Below, piece after piece: positions 1 through 64,000 of a DNA stretch of 64,000 nt. The position numbers and the translations under genes were made by a program. Location of the stretch: positions 15,484,245 through 15,548,244 of the forward strand of contig OZ038528.1 of the NCBI GenBank assembly GCA_964036665.1, in the 5' to 3' direction. The stretch comes from Gordius sp. MW1. Its lineage: Eukaryota > Nematomorpha > Gordioida > Gordea > Gordiidae. Under the pieces are notes generated by a model. It did not search any database and was not told where the DNA came from. It saw nothing but the letters and a program-made list of their open reading frames with translations. Each line of letters begins with the position of its first letter. The first letter of the stretch is position 1.

Positions 1-1075
1 AACCCCAATAATTTTGACTGTATACTGTAACATTGATAATATGACTTTTTGACCGTCCGCTGGCTACTGACTATTGAAAAAATGACCATTGGCCAAATAA
101 ATCGAATTTTTTTTTTCGTTTTCGAATAGGTTAACATTGATAATTACCCTATATTTCCTACAAAAGCCTATGCCTCTACTGATATGGGTCCCTGTGCCCC
201 TACAAAAGTTTTAATTGCTATTGGGCTCACTTTCCATTTTGTTTGTCTGCCTATTCGGCGTGCTACACCGCATGTCTTGTGCTACACCGAATGTCTTGTC
301 ACGCACCGAATGTCTTGTTTTGTGTACTTTTAATTTTTGTTAATTTAACTAGTTTTTGGGTTCGAATACCGGAGTTTTTTTTTGACTCTTATGATTGTTC
401 TTGTTAATACCGTTGATAATAAGATTTTTTGGCCGTCCTTGGCTGCTGACCAATGGAAAAAATGACCATTGGCCAAAATGTGAATCGCAATTATTTTTTT
501 CGTTTTTTTTTTTGACTATTATGATTGTTCTTGTTAATACCATTGATAATATGGCTTTTAGGCCGTCCGTTGGCTGCTGACCAATGGAAAAAAATGACCA
601 TTGGCCAAAATGGGATCGCAATTATTTTTTTCGTTTTTTTTTGACTATTATGATTGTTCTTGTTAATACCATTGATAATATGGCTTTTAGGCCGTCCGTT
701 GGCTGCTGACCAAAGGAAAAAAATGACCATTGGCTAAAATGTAATTCAAAATTTTTTTTTTCGTTTTTTTTGACTCTTATGAATTTATATTCACTTTTAC
801 CGTGTCCTGACTGCTGACCAATGGAAAAAAATGACCATTGGCCAAAATGTAATTCGAAATTTTTTTTTGACTCTTATGAATTTATATCCACTTTTACCGT
901 GTCCTGGCTGCTGACCAATGGAAAAAAATGACCATTGGCCAAAATGTGATTCGAAAATTTTTTTCCTTTTTTTGACTCTTATGAATTTATATCCCCTTTT
1001 ACCGTGTCCTGGCTGCTGACCAATGCAAAAAATGACCTTTGGCCAAAATGAGCATCAAAAATTTTTGGCCAAATT
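1..1075. repeat. Composite repeat block 1 with stem-loop units
   Basis: Units of roughly 110-130 bp each hold a T-rich stretch, a GACTMTTATGATTGTT-like segment, a GGCCGTCCG-like segment and a hairpin (CCAATGG, A-rich loop, CCATTGG). About seven units are visible, with hairpins near 70, 450, 580, 710, 820, 910 and 1020. The first 330 bases match 21453-21800 closely, including a short run of CGAATGTCTTGT-type repeats near 260-320. A GGTTCGAAT motif near 358 resembles a Pol III box B. Small open frames here are by-products of the repeat. Confidence 0.85.
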
Positions 1076-1577
1076 TTATATTTAACCTAAAAATTTATTA
1101 TAGATGGTCTAACAGACAGCCAACTATGTAATATATTTTTAGCCTTATAAATGCATATATATTTTTTTATTGGTTTTATATATTTCATTTAATTAGATTG
1201 TGATTTCATAGAAAACCTAAAAATAATAGTTAAAAAAATATAGGTATTAGATTCTAATTTACGATACAATATATTGATAGAAACTAACACAAAATTTGAC
1301 CCGAAACCCGATCAATTTTCTATTAATTATGCTTTAATTTAACTTACCGTTTTATATTCTTTTGAATTAAATCTTTCTATAGAAAGTGGATAATTATTCT
1401 ATGGAAGAGTTTTCTAAAAATTTAAAAATAAATAATCCTCCATCTATAGATGATTCTATTCCTAACATTTAAATAGCTTAATTTGAAGATAGTTATATTA
1501 TTTTTTAATTTTTAACTTGCTATTTATTTATTTGAAGGGAGAGAAGGGATGACTTAAAGGGAAAAAATTTAAGACAC
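1076..1577. other. AT-rich spacer, nothing recognised
   Basis: No coding signature, inverted repeat or known motif was recognised between the composite repeat and the Harbinger target-site duplication. Confidence 0.5.
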
Positions 1578-1715
1578 TAACGCTGCGTTCATAGTGCCGC
1601 GCGAAGCGAAAAAATTTTCGTGCGAAAAATACAAATGCATTAAATTAATAGGGCGCGTTCATAGTGAACACAAATTTTCGCTTCCGCCGCATTTTTGTAC
1701 TTTTCGCGTCGCGTC

Positions 1716-2486
1716 ATGGCCAAAAAATTAAATAGTGGTGTAAGTTAATATGCATATAAGTGATTATTTATATTTTAATACTTAGAGCATAGATAATTAT
1801 AATCTAATTGATGACATTAGTGCATTACCGTTTATATATGACAAATTTAATAAAGATTACAAGGATATTAAAAAAAGAGATGAAGAATTTCAGAAACTTT
1901 CAATAAAATATTTCGTTTCAGGTAAAATAAGCTATTTTTAAAATCTTATGTTATGATTAGCTGAGGAACTAAAGAAAAGATGGAAAAACTTAAGAGATAC
2001 TTATATGAAGGAGTATAACAAGGAAAAAAACCCTAAAAGTGGAAGTGCATTAAGCATGTCATCTTGGCCTTATTTCAAGGTGCTAGATTTTTTAAGGCCA
2101 ACTTTACAGCCAAGAAGTCAATGGAGCAGTCTTGATAATATAATATATGAAGATGAGACAAACAATTCATTAAATGATGAAAGTGTCTTTTTAAGTGATG
2201 CTTCTAGTGTGCTAAACAAGGAAAATAGTAAGTTTATAATTGGATAGTAGTCAATAATGATATTTATACAGCACCACCAGAAAGGTTTAAAAAAAAATCA
2301 CGTATGATCAATTCAGAAATAACTTTTCTTGAGAAGCTTATTACTATGGAAGAGCAAAAAAACAAACCTGCTGTCCATGGTGTTATAGAAGAAACTTTTA
2401 AAAAGAGATCAAAGAAGGGAAAAGAACAATTGTTTAAGATAATTATAATGAAATGTTTAAATTTTCATACAGATGATGATGATTAA
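1716..2486 (+). CDS. MADF-domain protein of the Harbinger element
   Basis: Second protein of PIF/Harbinger elements, thought to bind DNA and assist the transposase. My model has four exons: 1716-1739, 1786-1921, 1961-2227 and 2272-2486. Each junction has GT/AG sites, introns are 39-46 bp and phases agree, giving 213 residues with no internal stop. A MADF domain covers roughly residues 10-90: a hydrophobic LPFIYDKF segment, then EELKKRWKNLRDTY, then a conserved WPYFKVLDFL. The C-terminal exon (FLEKLITMEEQ region, then a basic stretch ending DDDD) resembles the BESS-like tail of such proteins. That this gene is intact while the partner transposase is broken is notable. The first short exon is the least certain part. 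Confidence 0.8.
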
Positions 2487-2643
2487 TTTTTATATTTTAA
2501 ATATGTATTGAATTTAATAAATATTGTATCTATGTAATATATGTAAAATAAAGTTATATTTTCAATCAATATGCTTTATACAACCTTTTTAAACTTATAA
2601 TACTAATCTTTATTGAAATCAAAATTTTTTCCATTCGTCATTA

Positions 2644-3340
2644 TCAAAATAATTGCAAAATAATTGTCAAATATATAGCTTCTTTGCTGGAGTGTTTTAT
2701 TGATTGTTGGTGGTAAAAGACCTGACAGTGAGCCTTTTGATGTTTATTTATATCATATGGGATATAAGGCCTTTCCTTATCAATAATCATATTATGTAAT
2801 ATGACACAAGTTTTGATTATCAAATCTGTTGTAGAAGGTTTTGTGTCCATAGCTCTACCCAAAATTCTCCATTTGGATGTAAGTATACCAAAGGCACATT
2901 CAACCAGCCTTCTTGCTCTGGACAACCTATATTTGTAGTGTCTCATTGAGTTTGTACATATCCCTCTAAAAGGCTTCATTATATATGTTATCTAAAAGTA
3001 TTAATTAAATTTAACATCTATTATTACCTAATAGTGATCATCAATTTTTCCTCAGATGATATATTTAATTTAACAAAGTTTGTTTTTTGGGGCTTTGTTG
3101 ATGGACCTACACGTTTAGTATGTAATAAAATGTTTCCTGCAATAATTTTAACAAATATATATTATTAATTACCATGCTCATTCTCAAGTAATTAAAAAAT
3201 TTTACGGGACATTGAAGCAATTTTAGAAATGTAGTAAAAAATTCACTTTCTTTTCTTCTATTAACGTTTAGTCTATTAACAGTTCTTTTCTTCATAGTAT
3301 AATATAGATATAAACACTTTAAAGTTATAAGTGAAACCAT
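2644..3340 (-). pseudogene. Harbinger (HARBI1-like) transposase, gutted
   Basis: Two ends of a HARBI1-family DDE transposase survive. The N-terminal part (from 3340 down to about 3010) reads KFFNYLRMS and, after an intron-like gap and a 1-nt frameshift near 3115, EEKLMITIR, the family's N-terminal signature. The C-terminal part (2979-2644) carries YRLSRARRLVECAFGIL, which includes the third catalytic acidic residue (the E), followed by WRILGRAMDTKP and ILHNMI. The central segment that should hold the first two catalytic Asp residues is missing between them. With the frameshift, this makes the protein non-functional. Confidence 0.85.
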
Positions 3341-3461
3341 TTCAAACGCGAATCGCAGGCACTATGAATGAAACGTCAATTTGCGAATTGCCTGCGAAAT
3401 TTCGCCCCGAAATTTCGCGTCGCAATTTTTCGCTTCGCGCGGCACTATGAACGCAGCGTAA

Positions 3462-4924
3462 GATACCTTATAAACTTTAAAAATTTAACAATCAGGTCTC
3501 CAATCTATTTAATTTAGCCAAAAAAACTATTTCAATTTCCACACTCTCAATTTAACTTTATTTTTACAAAGTATTAGTGCTAAATAGATTAAGATTGAGT
3601 ATTATTTATTAAAATTACTGAGCATTTTTGATTTTTTAATGAGCATCTAAATAGCATCCACTTTGTAATATAAATATGCTTTAAAAGGTCTATTTGCAAG
3701 GATAAACTATCTAATTCGACTTTTCAACTTATGCAATATCATGCATAGCTTCCAAAAATATCGATTTCTCCCTCGCTTTGTTAGAATAATAATACATACG
3801 CGTGTCTCCTCCCCACATCATCTCTCTCTCTCGTTATCGATTTTTTAGGCGGGGCCGGGTTTTAATTGCTATGTTAAATTAATGCATAAGAGGTGCCCCA
3901 CCCCTCATCTCTATCTCCCTCTTTTCCCCCCATAGTAAAATTAGTATTATTTTTAATTTATAATATAGGAGTGGGGGGGGGGGGGGTGGTAGATGTATTG
4001 AACAGAAGTTATTAATTGAGGGAGGAGGGTTGGAAATATTTTATTTGTTAAAAGGGTCAAATTTCAAAATGCTTCTCCCAAAATCATTATAAAATATGAA
4101 CAAATTCTTGAATATTTTGCTATTAGTTATTAATTTGATGATCAAAAAAAGCCTATTGCTGAAGTTTTTAATGGCTATATCCCCTAACTAATTTTTTGTT
4201 TCTTTGCTTAATAAACTTGATTTTTCTTTTCATGGGAAAGGCACAAATTAAACTACTAACTATAGAATATTCACAAACTCAAATGGCGAATTAGAAAGGC
4301 GGCCTAAAAAGTATTAATTGAAGTTGCAGCCATACTAAAGATGCAGCTATGGGCAGGCACTAGTTCCAAGAATCTACTTTTTGAGGCATTTATCACCTTT
4401 CATTTTGATTACCCCATGTTACAAACCCAATTCGAATATTTGTTATTTTTAACAAATTTTTTATGTAATATCTATTTTTTTGCCCCCCCCCCCCGGCCCC
4501 AAGTGAATAAAAGTACACGATGTTTTTTAAATTTTTTTTACTAAAGTGTAATTAATCATTTTATAGAAATGTCCGGTTATTTATTTTTTAATGATAAGTA
4601 AAGCACAAATAACAAAAATGAGTAATAAAACATGCAATAGTTTAATAAAAAAAAATTAATAGCGATTTTCGCTTATGCAGTCCATTTCACGAAACAAATT
4701 CCACACAGAGTCCATCATTAAAACATTCCATCTGCCATTTTAGATATGTCTTGGTAAAAACTTTCATGTTGTTCGTCACTCAGGGCACCTAAATTTTATA
4801 GGAAAAATCTAGATCTAGGAAAAAATCTAGATGGGATTCGAATAACATAATTAGCCTCATTTTTCAGAATAAGGCCATACCACCTTATCCCATTATTCTT
4901 TATCAAATCCGCCATAATTTGAAT
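3462..4924. other. Repeat-rich intergenic region
   Basis: Contains a GC-rich module (about 3845-3930, GGCGGGG then GGTGCCCCACCCCTCATC) that recurs at about 39990-40075, a G-run near 3969 and a C-run near 4484. No gene was recognised. Confidence 0.5.
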
Positions 4925-5727
4925 TAGAGAGCTGCAAAGTCATTTTTTTGAACCCGAATGCGATTCGACTCAAATTTTTTTAATTTTTCACCCGAACCGA
5001 CCCGGAAGCATTTAAATTTTTTTAACATGAACCTGACCCGGCACGATCCAAAAGCTTTTAAATTTGTTAAAAGAAATTCTTTCTAACGCGTTTTAAATTT
5101 TGGTATTTGACGCGAGAGTAAGTAAAATTGCGGTGTGGAAAATTTAGTCGGCAAATTTAAATGCGATTTACGAAACGAATTGCACCACAGGTTTTAATTA
5201 CTAAATTTATTTAGATGATTTATTATAGTGATGCGTAAATTTTCTAAAATCTACAATATCGGGTCGCAATTAATTTGAAATATATATTTTTGCAAATCAC
5301 TTATTAGAATTAAACCTATTTTTATTTTTGTTTATGAATACTTATTTATGTAGTTAAAGTTAATAATGAACTACCACTCCACATTATTTATATAGAATTT
5401 AATAATATTATTTTGTTGATATATTTTACCTTTCACCAGTCAAATTTAAATTTGCGTCTAAATTAAAACAATTATATTCAAATAAACAAAAGGAAATTAA
5501 TTAACTTAATGTATGATCTTCAATTAAACATTTAGATATTAATTAAAAATATTATACATACTAAAATTAATTTAAGAGATGAGTGCCGTGTTTTTCCAAT
5601 ATAAAACTTATAACCTTTGACACGAACCTTTAATCCAACCCAAAGCATTTAAAAATTTTCAACCACAACCCGATCCAACGACATTTTAAAATTTTAAACC
5701 CGAACCCAACCCGACTGCAGATCTCTA
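4925..5727. mobile_element. Old hAT-like element of the CCCGRCCC family
   Basis: The left end TAGAGAGCTGCAAAG and right end CTGCAGATCTCTA are inverted relative to each other and match the termini of the elements at 28656, 29328 and 61212. The sub-terminal sequence is rich in CCCGAACC/GACCCG words. The flanking 8-mers do not match, so this copy is older. No coding capacity is seen. Confidence 0.6.
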
Positions 5728-5827
5728 GGTTAAATACCCATTTTAATCCTAAGACAGTCATTCGTCAAATGTTAGTATACCCTAATCTCCATCGTATCTA
5801 CCTCATCTCCGTGGCTTATAATAAGCT

Positions 5828-6480
5828 TTATTCAGCATTTAAAATCCATGCTTCCCTTCCATAGCGTAACACAGGGCTTAGAATGGATTTGTAAGCTTTG
5901 TTCATCAACCATAGGATATACTTAGGCATATAAGCCATCCTTTTTGGGTGCGTGCATTGACTTCTTTTGCGCAATCTCCCTCTTCGTGGAAGCATCGAGA
6001 TTAGGTATGTACACCTCTCTAGTTTTGAGCACCATAATTGGTCATCCAGTGATGTGGTACATTTAATGTTCATTTACAAGTATACCGTTTTTCAATTGCT
6101 GCCCATTAGACCATATCCAGCTTGTCATTTTGATCACTTTTCGGCTTGTTAGAATAATTCCTCCTTTGTTTCTTTGCATAGTACAATATTATCGGCATAT
6201 TTCATACACCAAGGGAGTGGCTCTTGGATGTCTGTCGTTATCGTGTCCATTATTATATTAAAAGGAACTTAAAGCAGATTCTTGATGGAATCCAATTTTA
6301 CCCGGAAAAGGTTTGTCCTTACCTCTCATTCTAACGCAAGAAGTTAAGGCTTAATAAATTTTTTTATACGCGGTACACATGCGTCAAAGTACAATGTTTT
6401 TCAAGCATCATTATTAAATAGTGAGGAACCATGTCATAAGCTTTTTTAAGTCGAAAAAGACCATGTGCAAGGTGTTTGTC
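5828..6480 (-). pseudogene. Decayed RTE-like reverse transcriptase fragment
   Basis: Read on the - strand with frameshifts, pieces of a non-LTR reverse transcriptase appear in order: a KKAYDMVPHYLI segment (about 6460-6410), an HQESALS-like segment (about 6280), PWCMKYADNIVLCKET (about 6215-6160), which is a degenerate YADD catalytic box (D to N), and an AYKSILSPVLRYGREAW segment (about 5900-5840). These match the fingers-to-thumb order of RTE-type elements. No intact frame or element ends remain. Confidence 0.75.
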
Positions 6481-7023
6481 ATTTTCCCATATTTTTCATA
6501 AATTAGAAAATGCTTCTGTAAAATGTGATAAAAACGTTAATAAAATTTTTAATGTCCTCAAATATATGTAATGTGCTATAAGTCTATAATATAGGCTGTT
6601 GATCTCAAAAACTCTTCTTACGTTAAGTATACCAGCTTCAATTTAAAGTTTATTTTAGGGTTTCATTTTACGTCTGCGTTTTAAAATTGACGAGACATTA
6701 TTAAAATTAACATTTGGACCTTAATAGTTCGCCCGATAGAGGTTATTCAACGTTGTCCTTGTCTCATGTTACCATAGTCTTCAGTTTTTAGTCAGTATAT
6801 ATAATTTGTTAACGTGGTCTCCTTAACCATTTAATAAACTAATAAATCTACTTTGATTGCATTTACTCATCATGACTTAAAATAAAATCTACACATTTGT
6901 GAATGCGTCGATCTTACACTTTTAAGGGATCAAGATTATTTTGCATTTTATACAATTTGACACGTAAGTAGCAACAGCTGTTTACATGAGCCTACATGCT
7001 CAATTGCTAATTACTCATCAGTT
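6481..7023. other. AT-rich spacer, nothing recognised
   Basis: No coding signal or repeat structure was recognised. Confidence 0.4.
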
Positions 7024-7032
7024 ATACTCACC

Positions 7033-7209
7033 GGTGGCCCGTCAACTCGCCGAAAAACAATCTCGCCGAAAATAATGTCCCCCAGCTAAAAAAATGCCCC
7101 CAAATTTGTGATTAATTGATGGGTTAGGGTTAATAAGCTTGGGGACCTTTTTTTAGCTGGGGGACATTATTTTTCGGCGAGATTGTTTTCGGCGAGTTGA
7201 TAGGGCACC
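7033..7209. mobile_element. Foldback MITE with 9-bp target duplication
   Basis: Nearly the whole element is an inverted repeat. The left arm GGTGGCCCGTCAACTCGCCG... and the right arm ...CGGCGAGTTGATAGGGCACC pair over about 60 bp, around a short centre containing TTAGGGTTAATAAG. The 9-mer ATACTCACC occurs immediately on both sides (7024-7032 and 7210-7218). A 9-bp duplication with long arms fits Mutator-like foldback elements. The neighbourhood has other ACTCACCTA words, so the duplication could be coincidental. Confidence 0.75.
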
Positions 7210-7675
7210 ATACTCACCTATTCTTACCAGAACTCACCTATTCACATCAGAACGCAGCTGATATTACCGTTTGTTTTTAATTTTTAAAGTGTAAAATGTC
7301 TAATGTTAAATTTATATTATCCCAAAGAAAAAACCTATTTTAGTTTATGAAAATTTTGAATACATTCTAGTCAATATTGGAAAAGATACGCGTGTTTATA
7401 ATAAATGTCGATGTAGTAATTGTTCTGGAAGAGGTTTCTACTTAAATGAGAATTTTACCTTATCCCATGAGCATGATAATATCCCACATAAAAGTAATTT
7501 ATAATTATTTGCACTTATTTTATATATAGCTTATCCAAACTATGGATGCATTGATGAACCTCAACAAATATTGAATATTTACAATACTGCTAGTAGGCCT
7601 CTTCAAACATTAGACATAAGTAAGTTAGTTGAATACAAATTCATCATTAACGTATTCTAGATGTATTTAGGATAG

Positions 7676-7745
7676 CAATGGAACAAAATAGGTGCAATGC
7701 AATATCTACAGCAATGGAACAAAATAGGTGCAGTGCAATATCTAC
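7676..7745 (+). repeat. Tandem duplication, 36 bp x 2
   Basis: Two adjacent near-identical copies of a unit beginning CAATGGAACAAAATAGGTGC, differing at one or two bases. Confidence 0.85.
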
Positions 7746-8080
7746 TTCCACCATTTTTACATCTCATAGTTGTAAGTTTAAGAAAAATATATTATAATTT
7801 GTATAGATTGTGCCTTTAGTCATCCTCAATTTGCTCATGCCTTGCCTTTCACCATTTTTACATCTCATAGTTGTAAGTTAAAAAATAATATATTATAATT
7901 TGTATAGATTGTGCCTCTAGTCATCCTCAATTTGCTCATGCCGTGCCTTCCACCATTTTTACATCTCATAGTTGTAAGTTAAAAAAATATATTATTATTT
8001 GTATAGATTGTGTCTCTAGTCATCCTCAATTTGCTCATGCCTTGCCTTCCACCATTTTAACATCCCATAGTTTGTGCCTT
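7746..8080 (+). repeat. Minisatellite, about 101-bp unit, 3.3 copies
   Basis: Units start with CACCATTTTTACATCTCATA and end with CAATTTGCTCATGCC. Three nearly complete copies begin near 7749, 7850 and 7951, followed by a truncated fourth. It lies just upstream of the gypsy 5' LTR. The small open frames across it are not genes. Confidence 0.85.
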
Positions 8081-8141
8081 CATTAATATTCATAATTTTC
8101 GTTGTGCCATTTGTAAACTCTATTTTTTTATGTTTTGTTAA

Positions 8142-8723
8142 TGTGGTATATCTATTTTTCCCCCCCCCCCGCGCTTGTGGCATAGACCAATTTTTAAAGC
8201 CCAATTTAAATGTCATGCTTTATCATAAAATTATCTAAATTCGAATGTGTAATTTTATTACCTTTTTATTACCGTATCGTAAATTATTTTCTGCTATAAG
8301 ATTACCCTTGGATTTTATGAATCTGTTCAAGGCCACGCAGAATCACGATGATTGTTAATTTCGTTATTTGTTAGTTGATTGTTATCGTCGTTGTTTATGT
8401 TTACTGGTGCGTCATCTTTAATTAGCGCCATCTTTATTTACGCCCCCCACCTATGATCTCCATAACTGTGTATTTATCATTATTGTTTTTTCACCGCGGT
8501 TGTGCACTATCATCCATCATTATTATCGTAGCTTTATAAAGCGGTGTTCGCACGCATATTTTAGTATTATTCTCAAATTTAATAAGTTCTTATAGAAGTG
8601 TTAGTCCTTTATTATTCAGAAAATAAATTTTGGAAGTTTAATTAATCGAAGTTGATTGGAGTTAATAATAATATTGAAGTTGATTGGAATTATAATACTA
8701 TTGGAGCCCCTCGTAACTTAACA
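8142..8723 (+). repeat. 5' LTR of gypsy element E1
   Basis: Begins TGTGGTATAT and ends CTTAACA. Aligns end to end with 13121-13701. Contains a C-run near 8160-8170. Confidence 0.95.
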
Positions 8724-8725
8724 TT

Positions 8726-8735
8726 TGGTGTCAGA
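8726..8735 (+). other. Primer-binding site of E1
   Basis: TGGTGTCAGA two bases after the LTR is complementary to the 3' end expected of a leucine tRNA (…TCTGACACCA). The match then breaks, whereas element E2 keeps 18 nt. Confidence 0.75.
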
Positions 8736-9247
8736 TCATCATTTAATAAGGTAAGAAAATTAATATTGTACATTAACTATATTAACTTTTGATTAATTTA
8801 AATAACGGTGGTGATTTTAGACGTTATTAATATATTAAATATTTACTTTTAATTTTATTGTGGTGGTTTTAAATATTATTAGTATATCATATAGCAACAT
8901 TTAATTTTATTGTAGTGGTATTTAAACATTATTAATATATTATATATTAACAATTACTTTTTTTGGAATAATTTTGGTGTGAGTATTAGAGATTGTTGTT
9001 TAAAAATTATATTGTGGTATGTTTTAACGGTGTATAGAAAAGTAAAGTAAAAAAAATTTATATAGTATTTTGGTTAAATTTTGATTTTAGTTTATTTTTA
9101 TATGGATAAAGCATTATTAGTTTTAATCATAATGATATTATTTGGCATTTTATGTATGTTTAATAAATGTGTCCGTGTTATTTTAATTAAATTCCTTATC
9201 TTCACGTTGTAGATTTAAAATTTATAATATAATTAATAAATCGAAAT

Positions 9248-9619
9248 ATGTTTAATAGACAGCCTTCAGTTTTAGTAAATTTTTATAATTATTTGTTAAC
9301 GGAAAGATTACTAATAATAATTTTGATCTTAGCTCTGATTTTAGTGTTAGTGTTGATTAAGGTACAAAAGGTAGAAAAGATATTTATTTTAAAAAATAAG
9401 GAGGGACGGCGATGTTATAATTGCGGTAGAGTTGGTCATGTCCAAAGTAATTGTTTTATGAAACGTAGAGAATTTAACCGTCATGTAAAATTTAGAGATG
9501 ATAATTTTAGTAAGTATCCACCCATAGGTAATCAATGTTGTAAGAGTCATTGTAAGAGCGATCATTATAGCCAACGATCGGGCCAAGATAGAGCAGGGCC
9601 GTCAAACAATTTTGATTGA
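9248..9619 (+). pseudogene. Truncated gag remnant with CCHC zinc knuckle
   Basis: A 123-residue open frame. The C-terminal half has a classical retroviral zinc knuckle, CYNCGRVGHVQSNC (CX2CX4HX4C, about residues 55-68), within a basic context, as in a nucleocapsid. The N-terminal half is a hydrophobic, low-complexity I/L/V run with no capsid features. The 0.5 kb between the primer-binding site and here is AT-rich and non-coding. The capsid portion of gag therefore appears deleted or replaced. Confidence 0.7.
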
Positions 9620-9669
9620 CTTTTATCGCCGCGTGATCAGAAGATTACGCAGCGTTTAACTTTTATTAA

Positions 9670-12600
9670 TATTTTAGTTCTTCACAGACACTGTATGTTA
9701 AAGTTAATATTGAAGGTGTCATGTTAAATTTTTTGCTTGACACCGGTGCTTCTATTACGATACTTTCGCGTAAATGTTTTTTTAAATATTGGCCAAAAAA
9801 GCGAATCTTCAAAAGTAATATTTTGGCCAGGCAATTAAATGGCGCGAATATTGACATCTTGGGCAGCGCTAGAGTAGGAGTATGCGTAGCAGAGGTAATA
9901 CTAAATTTAGAGTTGCATATAATCAACGAGGATATTGAAAACATAATTGGTTGGAATTGGATCCAACGGTTAGGGCCTTTAACGAATTGTTGGGGTTTAC
10001 TTAAGCAAGGGAAGGTTGAAACATGTAATAAGGGTTATATTAATATTTTGCGAGGAATGCCAGAAATTTGTTTGGGGGTTGACGCTACAAAGCCGGTTAA
10101 TAAGGTGATGGTGTCTGAAAAGGAACCTAAATCCTTGAGTTTTGAGGCTCTGAACTCTTTGAGTCATCCTCGGTTTAAATCCGTATCTTCGGGTTTGCTG
10201 AGTAGCGTTATTTTAAATTGTGGCATGAGAAAATTGAAAGGATCAGAGGGAAATATGTTGAAGTTTTTCGAGAGGAATTAGGTTTTTTAAGTGATATTTT
10301 GTTTTCGGTAAGGGTTAATTCTAATGCAACACCTCGTTTTTGTCCTGCTAGACGCATTCCATTGATGTGGAAGGATGAGGTGCACCAAGTTTTAGATAAT
10401 TGGCTTAAAAATGACGTAATAGAACCAATTGAATTTTCGGAGTGGGCTACTCCTCTCGTACCGGTTAAAAAGAGTAATGGTACAATTAGGGTCTGTGCGG
10501 ACTATCGCGTAACAATTAATAAATGGGTAATTGATGTTAAATATCCTTTGCCTAGGTTAGAAATGGTTTTAGCTAATTTGAAGGGTAGTAAGTACTTTTC
10601 AAAGCTTGATTTAGCTAATGCCTATCTTCAACTTCGCGTAGATGATGAATCAGCTAAGTTGTTAACTATTAATACAGATAGAGGTCTTTATTCTTTTAGG
10701 AGGTTGCCTTTTGGTTTAAGCGTATCCGCTCCTATTTTTCAGAGACCTATGGCATCTATATTTAATAATATAGATGGTGTTTTTTTTATTTGGACGATAT
10801 ATTAGTTACTGGTTCAACTCAGGACGAACATGATTTACGTCTAGAGAAAGTTTAAATTTAATTAAAATTAAAGGGTTGAGGGTTTCCCCTAGTAAATGTA
10901 CGTTAGGCACCGATCAGGTTATTTACCTGGGTCATGTAATAGTGGCTGGTCATGTTAAGCCTAATTTGAAGAAGGTGCAGGATATTAAAAATATTAGAAC
11001 ACCTTTAAATAAGAAGGAACTCGCATCTTTCTTAGGTTTAATGAATTATCATAGTAAGTTTATTAAAGATTATACAAATTATTCTGGTCCTTTGTATGAA
11101 TTAACTAAAGAGGACGTAGTGTTTAAATGGAATAGTGATTTGGATCGTTGTTTTAACTTTTTAAAGAATGTTTTATTAACAGGTCCAATTCTTAAATGCT
11201 TTAATACTGATAAAGAGCATGTTTTAAAGGTCGATGCTTCTAATATTGGTATCGGCGGCGCTCTATGCCAGATTGAGGATGGAGTAGAGCACCCTGTCAT
11301 ATTTTTTTCGCGCAAGCTGACTAAGGCTGAGTTAAATTATTCCGTCATAGAAAAAGAGACGCTTGCGATGGTTTATGGTTTAAAGCGTTGTCGAGAGTAT
11401 TTAATTGGTAAAGCTTTTATATTATATACTGACCATAAGCCGTTGGTAGCTTTATTTAACAAGATTAATACCGAATTTTTGATGTCTCCTCGACTTCAGA
11501 GGTGGTTATTAACTCTGGGAAATTTTTCGTTAACTTTAAAGTATAGAGAGGGTAAAAGTAATCACCTAGCCGATGTGTTATCGAGGCTGAGTGCAGATAC
11601 TGTAACTGATAGTGGTGCGGTTATAGATAGGGTTCCTGTTAATGTATTAAAGGCTATCGATCTTAAAGATATTATTAAAGGTACAGATGATAGTGTTGAA
11701 TTAACAGTTGTTAAACAAATTATTGTAGGAATTAAAAATATTCTCGATGTTCCTTTTGAATTTAAACATGTTATAAAGGAGTTATACATTGAGGATGATT
11801 TGGTCAAACGCAATAGTAAGTTGGTGATTCCACTAGAATTGCGTAGTAATATTTTAGAAATTTTGCATGAGGGTCATGCTGGTATGGTTAAAATGAAGGA
11901 GCTCGCTAGACAGTATGTCTGGTGGCCCAAGATCACTAGGGATGTTGATAATTATGTTAGGCAGTGTGCTATGTGTAAATTAAATGCGGCCATGCCTCGT
12001 AAGGATAAAAGGGCTCGTTGGCCTCGTCCGAATTGTCCCTGGTTTAGAATTCATGTTGTTTTTTTTGAGTTTAACAAAAAGAGGTATATTTTGGTTGTAG
12101 ATGCATATTCAGGTTGGACTGAATTTAAATTAGTGCATAATATATCTACAGATGTTACCGTATTATTTTTAAAAGATTTAATAGGCGCGTATGGTTTTCC
12201 TAAATTTATTGTAACTGACAATGGGAAAGCTTTTGCAAGTACAGATTTTAGAAAATTTTGTAATAGTTGGAAGATAACCCACTTATTTACACCACCGTAT
12301 CACCCTAGTTCTAATGGGCAGGTCGAAAGGTATGTAGCCATTGTTAAGAAATGGTTAGAGCTTGCCCAAGCTAATAAAGAAGGCACATGGTTATATCGTT
12401 TATATCATAATATGACACCTCGATATAGACCTTTACCTGTAGGCGTGGAGTTTTTTGGTCATAAGCTACGATTTCCGCCTGATTTTTTGCTTGATAGCGG
12501 TTCTGAGAGTAACTTAAATGGTAAGACCAGATTTAAGGTTAATGATCTAGTTTGGTCTAGGAATTATTTAAAGCAATCTAGGTGGGAATTGGCTAGAATA

Positions 12601-12699
12601 ACTGCCCATCTAGGTAATAAGATTTATCAAATTCGGTCATTAGAGACTGATAGAATAGAGGTTAGGCATGTGGAACAGTTATTAAGTTATTCTGCTTGA
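9670..12699 (+). pseudogene. Pol of gypsy element E1 (PR-RT-RH-IN), frameshifted
   Basis: Protease: FLLDTGASITIL (about 9733), with IIGWNWI as the second motif. Reverse transcriptase starts in another frame near 10215. It has SKLDLANAYLQL and RRLPFGLSVSAP, but the catalytic YLDD (about 10788-10800) is out of frame after a T-run, and stops follow to 10875. From 10876 a 607-residue frame holds the RT thumb and RNase H with its acidic residues (VDAS, IEKET, YTDHKPL). It continues with the integrase HHCC zinc finger (HEGH ... CAMC), the catalytic core and a C-terminal domain. The integrase core keeps VTDNG and GQVERYV, but the first catalytic Asp is Val (GTT at 12058-12060), where E2 has HIDFFE. 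At least two frame breaks plus this change mean no active Pol. Confidence 0.93.
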
Positions 12700-12748
12700 T
12701 GCCTAATTTTATTTAGTATTAGATGGAACTAGTCACTTCTTGGTGTAG

Positions 12749-13096
12749 GGTGCGAGTGGTAGTCGAAAGAATAACCCCCTACATCAGCCCGTTCCTCTGC
12801 ATTTCTCAGTTGTTATAGGCTTGGACGGAGTGCCTCGTATTGTACACTTTATAGAGGCAGCGTTACCGAGAAGAGGTCCACAGTTGCTTAGCGGCGGGCG
12901 CAATGGACGGCGTACGAGAAACACCCGTAGGGGTCGCTGTGAGACGTGCCAGAGATGGCATGGGTTGCCGATGTGTGCGCGTCCGGATAACGTGTTGGAG
13001 AGACCCACGAATGCGGTGCAACCGTTACTGACGGCCAGTGGGGTCTTAATACCACCGTTGGCGGCTTTAACCCTCGCGAGTGGTCCGCAGGGGTAG
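12749..13096 (+). CDS. Env-position basic zinc-knuckle ORF (ORF3) of E1
   Basis: An open frame after the integrase, ending just before the purine tract, with no in-frame ATG until inside the zinc motif. It therefore needs splicing, readthrough or a non-AUG start. It is strikingly GC- and Arg-rich compared with the AT-rich pol. Layout: a VPLHFSVVIGLDG-like hydrophobic start, an Arg/Gly-rich basic stretch, then CETCQRWHGLPMC (CX2CX3HX4C, one residue shorter than a retroviral knuckle), then a Leu/Pro/Ala tail. E2 has a counterpart in the same position (CWGCKAKHLPPMC). I recognise no family. It could be a nucleic-acid-binding accessory protein. It does not resemble an envelope, lacking a signal peptide and membrane segment. 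Confidence 0.6.
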   Translation, partial: GASGSRKNNPLHQPVPLHFSVVIGLDGVPRIVHFIEAALPRRGPQLLSGGRNGRRTRNTRRGRCETCQRWHGLPMCARPDNVLERPTNAVQPLLTASGVLIPPLAALTLASGPQG

Positions 13097-13105
13097 ATTG
13101 TTTTT

Positions 13106-13120
13106 GGGAAAAGGGGTAGG
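13106..13120 (+). other. Polypurine tract of E1
   Basis: GGGAAAAGGGGTAGG directly abuts the 3' LTR, as expected for the plus-strand primer. Confidence 0.8.
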
Positions 13121-13701
13121 TGTGGTATATCTATTTTCCCCCCCCCCCGCGCTTGTGGCATAGACCAAATTTTAAAGCTTAATTTAAATGTCATGCTTTA
13201 TCATAAAATTATCTAAATTCGAATGTGTAATTTTATAACCTTTTTATTACCGTATCGTAAATTATTTTCTGCTATAAGATTACCCTTGGATTTTATGAAT
13301 CTGTTCAAGGCCACGCAGAATCACGATGATTGTTAATTTCGTTATTTGTTAGTTGATTGTTATCGTCGTTGTTTATGTTTACTGGTGCGTCATCTTTAAT
13401 AAGCGCCATCTTTATTTACGCCCCTCACCTATGATCTCCATAACTGTGTATTTATCATTATTGTTTTTTCACCGTGGTTGTGCACTATCATCCATCATTA
13501 TTATCGTAGCTTTATAAAGCGGTGTTCGCACGCATATTTTAGTATTATTCTCAAATTTAATAAGTTCTTATAGAAGTGTTAGTCCGTTATTATTCAGAAA
13601 ATAAATTTTGGAAGTTTAATTAATCGAAGTTGATTGGAGTTAATAATAATATTGAAGTTGATTGGAATTATAATACTATTGGAGCCCCTCGTAACTTAAC
13701 A
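13121..13701 (+). repeat. 3' LTR of gypsy element E1
   Basis: Same TG...CA ends as the 5' LTR. The differences seen by eye are scattered substitutions and one length change in the C-run. Confidence 0.95.
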
Positions 13702-13706
13702 GTTAA

Positions 13707-15135
13707 TATTAAAAAGGATTGTTCTATTTTGCAATAAAGTTTTTAACTTATGTGATTGTGTCCAATATATGTTATTGCTGATAATTTTCATCTAATGTTA
13801 TAAATTATTACAGTTTGTAAGTTATAAGTAGAGCTGTTAAGTAACAAGTTATTGGAACTATTTCATTTTTTAAATGTAACAAACAAAAATAACTTTAATT
13901 TTATGGTTGATATAATAACAACATATTAAATAAGGTAGGAACTATAAATTTAGAAAATTTGGCTGGAAATTATCATTTGTAATATAAATTATCAAAGTTT
14001 AATTCCATCTTATAAAAGCCTATTAGATATAAATAGATTAAATGAATTATGATCCCCTAAATTTATACTGAGATTCTTAATACATTACATATTAGACAAG
14101 AAGATTGCCTCATGGGGATGGGGTGGGTTTTCAAAATTTTTGGACTTATAATTTTTTATTAAGCATTTTATGAACAATAATGGGTGTGCTAAAGTAATGA
14201 GTGTGAACCAACAGAGTTATTAATATTTAACCATGAGGACCTTTATTTTATGGTATATGGAGGTAATATATCTTGATATCACCTCAAGGTATAATTATAA
14301 AATGATGAGATGTTTAATTAAGATGTGTAATAATAGAACATTTGAATGTAGTTAAGGTGGCATGATCTTATTTGCAAGCTACATGATCATACATATATTC
14401 TAGATGTAATTGAGTAAGAACTAAAAGTAGGAATTTCATTATCACCTTCATCACATATCTATTTGTCAGAAGCAATTGATAGTATTTGTTTACAAACCTT
14501 TATATTGCTTTCCATAAGTAAAAAGATGTCATTTGTATATCAAAATTAGATCACAAAACAAATCTAGACTATTACCATTCGTTAATTGTTAAAGTCTAAT
14601 TCTATCCAATAAGAATATAAACTTATTGTACATATAAATAGATTAGGTAAATTTTATTCCCCAAATTAAAATTGAACTTCTTAATAGATTTTACGCTAGA
14701 TAAGTAAATCTAAATTAACTTTTTATAATATAAAAAAACTATGACTGATGACTCATTATTTTATTGTAAAATTTGCATTACAATTTTACACTCATTTCAC
14801 TTTTTATAGGATAAAAAATGTATGAAAGATGATTTATTCAAGATTTATTTACTCATTCTCAAAACAAACTTTTTATGATCACAAATAATACAATCAAAGC
14901 CAGGTGAGTAAATCTAAAACCGTTTCTTATTATGTTATAATATTATATTCTTACACCTATACTTACTTATATTATAACTTTAAATAAGGTTTTATAAAAA
15001 ACACTCTTTTTAATTATTGAAAAAATGTTGTATTTATTTTATATGACTTGTATTTCATGTGTTTTATAATTTTAATATGTACCAAAATGCGCTATTTGAA
15101 GCATTTGAGCAGTTAGCAATTGAGTAGGATTCTAC
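13707..15135. other. AT-rich region with dispersed repeat copies
   Basis: Copies of an AT-rich repeat at about 13920-14110 and 14560-14715 are in reverse orientation to copies at about 18880-18980, 19300-19550 and 19712-19850. They share words such as AATAGATTAAATGAATTATG and ATTCTTAA. The stretch ends at the TBCC start codon. No promoter element stands out. Confidence 0.55.
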
Positions 15136-16531
15136 ATGAGCGCTTTTTCTCTGCCTGATGGTTTGCGTGCTAAATTGCAATCAAGGGAACTTAAAAGAAA
15201 CAAAAATATAAAAGAAAAAAAAGAGCCCGTGTCTAAAACCTACAATGAAGAAATTTTTCAACTGAGAAATGACATAACAAATATTATAAATACAATAAAT
15301 TCCTTAAATGATGTTGATGGCGATTACAGCTCCTACATTCCAATTATATTTAATGATTTAGAAAAAATTCAACTCATTTTTGACGCGCATAAAAATCAAT
15401 TTTCTAGTTATTTTGTAAGATATCTTATTCTATTGTCAAAATTTTTATAAGGTTAAAAAGCACCAACAATTTTTGCAAGATACCAACAAATTTTTGCGAT
15501 TGCATAATTTTGCTCCTCAACCTTATCTGAAACTTGATTCAGTAGATGGTATTAAAGTGTTAAGGAAATCAAAAGAAAATTTTACTGATGTTGAATTAAA
15601 CAATTTAAATATATCTGTAGAAAAACCCTTTATAGAGAATCTTGAAAATGTAGATATAATTATTTCAGAAGACTTAAAAGATAAAGACCTATTAATTCAA
15701 AATGTTAAGCGCTCAACAATCTTAATTAAAAGCATTATATCTAATTTACGGTGTGTGCAAATTGAAGATTGTATCATTAAAACAGGTCCAATTAGTTCAT
15801 CTGCTTTTATGGAAGGATGCAATAAATCAAAAATTAATGTTATAAGCCAACAATTAAGAATACATGATTGTAGGGATTCAAACTTTTATGTTTTTATTGT
15901 TAGTAGAACGATTGTTGAAGATTCCTCTGGGGTAATTATGTATTTTAATTTTCTATATTGTCATTTCTCACAAAAACGTTGGTTGTTAATTTATGCAAAG
16001 TTGAATACTTGATTTTTAGCAAGTTCTGTTATTTACTGAATAACAAATAATAAAAAATACTTAATTTAAAATTAAGATGCTACAATATGACTTAGATATT
16101 AAGTATGAATTCAAATAGGATATTTTGGAGTTTAGATTTTGTTGGCTTTTAAAATTAAAGGAGATATTTTTAAGTTTTTGAGTTTACCTAGAATTAACAC
16201 TTACATTTTGGCATGGGCATAGCTAGAATTTGATTTAGAGAGGGCTCAATATATTAAATTTTGGGAAAAATATGGATTTAGAGGGGGCAACCACCCCTCC
16301 CTGCCACCCCCTGGCTATACCCATGCATTTTGGTTTATTGAACTCAATGACCTTAATATTATTTTGTTATTTTAGTTAACATTTGCTCCCTATACATGGG
16401 ACTATGATGGATTGAACTTTCAATTAGAATCAGCCAAAATATCAAAAGAAGATTGTGATTGGAAAAAGGTGGATGATTTCAATTGGGTCAATCCATTTGA
16501 ACCATCCCCTAACTTTGTTATCAAAGAATAG
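15136..16531 (+). CDS. TBCC: Tubulin-folding cofactor C
   Basis: TBCC acts in the cytosolic tubulin-folding complex, stimulating GTP hydrolysis by beta-tubulin to release the alpha/beta dimer. Exons: 15136-15414, 15452-15931 and 16376-16531. All have GT/AG sites and consistent phase, giving 304 residues (human about 346). The N-terminus (LPDGLRAKLQSRELKRN, then a Lys/Glu-rich helix) matches the family's N-terminal coiled-coil region. Residues about 150-265 form the beta-helical TBCC/C-CAP domain, with SSAFMEGCNKSKINV and the arginine-finger motif QQLRIH (Arg about 229). The last exon gives FAPYTWDY and VDDFNWVNPFEPSPNF, the typical end. Intron 2 holds a hAT-like MITE. The first intron is only 37 bp. 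Confidence 0.93.
16212..16325. mobile_element. hAT-like MITE (CATGGGCGTAGCCA family) in TBCC intron 2
   Basis: The termini CATGGGCATAGCTA and TGGCTATACCCATG are inverted repeats. The 8-mer CATTTTGG lies on both sides (16204-16211 and 16326-16333), an exact 8-bp duplication typical of hAT. Internal G-rich and C-rich segments (GATTTAGAGGGGGC) are shared with the copies near 37650, 38724, 46136, 52114 and 63862. Confidence 0.85.
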
Positions 16532-17254
16532 CTGTTATAACTTATTATTTAACTTTATATGTATGTTTTTAGGTAAGGCAAATGGTTGCAACAAGAACGT
16601 ATATATTTTTTCAAATAAAAATTAGGCTGTTTTGCTGTTATGAAGGAATAATTTACCATGTTAACATAATTTAAATTTATTGTATTAGCAATTATACCCT
16701 TTTTATTCATATTTTATAAAAACCTAACTATTTGTTGGCCACATTTTTTACACCTCAGTTGGTTTTACGGGTTAATGTGACTTAATTAAAATAAGTTTAA
16801 ATCTGAAATTTCATGCTTAAATATTTTGAACCTTTACAATTTGAGCCCTTAAAGTCCGTATTTTTACTGTAAAATAACAGCCTTTATAAGGTAACAGGCA
16901 AAACTCTAAGTAATTTTTTTTATGGTTACCATTTTTTTCTACCCAAAAATATACCACTTATGTAATTTAGATCTTATGATAAATTTTACTTGCTATGCAA
17001 TTTATGGGCTCGTTTTGGGTTGTCCGTCCACCCTGTCCAACTTGTAATTTTTCAATAATTGCCGTGGAAACTTATACGGGCTTTTAATGGCTGTTGACTT
17101 ATTCTGTGAAAGACTTTTTTTTACTTTCGCGATGACCGTTGATTGGCTTTACTTTTTTCTACCTCGCTCGTGCCCAAATTCCATTATTGTTTTGGGCCCG
17201 ACTGATTTCCTTTATATATAAATTCTTTTAACAATGAGTCTAAGTTGTAACTTT
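16532..17254. other. TBCC downstream region, nothing coding recognised
   Basis: AT-rich. Includes one copy of the dispersed TGCTATGCAATTTATGGGCT motif followed by CGTTTTGGGTTGTCCGTCCA (about 16994-17030). No gene was recognised. Confidence 0.5.
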
Positions 17255-17535
17255 ATAATATAACGGATAATTGTGAAACTGACTAAATTACCTGCAAATT
17301 AATAATGCACGTGGCTTACATCTAATTTGTTTGACCCGGCCAGAGGCAAATTCTGGTTAAATTTATATTTGCTGCTTTGTGAATTTCTTTTGCCAATTCT
17401 TATATGTTGCTGCTTTTATAACGGATGATTGCAAAACTGGCTAAATAGTTCCCTGCAAATTAATCATGACCGTTGCTTACTTCTACTTTATCTCACTCCG
17501 GCCAAAGGGCAAAATTCACTTTTATTTGTGCCTGC
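17255..17535 (+). repeat. Direct repeat of about 105-110 bp
   Basis: The segment ATAATATAACGGATAATTGT ... CCCGGCCAGAGGCAAATTC (17255-17352) recurs, diverged, as TTATAACGGATGATTGC ... CCGGCCAAAGGGCAAAATTC (17415-17517). Confidence 0.7.
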
Positions 17536-17823
17536 AGGTTTTGGGATTTCTGGTATCTTAGCTTCAAATATATAAACAATTAAAAATAAATTTTTTGGAT
17601 GAAAATAAATAATAACACTGTCAACATATAAGGCATAAATTAAGTTAATTTTACCATTCAATTTATACTCGATTTTATTTTTCCTTTTATTACTACATTT
17701 ATTTGGCTTGGCATAATGTAATATAGCGCAGGGTTCGGGGCGGGTGGCAGCCGCCTCCACTAGATTAACGAAAATTTGCTATTTAATTTTAGAATTTAAA
17801 AAATCTTAACGATTTGGGATATA

Positions 17824-20105
17824 GGCTAAATCCCGAAAAGGCACAATCCCGAAGCTACAATAATGCTACTGCTACGATTTTCAAATTTCCATATGTTTTT
17901 TAATTTTAAAGTTTTATCCATAATCAAGAGCTATATTTGGGTGGAACCTTTACAATTTACTAATTATATAATTAACTGATATACGTTTGTTTGGTATAAG
18001 GTGGTGTATAAATAAGCAATATATAATAAATTTAAGTATTATATAAAGGATATCATCCCAGTGCTATCCCATGCCTCTAGATTCTTTTATAAAAGTTGAT
18101 TAATGGAATATTTAGAACGTTAAGTGATATAGTTACAGAGTATAATCTCAGCAAGTAAACATATAAGAAATTTGTTAAAGTTTTTTTGTACTTTAATAGA
18201 AAAAATATTAAATTTTAAAAGGGCAATCTCTTTAGCCATTAGATTAAATAGAAATTATTCATACAATTTATGATGCTATATAACTTAATTTAGATCCTAT
18301 AAGATTGTAAAGGGATCATTGTTAAATATGATTAGTATCAATGTGCATGTGATTAGATAAGCTTTTGTATTAAGTTTTTGCTATTATTATAAGGCAAATT
18401 TATTTATAACTAAATCACTAACTATTTCTATTTTATTTTTATCTACCTCAACTAATGTTTACTTATTGATGTGCTGTTATATTGATATATAAGATGATTG
18501 ATGGATGAAACTCTTACCCCAATTTTTACATTTAATGCTTACCAAAGAGCCTAGCAAAAAAATGCCTTAAAATCTTGTTCTTGTTTTAAAAAGTCTAATT
18601 AGAAAATGTTATAGCAGGTTATGAAAATCTGGTACCTATCAATAACTTTTTTAGGAATGTGAAAAATTTTATATTTTACCAAACTTAATTTCAAGAAATA
18701 TCAATAATATACTTATTGTCATATAGAAATTTAAGTTAGACCCACATTATAAAAATTTTGTTTTGGAAAATATTACATGTATATTTCTGATACCATTTTA
18801 TGGAATTTGTTGAATTTATGGTTATAAAATTGTAAATAATGAGTAATCTATCAATGAGTAAAAGATTGGTTATACTTTCATTCATTTAATCTATATATAT
18901 CTAGCATAGGCTTTTATTTGATAAAATTAAGCTCTAACAATCAACAAATAACAATATTTTAGCTTTGTTTTATAATCTAATTTTATAGTTTTAAGAGTTT
19001 ATACATTATAGTAAATATTATTAAAGCTTAGCAACTTAATACACAAAAATTCTAAATTAATGAACTCATTATACTATGTTTATTAAGTTACTTAATTATA
19101 ATTTTCATTTTAATCTACAATAAATTAAATTTGATACTCATTTTTACACAAAAATTATCATTTTTATAGTTGTATATGTTTATAGACATTACATTTAGAT
19201 TTTTTCATATTATTAAATATAACCTTATATGATGTATTTTTATTTAAAGTGTCAACACTTCCTTAAGTTTGGACGATTCTATTAATTTTTGTTTTTAAGT
19301 TTTTTTTAGCCAAATTTTCTAAATTTATAGTTTGTACCTTATTTAATATGTTCATCATAAAATTAAAAAAGCTATTTTTGTTATGAGCAAAATTAGTCAT
19401 ATTCAAAGAAACTTTACCTAAGAGTTATCTAAATATCTCCTGCACTTTTAAGAATCTCAGTATTAATTTAAGGAATCATTGATTTAACCTATTTATATCT
19501 AGAATAGACTTTTATTTGATGTAATTAAGCTTTAACAATTAACAAATGATAATACTCTAGCTCTGTTGTATAATCTAAAGATTTGTAGGAAGAACTGATA
19601 CACCCTCTCCTAAAAAATCATAGAATGTTATAAATAAACTTACAAATAATTTGAATAAGCTATATAATATATAAGTGCTAAGAATTATAAGTTACCTTCA
19701 TGTGAGATGTCAAGAGTTATCTAAATATCTCCTGCACTTTTAAGAATCTCAGTATTAATTTAAGGAATTATGATAACCTATTTATATCTAGAATAGACTT
19801 TTATTTGATGAAATTAAGCTTTAACAATTAACAAATGATAAAGTTTTCCATCTTTAATTTTGGTATAATCCAAGTCTTTATGGGTCAGAATCAAATTTTT
19901 TCTACTCGACTTTTTAAATTCTAAAGATAATTTATAAATATTTAGATATTAAGCTTACTTATACTTTCTGTATTATCTTGATTTGTTCTCTCAACCAAAT
20001 ATTCATTAAAAGCTTGATTATATGATTGCATATTTTTTACCATATGTTAATTGCCGTAAAAGTGTAGCATTAAAATTCGGGATTGTGCGCTTTCGGGATT
20101 TAGCC
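17824..20105. mobile_element. Non-autonomous TIR transposon, 2.3 kb, probable TA duplication
   Basis: The left end GGCTAAATCCCGAAAAGGCA and right end ...TTCGGGATTGTGCGCTTTCG...TTTAGCC pair as about 30-bp inverted repeats with a few mismatches. Both sides are flanked by TA, compatible with Tc1/mariner-type insertion, though a dinucleotide match is weak evidence. The interior is AT-rich without coding capacity. It contains three related copies of an AT-rich internal repeat (about 18880, 19420-19550 and 19712-19840). The last two are nearly identical over about 120 bp. Confidence 0.75.
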
Positions 20106-20107
20106 TA

Positions 20108-21019
20108 GGAACCTTATACTACATTTTTCTATGAATCATAAATTGAGTCATATTTAATCCCTATGAAAAACCTATACGAATAAAACACTAAACCTAACCC
20201 CCTAAAAGTAATTTATAATGGGCATTGAGTCCATTTGACTATGAAACGAAACCCACGAGTTAAGTTTTGTTTTTTAATTACTTTCATTATTTCACAACAT
20301 TACAAACAATTAATCGTATTATTTTGTTATATATATTTGTGCGTTATCCCATAATTACGCTAGATTTGGTAATCATTATTTGCCACTTTTTGAAGCTCGC
20401 TTCACATCAAATAAAATTTTTATTTTATCATTTATTTTTGCTCCTTGCTTTGTTCATCTTGGCTTTTTTATTGGTGCTCTTACTTTTTGAAACTCTTCCA
20501 TTTACCTGAACCCAAACTACAATTTTGCCGTAATGTTTGTTGCATTAATTGCTATGCAATTTATGGGTTGTCTTGCATTCTCCATCCTTTCCGTCCTGCA
20601 TTCTCTACTCTCCTTTCTCGTTCATAAATCGCATAGCAAATGTGATACGTTTTATACGGAGTATGGATTAGTTTTGTAAGAACAATACCCCAGAACTAGG
20701 CTCAAGTCCCAAAATGAAAAACTAAGTTTTTGGCAAGTAAATTTGGTGTTCAATATGTCTACTGAATAAGAACGTTTTTTAATCATTTAACTAGCGTTTT
20801 ATCATCTCAACAAGTATTCCTTATTTAGATTTTCAACAACTTAAAAAGAGAAGAACATATAAATGTATTATTTTTATCTATAACTTAAAATAATTGTTAA
20901 TATCATTTAGTTGACGAAAGGTCTCCAAGTGGAGAACAACGATAGGAGATGCTAATAAGCATAAAAATTACAAGGATTATACAATTCAATGTTAACCTAT
21001 TATAATTTTGAAAAATATT
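20108..21019. other. Intergenic region with dispersed-repeat fragments
   Basis: Holds one TTGCTATGCAATTTATGGGT copy near 20548 and, close by in the other orientation, TCATAAATCGCATAGCAAAT near 20620. The second belongs to the CT-rich module seen at 24927 and 41357. No gene was recognised. Confidence 0.5.
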
Positions 21020-22540
21020 TAAAACCGAATCCATTTTTAATTGCTATGCAATTTATGGGCTCGTTTTTGGTTGTCCGTTGATGTCCGTCCGTTTACCCTC
21101 CAATGTATATATTTAATTAAATTAATATTTTGTTCTTGTTAATACCATTGATAATATGAGTTTTTGACCGTCCGCAGGCTACTGACCATTGAAAAAAATG
21201 ACCATTGGCCAAATAAATCGAAATTTTTTTTATGAAACTGCCCGGGAAATGTCCGATATTTTTAAAACGAAAAGGTATTTTAGGAATCTAAAAAAGCTAT
21301 TTTACCCCTGGCCGCCCTGGGCACCTACGGGTATAGTTTCGAGCGAATCGGGCCGGTAGTTTCAGAATTTAGCCCTTTTTTAAACTAAAAGGAACTTTAG
21401 GATCCTGCAAGAGCTATTACTTTAAACTTTATTTATTTTAAATAGTTTGTTAAACCCCAATAATTTTGACTGTATACTGTAACATTGATAATATGACTTT
21501 TTGACCGTCGCTGGCTATTGACCATTGAAAAAAATGACCATTGGCCAAATAAATCGAAATTTTTTTTTCGTTTTCGAATAGGTTAACATCGATAATTACC
21601 CTATATCCTTTCCTACAAAAGCCTATGCCTCTACTGATATGGGTCCCTGTGCCCCTACAAAAGTTTTAATTGCTATGCAATTTATGGGCTCGCTTTCCAT
21701 TTTGTTTGTAACGCTGTTTGGTGTCTTGTCTTGTCTTGCACCTAATGTCTTGTCTTGCACCGAATGTCTTGATGACTTGCACCGAATGTCTTGTCTTGCA
21801 CAGAATGTCTTGTCTCGTTGTTTACTTTTAATTTTTGTCAATTTAACTAGTTTTTGGGTTCGAATCCCGGAGTTTTTTTTGACTCTTATGATTGTTCTTG
21901 TTACTACCATTGATAATAAGAATTTTTGGCCGTCCGTTGGGTGCTGACCAATGAAAAAAATGACCATTGGCCAAAGTGTGAATCCAAGTTTTTTTTCGTT
22001 TTTTTTGACTATTATGATTGTTCCTGTTACTACCATTGCTATTATGACTTTTTGGCCGTCCGTTGGCTGCTGACCAATGGAAAAAAATGACCATTGGCCA
22101 AAATGTGAATCGAACATTTTTTTCGTTTTTTTTTGTTAAAATAAATAATTAACCCATGCCCTCCCCTAGTAGAGCCTATGCCTTTACTGATATGGGTCCC
22201 TGTGCCCCCCCCCCCCCCCCCCATATAAAAGCCTATGCCTCTCCTGATGTGGGTTCGAATCCCGGAGAGGCCAATTTTATGATTTATTTTTTTTGTTTAA
22301 ATAAATATCTTGTTAATACCATTGATAACAAGACTTTTTGGCCGTCCGTTGGCTGCTGACCAATGGAATAAAATGACCATTGGCCAAAATGTGATTTGAA
22401 AATTTTTTTTCTTTTTTTTGGCTATCATTGACTTATAGAATATCTGTGGTACTGACCAATGGAAAAAATGACCATTGGCCAAATTGTGAATCGAAATTTT
22501 TTTTCCGTTTTTTTTTGACTCTTATGATTGTTCCTGTTAA
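21020..22540. repeat. Composite repeat block 2 with stem-loop units
   Basis: Contains the TTGCTATGCAATTTATGGGC motif (near 21040 and 21667), a GC-rich segment CCGCCCTGGGCACCTACGGG (about 21310, repeated near 24740), a 14-19-bp minisatellite of CTTGCACCGAATGTCTTGTC type (21720-21820), and box-B-like GGTTCGAATCCCGG (near 21857 and 22252). It has at least six CCAATGG/CCATTGG hairpin units (near 21190, 21525, 21950, 22075, 22363 and 22457) and a C-run at about 22207. Open frames in this block are translations of the repeat. Confidence 0.85.
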
Positions 22541-22562
22541 TTGGTTTTAATGATTCGACAAA

Positions 22563-23609
22563 TCGCTACCTGAGAATTGGAGTGCTCTATCTGCAATTTT
22601 TGAAAATTTTAAACTAAAAGTGCTATTCCATAGATTTTTATATATTTTATCATAAACTTTTTATAAAATGTGGAAAACAAATTTTTTGGCTTCACTATTA
22701 AGGTTCTTATTTCGCTTAAATCGCGAATATCAATATTTTTTAGAATTGGTTTGCTCTAACTGCAATTACCCAATCGCAAGCGCTCATTTAATCACGTGAA
22801 TAAATCGTCTGCTTTTAAATTTTAATTCGAATAATATCTCTACAATTACTTTTCACATTGTTTTATGTCAAACATTTATAAATAAACTATTTCGGATGAA
22901 GATAATTAAAAGTAATATAAAAAATATAGCCATAACTATTATTATAAGTATCAAGAGGATAAATCAAAAAATTGTAAATAATAGTTGAAATTAGACTACA
23001 GGCAAAATTTGTTTAAAAGATTAAAACTAATATTAATTTTAGGCTTTGTTCATTATTGCTCATGGAAAAAGATGATTGTTATAGCCAAAGCAAATTTTGC
23101 AAGAGATAGGAATAAAGTTAAATTTTTAAAAGAGAATATTTAAGATTATTCAAAAATGAAAGATAAAATTTTAACGGAAATATTTGTTTAAAAATAGATA
23201 TAAATGATTGTACTTCCATTTGATATTCTTTAATATGTATCATTTATTTTATAAATAATACATTAATAGTATTTGTTGTAAATAATATGATTGCTGCAAA
23301 TTGGTCTAAGAAATTTAATTATATACTCAAAGATATTTAAAAAATTTCATAATTTACCTTAATGTACATAACCCTTTATTTAGCTACTTTGCTCTATCTG
23401 AAATTTAAAAAATTAATTTTTTTATAAAATAAAAGAAAAAATCCACGTTTTTGGCTAAAATAATATAGATGCTAATAGTTTACACTATCAAACTTAATTT
23501 CAAGTCATATGATATTTAAGTTTAAATTTTATAGCATTTCAAACTTTGAACTCAATTATCTCAGTTCGGAGTTTTGTGCAGATAGAGCACTCCAATTCTC
23601 AGCTAGCGA
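22563..23609. mobile_element. Short TIR transposon, about 1.05 kb
   Basis: The left terminus TCGCTACCTGAGAATTGGAG (continuing TGCTCTATCTGCA) and the right terminus TGCAGATAGAGCACTCCAAT...AGCTAGCGA are inverted repeats of about 32 bp with one mismatch. The interior is AT-rich and non-coding, with internal echoes of TTTGCTCTA(A/T)CTG. No convincing target duplication was found, so the superfamily is unassigned. Confidence 0.75.
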
Positions 23610-24926
23610 AATAATAAATGCGGGATAGCGATTTAGAGAATTGATGCCAACCCTTGCTTACCAGATATTTCAATTTTATTATAGTAGTGGTGGAGTATAG
23701 GATTGCCATGAATCGGCAATTTGCTACCCGAAGCAATATACCCTCGGTATATTTAATAGTATCGATTAATTTTGGGGTTTATTTTTCTTATCTAAGAAGT
23801 AAATTAAACAAACCCAAATATATAAAATATCAATAATCATTAAATAAAATCATAGTATTTTGACTGTCTCATTTTGACAATATCTTATAAATTATGTTTC
23901 CCATTAGTGTTCACCTCACTTTGTTAATTTCGACGAAATGAAATGTGTTAAGGGTAATTACGTAGTATTTTAATTAAAACCAGACTTACAACCTAAATCT
24001 AGATAGATTGGCCTAATTTCTGAACACCCCTGAAATTAATGGCATAGATCATATTAGAAATTTACTTACAAATACATTTTATTACCAACTAGTTAATCCC
24101 GGCAATTAGTAATGAATAATTCAATTGGTTAACATCGATAATTACCATATGCCCTCCCCTACAAGGGACTATGCCTCCACTGATATGGGTCCCTGTGCCC
24201 CTATTTTTTATTAATATTGAATATTGTATTGTATACACGAGGGGGGTGGGGTAAATGGAATTGGAAATTAATTACAGGGTAAATTGATTTTAGTAAATAT
24301 TTTAATTCTAGGTTAGGTTAAATCGAATTTGCAAATGATAGAGGTATCTAATCTTTATATTTTTATCAATCTTTTAAACAGACTGAAGGGTTTGGTTTTA
24401 ATCGAAATTTATAATTAGTGTAGGGCAGGTAAATCTTTAGCCGTAAAAAATGACCAACTAGGCCTTTTGGGTGAATAATAATGATTTCAAAATTTTGTCA
24501 AATCCCCCTGACAACTCTTTTTTTCCTTTTTATTATTCTGATGGCTTACTATTGACATTTATTTTATATATGCATGAGCATAGGCCAAATATAATGATTT
24601 TTACGAAAGTAATGTATATTCTTTACTAATTTTGGGTGTTTATATACCACATATATATGAGAGGCCTACTATATTTAAAGGGAAAAAGATTAAATTAATA
24701 ATTACCTCTTCCTACGTGTTCCTAAAAGCTATTTTACCCATGGCCGCCCTGGGCACCTACGGGTAAAGTTTCGAGCGAATCGGGCGGGTAGTTTTAGAAT
24801 TTAGCCCTTTTTTAAAACTAAAAGGAATTTTTTTTAATTTTTTTTTTAAATTAAATTAATATTTTGTTCTTGTTAATACCAGACTGTCTGCTAACCATTA
24901 GAAAATATCACCATTGGCCAAAGTGA
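23610..24926. other. Intergenic region with repeat fragments
   Basis: Fragments of the composite repeat are seen at about 24130-24215 (TGATATGGGTCCCTGTGCCC), 24715-24835 (CCGCCCTGGGCACCTACGGG, near-identical to block 2) and 24855-24926 (a hairpin-like unit). The rest is AT-rich with no gene recognised. Confidence 0.5.
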
Positions 24927-25138
24927 TGGAAAATTTGTATAAATAATTAATTAATCATTAGGCATTTAATACCCCCCCCTATAGGCATTCTCGCCCCTTC
25001 CCACCTTTCTCGCCCATAAATTGCATAGCAAATATGATACATTTATACGGAGTATAGATGAGTCTCCCCCCTTCCCTTCCCCTCCTCCCCTTCCCCTTCC
25101 CTTCTCCCCCTTCCCACGAGGGCCGAAGGCCCGAGTTT
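24927..25138. repeat. CT-rich module, copy 1
   Basis: Closely matches 41357-41577: TAATTAATCATTAGGCATTT, a C-run, CGCCCATAAATTGCATAGCA, a CCCTTCC tract of variable length, then the GC hairpin GGGCCGAAGGCCC. It abuts an RTE-like fragment. Confidence 0.85.
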
Positions 25139-25139
25139 T

Positions 25140-25925
25140 TTCTTCTTCTTTCTATGACTGTTTGTCACCTAGGCTGGTGGTCAGTCCTTTCAGCATTCGT
25201 TTCCATTTGTTTCTATGTTTACATAGATCTTTTTTTATCTTGTGGACTTTCATATCGTGCCGTATTTTTATGAATCTAGGTAAGCTTGGGTCTTCCTCTC
25301 CTTCATTTTCCTGTAAAATATATCATCTCGGTTTTCTTTCCGACGTAGCTATCGTCCCTTCTTTCGACATGGCCATACCATCTTAGTCTAATTGTTAGGA
25401 GCTTTGTCGTAATAGATTACCCAGAATTCTTCTTATTTCTTCATTTCGCCTATGTTCCTTTTTGCTTACTCCTAGCACCCATCTTAGCATTCTCATCTCC
25501 ATGGTCGCAAGACGCTGTTCTTCTCTTTTACGTATAGCCCATGATTCCGAGCTATACAGGACTGTTGGCTGTATGATGGATTTATACAGTGCGCCTTTTA
25601 GTCTTCTCGGAATGTTTTTGTCACACAGTGCGCCCGTCAAGTCCCTCAACTTAAGCCATCCGATATTTATCCTTGCTTGGATTTCTTTATCCATTCCACC
25701 ATCCGATTGAAGTGTTGATCCTAAATATTTGAAGGAATCCACGCTTGTAAGTTGCCAATCGCCTAAAGTAAGGGACGCATTTAGCTGGTTTTCATCCCAT
25801 TTAAACTTTGTCTTCATGTATTCTGTTTTCTTTCGATTTACCCTGAGACCACTTTCTTCTATTGCATTTACCCATCTATTTACAATATTGCCAATTCTTG
25901 TTCACTTTTAGCACAATCTATATTA
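25140..25925 (-). pseudogene. RTE-like retrotransposon 3' portion, frameshifted
   Basis: The - strand encodes the C-terminal end of an RTE-type reverse transcriptase. From about 25870: GLRVNRKKTEYMKTK, then an uninterrupted 140-codon segment (25817-25395) with FKYLGSTLQSDGGMD, DKNIPRRLKGALYKS, VLYSSESWAIRK and MEMRMLRWVLGV. After frameshifts it continues through RWYGHVERRDDS, RRGRPK and NKWKRMLKGL down to about 25145. The start is 5'-truncated within the RT domain, as is common for non-LTR elements, and frame breaks make it inactive. Confidence 0.88.
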
Positions 25926-26395
25926 TGACAAGAAAAATCTAAGACTCCTTACCTAAAATGACCCGGTTTCCACATATGTTTAATATATCGCAAATTGTAC
26001 AAATATTCTACGCTATTGCTTTTAAAATTCATATCTTTGCACCTAGTTTTTTATGATTTTAAGGGATGTCTTAGACAATATTAACCCGTAAAACCAATGT
26101 TAAAAGCCAAACTCTTTAGTCTAACAAATGACCGTTTTATATCATAATATGCTAATGTGTTATTCATAATCAAAATTTATATTAAAATTTCTACTTAACG
26201 TTGATACAAAATCTTTTATTTAAGACAATAATATTTCGCGGCTAGTGTATTTTATCACAGTAGATATTGTAAACGCATCAATCTATGCCTAAAGATTTGT
26301 AAGGTGTCGATTTGCATCTCAAATATTTCCTCTACATCATATTGACTACACCCATAAATGTTAGTTTACATAAATGTATATATCCACTTCATTTG
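25926..26395. other. Spacer downstream of the sulfotransferase gene
   Basis: AT-rich, with no gene or repeat recognised. It would include the 3' untranslated region of the minus-strand gene. Confidence 0.4.
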
Positions 26396-29300
26396 TCAAT
26401 TGACTAAATCTAACGGAATATTTAAGTAGGAGGGATCTTTGAAAGTGTAATTGAATAGGAGGAGATCTGTCCCATAAATTTTCTTAACGTAGGTTAACAT
26501 AGCAGGGCTCAGTCTTCTTAAATAACGTTTGACCATGTGAAATGTCTTTCGACTACCAACGTGATGTTTTGGCATGGGTGGAAATCGGACTTTATGATAT
26601 AATCGCGCTTTTTGTAAAACATAATTGGCATCTCGCTCTAACGTTTTATACTTGCCAACTACGTCGTAGTTGATTGCGCATGGGTGACACATGTCTTGAG
26701 CTGGTTTCCAGTGTTCGTTTAGGCCAGATATGCCGACCGTTTCGTATTGGTCTATTAGGTAAGTTACAAATTCTTCGAACGTTACGTCGTGGCCTCTAAA
26801 GGGTGTATTTTATATAATATACAATATAAATCAATTTTTTTTCTAAATGAGCAAATCGCTTTAGATATGGAGGGAATAAATTAATGGACCGTTTTTGGCA
26901 AAATTCTTAATGAATGGTTACTAAAAAACAACCTAGTGCTTTCTCAATTTTGAATCTATTTGTACCTTAAAGAAAAAATTGAAATTATGTTTCAAGTGAA
27001 AACACTTGAAGTAAATAAAAGCAATGATAGAATGTAAATGGCCGCGGTAATTTGAGAAATGAAAAAAAGACCAAAAAAAAACTCGATCTTTTAATGAGAT
27101 AAATCTGATAATTTATTATCTCGCAAAGACTTCAAAGAACCCTAAATGGATATTTTTTAGCAATAAATATTTATGCAGATTCTTAGCCCGAGACAAAAAC
27201 AGGGGACTGGAATATGACCACTTTTCCTTCATTTATGGCAAAATGAAGCTCTATGAACCAGAGGTCAGATTTTTTCTAATGTTTACAAAGAAAATTGCCT
27301 CCCCCGAGTCCGCGCGAACTTTTATAGGTGCTCGCCTTGCCCGAATTTTTAGAGCCGACCGGCCTGAAATGATGTTTTTTTATAATTTTTCGCAGTAACA
27401 TTGGTATATTTCCCAAAAAACTTTATTTTTATTTCCGATTATTTGGATAAGAACTTGGATTGACAAAAATTATAGATTTAAATAAAAAAAATCACAAACT
27501 AATACACCAAAACAAAATAAAACATTATTTAAAAAATATCATTGAGCCTGAAGTGCCCGAATCATGTTCTAGTGCTTGCCGGTCCCGTCCGAAAATCTTA
27601 TTTTCCGACACTTGCCCGATCCTGAGCTGCGGGCCTCTGGTCATTGCTATGAACAAAACCTTGTTTATTACACAAGGAAAAGACAATTATCGCACTATGA
27701 AGGTCAGGCCTGGGGAAAGACTTGAGAGAGATATTGAACATAATATTAGAAAGAGGCGCATCTTTTTACATGATATTATAGCTGGTTCCGAAGATTAATA
27801 TTGAATAATAGAGTAAAGCAGAAATTTAATGTTATAATTATGGTTATAATAATTCGAAGATATGATCAGAGTCTAGAAAACTTATTGTAAAGAAAAATAA
27901 TCTACTGGAACTGGTGTCAATTAAAACAAACGGAGTTGGTAGCTTTTGTTTCATATTAAGTCTGGGGGGGGGGAAAGGCCTTGCTATGAATAGTGGTGGA
28001 AAAAACCTTCTGTTGGGCTGACCTTAGGCTATGCTAAGGTCAGGTTTGAATTAAGGCTTTTTTTAAACCTCGAGTTTTAAAAGACCTGAACCTAAACCAT
28101 TTTAGGTTAGCCTTAGGTTTTTCAAAAACCTAGGTTTTTTCAAACCTCAACCTAACAATTTGGGCTATATTTAAATTATAGCCCAAAACCTTAGGTTAGA
28201 AGGAATCTCAAGCCCCAACCTTTAGGTTGGGTCAGGTCACCTTGGGGTTTGCATACATACGGTATAGTATTTTATATCAAAATATTGTGAATGAAATACA
28301 GTCGCTAAGCAATTTTTTTTAAAGAATATAGTATTTTAAAATGAATATTTAAAAAGTTTAATTCAGATTAATAATCTCTTTGACCACTATTATAAATGCA
28401 AATATTATATTAGATTAGCGCCATCTGTAAAAGAACACATTATATCCCTGAAATTTTACATTACCCTTTATTTGCTAGTTTTGCTTCAAAATAATCACAC
28501 CCAAATAGTAAGGCTGAACATTTGGTCGCCTTGCTTCAATCCCGCTCCACCCCGGACCCATGCCTGTTCCATTCGGCGCAACTCCGTTCCAACCCCACTG
28601 TATGGGGAAGCGCTTTTATGCTATGCTTATGCAGTAGTTAAGAGGGAGGGGTAGGTAGAGCCCTGCACGGGCTACCCGGCCCGAGGGCCGGACTCGGGCA
28701 GAAATTTTAAAATAATCGGGCCTTGGGCTCGGATCGGGCCAACCGAGCCCGGCCCGAATTGAACTAAAGCAAACTAATCTTTTCTAATATGATTTAAATA
28801 CATAACTTTCATAGCAACTAAATCGCAACTCGTTATTAAATAAATATCTTCGCACACATAAAATAGCTTCCAAACTTCAGCTTTTTCCCCTGTATTGCAA
28901 ATCTTATTCTAGTATTTAAATATATTCTTAGTAACTGTTAGAGGTTTAGAAATGAGATTGATAAATATTTCAAAGTTTTTTATATGAAACTGTTAAATAA
29001 AATATATTTTTTAAAGTTATTTATTCGTTTTAGATTATTAGCTAAATAAATTGTAACGAGTGAAAATGGATTTTTTAATTTTAAACTTATCTTATTTCTA
29101 AATTATGAGTAATAACAATCTAATCAAATGCATTTTAGATTTGGATAGGGAAATAATTTTCAAGAGTAAAATCTTTCAAAAGTTTTATATGAAAAATCGG
29201 GTCGGGCTCGGGTCGGGCCTAAAATAAAAAACGCTTTTGGGCTCGGGCCGGGCTTGGGCAGAAGAAGTTTCATTTTGCAGGGCTAGGGGTAGAGGATGAT

Positions 29301-32300
29301 GATTTTTAAATATATGATGCACACCACTAGAGACCTGCAAAATCGATTTTTTTAAGGCCCGGCCCGGCCCGGGCCCGGAATTAAAATGGGGAAATAGGCC
29401 CGGCCCGGGCCCGTATTTTAGCATCTTTAAAAACAAGGCCCGGCCCGGGCCCGGCCCGGGCCCGGCCCGGAATTTTAGTAATTGCAGAAACTTAATCAAA
29501 CTTAATTTTGGTAAAAAATTTATTTAAATAATAAAACAAAAAAATTTATAAATTGATAATAAAACTATTTTGATGCACAAAGCACAGCATCAAAAATTTC
29601 CGAGTTTTAGATTTTTTCTCCGCTCTTCATAAATATGGCCAGCTGACAAAAAACACCTATCACTCGAGGCCAAACAGGTGTCGAAAAAATCTTACAAACA
29701 AGAGGGCTAAGCGCTGGAAATGACAACTGTGGTCTTTCGACCAATCCGATAATTTTATTTTTTTTCTCGTTGATCTTTAATTTGTGTTGGTGTCAACTTC
29801 ATTTTCCTCTACCTCTTTATTCATATAAGATGTTTCATGCCATATCCATTCTACAAAATTGGGCTATTGAGGATATGAGATCTTTTCTGATTTTTGCAGG
29901 TTGTAATTGTTAAAAGTGGCTTGCATAGGTAATTGTCCAATTTTTATTTTCCTGGACTTCTTTACAGCATTTATGTTTTTGGAGATAGGTGTTCCATATT
30001 AAGCATTATCAAAACTAACATAAATATTGCCTGATGAGCAGGAATTATAGGATAACACATTCCTGTAAATCTTACAAAAAACAAAATTTATTTTCTTATA
30101 ATCTTTTCTATACTTCACTCTTTTCTCTACGATTTTCTTTTACTTTATAAAATTGTTTCTGAATATTTTCAGCTATTAGCAGTAGATTTTTTTTGTTCCA
30201 TACTTAAATGTTTGTATATTAGAATAAGCGCGAATGAATAAATGAGTGTTTAACAGATTCAATAAGTAATTAATTTTTTAAAATATTATAGATTGTTTTA
30301 AACAGAATAAAAGACTAATTAGACTCTTCTAAATTATTCCGGGCCGGGCCTATAATTTATAAATTAGGCCCGGCCCGGCCCGGCCCGGCCCGGAATTTTA
30401 TAGCCAAAAAAAATAAGGCCCGAGCCCGGCCCGGGCCCGTCCGGGCCCGGGCTTTTCCGGGCCCGGGCTTTTCCGGGCCCGGGCTTTTCCGGGCCGGGCC
30501 TCGGGCCGCCCGTGCAGGTCTCTACACACCACACACACAGAGTAACAAGCAAATAAAGGGAAATGCGAAATTTCAGGGAATAATGTGTTCTTTTACAGAT
30601 GGCGGGCGCTAATCTTATATAACATTTGCATTTATAATAGTGGTAAAAGAGGTTATTAATTTGAAATTAAACTTTTTCTATATTCATTTAGAATACTGTA
30701 TTCTTTAAAATTTTTTAAATTTGAATAATTGATATTTAACAATCAAAAAAAAATTGCTTAGCGACTGTATTTCATTCACAATATTTTTATATATAATACT
30801 ATACAGTATGATGCAAACACCAATGGACCTGACTTGGGGCTTGGAAAAAGGTGAAAAATCCACTCTAAAATGCCATAAAATTATGGAGGGATATTTCAAC
30901 GGCTTGTGATCAGTGTATTGGGACCTTGTTCATGAATTTTTGACTGTAATTCCAAGAATATTCGATAAATCTAATTTTCTAATAAAATATTTTCGAAAAT
31001 TTGTTTTTGGGAAAGGCATTTATTTATAAGTAAACATAAACGCCAAACTTTAAATTTATCCCAATAGAATTGATATAATTCAATGAGGTGCGACTCCATA
31101 CAGTCCCGAACTCTTTAAGGCTGATTTAATTAATTTATCTATGATTTAATATAGTTAAGAAATCTCCTTAAATTTAAAATTTAGGTATAATTTTGCTAAA
31201 ATATTTAAATCAAACATACTGTTCACATATTTGAAAGTAGCTATTGATGGACTAAAAACAAAAAAATTTATTAATAAATTATAATTTATATTTGAATTTA
31301 TAATTTTTTTTGATATTTTAATTAATTGATTGTTTGTTACTATACTTTGTAAGAGATCTTTTGGAAGGATTGAGTCGGTACTTTTTGATGATCTGACGCC
31401 CAAACATCTTTTGAAAGTATTCACTGTAAGACATCTCAAATTTGTCGCGAAAGGCCGATAACAATCGCTCCAATGGGTGGCGAACCACTATGAAAGTGAA
31501 ATACTTGGATAATCTTTGTTGGATTTCGCTCATGTTTAAGGCGCTGAGAAATTGAAAATTAGAACGGGCATGAGTTTGATCCGGTCTTATATCGAGGGGT
31601 GTAGGCCCCCCTTTACCCGCTAAAACTAGTAAAACTCTCTTCCAATTGGTACAGGCCACTTTGGGTACGTAGCAATAAATGAGTTTATTAGCATCGTCAT
31701 AGATAAAGTTTTTAAAATCGATTGGTTGCATATCGTCGATCGAAAAGTGAATTCCTTTGGGCGAAGTTAGGGATTCTTCATTGAATTTTAGAGAATTATC
31801 GGAATTAAGGTCATCCAAATCTTCACCCACCGTCTCCGCTATGATGTCTTTGAAATTAAATTCGCTCAATTTACCACAAATCTTTTTGAGGTCCAGAATC
31901 CTGCCTTTATGCTCCTCCTCCAAAATGGATAATTTGCGGCCTTTATATTCCGTCACATTCTAAGAAGCCCATAAATTGCATAGCAAAAGCAATTAATAAA
32001 AAATAAGACTTTCGCCATTGCAATATTTAAAATATAAAATGTGTTAAAAAATTTCATAGGGAATTGTTATACGTAAAAATTGCTCACCTCAGATCCTTCA
32101 TCGATGAGGCCATTATTCCATTTCTTAGAATATTCGAAGCTTACTGGATAAAAAAGGCAAAATTTTACGACTAACAACGTATAATGTCATATTCGTAGGA
32201 AAAATTTTAGAATATTATAATACATAATAATTATCTTATATTAATAATAAATACTTATACCATTGAACTTGAACTAACTAAAAAAATTTCTTACATGAGT

Positions 32301-32424
32301 CCATATTAATGACAGCGTGGTAAAGGGATAAAAAGGCATAATTGCACAGGAATATCAGAATGATTTTCGGTAATTTATTTTTGAACAAGTGAAAAATATA
32401 TTTTTTTATCCGTAGATTCCTCAT
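26396..32424 (-). CDS. Carbohydrate (chondroitin/dermatan-type) sulfotransferase
   Basis: A type II Golgi enzyme transferring sulfate from PAPS to glycans (Sulfotransfer_2 family: CHST8-14). Exons on the - strand: 32424-32295, 32143-32088, 31959-31346 and 26795-26396. Every junction has GT/AG and phases agree, giving 399 residues. Residues about 20-39 (KIILIFLCNYAFLSLYH) are a signal anchor after a short basic tail. The PAPS 5'-phosphosulfate loop is PKVACTNWK (about 161-169). The 3'-phosphate motif is VVRHPLERLLSAFRDKF (about 220-236). The last exon begins GHDVTFEEFVTYL and contains HWKP and CHPCAINYDVVGKYKTLE, diagnostic of the family. The exact glycan cannot be told. Intron 3 (4550 bp) is packed with hAT and foldback elements. 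The 3' splice site before exon 3 lies in a dispersed repeat. Confidence 0.93.
27259..27646. mobile_element. Possible hAT-like relic in sulfotransferase intron 3
   Basis: The left end begins CAGAGGTCAG and the right side contains GGGCCTCTGG. CTATGAAC occurs at both borders (27251-27258 and 27647-27654). The inside has CCCG/GGCC-rich segments like the hAT family nearby. The terminal repeats are offset by about 7 bases, so this assignment is weak. Confidence 0.4.
28656..29285. mobile_element. hAT-like element, CCCGG-rich, copy A
   Basis: Starts TAGAGCCCTGCACGGGC and ends TTGCAGGGCTA. Flanking octamers GGGGTAGG (28648-28655) and GGGGTAGA (29286-29293) match at 7 of 8 positions. Sub-terminal regions are rich in GGGCCGG/CCGGCCC words. 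No coding capacity is seen. Confidence 0.85.
29328..30524. mobile_element. hAT-like element, CCCGG-rich, copy B
   Basis: Starts TAGAGACCTGCAAAATCG and ends CGTGCAGGTCTCTA. An exact 8-bp duplication CACACCAC lies at 29320-29327 and 30525-30532. Both ends carry long GGCCCGGCCCGGGCCC-type low-complexity tracts that pair with one another. The interior (about 29480-30330) is AT-rich and non-coding. Open frames of Gly/Pro repeats here are artefacts. Confidence 0.92.
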
Positions 32425-33056
32425 CTTTTTATCTTTTGGCATTGCCCACAGATTAGCCCATTCACTAAGCCTTTTAAAATTAACTCCGCTACTTAAAAAT
32501 AATTTGCAAATTTTAATTCTTTCATAATTAAGTGAAGAGATAATTCTGTCCCCTACACTTGCAGCAGCAGCACTTTCTATGACTTTAGGCCAGATAATAA
32601 TTTTTTATGCTTAGGACGACACTGCAATTATGCCATGCTTTAATGCATTTTATCATTTATGTAAATGTGGATCGTTGACATTTTATCGTTGTTGAGAGGT
32701 GAGGAAGAAGTGTTTGTTGAACTTGTTTTTTCGCGTTTCACAAAAGGCCAAGGCGCGCATATCGGCTATCAATAATTTATGCTTTGATTGTTTTATAAAG
32801 AAAGCGAAGGAGACATTAATTCTCCTAGTTTAATAATCGTACCCTTGAAATAAAAAATTTTATATTTACAAAGTAGAACCCTCACCTCTTATGCTATTAT
32901 TATAGAGCCTAACTTATAAAAAAAGTGGAATTTTATTGATATAGTTAGTATAGGAATAGGAATTATTACTCTCAATCTCATACTAGTTTTCTTGCTTTTT
33001 TATATTTCCCACTCCTAATTTTATGAGCATATATCATTTTTTTATAAAAATTTTAT
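32425..33056. other. Upstream region of the sulfotransferase gene
   Basis: Presumed promoter side of the minus-strand gene. AT-rich, with no recognisable core element or other gene. Confidence 0.35.
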
Positions 33057-33061
33057 GTTAG

Positions 33062-33675
33062 TGTAATGTCTGGCGACCGAGTAAAAGGGCTGCGCGAAGG
33101 ATTTAAAATAACTTTATTTACGCTAATACGTCTAAATATTTACAATTAAAGGCGATTTACAATTAAAGTGATTGGCGACGGTAAAATTGAAATGTTTCGT
33201 AAAATTACAATAAAAGGGGAAAGATGTAGGGATTGGGGACAATTACAAGGGTTTAGGAAGAGTACAAAGTTTTGGAAAAATTTATAAGGACTGAATTATT
33301 GACATGGGATTTCGCTTTTATAGCTGTTGAATCTTCCCAGAGTGGTGGACTTGATTGAACGAGCAATGTACGGGAAATCTTCAGACGGGGCTGCAAAAAT
33401 GAGTTCCATATGTGGCTGGGTTAAAAATTAAAATAAAAAGTAATTAAAAAAAGAAAGCGTCAAAGAAAATTAGCCACTTCCGCGTCTAGGTTAACCCGCG
33501 GTAAAAATGCCTTCCTTTGACCAATTCCTTTTTTTAATTATAAGGATTGCAGAACCGTTCTTTAACCCTTTTACATTAATATTAATAAAATAAATCTAAG
33601 TAAGATCAAAGTATACCGCGGACATTAAAACGCGATATACCAACATATGGTTACGTGGTATACACGTATACCACA
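33062..33675 (-). repeat. 3' LTR of gypsy element E2
   Basis: On the + strand it begins TGTAATGTCTGGCGACC and ends CGTATACCACA. 614 bp, one base shorter than the other LTR. Confidence 0.96.
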
Positions 33676-33687
33676 CCTTTCCCTTTT
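33676..33687 (-). other. Polypurine tract of E2
   Basis: AAAAGGGAAAGG on the - strand lies directly beside the 3' LTR and overlaps the stop codon of the preceding ORF. Confidence 0.8.
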
Positions 33688-34183
33688 ATTGCGAAGTCGA
33701 AGGGCCAGGGCTGTCCAAATTCAGGGTGTCCATAATCACCCCGGACTCCAGCTCTGTGATATCGTGGGGTTGGGTTGTCTTTCCCAAACCGGTTTTTAAT
33801 TTTAAGCACATTGGGGGCAGGTGTTTGGCCTTACACCCCCAACACTTCTTTCTTTTCAAGATCGGAGGACGGAGTAACGGTGGATTTCCAGATACGTTTC
33901 GTCGTTGCTCCCCGCTCGTATTTCCGTTTCTTCTGACCGCAGCCCCCTCCTGTCTTGGTCGTCTTGGAGATCTTGGGCGTTGTGGATACGACCTCCCGAC
34001 CTGGTCTGGCGGACCCAGAGAGTGCGTCAAGCTTAATAATCTTGCACTTTCGTCCGTCTCCACTTTGATTAGAATGTATACTGGAACTCTTTCGTTCCTT
34101 GATGCCGTAGATGTCACTTCCAAATCTACGTCGCACCAAGCAGCATTAATTCTCAACTGAATAGCAATAAACGTTGAACATAA
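33686..34183 (-). CDS. Env-position basic zinc-knuckle ORF (ORF3) of E2
   Basis: About 165 open codons in the same frame as the integrase, separated from it by a single TAA, with no in-frame ATG before the C-terminal third. Readthrough, splicing or a non-AUG start (TTG at 34156) would be needed. Layout: an N-terminal hydrophobic VPVYILIKVETDE segment, a Pro/Arg-rich basic middle, CWGCKAKHLPPMC (CX2CX3HX4C) around the two-thirds point, then an acidic/Ser-Pro tail ending TSQ. The zinc spacing, the MC end and the position match ORF3 of E1. No known domain was recognised. It is unlike an envelope protein. Confidence 0.65.
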   Translation of the reverse strand, partial: LCSTFIAIQLRINAAWCDVDLEVTSTASRNERVPVYILIKVETDESARLLSLTHSLGPPDQVGRSYPQRPRSPRRPRQEGAAVRRNGNTSGEQRRNVSGNPPLLRPPILKRKKCWGCKAKHLPPMCLKLKTGLGKTTQPHDITELESGVIMDTLNLDSPGPSTSQ

Positions 34184-34858
34184 TTATATAGCATCAAACA
34201 ATTTTAATTGTTCAGCATGCCTAATTTCAAATTTATTTTCCTTTAAGTCCTTAACTTTGTAGATTTTAGTACCTAACTGTTCAATAATTACACCTAACAC
34301 CCATTTAGGTTTACCCAAATAGTTTCGATACCAAACTCTTTGGTTTACCGTAAACTTTGGCACACTAATACTGGGCGATGTTTGGTGTTCAGTGAACCTT
34401 AAAAAGTCGGGTGGGTACCTTAATTTACGATTCAAAAACTCATAGCTAACCGGAGCACGATTAGGATACCGTGGTGACATATTGTGATAAAGTTTAGATA
34501 ACCACGTTCCGTCCTTCGTTACTTTAGCTATGTTCAACCATTTTTTAACAATACCTACATACCTTTCTACCTGCCCATTAGAGCTTGGATGGTACGGTGG
34601 AGTTAAAATATGGTTAATTTTATATTTTAAACAAAATTGTTTAAATTCGTTGCTAACAAAAGCTTTACCATTATCCGTAACAATTATTTCTGGAAACCCG
34701 TAATTCCCTATCAATTCCTTTAAAATTGTAATTGTTACTCTACTTGATATATTTGATATAATTTTAAATTCCGTCCAACCGGAAAACGCATCTACTATTA
34801 AGATGTACCGTTTTTTATCTAATTCGAAAAAATCTATGTGTATACGCTCCCATGGAAT
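34184..34858 (-). CDS. Integrase core and C-terminal domain of E2 (5'-truncated)
   Basis: Ty3/gypsy integrase, which inserts the element's DNA. The native part starts at about PWERIHIDFFEL and keeps all three catalytic residues: Asp in HIDFFE, Asp in VTDNGKAF and Glu in NGQVERYV. The C-terminal region (PPDFLR ... VWYRNYLGKPKW ... RHAEQL) follows. The N-terminal HHCC zinc finger is gone. Upstream codons in this frame come from the antisense host segment, so the open frame runs on to 34960 without being integrase. It is clearly related to, but distinct from, the E1 integrase. Without a start codon of its own, production of active protein is doubtful. Confidence 0.9.
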   Translation of the reverse strand: MPWERIHIDFFELDKKRYILIVDAFSGWTEFKIISNISSRVTITILKELIGNYGFPEIIVTDNGKAFVSNEFKQFCLKYKINHILTPPYHPSSNGQVERYVGIVKKWLNIAKVTKDGTWLSKLYHNMSPRYPNRAPVSYEFLNRKLRYPPDFLRFTEHQTSPSISVPKFTVNQRVWYRNYLGKPKWVLGVIIEQLGTKIYKVKDLKENKFEIRHAEQLKLFDAI

Positions 34859-35790
34859 CTCCCTACACGTTCCGCGTCTCAGCGTATAACGATTACGGTT
34901 GGAGTCCTTACTTGGAGAGCGACGAAATTTTAACTCTACCCCCTTACAATCGCATGCCATTGTACCCAGATCTCCCGCTAGTGCCGAGGTACGGACCCGA
35001 TTATGGGGACATAGATATGGAGTTCCCAGAAACTAAGTATTACGGGAGACGCATGTTATCGCCTTACGATAATATGTACGAAGATGAATGCGAGGATTGG
35101 TTAGTTCCAAGACACCCCGGGAGAATGATGGGAATTATTCAAATTCCAGAACCTCCGCTAAATTTGAGAATTGAGCGTTTGATTGGGATGGATTTGCAAT
35201 TGTTTTGGGATCCATCGATCGAAGAATATAACGATCGATTTTTGGGATATATGGTAGAAATGAGTGTTTGTGGAGGTGAATGGGTGTGTCTCAATGCTGC
35301 TCCCGTCTTGGAACATTTTTACGTGGTAACAAATCTTAACGAAGGTCAAGATTACGCGTTCAGAGTTAGAACCGAGACGATGTTTGGCCTATCACCACCT
35401 ACTGTGCCATCGAACACCATGTTTGTTGAATATTTTAGGGGTCCATTATTAGAAGAAAGAGTTCCTTACAAATTTAGAGTGCGACATTTTGAAGTTTTGG
35501 AAGCCATTTTTCCCCATTCAGGACTCATTGTTCGTGATATAGAATGGATGGTTGAAGGCGAAGTAATAGCGCCATCTTCCAAAAATTGGTGGATATGTCA
35601 CCCTGATCATATCGTGTTTTTTATACCAAAAGTGACGGCCGACTTTGCCGGACAGCATCACATAACGCTTTGGACCGATTACGGAATCGAGCATTTTGAT
35701 TTTTTTGTCACTATATTTGGGCCTCCTGGACCAATTGGTGAGCCGATATTAATTGATCAAATTTCAAAAGATGGGTGCTACCTCAACTGG
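34852..35790 (+). pseudogene. Captured titin/twitchin-like FN3-Ig coding segment
   Basis: About 310 codons open without interruption, antisense to the element. Residues 1-30 are the end of an FN3 domain (YTFRVSAYNDYGWSP). Residues 31-95 are a Pro/Tyr/acidic linker. Residues about 97-190 are a full FN3 domain (PPLNLRIERL, LQLFWDPS, YAFRVRTETMFGLSPP). Residues about 200-290 are Ig-like (WMVEGEV ... DFAGQHHITLWTDYG). From 291 a new FN3 starts (GPPGPIGEPILIDQISKDGC) and stops at ...LNW, where the primer-binding site begins. FN3/Ig arrays are typical of titin, twitchin or obscurin-type muscle proteins. The lack of introns over 0.93 kb, in a genome where exons average about 130 bp, suggests origin from mRNA. 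It is a gene fragment, not a functional gene. Confidence 0.88.
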
Positions 35791-35808
35791 ATCCCACTTC
35801 TGACACCA
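35791..35808 (-). other. Primer-binding site of E2
   Basis: On the - strand, TGGTGTCAGAAGTGGGAT lies one base after the 5' LTR. It matches the complement of an animal tRNA-Leu 3' end over 18 nt. Host-derived sequence begins at the very next base. Confidence 0.88.
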
Positions 35809-35809
35809 A

Positions 35810-36424
35810 TGTAATGTCTGGCGACCGAGTAAAAAGGGCTGCGCGAAGGATTTAAAATAACTTTATTTACGCTAATACGTCTAAATATTTACAATTAAAG
35901 GCGATTTACAATTAAAGTGATTGGCGACGGTAAAATTGAAATGTTTCGTAAAATTACAATAAAAGGGGAAAGATGTAGGGATTGGGGACAATTACAAGGG
36001 TTTAGGAAGAGTACAAAGTTTTGGAAAAATTTATAAGGACTGAATTATTGACATGGGATTTCGCTTTTATAGCTGTTGAATCTTCCCAGAGTGGTGGACT
36101 TGATTGAACGAGCAATGTACGGGAAATCTTCAGACGGGGCTGCAAAAATGAGTTCCATATGTGGCTGGGTTAAAAATTAAAATAAAAAGTAATTAAAAAA
36201 AGAAAGCGTCAAAGAAAATTAGCCACTTCCGCGTCTAGGTTAACCCGCGGTAAAAATGCCTTCCTTTGACCAATTCCTTTTTTTAATTATAAGGATTGCA
36301 GAACCGTTCTTTAACCCTTTTACATTAATATTAATAAAATAAATCTAAGTAAGATCAAAGTATACCGCGGACATTAAAACGCGATATACCAACATATGGT
36401 TACGTGGTATACACGTATACCACA
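35810..36424 (-). repeat. 5' LTR of gypsy element E2
   Basis: 615 bp, matching 33062-33675 throughout except for one extra A near 35830. Confidence 0.96.
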
Positions 36425-36429
36425 GTTAG

Positions 36430-38089
36430 TGAGCTAATTATGTAATTAAAATGATGTCTCTGCGATAGTACCACAATAACTACTACCCATAACATTTTTG
36501 CCCTTTTTGTCTATAATGACACTAGCTGCGCGTCTTAAATCAAAAATAAAAGGTAATAAATCCCGCATCCCAATTTTTAAAATTAATTTTCTTATAAAAA
36601 GGGCTCATTTATAAGTAATAATTAATTTTATATTGACCCCGTTTTACTTAATTATGCACAAGTTGTAATAGGAAATAACATGGCAATAAATTAATTTTAA
36701 GATGATTGCAGAGTCAATAAATTACAATGCTATTATAATTATGGAGAAATAGTTTCATAATGTTTATTTGAAATTTACCTTCGAAATTAGCTGAGATTTT
36801 AACCTAGGACAAATGGTAAGAAGTTTTGGAATTATGTTTTTTTAAAATTAATAAACAATTTTGATGTGATTAAAGCTACCAAAAAAGTTATAAAATCAAC
36901 GATATTTATCTAAATAGATTCAAAAAATCTAACTGTACCCTACTGAAATTGTAAAATATCATTAACCCCCCCCCCCCCCCCCCAATAATCCAGAATTATA
37001 AATTGGCTACCCAAAAATCCGGCATAAAGGTTAAAAAATCTACAATTTAAAATAATGGCTGCAGAATAAATACCTATTTTTGTCCTAAACAATCATAATG
37101 TCACGTTTGTCACCTTTGGACTTTGCCACAAATTTCCTTTTAAAAGTAATCCTTGACTTACACCCAAAATATATTCATTTTTAAATCGGAAAGTAAAAAC
37201 CGTATTTTAATCAACTTATTCATTTTAAGTAGGTTACTTATAAATGCGAATCAAATAATTCAAATTTTTAAATCATAAAATTATCATCAAATTCTTCACC
37301 TAAAAATATTAAAACTTACAGCACATATAATGGAAATTAAAATCATAGATTTTGTACTAATTGTTTGTATTAAAAACTCGCAATTTTTTCCCAATACCAA
37401 ACCAAAAGCCGACCAAATATTTCACGCAAAATCCTTGCTTTGTTTTAAAGTTCTGAGTAAGATTACGGCCTATAATTTTTATAGGCCATAAACTTCTCAA
37501 ATTTTGATTAAAACTTGGACCAATGTAGACTAGACATAACCCAAAAATTTGGACCACGCTAAATATTCCATAAAGGCGTTTAAGATTTTATATATTTTCA
37601 AAGCCTTATTAAGTTAGCCTTGGTTAAATCATAGTCAGTACTCAGTAGCCAGCATTGGAATTAGAGGGGGCAAAAATGATTTAGGGAGGGACAAAATGAT
37701 CATTTTTCTAAATATTTATAAATTTTAACAAATTTTTGGGGCTACGCCCATGATCATGTTTCTTGAATTATTGAATCTTTTGCCCTGTTTTTCCTACTTA
37801 CTAATTTATTCTAAATAAAATATCCTGTTTATATGCAATCAATGCCTTGATCCTATTGCAAAGGTGTTTATCTGCCAATTTTTAGAAGTGTTAACTCGCT
37901 CAATTATAATAATCAGCAAGGAGGGCTGATGTGACAAAATGTTATCAAAACAAATTATTGTGATCGCATAACCTTGACATAGGCATAAAAAAATTACTTT
38001 AATCTTGTAAGCCATCAAAGTATTATAAAATCCAACTTAATTGAAATTTTTAACGAGTCGCATCGCAATCATATTTTTTTCTTCCATAA
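36430..38089. other. Intergenic region upstream of secreted protein A
   Basis: Contains an 18-base C-run at about 36966 and a degenerate copy of the CATGGGCGTAGCCA MITE at about 37648-37755 (CCAGCATTGGAATTAGAGGG ... GGCTACGCCCATGATC). The small minus-strand frame at 37357-37557 has no family features. Confidence 0.5.
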
Positions 38090-39379
38090 ATGAAGGCCAT
38101 GATTATTGAAAAAAGGGTGGTAGGACTTTTAATTTTTGTTGTGGCAATTCACAATAGTGTGGTTCCCATTCATTCCAGCACTGTTGTTAATATAGGAATT
38201 TTCAAGTTGGACACAGACTCTAATGTGAAAGGATTCGATGGTTCAGTTCAATTTCGATCATCTTCAGGCGATAAGGTGGCTAAGGAATGCAAAAGTCAAT
38301 CAAGATCTGGAGGATCTGCACAACCATCAGCCGCATCGTATGAAAATATTAACCTCAAAGTTTACATATAATTTTCTTTTTTACATAAAAATATAATGTA
38401 TTTAATAAGAATATTTTTTGTATTAAATCAAATTTTTGATATAAATATTCGTCTAGATTTAAATCAGCAAAATCGGGATCGGTTTCAACGATATTTAAAA
38501 CTCCTGGTGGGTTTAACAAATGTGGACAGTAAGTTTATATTTCCTTTTTTTAAATTCACATTTTATTGCCGCATTGGTAAAGGAAACAAAGCAAAGATTG
38601 TCAAAGAAGTCACAGATTTCTAGAGTGCTTGAATGATCCTAGACATGGCGATTTGTACGTTGTTAATATACCCGGAATTTATGAACAGAAAATAAGAATT
38701 AACGATTGCAGGTAAAAAAAACACTCCAAGGGCGTACCCAGGTTTTGAATTAGGGGGGGGGGACAAAACGTTTAAAAGTTCATTTAGAGGGGGGCAAAAC
38801 ATAAATTTTTTTAATTTTTCAATGTTTTTGCATTGACAAATTTTTTTCCCCGTAAATTAGGGGGGGGGGGGGCAGCCGCCTTACACTAATTTTAATATGT
38901 AAATGATTAATTTAATTAAAAAATTAGGCTTCCAAATATATATTTTACATGAGAACTATTCAAACTCTAAGCCTTTTTCTTCCCCTAACGTTGCCTTATT
39001 CTATGTTATCCTGCATAACTTTTTAAATAACTGTTAAATAAACGATCATATCATATAGGAACAACGAAAAGGATTGCTGTAGCTCGGACAATAAAGGCAA
39101 AAAGAATGGCCATTGCGACAAAAAATATTGTACCGAGTCCGTTCTACTATTCAAAACACCTAACACTTATTTCGAATGCCAACTCGAGATGCCATTTTGC
39201 AACTGTGCCGTAAGAACCATTTGATAAATAAAATAAGACAAAATTCTGTGATTGCCAACACTGTAAGAATTTATTTATAGGAAAAGCCTCAGAGTAAGTA
39301 CTGCGATCATGATAAGCCATCGACCAAACCGCCAGGTTGCAAAAATTGCGGGAACAAACCCATCAAAATTAAAAACTAA
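38090..39379 (+). CDS. Secreted cysteine-rich protein A, unknown family
   Basis: Five exons: 38090-38337, 38457-38528, 38583-38711, 39059-39209 and 39281-39379. All have GT/AG sites, consistent phases and 232 residues. Residues about 8-30 (VVGLLIFVVAIHNSVV) look like a signal peptide. The mature part has about 14 Cys. Features shared with protein B are VNIGIFKLD, an IFKTPGGF segment, VVNIPGIYEQKIRINDC, DCCSSDNKGKKNGHCDKKYC, KTPNTYFEC and EMPFCNC. The exon 5 tail is Cys/Lys/Pro-rich and unlike B. Exons 3 and 4 have exactly the same length as in B (129 and 151 bp). I recognise no known domain. A disulfide-bonded extracellular protein is the safe inference. Intron 3 carries a MITE. Confidence 0.8.
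38724..38885. mobile_element. Degenerate CATGGGCGTAGCCA-family MITE in intron
   Basis: Starts AAGGGCGTACCCAGG and contains the family's G-runs (TTAGAGGGGGGCAAAA) and GGCAGCCGCC. The right terminus is lost. Confidence 0.6.
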
Positions 39380-39824
39380 ATATATTTATTATATATCTAT
39401 GTTGATAACAGTATATATTGCAATTATTCACAATTAAAAACTGGGAAAAATTATGTTATACATAAAATTAATAAAAATATTGTCACTTTTCCTTGCCACC
39501 CAATTTAAACCTGATAGAAATAATTTATTAGGGGAGACCGGGGCTAGTAATTTTTAAAGTTTCAAAAATAATAAATTATACAATATTAAAATTTTAACCC
39601 TATATGTATTTTGTCATAAGGTATAAGTAAAAAGATTTTGTTTGAAAAAATAAAAAATAAAAATTTTATAGAGGAAACATGGTTTTTGGAAATAATAGTA
39701 TCGTCAAAAAAATTTTATATATTTGAAATTTCGTACTTCAAATACAATTTAGAATCCAGCTCAAAAAATTTTTTTACGAATTGCAACTTAGATTTTAGCA
39801 TATGGGTAATTATTGAATTCGGTT
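39380..39824. other. AT-rich region downstream of protein A
   Basis: No gene or repeat was recognised beyond AT-rich sequence. Confidence 0.4.
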
Positions 39825-41140
39825 ATTAATTGCTATGCAATTTATGGGCTCGTTTTTTGTTGTCCGTCCGTCCGTCCGTCCGTTGTCCGTCCGTCCGTTG
39901 TCCGTCCGTCCGTTGTCCGTCCGTCCGTTACCCTCCTATCTATTTGCATTGGGTATATTAGGTTATCGATTTTTTAAATTAATTCAGGAGAAAGAGGTGC
40001 CCCACCCCTCATCTCTATCTCCCTCGCTTTCGGGCGGGGTCGGGTTTTAATTGCTACGTTATATTAATGCATAAGTATATCTATTCGTTTTTGAATTGGG
40101 TAACATTGATATTAATTGCTATAATTACCCTATGCCCTCCACTACAAGGGCCGATGCCTCTACTGATATGGGTCCCTGTGCCCCTACAAAAGCCTATGCC
40201 TCTATTAATGTGGGTTCGAACCCCGGCGAACGTTCTGAATTGCTGGTTTGATTCCCGGAGAGGGCAAAATTTTTTTTATTTTTTAAATTAAATTAACATA
40301 TTTTTCCTGTTACTACCATTGATAATATGACTTTTGGCCGTCCGCTTGTTCTATTATTATTGTTTCATTTTATTATATAATAAACATAAATAAAAGTTGT
40401 TTACTTTTAATTGCTAAGCAATTTAACTAGTTTTTGGGTTAGAATCCCGGAGTTTTTTTGACTCTTATGATTGTTCTTGTTACTATCATTGATAATGAGA
40501 CATTTTGGCCGTCCGCTGGCTGCTGACCAATGAAAAAAATGACCATAGGCCAAAATGTGAATCCGAGTTTATTTTTTCGTTTTTTTTACTATTATGTTTG
40601 TTCCTGTTACTACCATTGCTATTATGACTTTTTGGCCGTCCGCTGGCTCCTGACCGATGGAAAAAATGACCATTGGCCAAAATGTGAATCGAATTTATTT
40701 TTTTCGTTTTTTTTGACTATTATGATTGTTCCTGTTCCTACCATTGCTATTATGACTTTTTGGCCGTCCGCTGGTGACCAATGGAATAAAATGACCATTG
40801 GCCAAAATGTGATTCGAAAACTTTTTTTTCGTTTTTTTTTGACTATTATGAATTTATATCCACTTTTACCGTGTCCTGGCTGCTGACCAATGGAAAAAAA
40901 TGACCATTGGCCAAAATGTGATTCGAAAATTTTTTTTTCGTTTTTTTTTACTCTTATGAATTTATATCCACTTTTTTTTACCGTGTGCTGGCTGCTGACC
41001 AATGGAAAAAAATGACCATTGGCCAAAGTGAGCATCAAAAATATTTTTCCGTTTATTTGGCTATCATTGACTTATAGAGTATCTGTTGGTACTGACCAAT
41101 GGAGAAAAAATGACCATTGGATAAATTTTTGATTTTTTTA
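39825..41140. repeat. Composite repeat block 3 with stem-loop units
   Basis: Opens with TTAATTGCTATGCAATTTAT and a (CCGT)n-rich tract (about 39858-39931). Next come the GGTGCCCCACCCCTCATC module, TGATATGGGTCCCTGTGCCC, two box-B-like segments (GGTTCGAACCCCGG near 40213; GTTTGATTCCCGG near 40246), and then about six hairpin units near 40527, 40655, 40778, 40888, 40998 and 41096. Unit order and spacing mirror blocks 1 and 2. Confidence 0.85.
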
Positions 41141-41356
41141 ATTAAAAATTGTTCAAATTCAATAAAAAATTTCTCCCAACAATTCTGCAAATTCTTAACA
41201 TTGTGATGTTTTATAATATAATGTTTGTTAGACCCATAATCACTAAAGGCCATAAAAACTAATGTAATACGCAACTAGATGCAAACAATGCAAACACTAA
41301 ATCTAACCTTAACCCTTGCCTATATTACATTTTGCCTATATTACATTTTGCCTATA

Positions 41357-41577
41357 AATGGAAAATTTGTATAAATAATTAATTAATCATTAGGCATTTA
41401 ATACCCCCCTATAGGCATTCTCGCCCCTTCCCACCTTTCTCGCCCATAAATTGCATAGCAAATATGATACATTTATACGAAGTAAAGATGAGTCGTTCCC
41501 CCTTCCCTTCCCCTCTTCCCTTCCCTTCCCTTCCCTTCCCTTCTCCCCCTTCCCACGAGGGCCGAAGGCCCGAGTTT
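41357..41577. repeat. CT-rich module, copy 2
   Basis: Nearly the same as 24927-25138, with a longer CCCTTCC tract and ending in the same GGGCCGAAGGCCC hairpin. Confidence 0.88.
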
Positions 41578-42451
41578 TTTTATTTTACTAAATGATTATT
41601 TTATTCAATAGTGTCTAATGTTAAATCGATGTTTGAATTCGATAAAAGATTTTAAATAAATATTGTTAATTAAAAAACCGTAATTATAGATTGTAAGCTT
41701 TAATTGCATTTTTATGAGAATTGTTTAAATGCCATTGGGTAAATCATTTTTCAGGAGCTTTTTTAGTTTAATATTTTACTTAAATATTTTTTATAATACT
41801 TATAACACTCATTAATCATATATTATGTTGTATTAAAAATTCAAGAGCCTCAAATTAGTATAAAATGACTTATAACACAGAAAAATTGTAATAATATATT
41901 GTTGTTAGAATGTTGTGAAAAGGCTGAATTTAAGAAACAAAATATAATAGAATGATTAATGCAATAAATTTTTTTACTACTTTTTTATAATTAATGAATA
42001 TTTTGTATTTTAAACTATATTTAAGATTTGAATCGATTTTAAATTTGAAATATTCATTTGTTTATTAGACAGTTTTCAAGAGCTTAAATAAAACCAAAAC
42101 ATTAAGCCAATTGTTTAGACATTTAAGTTAAATATGTGTTAAGGAAAGTAGTTAGCTAATATTTGTTGCCCAGAATTTTAAAAACAGTGCTTAGAAATTA
42201 TAGCAATAATCGAGAGGAAGCATACGGTTTCTGATTCTATTATAAAGTAGGACTATGGCCTAAAAGATACATTAAGCTTTTTCTACTTTTTGTTAAAAAA
42301 AATTATCAACAAATATCCGAAAATGGGGGTTTCTGAACAGGTTCAAAGTAATAAAATTGTCGGAATTCTAGGAAATTAGTTTCACCTATCTAAAAAGGGG
42401 TTAGTAACCTAAATGGGTTATTTCGATAATTTTTCCAAAAAACAAGTCCCC
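41578..42451. other. AT-rich spacer, nothing recognised
   Basis: No coding signature, inverted repeat or element end was recognised. Confidence 0.4.
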
Positions 42452-43494
<1,043 letters not shown>

Positions 43495-44377
43495 TTATCT
43501 CGAGCTATTTTAGAGATGTTAGGGTATTTTTTATTGTCATATGAAACGTCCAAAAATATAAGATAAACATGTAAAGCGGGGTTTTATACAAAATAACGTG
43601 AAGTATAAACAATTTGGTTACTGTGTATCAATCACAAATAGTAATGGCAATTTGTTGTCTAATTTATTAAGTTTTTTGGAGGTCTTTTAATTTGACTGAA
43701 ATCCATTAAATGTAGTTTGAACTAATAAATAAAACCAGCAAAACCTATAAAAAACTGTTATGTTAAAAAGGGACTCTTCACGATTTTACATTGTTTGGAT
43801 ATTTTAGAGCGATTTAAAAGTTAGTCTACGCTTAGAAGTAATAATATTGGTTAGTTTAACTATTAATCACCATTTCAGCATATAAGTACATTTTTAAAAA
43901 TAGTATGAATTTTATTATAATAGCTACCTAAATACTACCTCCTATAGACACAAATTGTATGTAATAATTTTAACATTTTTTTTTTTTATCAAATGCTAGT
44001 TTTAATTCAAGTTATATTTAATTTAACGCGAGAATAAATGAGTTTTATCATTTGAACCAAAGAAACTTTGGAATGATTGCATGATACTAAAAGATTATCC
44101 AAATTGTGAAATTTACAACTATAAATTTTATAAATCGATAAGTTATGTAAAACTATATATAAGGTTGCAAGCTTTAGAGGTTATCTCACCTATAAATTTA
44201 TGATTGATCGTTATAAACTCATGTCCTTGATTTGTTTTAGTGAACTACAAATTATATCCATGTTTCAATATGCCCAAAAATCTTAATCCATAAGTTTAAG
44301 CCTTCTAATTTTAAATAGTTTTTTTTATAAATGTAAACAATTTCTATTTGCCAATTACTAAGAAGCCATTTTTAAGA
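43495..44377. other. Upstream region of secreted protein B
   Basis: AT-rich, with no distinct element. It presumably holds the promoter of the following gene. Confidence 0.4.
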
Positions 44378-45427
44378 ATGACATTATTTGCTTCAAACGC
44401 ATTTTTAGCGCTATTAGCAAGTCATTTAATAAAAACCATTTCGTCAGAAATAGCTTTGGTTAATATAGGACTTTACAAATTGGAATTGGACCGTTATTTT
44501 GGTGTTGATTTACCTTTCTCCAGCATCAAATCGATATTTGATAATTCCAAAGCTGGCTTGTGTAAAGGCCTTCTCGAGCAACCCACAATCAAGGAGTAAG
44601 ATCATTTTTTTTTTAGAAATTGCTAGTGGGTTATTATAATTATATCGTTTATATGTGTAGAAACAATGTTTTGAGTCAAAAAAACAATTATCATATAAAA
44701 ATGGCAAACTATATTATGTAAAACTTGATCAGTTCAATTTTAGTTGGAAAAATAAATCTAGATCAGCCATAAAACATAATGTATTATAGTTTTTAACACA
44801 AATTTGTTAGATGATTTTTTTTTAAATTTGATAGGTTTGAGACAGCTAAATTAGAAACGAAAGCCGCTATCTTCAATAAACCATTTGGAGATTTCTTTGA
44901 GGAATGCAATGGATTGTAAAAATTATCCCCTTCAACTGTAATTTTATATATTTAAAAGGAAACAAAATTCGGGTTGTTTTATAAATTCGACCAAATTTGA
45001 GTGCGTGACCCATCCTAAACTAGGAAATATTTATGTGATTAATATACCCGGGACCTATGAGCAAAAAATAACGTTAAACGATTGCAAGTAATATAAACAA
45101 TAAAACTAACAAACTAAATTTTAAACATAATATTATCTTTTTAAAATCAATAATCTATAATATTTGACATAAGGAGTGGAGAAAGATTTTGTTGCAGTCC
45201 CAAGGAAAAAGGTCCAAAAAATGGATCGTGTAAAAATAAATATTGCATCAACTCTGTCCTTTTTTACAAAACGCCTAATTTATATTACGAGGCCCAACTT
45301 TTAATGCCGTTTTGCGAGTGCACGGTATTCCGATATTATGTTGATATACTATTTATTAATTTTTACCTTTATTTAGAGCGTTCCTGTGAGCCAATTTTGC
45401 CAGTATCCGGCCTATCAATTTAGCTGA
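44378..45427 (+). CDS. Secreted cysteine-rich protein B, paralogue of A
   Basis: Five exons: 44378-44595, 44835-44915, 44959-45087, 45174-45324 and 45377-45427. All have GT/AG sites, the same phases as gene A and 209 residues. The ATG at 44378 opens a hydrophobic signal peptide (LFASNAFLALLASHLI). Shared landmarks: VNIGLYKLELD, AAIFNKPFGDFFEEC, VINIPGTYEQKITLNDC, FCCSPKEKGPKNGSC, KTPNLYYE and LMPFCEC. The last exon (SVPVSQFCQYPAYQFS) is short and differs from A. The pair is separated by 5 kb of repeats, which is consistent with tandem duplication followed by repeat invasion. Function is unknown. Confidence 0.82.
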
Positions 45428-46135
45428 AGAGAATAATCTTAAAGGATTTAATCATAGGGAGTCGATTTTAAAAATTGACTCTCAAAAATTCTTAAAATTG
45501 AGATTTGTATATTATAACATGATTAAACATGTCTTGTTGAATATTTTTCTAATCTTTTTACAACTATTTATTTAAATTGAAGTTTAATATGCTAATAATG
45601 ATCTTTTACAAATGAATAAAGAATAATTATTTATCTTTCTGCTCATTTTTATAAGCACAAACAGCGCGAGAAATCTTAATAAGGTGACACGCTCTTTTAT
45701 ATTAATATATTAAAAATGTAGGATATTTAAACTAATTGTTTTATAATCAGTTATATATATCAATAAAATGACTTAAATTATAAAGCTTGAACTTTGATCA
45801 ATTTTGTAATTCAAAACATATTTTGGTGATAGATAAAGACTGGTTAATCATAATTTTGACGAAATTTATTTAAAGCGCGATTTTTTTTAAAAGAGCAAAC
45901 AAAGAAGACAATCTCTCGCCATTTGAATCACTTTGTTTTACTTTTCATATGTAGCATTTATCAATATCCAAAATTTTTATCTTCTAAAAAGAGCAACCTT
46001 TTAGTTTCAATGTGTTTCAATCTACTATATTAGTCGATGTATATGATGCTTTATATTTATAGATGGGTTGATATAATATATATTTATTTTATTAAGACAA
46101 AGGACGACGTATAGTATATGATTAGAGTTTATAAG
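45428..46135. other. AT-rich spacer, nothing recognised
   Basis: Contains a candidate AATAAA near 45616 for gene B and otherwise nothing recognisable. Confidence 0.4.
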
Positions 46136-46322
46136 CATGGGCGTAGCCAGCATTGGGATTAGAGGGGGGCTAATGATTCTTAGAGGGGCAATAATGATTT
46201 AGGGAGAGGCAAAATGATCATTTTTGAAATTTTAATAATTATTTTAATAAATTTCAACAAAATTTTGGATTTAGAGGGGGGCAGCCGCCCCTCCCTGCCC
46301 CCCCCCCTTGGCTACGCCCATC
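46136..46322. mobile_element. hAT-like MITE (CATGGGCGTAGCCA family)
   Basis: Termini CATGGGCGTAGCCAGC and TTGGCTACGCCCATC are inverted repeats. Flanking octamers TTTATAAG (46128-46135) and ATTATAAG (46323-46330) match at 7 of 8 positions. Confidence 0.88.
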
Positions 46323-47219
46323 ATTATAAGCAAAACCTATTAATAAGTTTAAAAGTGTAACCATTAACATCGGTATATGATATTAATAAATCGGGAAAAA
46401 TATGATGGCCAAGCAGTGTCTAGTACAAATCAAATCGATATAAAAAATAAGATTGTTGGTTAATTACAATATAAGCAACTTTCAAATATTTAAACTTGAA
46501 TTTAGATTTAATTTTGTATTTAAATAATGCTGGTAGATGTTTATCTTAAGTAATATAAAATTTAAGTTTACATATTAATTAATTCTGTTATTAATAAGAA
46601 AATAATTGAATTATTCTGTCAATAGGGGTTTAAATAAGTATACGATATTGGCTGAGCCTGACCAAGAGTTGCTTTGGCATAGTCCATAAAAAATTGCTAC
46701 GTAATAATAGGATATTTACGATAAAATAGGAATTATATGTAAGAGACTTTATGATGAAAAAAATTATAATGCTATATAATGCAAATAAATATGAATGGTA
46801 GTGAAGACAATGATGATAGAAAAGGACTTATTTATTATTATACTTTGTATTGTTACAGATTAATAATAATATTCCATCCATGGCATACATGGTATGTTTA
46901 TTTTATGGATTAAAAAAGGATATTTAGCGATAATATGCTTAATTAGGCGATGAAAACGCATAAATATTTAACCGATGGCGTACATAGAAAGTGAAGTATA
47001 ATGTTCAATAAAAGTCAAATAATAAATAGTTGATGACATAGTCTAAAATATAGAGTAAAATCCATAAATTGCATAGCAATTAATAAAAGCAGGTGCATAT
47101 TTGTTATAATCGATATAATAAATATTATAAAAGGCTAATCCAATAGCCTAAATTATATAGTAATTAATAGATAACAAAGAGGCACGTGTATATTAGGTTA
47201 AATCAAAAGATTAAATATT
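46323..47219. other. AT-rich spacer with one dispersed-motif copy
   Basis: One copy of CCATAAATTGCATAGCAATT is present near 47068. No gene was recognised. Confidence 0.4.
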
Positions 47220-48180
47220 TCAAAACCCGTAAGACCTAGCGAAACACGGATCGGTGTGAAGGCCGGCTCGTAGCTCTCTGGTTGAGAGGTAAAAACAGCC
47301 TTTATTTACATATTTAACAATGTATTTGGTAAATTTAACGTAATTAAAGTATACAACGTTGATGTGTGCTTTGTAAAAATGTAATAGCAAAGGAACAATA
47401 TGGAACAACCCATCAGAATGCGTTTCCTAAATTGTATCTTGCTAAGAATCACCATCCTCTGTTGATCTTCTTTCGTACATATAACTGAATTGCATACTAA
47501 CCCTCTAGGATATCTTTAGAGCATTTTACGTCTATCATGCATGGCGAATTTGGATTGAGTGATCCTCAAGGGCCGTGTATCATATCATGTTTTTAGTTAC
47601 ATTTTGTATAAGTTCGTGATAGGATATTTCAGCACATATTACATAGTCGATTTCGTTGGAGATGATCTTACTATATAACCATATAAGTATATGGCATGCG
47701 GTAAAACTCTCTTCCACTGAGTACAGCCACCAAATACCTTATGGATAACCTGAGATAAATCATTGATTTAAGGTTTTGTCGAAACACACGAGCTTTGATG
47801 TCATGTCTATACGCCGATAGTTGGTCAAGTAATAACTTCTATATATCATCCCAAGCGGAATTGCATTAAATAGGTCTGCACGATCGTAGCTACGAACATA
47901 CGCAATGGAATCTTGGGCGTATGCATGCCTATGCCTCGGACTTCCGGAAGAAGGAAATATAATAAGTCTCCCAACGTTAATTGTATTAGCGTCATTAAAC
48001 TGCATCGCTCAAATGAACCTATTCTTTTGAATGAAGTTTAGTCTGATTTAAACGGATGAAAAGCAAAAGCTCCGATTCAATTTTGGCAACATATCTACGA
48101 TGTATTGGTGGAATAATTGGAGGAATTTAAACTACAAATTCCCTCATGTTCTTGAAGCATTAATCTGAATGAATAATAAT
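47220..48180 (-). pseudogene. Decayed Helitron Rep-domain remnant
   Basis: The - strand shows successive Helitron helicase-like/Rep segments across frames. Near 48150-48020: YVAKIESELLLFIRLNQTKL. At 48005-47760: INVGRLIIFPSSGSPRH, then QDSIAYVRSYDRADLF. Further on: an LPHA-like segment near 47700, NEIDYVICAEI near 47650, MIHGP near 47590, and finally a VPLLLHFYKAHINV segment and TKYIVKYVNKG (47408-47280). The order matches Helitron proteins. Frames are broken, the helicase is not visible and no Helitron ends were identified. Confidence 0.75.
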
Positions 48181-50526
48181 TATCATACTTTACACATTCA
48201 TTTTATTGTAGATATTTTTGAAATAACCTCAAAAATTAGTGATTTTATAAAGCCATACTAAATCTTCTAACTCTTACATAGATGAACACTTAACAATTTT
48301 GACAATTTTCTAAACTTAATCGATACTGTTTTGGCTAAAATGACACAAAAGTTTTGGTAAATTACAAATTATCAAGGCTAATGCTTTTTATAAAAAAAGT
48401 CAGGCCTTCAGCCAAATCGCGCCTTTTTTGAGGAGAATTTGTAAGGTTAGGTTGTTATAGTTGAGGCTTGAGTAGCAATTTGTTCTTCCAAATTTTTCCC
48501 TCTCATTTCCAAAAAACGGATCATAATTAAACATGACATACAAATTGTCCATTAGCTTCTTATAGGGGTAGTTCTCTTCAACAATCTGAATACTTTATTT
48601 CCCTTTCATATCTTATTAAATTTTCAGCCTTATATTCCTAATATGGAAAGTATTGCCCGAAAAAGGATTTTACGTTCAACAGGTAATTCAACCGACAGAT
48701 TACATTGCAACTCAGATAAGATTTATAAGAAACATCGTTGACGAACAAGTTTTTTGTCAGCGAAAGCTAATTTATATGATTTAGATGCTAAATCTAAACC
48801 TCAATTTGCTAAGAAAAAGACTAACATTTTTTCAACTAAATATATTGAAGTCTACTTAAATGAACAATTTCCATCTTCTTGCGCGAATCCTTCTAAATAT
48901 ACAAATTAATGAACGGGTTTCGATAAAAAAATAAGTTATAAATAACTTAAAAACTTGTTTCCGCAACCGTTAATTATTGTGCTAGACACTCCTGGCTGAA
49001 TTATATTGAAGTGATTTAAATGGATAAAATAAGATGGTTTTTGACTTTGTCTCAAACTTAAGACATCTATCGTCCCAAGATTGCTCTCGACACCCTAACC
49101 CAGGCGCGTAGCCAGGATTTTCACGAGGTAGGGGGAAATCTGGCAAACCCCCCCCGTTTTATTTGTAATCAAAAGCAAAAATTAAACAACCAAAAAGTCG
49201 GGCTCGCTGCTAGCCCAATCGGCTAAGGGGTCGGGCAGGCTACCGTTCTAAATTGAGATTTTTAAGAAAGCCTGGGCGTACATCTTACTGAGATTTTTTT
49301 TATATAGTTTACTATTTATTTGTCACCTTTCTATTTATAAAAATTCATGAATTAGATCAAATTTTTTGAAAATAAGACAAAATTAATTCTCTCAAAATCG
49401 TCATTTTGGGTCCGGCAGTTCGTACAACATTGAATTGGGCAATTAAAGGGTTTTGACTGACCTTGGCAGGCAATTTAGTTAACAAACTGTGATGGGTTCT
49501 AGCAGAAAATTTTAGACAAGTATGATAAATGAAAAAAGTATTAATATTATATAGAATGATAATAATTATAATAATCGCTTAGTTATCTACTTCCTGGGGC
49601 GGTCTGGTGTTTTTACAGGAAATAAATGTTCAAACAAGTTTTTTTTTCATAGCTATTTTCACAATCATAATCGGAAATTTCATTTTGTCAAAAATTAAAT
49701 CAAAAAAATTAGATGTATATATTATAATTCTAGGTTTTTATAAGTGTCTTATAGTCTTTGATGTAACTAAACTATAATATTTTAACCCATTTAATTTAGT
49801 TATTAATCAAAAAACCCCCTCATTTACGCCACTGCCCTAACAGCTTACAATGTCTTTAAAACCATTGCCGAAATATAACCACACCTTTTTGCCTACCCAT
49901 AATCACATGCACCACTGAACAAAATTATCTATAATAAAAAAATTAGAAATTTTTTTATAACGTTTTATTATTATACACAAAATTCCTATCTTTATAGAGG
50001 GCAAATTTGTTAAAACTACCTGCCCAAACCCGGCCTAACTAAATTGCCGTCCGGACCCGCTTAAACCTTATAAGAGTCCGCTCGGCCATGCCCTATCTAT
50101 TAAGGCTGCCCAAACCGCCCGGCCTGAAATAATAAATATTTAAATTTTTGGTGGTATTTTCGTTAAATTCCCAAATGATTATAAATTTTAAATTCTCGAA
50201 TATTTTAGAAGGAACACATTGAATAAATTTTATGCAAATTTTACTATTTTTATTTCACTTTAGCAAAGTTTTTTTAATTTATTACTTTATAAGTGTTTTG
50301 GGGGTTATTATTCTGATGTTCTCGTTTTTGTTTAACTTTTTTTAAAATCACAGCGATGTATTGTTAAGGAATGCTTGGGTTAGATTTAGGACTAGAGGGT
50401 ACCAGATGGGCTTAGAAGCAAAATATCATTAGAGTTGCTATAAAACAAGGGTGTGAATGGCCCTTATCTGTTTTACATACACATATAATCGCAAAAACAA
50501 TCCTACGTTTGTGACGAGTTTAAGGC
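48181..50526. other. Intergenic region with repeat debris
   Basis: A coding-like stretch near 48643-48909 (+) has one internal TGA and no recognised family. A fragment with GGCGCGTAGCCAGGATTTTC begins near 49104. CCCGGCC-rich debris lies near 50025-50130. The region ends at the PNPT1 start codon. Confidence 0.45.
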
Positions 50527-53500
50527 ATGGACATCTATATCGAAAACTTTAATCTTACAATTTGCGGTATGCCTGTAATTTGCCGAAAGGTTTTGAAATT
50601 TGTTAATTTTTCTACCTTATCAAGCAAGGATAGGTAATCAAGTCTTTATATAGATATGAACTGTATTTAAAGAAGGTTTGATATAACCACTGGGAAATTA
50701 GCTAAGTTAGCTGATGGATCTGTCACTGTGAAAGTTTGTATATATGATGTTTCCACTATTATTATTTAGCTAGGTGATACATCCGTTATGGTTACGGCTG
50801 TGAGTAGTAAGAAGGCAGCGTCACAAACTTCATTTGTTCCTTTGACTGTAAGTTTTTATTGTACTATTTACTATTAATTTAGGTTGATTATAGACAAAAA
50901 GCATCAGCTGCAGGGAGAATACCTACAAATTATCTCAGAAGAGAACTGGGAATATCTGACAAAGAAGTTTTAACTAGTAGGATGATAGGTAATGCTTATT
51001 TAAAAAACCACTTTTATTTAAAATATGTTTCATATCTTCTATACTTTTTATTAAATAATTTTTATTGTTTTATTTATAAAATTATATGATTTTAACTTAA
51101 TAATAAGGTACCAAAATCTTTATGCATTACTCTACCTCATAAAATCTGACCAGCTCTTGTTTAAATTGTGTTTGTTAAAGAGTATAACAATAAATTGTAC
51201 TTATATATATAAAATTAGATTATTAGAATTAACTTTTTTAATAAGTATTTTTTATGAAAAGCATTTAACTTATTTTAAAATATGAATGGGACAAATGTTC
51301 TGAATTGTTTATATATTACTTACCTTGTTAAAAGTACATAATGGGCAAAACAAAAATTGCAATTATATAATAGAACTGGCACTTGTAATTATTTAATATA
51401 AAAGGCATGCTTGTTGAATGAAAGTAAGATTTTTTGAATAATAATTAATTAAAAGTCAGCATTGTCTTGAAAAGGTATGACTGCCTATTGAGTATTTGAA
51501 AATAAATAGGCGAAATAATTTTCCTTGTTCAATATCTTCAAAGTTTATATAATTTCTTTAAATCATTGATTATATAAAAAAATTTAAACAAAATACTTTT
51601 TAAATCCTCAGCAAAATTATGCTAAAGAATTTAGCAATTGAATTATTAAATCATTTGAAATCTTTTAAATACCACACATTTAACATCTAACACAGTTTAA
51701 TCATTCATTTATTGTATTAGATCGTTCAATTCGACCGCTATTCCCGCAAAATTATTTCGCAGAAACACAGGTTATTACCATTTATATTTGCATTAGAGTT
51801 TTCAAAGGCCATTTCAGTTTGGGATTGCGAGGTGGCTATTTTGGAACCAAACAATGGTTAAATTTAAATATTATTATGTCTCGATATGTAAGCATTTGCT
51901 TTTTCAAACATCAATTTTTGCTCGCTAATACATATATGGATATTTTTAAAAGGTTGTTTATAATTGTTGCGGCCTTCTAGTAAAAGCTTAATGGTAAAGA
52001 AATTACCAATAATAAATTAAAAATTTTTTGTGTTCCCCGCTTTATATTCCTTAAATGACTAATTGCAATTCCTCGCACTTCCAAACTGAAACTGCATAAT
52101 TAATATGTATCTACATGGGCGTAGCCATGGGGGGGGCAGGGAGAGCGGCTACCCCTCTCTAAATCATAAATATTAACATTTCTTAAAAGTATGGCTGAAA
52201 TTTCAAAAAACGAGCATTATTGTTCCCCTCTAATTCCAATGCTGGCTACGCCCATGTGTAAATATTCGTAGCTCATATTTCGTTCATTTTAGTAATTTTG
52301 ATAGGATTTTACTTAAATATTAAATTTTTCATTAAACTCGGATTTTAAACTGGACATTGCAGAACACTAAAAACATGGGGCTTAAAACACATTTGCTTAG
52401 TATAAATTTATACATTTTCACGCGCTATAGGTTATTTGTAATTTGCTTGCCGTCGATGGAATCAACGATCCCGACGTCGCCTGTATCAATGGAGGTACAT
52501 AAATAATGTTCGCATTTAACTTTGAATAATATTGATTTTTTTAATATTAATTTTATTTAAGATAAAGCACTAAAATTTTATACAATACTTGGAGGAATTT
52601 ACAAATTCCTAGAGCCTGAATAAAAATTGCTATACTCTTTTTAAAAGCTTCTTCTGAAAATTACTTGAGCGTTCTTTGATCTTTCTATTTGTTTTAACTG
52701 GTTCAGTTTAAGTTTTCAAAAATAAAATACTAATAAATTTTTTGATTCTGCCATATTTACTATGTGGGTCGGTATCTAGTCCAGTAGTCCTTGGGTAATT
52801 TAGTTTTAAAGATAAAAATGTATATTTATATAATAAAATAATATAGCTTCAGCCGCCCTTGCCATTTCGGACATTCCATGGGATGGCCCGATCGGAGCAG
52901 TGCGTGTGGGGATGCTCGATGGAGAAATAGTTATCAATCCTACAAGGCGCGAACAACAAAAGAGCAAGCTCAATTTAATTGTAGCTGGGATGGAGAAAAA
53001 CAAAGTAGGTAATAATAAATGCGGGAATAATTTCTGTATATATTTTTAAACTATTTAAATCATCATCAAAATTTAGTAAGCGTGAAATAATGTAATAGGA
53101 AATATTTGAAGATGGCATTTAATTTCTTAGAAATAATGCAGCTCATAAAACTTCACCTGATATCTATTATTTACATGTAAAATTAAGTCTGAACTTTAGG
53201 TTATTACAAAAACCGAGGGAAGATAGGTAGTGTGTAGTTAATTTAAAACTATTTTGTAATAAATTTTATTGTCTACGCTATTTTTTTACAATTTTGTAAA
53301 TATTCGAAACTTTCGCAAATTCAAAAAAAATTACAAACTGGGAAAAAAAGATAAAATTATTTACCGATAACCCTTCGCGGGATTAAAATTATAATGTCAT
53401 TAGAATTTGAGGCAAAACGCTCGATAGTGTACCCGGTTAAATGCGAAAAAAATAAACTGATTTTTTTGCCTTTGTAATTACTATAGCATGATATCATTAT

Positions 53501-56500
53501 GCAGTTAATTTTGACTAAAGAACAACTTAACCTGACTGTTTTTTAAACAAATCGACTCGGCCCCTTTACTTTTTCCAACTAAAATATTTTTATGATGTGC
53601 GGAAACAAAAAAGGATGTTAAATATTATTTAAATTTTGTAGGATGCATCTGGCATCTTTTCTGGAGATGCAGGATGTCGCCATTGCTAATGTTTGCTTTA
53701 CTTTTTTGGCACATGCCATATTTGTGATACATATAAAAGCTCTCAAGGATCAGGCTTGATTGCTTTGGAAAATGAACGCTAGCATTATAAGTTAAGTGTT
53801 GGGGGCGATACGAGGACGAATTGTAAGTTGTTATTTATCTAATTTCTTGTTCAACACAATATTCGGAGTTTAAATAATTTGGTTTTTCTAGGAACTCTAA
53901 CTGGGCCCTGAAAATGAGTTTGGAGAGGTTGTGAAAATTTTTTCAGATAAAATCATTCCGATGGACCAAAACATATTTTTATTTAAATGTCCCAACTAAG
54001 AGGTTATCTATAAGCGTCGTGACCCAAATAATAGCTGAGAAAAAATCTTCGCTCAATTAATTTCTCTCGTTGATAAAGGTTTGAATACCTTATAAATATA
54101 ATTTTAGCAATCACAAGGGTACTAAAACTTTGTTTGCAAAATAAGTTATACCCTAGTCCTTAATTTTACCAATATTTTGCTTTTAGTTATGCTGGAAGGG
54201 GGTGCCGATGAAATCTTGATTCCCGATCTGGCCCACGCCATTAAGTGCGGTCTCAAAGAGGTGTCTTCCATCGTGGACTACATTAAGAAGTTGAGTGGGC
54301 GATGCGGCAAACCTAAGCGCTCTTGTCAACCAGAACTTATTAACGACGACAAAGAAACTACGATCCTTGATATCTTGAAGCGAGAAGGATCATCTAAATT
54401 GAGGAGCATCTTGACCAACTTTACATTGGATAAACAAGCTCGCGACGTTGAATTACAGGCTTTCCGAACCGAAATGTTGGATGTTGTTAAAGGTTTTTGC
54501 AATTAAGTTTTTACGCTTTATATCTCATTTCTTGTAGAAAAATGATGTGAAGGATAAGAAGTTTTTAAAAAACATGCCTTAAGAATTGGGTAAAAAATAA
54601 AGTGTCATCCCTATATAAAGCAAAAATTTGGTCCCGCTTTTTTTAAAGAAAATCGTATTTTTGCACAGAATAATCTTAATTCCTCTATACCGAGATTATA
54701 TAAAAATGTAATATCGTGAAAACGTTTTCCAAGGAGTCATTTATAAAATAATGAGGTTTTGCTTGTTTTGCTAAAGGTGTTGCTTAATTGTAAAATAAAA
54801 ATTGGTAGGGTCTAAAGTTTTTTTAAAATTGCATTTTTTGCATACTTATCTCATTCTATTCCAGCCTCTGATTATTTTTCAGCCAAATTACCTGAGAGTG
54901 TACACGCTGTCGCACCCGATACCATATCCCAATACGTCAAAGATACTTTGAGACTTCTCATATTGGATGAAAACATAAGGTAATATACATTAGTATTTGA
55001 GTCTTAGAATTGTGGACGTAACATTTTAGCTTTTTTCTCTCTTCATTTTCTATTATTCTTTTGATCATTATTCAAATAAAGTATTTTTTCCTATTGTATA
55101 TGAATGGATTAAAAAATAAAGTACTCAGGGCATAATGCAGTCGAGTTAAGTTTGCCAGCTTGATAATAATTTTATTACTATTGGATGTACAACTTAAAGA
55201 TAATACTTTTTTTTGTGTGCGTGTTAGGTGTGACGGACGGAAATTAGAAGAACTTCGACCGATTACTTGTGAAATAGACGTATTCAAACCGCTTCACGGT
55301 TCTGCCTTGTTCACCAGGGGCCAAACTCAGGTTAGCCATTAAAAGTATGCTCTCATTACACTCTTTCCTTTCAAATCTAATTATAAGGCTTGAAATTTAA
55401 GATAAAATACTTGTTTATACATGGACAACGTTCTAAAACTATAATTTGGCTTTTATTTGTTGATGATCATAGAGCTTTGCCTTAGCATTACGTCTGCTAC
55501 ACCTGTTATGGTTATCAAAAATATAAAATTAAATGAGGTAAAATGCATCTGGAATGGAAAACAAGGTTTAACTGGCTCTTGATTACAACTTTTACCTTAA
55601 TTTATTTCTATTTGTTATTTTGCAATCATGATACAGGTGCTATGCGCCGTAACTTTTGACTCGTTGGATGCTGCCTTCAAATCTGATCCCATATCAATTC
55701 TCACCGGGTATACATTTCATTATACATACATAATTAATAATGACGTTTTTCAGGGCGATCAAGGAAAAGAATTTTATGCTGCATTACGAGGTAAATGTTC
55801 TATCAAAGCTATTATCTTTTTGAGCAAATTCATATTTTTAAAATTAAAGCGCAAAAAGAAGGATTTCTAAGTCTACCCGTGTATTGATAAATTTTATCTT
55901 CCCTTTTTTATAAAAGGAGGGGGTTTGGCGAAAAAATATTTTTTGTTGGAAACAAATTTTATTGTTTAGAAATAATTTTTTAGATCTCCCCTTTATTTAG
56001 TCTCACAAAATACTAAATTTTATTGATTTTTAAAGTAAATTGATTATTTAATATAGTTAAGATATTGATATTTATAAAATTTTAGCGCTCAAATTAATTT
56101 ATACTGAGAATTTTTTTAAAATACTGAATATTTTTAAATAACCTAGCCCTTTGAAGTTATACTAAACATTTATAAAATTTTTCTTTCACATTTTTTGAAT
56201 TTTTTATTTAGTTTTTAATAGAATATCAATTTTTTCAAAATATTATAGGTTTACCCGTGAAATTTTATATGGGTATCTATAGAACGATTTATCTACGTTA
56301 ACATTAGTTTCCACCGTACGCCACCAACGAAATTGGTAAAATGGGCTTTGTGGGTAGGAGAGAGTTAGGACACGGCGCTCTGGCTGAACGAGCCTTAAAA
56401 GCCGTCATCCCAGAAAATTATCCCTTCACTATTAGACTGACGTCAGAAGTGTTGGAATCTAATGGTACGCTATCATAGTCCTTTTATTAAAAGAAGATTG

Positions 56501-59500
56501 ATAGATATAATAAGTGATGATATTGTTTTGTGTAGTACTAAAACAGCCACAATTTTTAGATTGTTCTTTGTTAAGTTAAGATTTATTCTATAAACTTAAT
56601 GAGTTCCTTACATTAATTGGGATGAGATTTTGATCGATTAACGGTCAATTTTGTCATGCTTAAATGGTCAAATTGCAATGTTATTTAGCATATAATACTA
56701 TATAAACATTAAATCAGCGAAAATTATTTAATCAAAATAATAATGTGGCGCTTTTCAAGATAGGGCAGACAAGTAGAAGTTCAACATTCTATTAAGGCAC
56801 TCGAGGAAGAAACTGAGAGTAAGCGATTGAGAATTAAGGCAATTTCCTATAAGTTTTAAAATCAAACTTTACTCCCTTTCATATTACCTTAAACCCCACT
56901 CACGTTATTCTAAAACAACTCTTCGATTAATTTTGACTTATTTAATTGATTGTAGGGTTATTGGGTTATAAAGTTGTTTAATCACAATTTATTAAATCTT
57001 GCTCGTGACATCTAAGGTTCCTCATCCATGGCAACTTGTTGTGGTGGCAGCCTAGCCCTCATGGATGCCGGAGTTCCTATATCTTCCCCAATCGCTGGAG
57101 TGGCCATAGGACTTGTCACTGACAAAGATCAATCTCAATACAAGATACTCACCGATATTTTAGTAATTTTTTTTGCATTTAGAACTTTTTCAGGGAAAAT
57201 TATCACATTCTTATTCAAGATATCGTTTTTTATTACAACATGCTATCTGCTATCTCACCTTCAAATTATGCAATTTATAGTTTTATATTTTTTACTTGAA
57301 ATCCTACCTACTTTGCTGTAATAATGTATTATTTTATTACGGACTTTTTTATGAACTCAGCTTAAAACCATGTAAATTTTAATCGTAAATTAATAGGGCA
57401 TCGAGGATTACTTTGGCGATATGGACTTTAAAATTGCTGGAACCAAAAAGGGTGTTACCGCACTTCAGGTACTTAAAACTTCTATTTTTATTTACAAACA
57501 ATTGTTAACTTTGATTAGATTTCTTGCTTAAATACTTTTGTTTACCTTCTGAACCTTTATTCAAAGCTGCCTATTTTTTATTAATTAAAAGCTTGTCAAA
57601 TACAATCTTAAGTGGAAGCCTTTAAGGGCGTGATTTTATATTCAACATCATGTCAGTGTTTACATCCGCTAAAAAGTTATCTGTTATGTCAGCAAAATTA
57701 GGCAGTATTTAATTATATTAAAAAACTAAAATAACGGCTTAACTTAAGACTTAAAAATAATTTTGCCCTATTGTGGCTAGAACCTAGACCTATTATTGAT
57801 CTATAAAGATTAGGCAACCAAAGTTGATAGCCCTAATTATATTTCTATTAGATGATTGGGCAAGTTTTTAATGCATATTGGTTAGATATAGTTGTGTTTA
57901 TTGCTTCCATTAATATGCTCGATTTCAATAACTTTTATAGATCAATCTTAAATTTAACTAGGCCGATATCAAATTGCCCGGCGTACCGTTTAAAGTAATC
58001 GTAGAATCGTTGGAGAGGGCTCACGTTGCCAAACAACAAATTTTGGAAATTATGGACAAAACCATTGACTCGCCCAAGCTTGCAGACGTGGATAATAGCG
58101 ATAATCGGCCCATATCCGAAAAATTGACCGTGTCTCTCGCTAAAAGAGCCAAATTTTTGGGCTACGGTGGTTACAACGTCAAAAAATTGGTGTCCGAAGT
58201 TGGTTAGTTTCATTTACTTGGTATATATTTATTTCACAATGCTCACTCTCAACATTTTCTTTGTGATTGGACTCACTGTGGAATTTTTTAATTATTATTA
58301 ATAAATAACTAGGGTTGATCTAGTATTATTTAAAGCAGATAAATATTGTATAAAGCTTTTACTGCAATTCCACTACGTACCGAAGCATTACAATTTTCCA
58401 ACTTAACACTCCGTTGGCCAGGCTAAAATCCTAACACGGATGGTAAAGGGGGTCTTAAAAGCCCCAAACTTTTAAATAGCTATAACTTGGTTGTATTGTA
58501 ATATAAACTTTTCAAATTTTAAAAGCATAATACTACAACTCTTATCTGTAAATTGATATATTACTTTGGGTATTTGAACAAGGGATTATAATTTTATAAT
58601 TACAATTAGTGCAACCCCCAAAATTTCCCCCTATGTGACTATATTTAGTCATAACAAATTTTTTTTCTCCAATTCCATAATTTAATTTATAAGATCATAT
58701 AAAATAAGGTTGGAGCTAAAACTATAAAAAATTTGGCATAAAAAAACCTAAAAACAAAAATAATAGAGATGTCCAAACTTAGGGAATTTTTGGCCCTACG
58801 TTTTTTTAGGGCAAAAAGTTACTACTGTTCTAAGCCATTATTTTTCTAATTTTTGGACTTCAATTAAATTTTTTTTAATAGAAATTCATTATAGAAGGTT
58901 AGAATTAAGAATAGGAAAAAAATCTAATTGTAAAATCTTAAAACAAAAATTTTATGAGGCTTTAAAAATAGTGAATTTTGTGTAAAAAATGAGATTTCCT
59001 ACATGTTTTGTTAGTTTAAAATTAAAAAAATTTTTAGTTTGAAAAGATAAAGTTTAAAAAAGTTAGTTTATAAATGAACATTGGTAATAAAAGTTTATGA
59101 TTTTTTACATTTGGCTTAAAAAAAACCTAAAAATAAAAAATAGAGTTGGCTAAACTAAAGCAAATTTTGACCCTTTTTTTGAGACAGAAAGTTTTCTATT
59201 CTTATTGATACATTTTTTAAATAATTTTTCAACTAGTTTTATATTTTTACAATAGAAATAAATCTTAGAAGGTTAAATTTGAGAATATGAAATTAATCTT
59301 CATGTAGTATCTTAAAACAAACATTATGTAGGGCTATAAAAACAGTCAATTTTTCATAAAATGACACTTCATACACATATGAAATATCAAATATGATTTG
59401 GAAAGTTTAATTCAGTTACTTTATAAACAGACATTTATTATTTATGATCTTTTAGTCTATTTAATCCTAAGCTACAATAATAATTACTATAGGTATAAAC

Positions 59501-61052
59501 TCCTTAAACTAATATATGATTATTTATTTATGACAACATGATAAAATGTTATATTTTTATATTTATATACCATATTCAGACAAAAAATAATATATATATA
59601 GCACTTTTTAATGTTAGACATGTTGAAATATCTAAGTGCACAGGAAAATTTACACAAATTAGCACATTGAAATACCACGAGGAAAAATAAACATGTTAAA
59701 ATCTGAGTTTAAAATGTAAATATCTCAAAGAAAATAAAATGTTTATAAAATTTTTTTTCACAAATAGGTTTATAATAATGCTTTTTAATATTATATTTAA
59801 AAAAAAAATTTTGGAAAAAATTTTTTTTTTCCTATTGTGGAACGTGGGGTCCTGGACGACCCCGGGCATCTAAAACACGCCGTATCTTAAAAACTACTGG
59901 ATAAAAACAAGCCAAATTTTGCAGAGATATTCTAGGATAAATTTTATTAAGCTACTGAAAAAATGAAATTATAACAATCACTAACTTAATTTGTACAGCA
60001 TTTATAAACCGCTTGGGGTCTGTGAGACCCCACCTAGCCAACGGAGTGTTAATATGGACAAAATGCTGTTATTCGTCATTTTATACCCTTGAGCTCAAGA
60101 GAAACAAATTTGACTATTTTTGAAGAAGGAAGTGGATCTCTGCTTAGTTTGATTGATACATTGAAAAGCAGCATAAACCTTACTAATATTATTAAATTTT
60201 AACTTGTTGCGTTAATCCTCGTCACAAATTAGACACGTAAACGCGTTTACTTAATATAATTCTGTTTTTACAAAGTGTGAATTTGAATAATTTTATAAGC
60301 CGCCATTACCTTACAAAATCTTAATGTCAATAAATGAAGGAGTTCAAGTTACCCCGATCGATGAAACAACATTTTCCCTTTTCGCGCCTAATAAAATGGC
60401 GATGGACGAGGCGAAGGAGAGGATTGAAGAATTGCTATCGGAAAAAGCCAATTCCGAACCTACGTTTGAGTTTGGGGCTGTATTGCCTGCAAAAATAATC
60501 GAATTACGAGACGTGGGAGCCATGGTTATCCTCTATCCTACGATGCACCCCGCGCTCATTCCAAATTCGCAGCTCGATTCTCGCAGAGTAAAAATACCTT
60601 AAACAGAAGATAATTCGCGATTTAAAATTTATATTAATAAGCGAGCGGGGAATTTCTATAGATAAAATTTTTTTCAAGATTTAAAAAATCACAATTTCTC
60701 AGAATTCACGCTTCCAGAAATTCTCGAGATGTCTCACCCTGAATTAAATTAATATGGCGTAAAATTTTTAAGGTTTTTACAATATTGCTTATACACATAA
60801 GCAAACTAAGACCACCCGCATCAAATTTTATCTATTGATAAGTTACAATTGTTGGTTTTGTTACAGGTTAATCATCCTGGCGCCCTGGGCTTGGAAGTTG
60901 GGCAAGAGATTATGGTGAAATACTATGGGCGTGATCCCGTTACGGGAAAATTGAGACTTTCGCGCAAAGCTATTACCGCTTTAAAACCTCCAATTATGAA
61001 ATATACGAAATTGTCGCAAATACAAATAGAAGAATCTAATAAATTACCTTGA
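50527..61052 (+). CDS. PNPT1: Polyribonucleotide nucleotidyltransferase 1, mitochondrial
   Basis: A phosphorolytic 3'-5' exoribonuclease in mitochondrial RNA decay and import. The 18 exons are 50527-50633, 50676-50733, 50770-50847, 50883-50988, 51721-51770, 52431-52494, 52847-53008, 54187-54492, 54883-54979, 55228-55330, 55637-55707, 55754-55790, 56308-56464, 57017-57162, 57397-57468, 57962-58202, 60340-60587 and 60867-61052. All phases agree, giving 762 residues (human 783). A second ATG at 50569 starts a good presequence ([19 protein letters not shown]) and may be the true start. RNase PH1 begins at [15 protein letters not shown], and RNase PH2 at [14 protein letters not shown], with [15 protein letters not shown] and [18 protein letters not shown] has [11 protein letters not shown]1 runs from [10 protein letters not shown] to [15 protein letters not shown]. 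Introns host a MITE and a piggyBac-like element. Confidence 0.97.
52114..52256. mobile_element. hAT-like MITE in PNPT1 intron 5
   Basis: Termini CATGGGCGTAGCCATG and TGGCTACGCCCATG are inverted repeats. Flanks TGTATCTA and TGTAAATA match at 6 of 8 positions. Confidence 0.82.
53640..54080 (+). other. Coding-like debris in PNPT1 intron 7
   Basis: Short segments read like decayed protein sequence with stops: [27 protein letters not shown] and, further on, [19 protein letters not shown] and [11 protein letters not shown]. The PNPT1 exons on either side join in frame without it. Paired Cys motifs hint at a zinc-binding protein. I recognise no family. Confidence 0.3.
58407..60048. mobile_element. 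piggyBac-like element in PNPT1 intron 16
   Basis: TTAA (58403-58406) is followed by CACTCCGTTGGCCAGGC, and the right end GCCAACGGAGTG is followed by TTAA (60049-60052). This is the target duplication of piggyBac. Inner GGGGTC/GACCCC words near both ends (58450, 59850 and 60020) support the assignment. About 1.64 kb, AT-rich and non-coding. A similar poly-A/T interior suggests a non-autonomous derivative. Confidence 0.85.
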
Positions 61053-61057
61053 ATAAA
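61052..61057 (+). promoter_or_regulatory. Candidate poly(A) signal overlapping the PNPT1 stop codon
   Basis: AATAAA shares its first A with the TGA stop. If used, the 3' untranslated region would be only about 15-30 nt. Confidence 0.5.
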
Positions 61058-61211
61058 TTTTTAATTGTTGTATTACTTTTGAATCTAATTGCGAAGTCTC
61101 TTAAAAATGTATATGAAGTTATCTTGTAAATATTGATCCCAAATTTTTAAACTTAGTATTTAGGACCTCAGCTGGTGTTTTTTTGAGCCTCAACTCTTGG
61201 TTCTTCTATAC

Positions 61212-62303
61212 TAGAGATCTTCAACGGGCCGTTTTTAAAAGGTCGGCCCGCCCGTACCCGTTTTCAAAATTTCAAGGCCCGTCCGAGCCCGCCCGTAATT
61301 TTTTTTCAATACTTCAGGCCCGTTGGAGCCCGTCCGTAAATTTTTTTAGGCCCGTTTGAGCCCGTCTGTAAATTTTTTAGACCCGTTCGTACCCCTTTAG
61401 AAAAACGTCAGGCCCGCCAAAACCCGTTCAAATTTTTTTAAAGAACTCCGTGCCCGGCCCCATTAGAAATTTTACAACATTTTATTTTATTTTTTGACAT
61501 ATTTATAAAAATCATCATAAATTTATTATAATATATTAAATTATCAATTATTTCTGCAGATAATGCACCTTAAAATTTTTAATATAGTACTACCTTTCTT
61601 ACTTTTATTTGATTAATTTAAGTTAATACACCTAAGAAGTTAGAATATTACCTTTAAATTAAAATATTTTAATAAAATTATATGAGAATATTAAAGCAGT
61701 TTACATTAATTTGATTAATTTATATCAGTTAATACACCTAAGTTTTAGATTAATACAAAAATATTTATTAAATTATATGGCCAAATGATTATACCAGTAA
61801 AATTTGTGAAAAAATTAAAAACAAAAATTTTAATTTTGGTGCATTGTAACTAACTAATTGAACTTACTAAGAATCTTCGAAGGTATAATGTAAAATTATG
61901 TAAACGAAAATCTAAGCAAATAGAATAAAAACGATTTATAGTCAACTTTAGCGGTTGGAAAAGGAATGAATGCTACAGGATTAAAAATTAGAAGTAAAAA
62001 AGAGCAATTATTAATCTATATACTTAATAAAAATCATACATTTAGATGATTGTCTGACTTTTAAAAACCTTTGTAATCCATGACCGTTTATATAATCTCT
62101 AGCCCGTTCAAACCCGTTTATAAAACGCCAGGCCCGTTTAAGCCCGTTAAAAAAATTCAGACCCGTCCGAGCCCGTTCCATTAATTGTTACCGTCCGGGC
62201 CCGGCCTGTGGAAATTTTTATGTTACAAAGCCCGTCCGTACCCGCCCGCGGGACGGGCTTTTAGGGCCCGTCCGCGGGCCGGGCCTGCCCGTGCAGATCT
62301 CTA
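61212..62303. mobile_element. hAT-like element, CCCGTCC-rich, copy C
   Basis: Starts TAGAGATCTTCAACGGGCC and ends CCCGTGCAGATCTCTA. An exact 8-bp duplication TTCTATAC lies at 61204-61211 and 62304-62311. Both sub-terminal regions are tandem, degenerate GCCCGT/ACGGGC words. The centre is AT-rich and non-coding. Confidence 0.92.
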
Positions 62304-62608
62304 TTCTATACTACGTTGAACCTATTTGCAAGGCAATTATTGGGGGGAGGGGTTAAAATATAATAATTATAATGCATACTCCCCTTAATTTTAAATATAC
62401 TTTCCAAATCCCTTAACAATGCATTCCTATGCCCGTTTGAAGCAGATTACAAAATACCTACTCTTGGTCAACAAAAAGTCGATTTTTTTTGCATAATTTT
62501 ACACACAGACATGTATAATTGATTCATAAGTAAAATACTTAATAACTGTTGACTTTTTTAATATCATTGGTATGAATAATTTAACATCAACGAATAACAA
62601 AACAACTT

Positions 62609-63066
62609 TTAATATATTTTCGTCGGCCTTTTCGCGCATTTACATATGTCACAATGTTTTTCCCTATTGAATCCATATCTGCATTTCAATCGACACACGA
62701 CTCCTTTTAAAAACATTATTTATTAATTATATATAATATATTATTTAATATGTCATATTAGAAAAATGCAAGGTTTTTAATAGTTTATTGATTAACTTAC
62801 GTTTGCATTTACAAATCGGACAGCATTGCCCCATAGGGACAAAACTTCCCCACTGGCAATTAATATTTGCACAATCCACAAGTGTACAATCGACTTAAAG
62901 TTTAAACAAAATTTTTAAAATAATTTGCTTAAAAAATATATATAGAGTACTCATTTTAATTATTTAATAATCATACTATATATTTACCTGGTGGGATAGC
63001 TGTCCTTATAGAATTCTTACCCTTAAGATACAATACTAGAAGTAACATTGATAAGACGATCTTCAT
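62609..63066 (-). CDS. Small secreted VWC plus antistasin-like protein
   Basis: Three exons on the - strand: 63066-62988, 62893-62801 and 62703-62609. All have GT/AG sites and matching phases, giving 88 residues. Exon 1 is a signal peptide (MKIVLSMLLLVLYLKG). Exon 2 gives VDCTLVDCANINCQW and GQCCPICKCK, the Cys pattern of a short VWC domain with its CCPIC end. Exon 3 gives CRLKCRYGFNREKHCDICKC, the C-x3-C-x-GF-x5-C-x2-C-x-C pattern of antistasin-type repeats, then a basic tail. One module per exon. Antistasin domains often occur in protease inhibitors, but activity cannot be inferred from a single repeat. Confidence 0.78.
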
Positions 63067-63861
63067 TTTAATTATAAATTATTTGTTCGGCTGAAACAAA
63101 AATAGATAATTGATTGCTTATACTTAATTAACTCTGTGACCAGGTAAATAAACTTAGTTAGTCAGTATTTAAATTATCTTAATATACCATCACATGCCTG
63201 TGGTAACGTAGTCTGTTTTTAATCAGTTTCAATTTAATCCTGATATTGCCAATCCAATCTCACAACCACTTTTAGTTTGAAGGGGTGGGGGTGAGTAGAA
63301 TTTTATACTTTCACTATAGACCAATTTTTTCTCTTTTTTTCAATTACAGACTTTCCAGATTTTAAATTTTTTAAAAGGCTTAGTTACGAGGGGAATCGGA
63401 TCAAAACGCCCTTAAACCGTGTTGAATTTTAGCTAAAATAAATAATTTATTTTTCATGGGAATATTGGCAGATTTTAAAATGAAACCTTGAAAAACTGTA
63501 CATTGAAACAAATTAACTAAAATCTCTTGAGGCTAGTTGGGCAAGAAATAATGATTATAGGCATAATCTCCTAACAGGGATATTAGGACCGCCAAGCAAT
63601 CTCTTTTTGAATTTTTTATCATTCAAATATATATTATAATGTCTCACTTAATTTACATAATTTTGTCTAAAGTAAAAGTTACTAACATTTTTTACAAATT
63701 TTTTTGTTAAGTCTCTAGTAGCGGCTGTGGTTGGTGTAACAAAAAGTATGCGATTGTCCAACATGAATATATGGAGTAACATTAACAATAATAAGACAAT
63801 TTGGGCCTAATGGCATATTTATAATTAATTTTGTTATTTTTTATTTAATTTGATATGTTTA
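63067..63861. other. Upstream region of the VWC/antistasin gene
   Basis: AT-rich. No gene or clear repeat was recognised. Confidence 0.4.
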
Positions 63862-64000
63862 CATTGGCGTAGTGAGGGGGAGGCAGTGAGGGGAAGCTAC
63901 CCCCTTTCCAAATTTTTTTTTTTAATTTAATATAATTATGTCTGAAATTTCATTTTGCCCCTTCCTAAATCATTATTGCCCCCCCCCTCTGATTCAACTC
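63862..64000. mobile_element. CATGGGCGTAGCCA-family MITE, cut by the window end
   Basis: Starts CATTGGCGTAGTGAGGGGG and contains ATTTCATTTTGCCCCTTCC and a C-run before CTCTGATTC, as in the other copies. The right terminus lies beyond the window. Confidence 0.7.

Follow-up and report, generated by a model that had tools for sequence, protein, structure and literature searches.

An LTR retrotransposon within the window (the whole stretch of 64,000 nucleotides that was analysed) carries, antisense to itself, a fragment of the spliced mRNA of an identifiable host gene. One end of this fragment is joined to the element within bases that were copied from the tRNA primer, and this position suggests how such captures happen. 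We consider it likely that plus-strand strong-stop DNA bearing a tail copied from tRNA-Leu misprimed on a spliced titin-like mRNA, giving rise to a defective Ty3/gypsy copy.

The element spans 33062-36424 (3.36 kb), with the minus strand of the window as its sense strand. It is flanked by two copies of the target-site duplication GTTAG (33057-33061 and 36425-36429) and bounded by a 3' LTR (33062-33675) and a 5' LTR (35810-36424), both on the minus strand. As in Ty3/gypsy elements, the LTRs start with TG and end with CA and the target duplication is short. Comparison of the two LTRs revealed no substitutions, their sole difference being one base (an indel) in an A-run, in agreement with the original prediction of near-identical LTRs and a recent move. 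Adjoining the 3' LTR is the polypurine tract AAAAGGGAAAGG (33676-33687, minus strand), the plus-strand primer, a motif that also precedes the 3' LTR in other family copies. It is followed by an open frame from the ORF list that has no Pfam match (33689-34183, minus strand) and then by what remains of pol, from the integrase catalytic core onward (34187-34857, minus strand), as delimited by Pfam and by alignment to a relative. The predicted integrase was recovered on the minus strand (Pfam rve, E 1.5e-14), its core being the only pol domain kept, and this part meets the host segment near position 1281 of the reference piece L042. The proposal that host sequence stands in place of gag, protease, reverse transcriptase and RNase H was right in that all of these are absent; the element further lacks the leader and the integrase zinc domain. 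The captured host sequence occupies 34857-35797 on the plus strand, as delimited by the genome search and exon alignment. Finally, the primer site, anticipated from the sequence, is present at 35790-35808 (minus strand, 19 nt) in the tRNA-copied form TGGTGTCAGAAGTGGGATC, so that the element contains both a tRNA primer site and a polypurine tract.

A relative on contig C8 (pieces L041 and L042) harbors CCHC, RVP, RVT_1, RNase H, H2C2 and rve in this order, and the family is of the Ty3/gypsy kind, as predicted, when judged by this pol order and by LTR features rather than by a reverse transcriptase tree. Nine LTR pairs, in which both LTRs were read, differ by 0 to 2 substitutions each in about 614 bp and thus point to a young, recently active family; the pairs come from the 41 best matches listed, in a search that scored 40 of 322 candidates, and the sample is therefore biased towards copies that resemble the window element. 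Three short copies, L043 (C4), L044 (C7) and L046 (C6), turned out to be deletion derivatives without host sequence. L068 includes a 545-bp stretch without a match, and L045 and L047 also hold unmatched parts. ARAGORN, run with the bacterial code, gave no tRNA within the 64-kb window, and Rfam gave no match in five short loci.

To locate the origin of the captured segment, we searched the host's own assembly (211.8 Mb). The host-derived segment is 941 bp long; it is real, as predicted, with bounds at 34857 and 35797 instead of 34852 and 35790, and a plus-strand frame is open through it from 34768 to 35814. The search with 34860-35800 returned eight matches, consisting of the segment itself, six blocks of one gene (G000:C1:8181499-8183241, on a contig other than that of the window) and a 55-bp piece on C7. 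The six exon blocks match the insert at 97-100% identity, a likeness to a single gene that is far beyond chance. The parent's five introns (387, 161, 91, 94 and 75 bp) have GT-AG ends, and the insert lacks each of them precisely, demonstrating that a spliced mRNA was captured, as had been proposed from the uninterrupted coding segment. With six exons, and five introns where the insert has none, the parent does not carry this stretch as one genomic exon flanked by element sequence. The host segment lies on the plus strand and is thus antisense to the element, again as predicted.

Relative to the assembled parent, the insert shows seven substitutions in 938 bases and three extra bases. Six of the seven are synonymous third-position changes, the codon positions having been assigned by hand from the plus-strand frame. 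This pattern fits an mRNA from another allele, or a change in the parent since capture, and the insert does not look like the product of long neutral decay. The genome search detected no other spliced copy of the parent gene in the host genome. A single full copy of the captured segment was detected, so that the many copies entertained in the original prediction did not materialize and an old capture inherited by many copies is rejected. The chimera was judged from the assembly, which leaves some room for an assembly artefact. We regard this as exceedingly unlikely, given the target duplication, the near-identical LTRs, the substitutions that separate insert and parent, and the analogous joins in other copies, two of which (L079 and L094) have duplications of their own.

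The original prediction described the segment as FN3-Ig-FN3. Pfam recognizes one FN3 domain on the plus strand of the insert (E 8.6e-10) and recognizes neither the Ig domain nor the flanking FN3 parts; these come from an alignment (E 4.2e-42) to titin chains, the best match of the insert among solved structures, that covers residues 96-312 of the 313 submitted. At the parent locus (L009, 9.9 kb), three of seven open frames match fn3 or I-set above the Pfam cutoff and one matches fn3 just below it (24.0 versus 25, E 4.4e-5), while the remaining three are without a Pfam match. By sequence only, then, the parent is a titin-like gene with tandem FN3 and Ig domains, which upholds the titin-like part of the proposed origin; that it is a muscle gene would follow from its likeness to titin over the 9.9 kb of the locus read. 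The captured segment gave no match at E <= 1e-3 (268 candidates) in a large protein set that seems to be without relatives of this animal.

The two ends of the host segment are joined to the element in different ways. At the primer-site join, the tRNA-copied site overlaps the host segment by the 8 nt GATCCCAC (35790-35797), which are common to the tRNA-Leu copy and the host mRNA. Read in the antisense direction, the host sequence ends in eight bases, GTGGGATC, that also belong to the primer site, and the sense strand of the parent locus (9.9 kb) contains the complement of this octamer once. The microhomology at the integrase-side join, by contrast, is only 1 nt (34857).

The mature 3' end of a tRNA carries an added CCA. 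The host tRNA-Leu(UAG) gene (in L105; one such gene was examined in full) ends in GGTTCAAATCCCACTTCTGACA, and the complement of this end plus CCA is TGGTGTCAGAAGTGGGAT, 18 nt up to A58. In ordinary family copies the primer site matches tRNA-Leu over only about 10 nt and is followed by TTCGCCC, or a close variant, and then by the leader. The bases AGTGGGAT, located after the first 10 nt in the window copy, are present in none of the 19 copies with this genome-type primer site and match the 3' end of the tRNA-Leu(UAG) gene, and hence were copied from the tRNA. In HIV-1 the main stop when the primer tRNA is copied lies at A58, owing to m1A58 (excerpts of PMC13191261). In our set the 19th tail base is C in all four copies whose tail has 19 nt and whose continuation is known (the window copy, L079, L083 and L024), whereas the tRNA-Leu gene would give T; by hand arithmetic the chance of C in all four is about 0.004. 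Misincorporation of C opposite m1A58 is only suggestive, as the continuation also supplies C in each case.

We then surveyed such junctions by a genome pattern search for the LTR end plus the primer site, exact matches only, which gave 25 places, all of which were read; copies with a mutated LTR end or primer site lie outside these 25. The genome-type primer site is present at 19 of the 25 junctions, and all 19 continue into the leader (79-100% identity; shortened or rearranged in five). The other six have the tRNA-type site (in L094 only the first 16 nt of the tail), and just one of these, L024, enters the leader (Fisher p = 1.1e-4 for genome-type versus tRNA-type continuation into the leader). 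A looser second pattern gave eight places, namely the same six and two without this LTR end. The genome-type primer sites suggest that the family does not normally inherit the tRNA copy.

The five tRNA-type copies that lack the leader comprise two that enter host sequence, two that enter the element's own 3' part and one that is unassigned; foreign donors are thus seen in only two of the six, the window copy and L079. In the window copy the tail passes into antisense titin-like mRNA sequence through the 8-nt overlap. In L079 (C1:19139840; target duplication GTCTT) the tail passes into 30 nt of host sequence through a 6-nt overlap, GGGATC, and then into the element's own 3' end. The only other genomic match of these 30 nt is at C7:13450056 (two places in total, with up to two mismatches). 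This donor has a 273-codon open frame on the strand antisense to the captured piece versus 88 codons on the other, so the former strand is probably coding, to judge by the open frame, and the L079 capture is probably antisense to the donor mRNA. The 273-codon frame has no Pfam match, and the donor region has no second copy at the protein level. In L083 (C3:14531660) the tail goes straight into the element's own polypurine-tract region with a 1-nt overlap, while in L094 (C8:810560; target duplication GTAGT) the 16 nt of tail are followed by a TT filler and the element's own 3' part, with no overlap; both joins are points against a misprimed tail. L085 (C3:24991280) consists of a 3' LTR, the tail and then sequence without assignment, which may be plain flank since the tail sits on the 3' LTR; the piece examined for the 5' end of this element (L098) contains no LTR. 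In L024 the leader is followed, about 190 nt further on, by inverted pol sequence.

The intermediate that we infer for the window copy is plus-strand strong-stop DNA, whose synthesis would begin at the polypurine tract, cross the LTR and continue into the tRNA still attached. By the normal route this DNA would give way to, or move to, the part of the minus strand that holds the primer site. Since the tRNA and the genomic primer site agree for only about 10 nt, the tail copied from the tRNA would have 8-9 terminal nt that do not fit and stay unpaired there, and the misfit would leave the 3' end free to pair elsewhere. The tail, ...GTGGGATC-3', could then anneal to GAUCCCAC in a packaged mRNA and be extended along it, producing antisense, intron-free sequence beside the tRNA copy. 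A second switch would return synthesis to element DNA at the integrase core, after which the chimeric product would integrate. The order of synthesis, the packaging of the mRNA and a single cycle are likewise what we infer from the product. Extension of a plus-strand tail on mRNA would place the captured sequence antisense, which is the orientation in the window copy and probably in L079, and the tRNA-copied tail at the join, absent from the original prediction, thereby offers a reason for it. The return switch into integrase, with its single shared nucleotide, is a point against this course of events.

The same final orientation would result from minus-strand template switching, as in LTR-mediated retroposition, onto an antisense titin-like transcript, and microhomology-guided switching between an LTR element and an mRNA is a published model (excerpts of PMC5408686). 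Such an RNA would not be spliced at sense-strand GT-AG sites, but none of the five introns remains, and neither the position of the join in tRNA-copied bases nor the association over the 25 junctions is explained, which makes this route highly improbable. A further alternative starts from cDNA made elsewhere, for example by a LINE, which DNA end-joining or autointegration would have attached to a broken end of the element before or after it inserted; the overlap would then be repair microhomology. Inversions and head-to-head LTRs in several family copies (L064-L066, L077; L024) indicate that end-joining of cDNA does seem to occur, and with an overlap of only 1 nt the integrase-side join may have arisen from a separate cDNA in this way. 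As an account of the whole chimera we consider end-joining unlikely, since it leaves unexplained the tRNA-copied bases at the join, which are nearly confined to ectopic copies, and since the genome search gave no spliced copy of the parent gene elsewhere.

A 63-bp fragment on C7 (C7:14216989-14217051) has the same host-to-tRNA join as the window copy at 92% identity (five mismatches). It ends exactly at the CCA of the tRNA and has no adjoining LTR; an FN3 exon belonging to a different gene lies about 0.4 kb away. An origin from a paralogous exon is rejected, as the fragment shares 10 of 11 tRNA-copied bases beyond the host homology. It is either older than the window copy or the product of a second event at the same complementarity. 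Mispriming by the tail, as outlined above, leaves this join without an LTR unaccounted for.

Beyond the single element, we lean slightly towards a general reading for LTR elements whose primer sites are short. The tRNA-copied strong-stop tail would be a recurrent ectopic primer that yields defective copies, antisense mRNA captures and a tRNA signature at the join, and some mRNAs, such as the titin-like one with the same join on C7, would be hot spots through chance complementarity to the tail.

The captured piece could allow the LTR to drive RNA that pairs with the titin-like mRNA: transcription from the 5' LTR would yield a molecule with 941 complementary nt at about 99% identity. In addition, antisense host sequence and the integrase core are fused in one continuous minus-strand frame (34184-35032). 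As only one full copy of the capture was found, the antisense RNA or the fused frame is not likely to have a more than incidental effect. The tRNA-copied strong-stop step is known mainly from yeast and retroviral biochemistry, and its errors can now be read in a genome, where they supply a simple reason for the backwards capture of a host mRNA. Other genomes can be scanned for the marker that the tRNA-copied bases provide, making the route countable and testable.

Oncogenic retroviruses likewise hold host coding sequence, acquired by read-through or sense-oriented capture; in the window element it is antisense, and the host protein would therefore not be made from the element's sense transcript. 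Pieces of host transcripts inside LTR elements are known from plants and animals, and the window element resembles Bs1 and other plant LTR elements in containing a host gene fragment, but the excerpts describing those elements (PMC5408686, PMC13317346) include no antisense capture or tRNA-tail join. With LTR-mediated retroposition in animals (Tan et al. 2016, as summarized in excerpts of PMC5408686) it shares a spliced host mRNA fragment within an LTR element, microhomology at the join and an integrase-type insertion. The model given there is a switch during cDNA synthesis from the tRNA primer, which by our own reasoning, and not by a published criterion, gives sense captures, whereas in the window element the host segment is antisense and begins where the primer site ends in tRNA-copied bases. 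In yeast Ty1 and Ty3, according to section 2.2 of PMC5371799 (citing Lauermann and Boeke), the tRNA does not normally contribute the primer-site bases that are inherited, as the genome-type sites suggest for the present family, and tRNA-copied strong-stop DNA exists there and is displaced. Ty3 particles accumulate dead-end plus-strand strong-stop DNA in which 12 nt of the tRNA are copied (PMC5371799, same section); unlike these dead ends, copies with a 16-19-nt tRNA copy have integrated here, mostly with wrong continuations that include host sequence. Our searches of an open-access library turned up no account of capture from a tRNA-copied strong-stop end or of an antisense signature, which is not proof of absence. 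The capture of host mRNA by LTR elements is known, and what is new in the window element is the position of the join within the tRNA-copied primer site.

The join between host exon and tRNA-Leu sequence in the window element has a counterpart on contig C7 of the host genome, where a 63-bp piece (C7:14216989-14217051; 5990-6052 of the fetched locus L010) carries the same join at 92% identity and ends exactly at CCA. No LTR was found near this piece, which is adjoined by an FN3 exon belonging to another gene, and it is perhaps an older, independent tRNA-mRNA chimera. Elsewhere in L010, several long open frames on the minus strand (2-4178) may be those of a BEL/Pao retrotransposon.

The sequence GGTTCNNATCCCACTTCTGACA is present at 85 places in the host genome. 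Approximately 64 of these, as judged by eye, contain GGTTCAG versus the GGTTCAA of the tRNA gene, which places a G at tRNA position 58, and at the two places examined closely (L047 and L101) CCA comes next. The GGTTCAG places look like reverse-transcribed tRNA-Leu tails changed at m1A58, or the primer sites of another family.

In the C8 relative (L042), the 3' polypurine motif recurs internally as AAGGGAAAGG (L042 778-788), in the stretch that separates RNase H from integrase, and this second occurrence is a candidate central plus-strand start. Six rearranged copies (the window element, L044, L046, L066, L068 and L077) are broken at L042 951-1281, ~160-500 nt downstream of this motif. In the family copy L068 (about 910-1420), a truncated 5' LTR is followed by ~0.5 kb of no assigned origin and then by integrase. 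A sulfotransferase gene piece (window 31321-31959, minus strand; Pfam Sulfotransfer_2, E 1.1e-32) lies ~1.1 kb left of the window element. Among the family copies, L064-L066, L077 and L024 show LTRs placed head to head together with pol segments in inverted orientation, an arrangement that autointegration or snap-back synthesis could leave behind.
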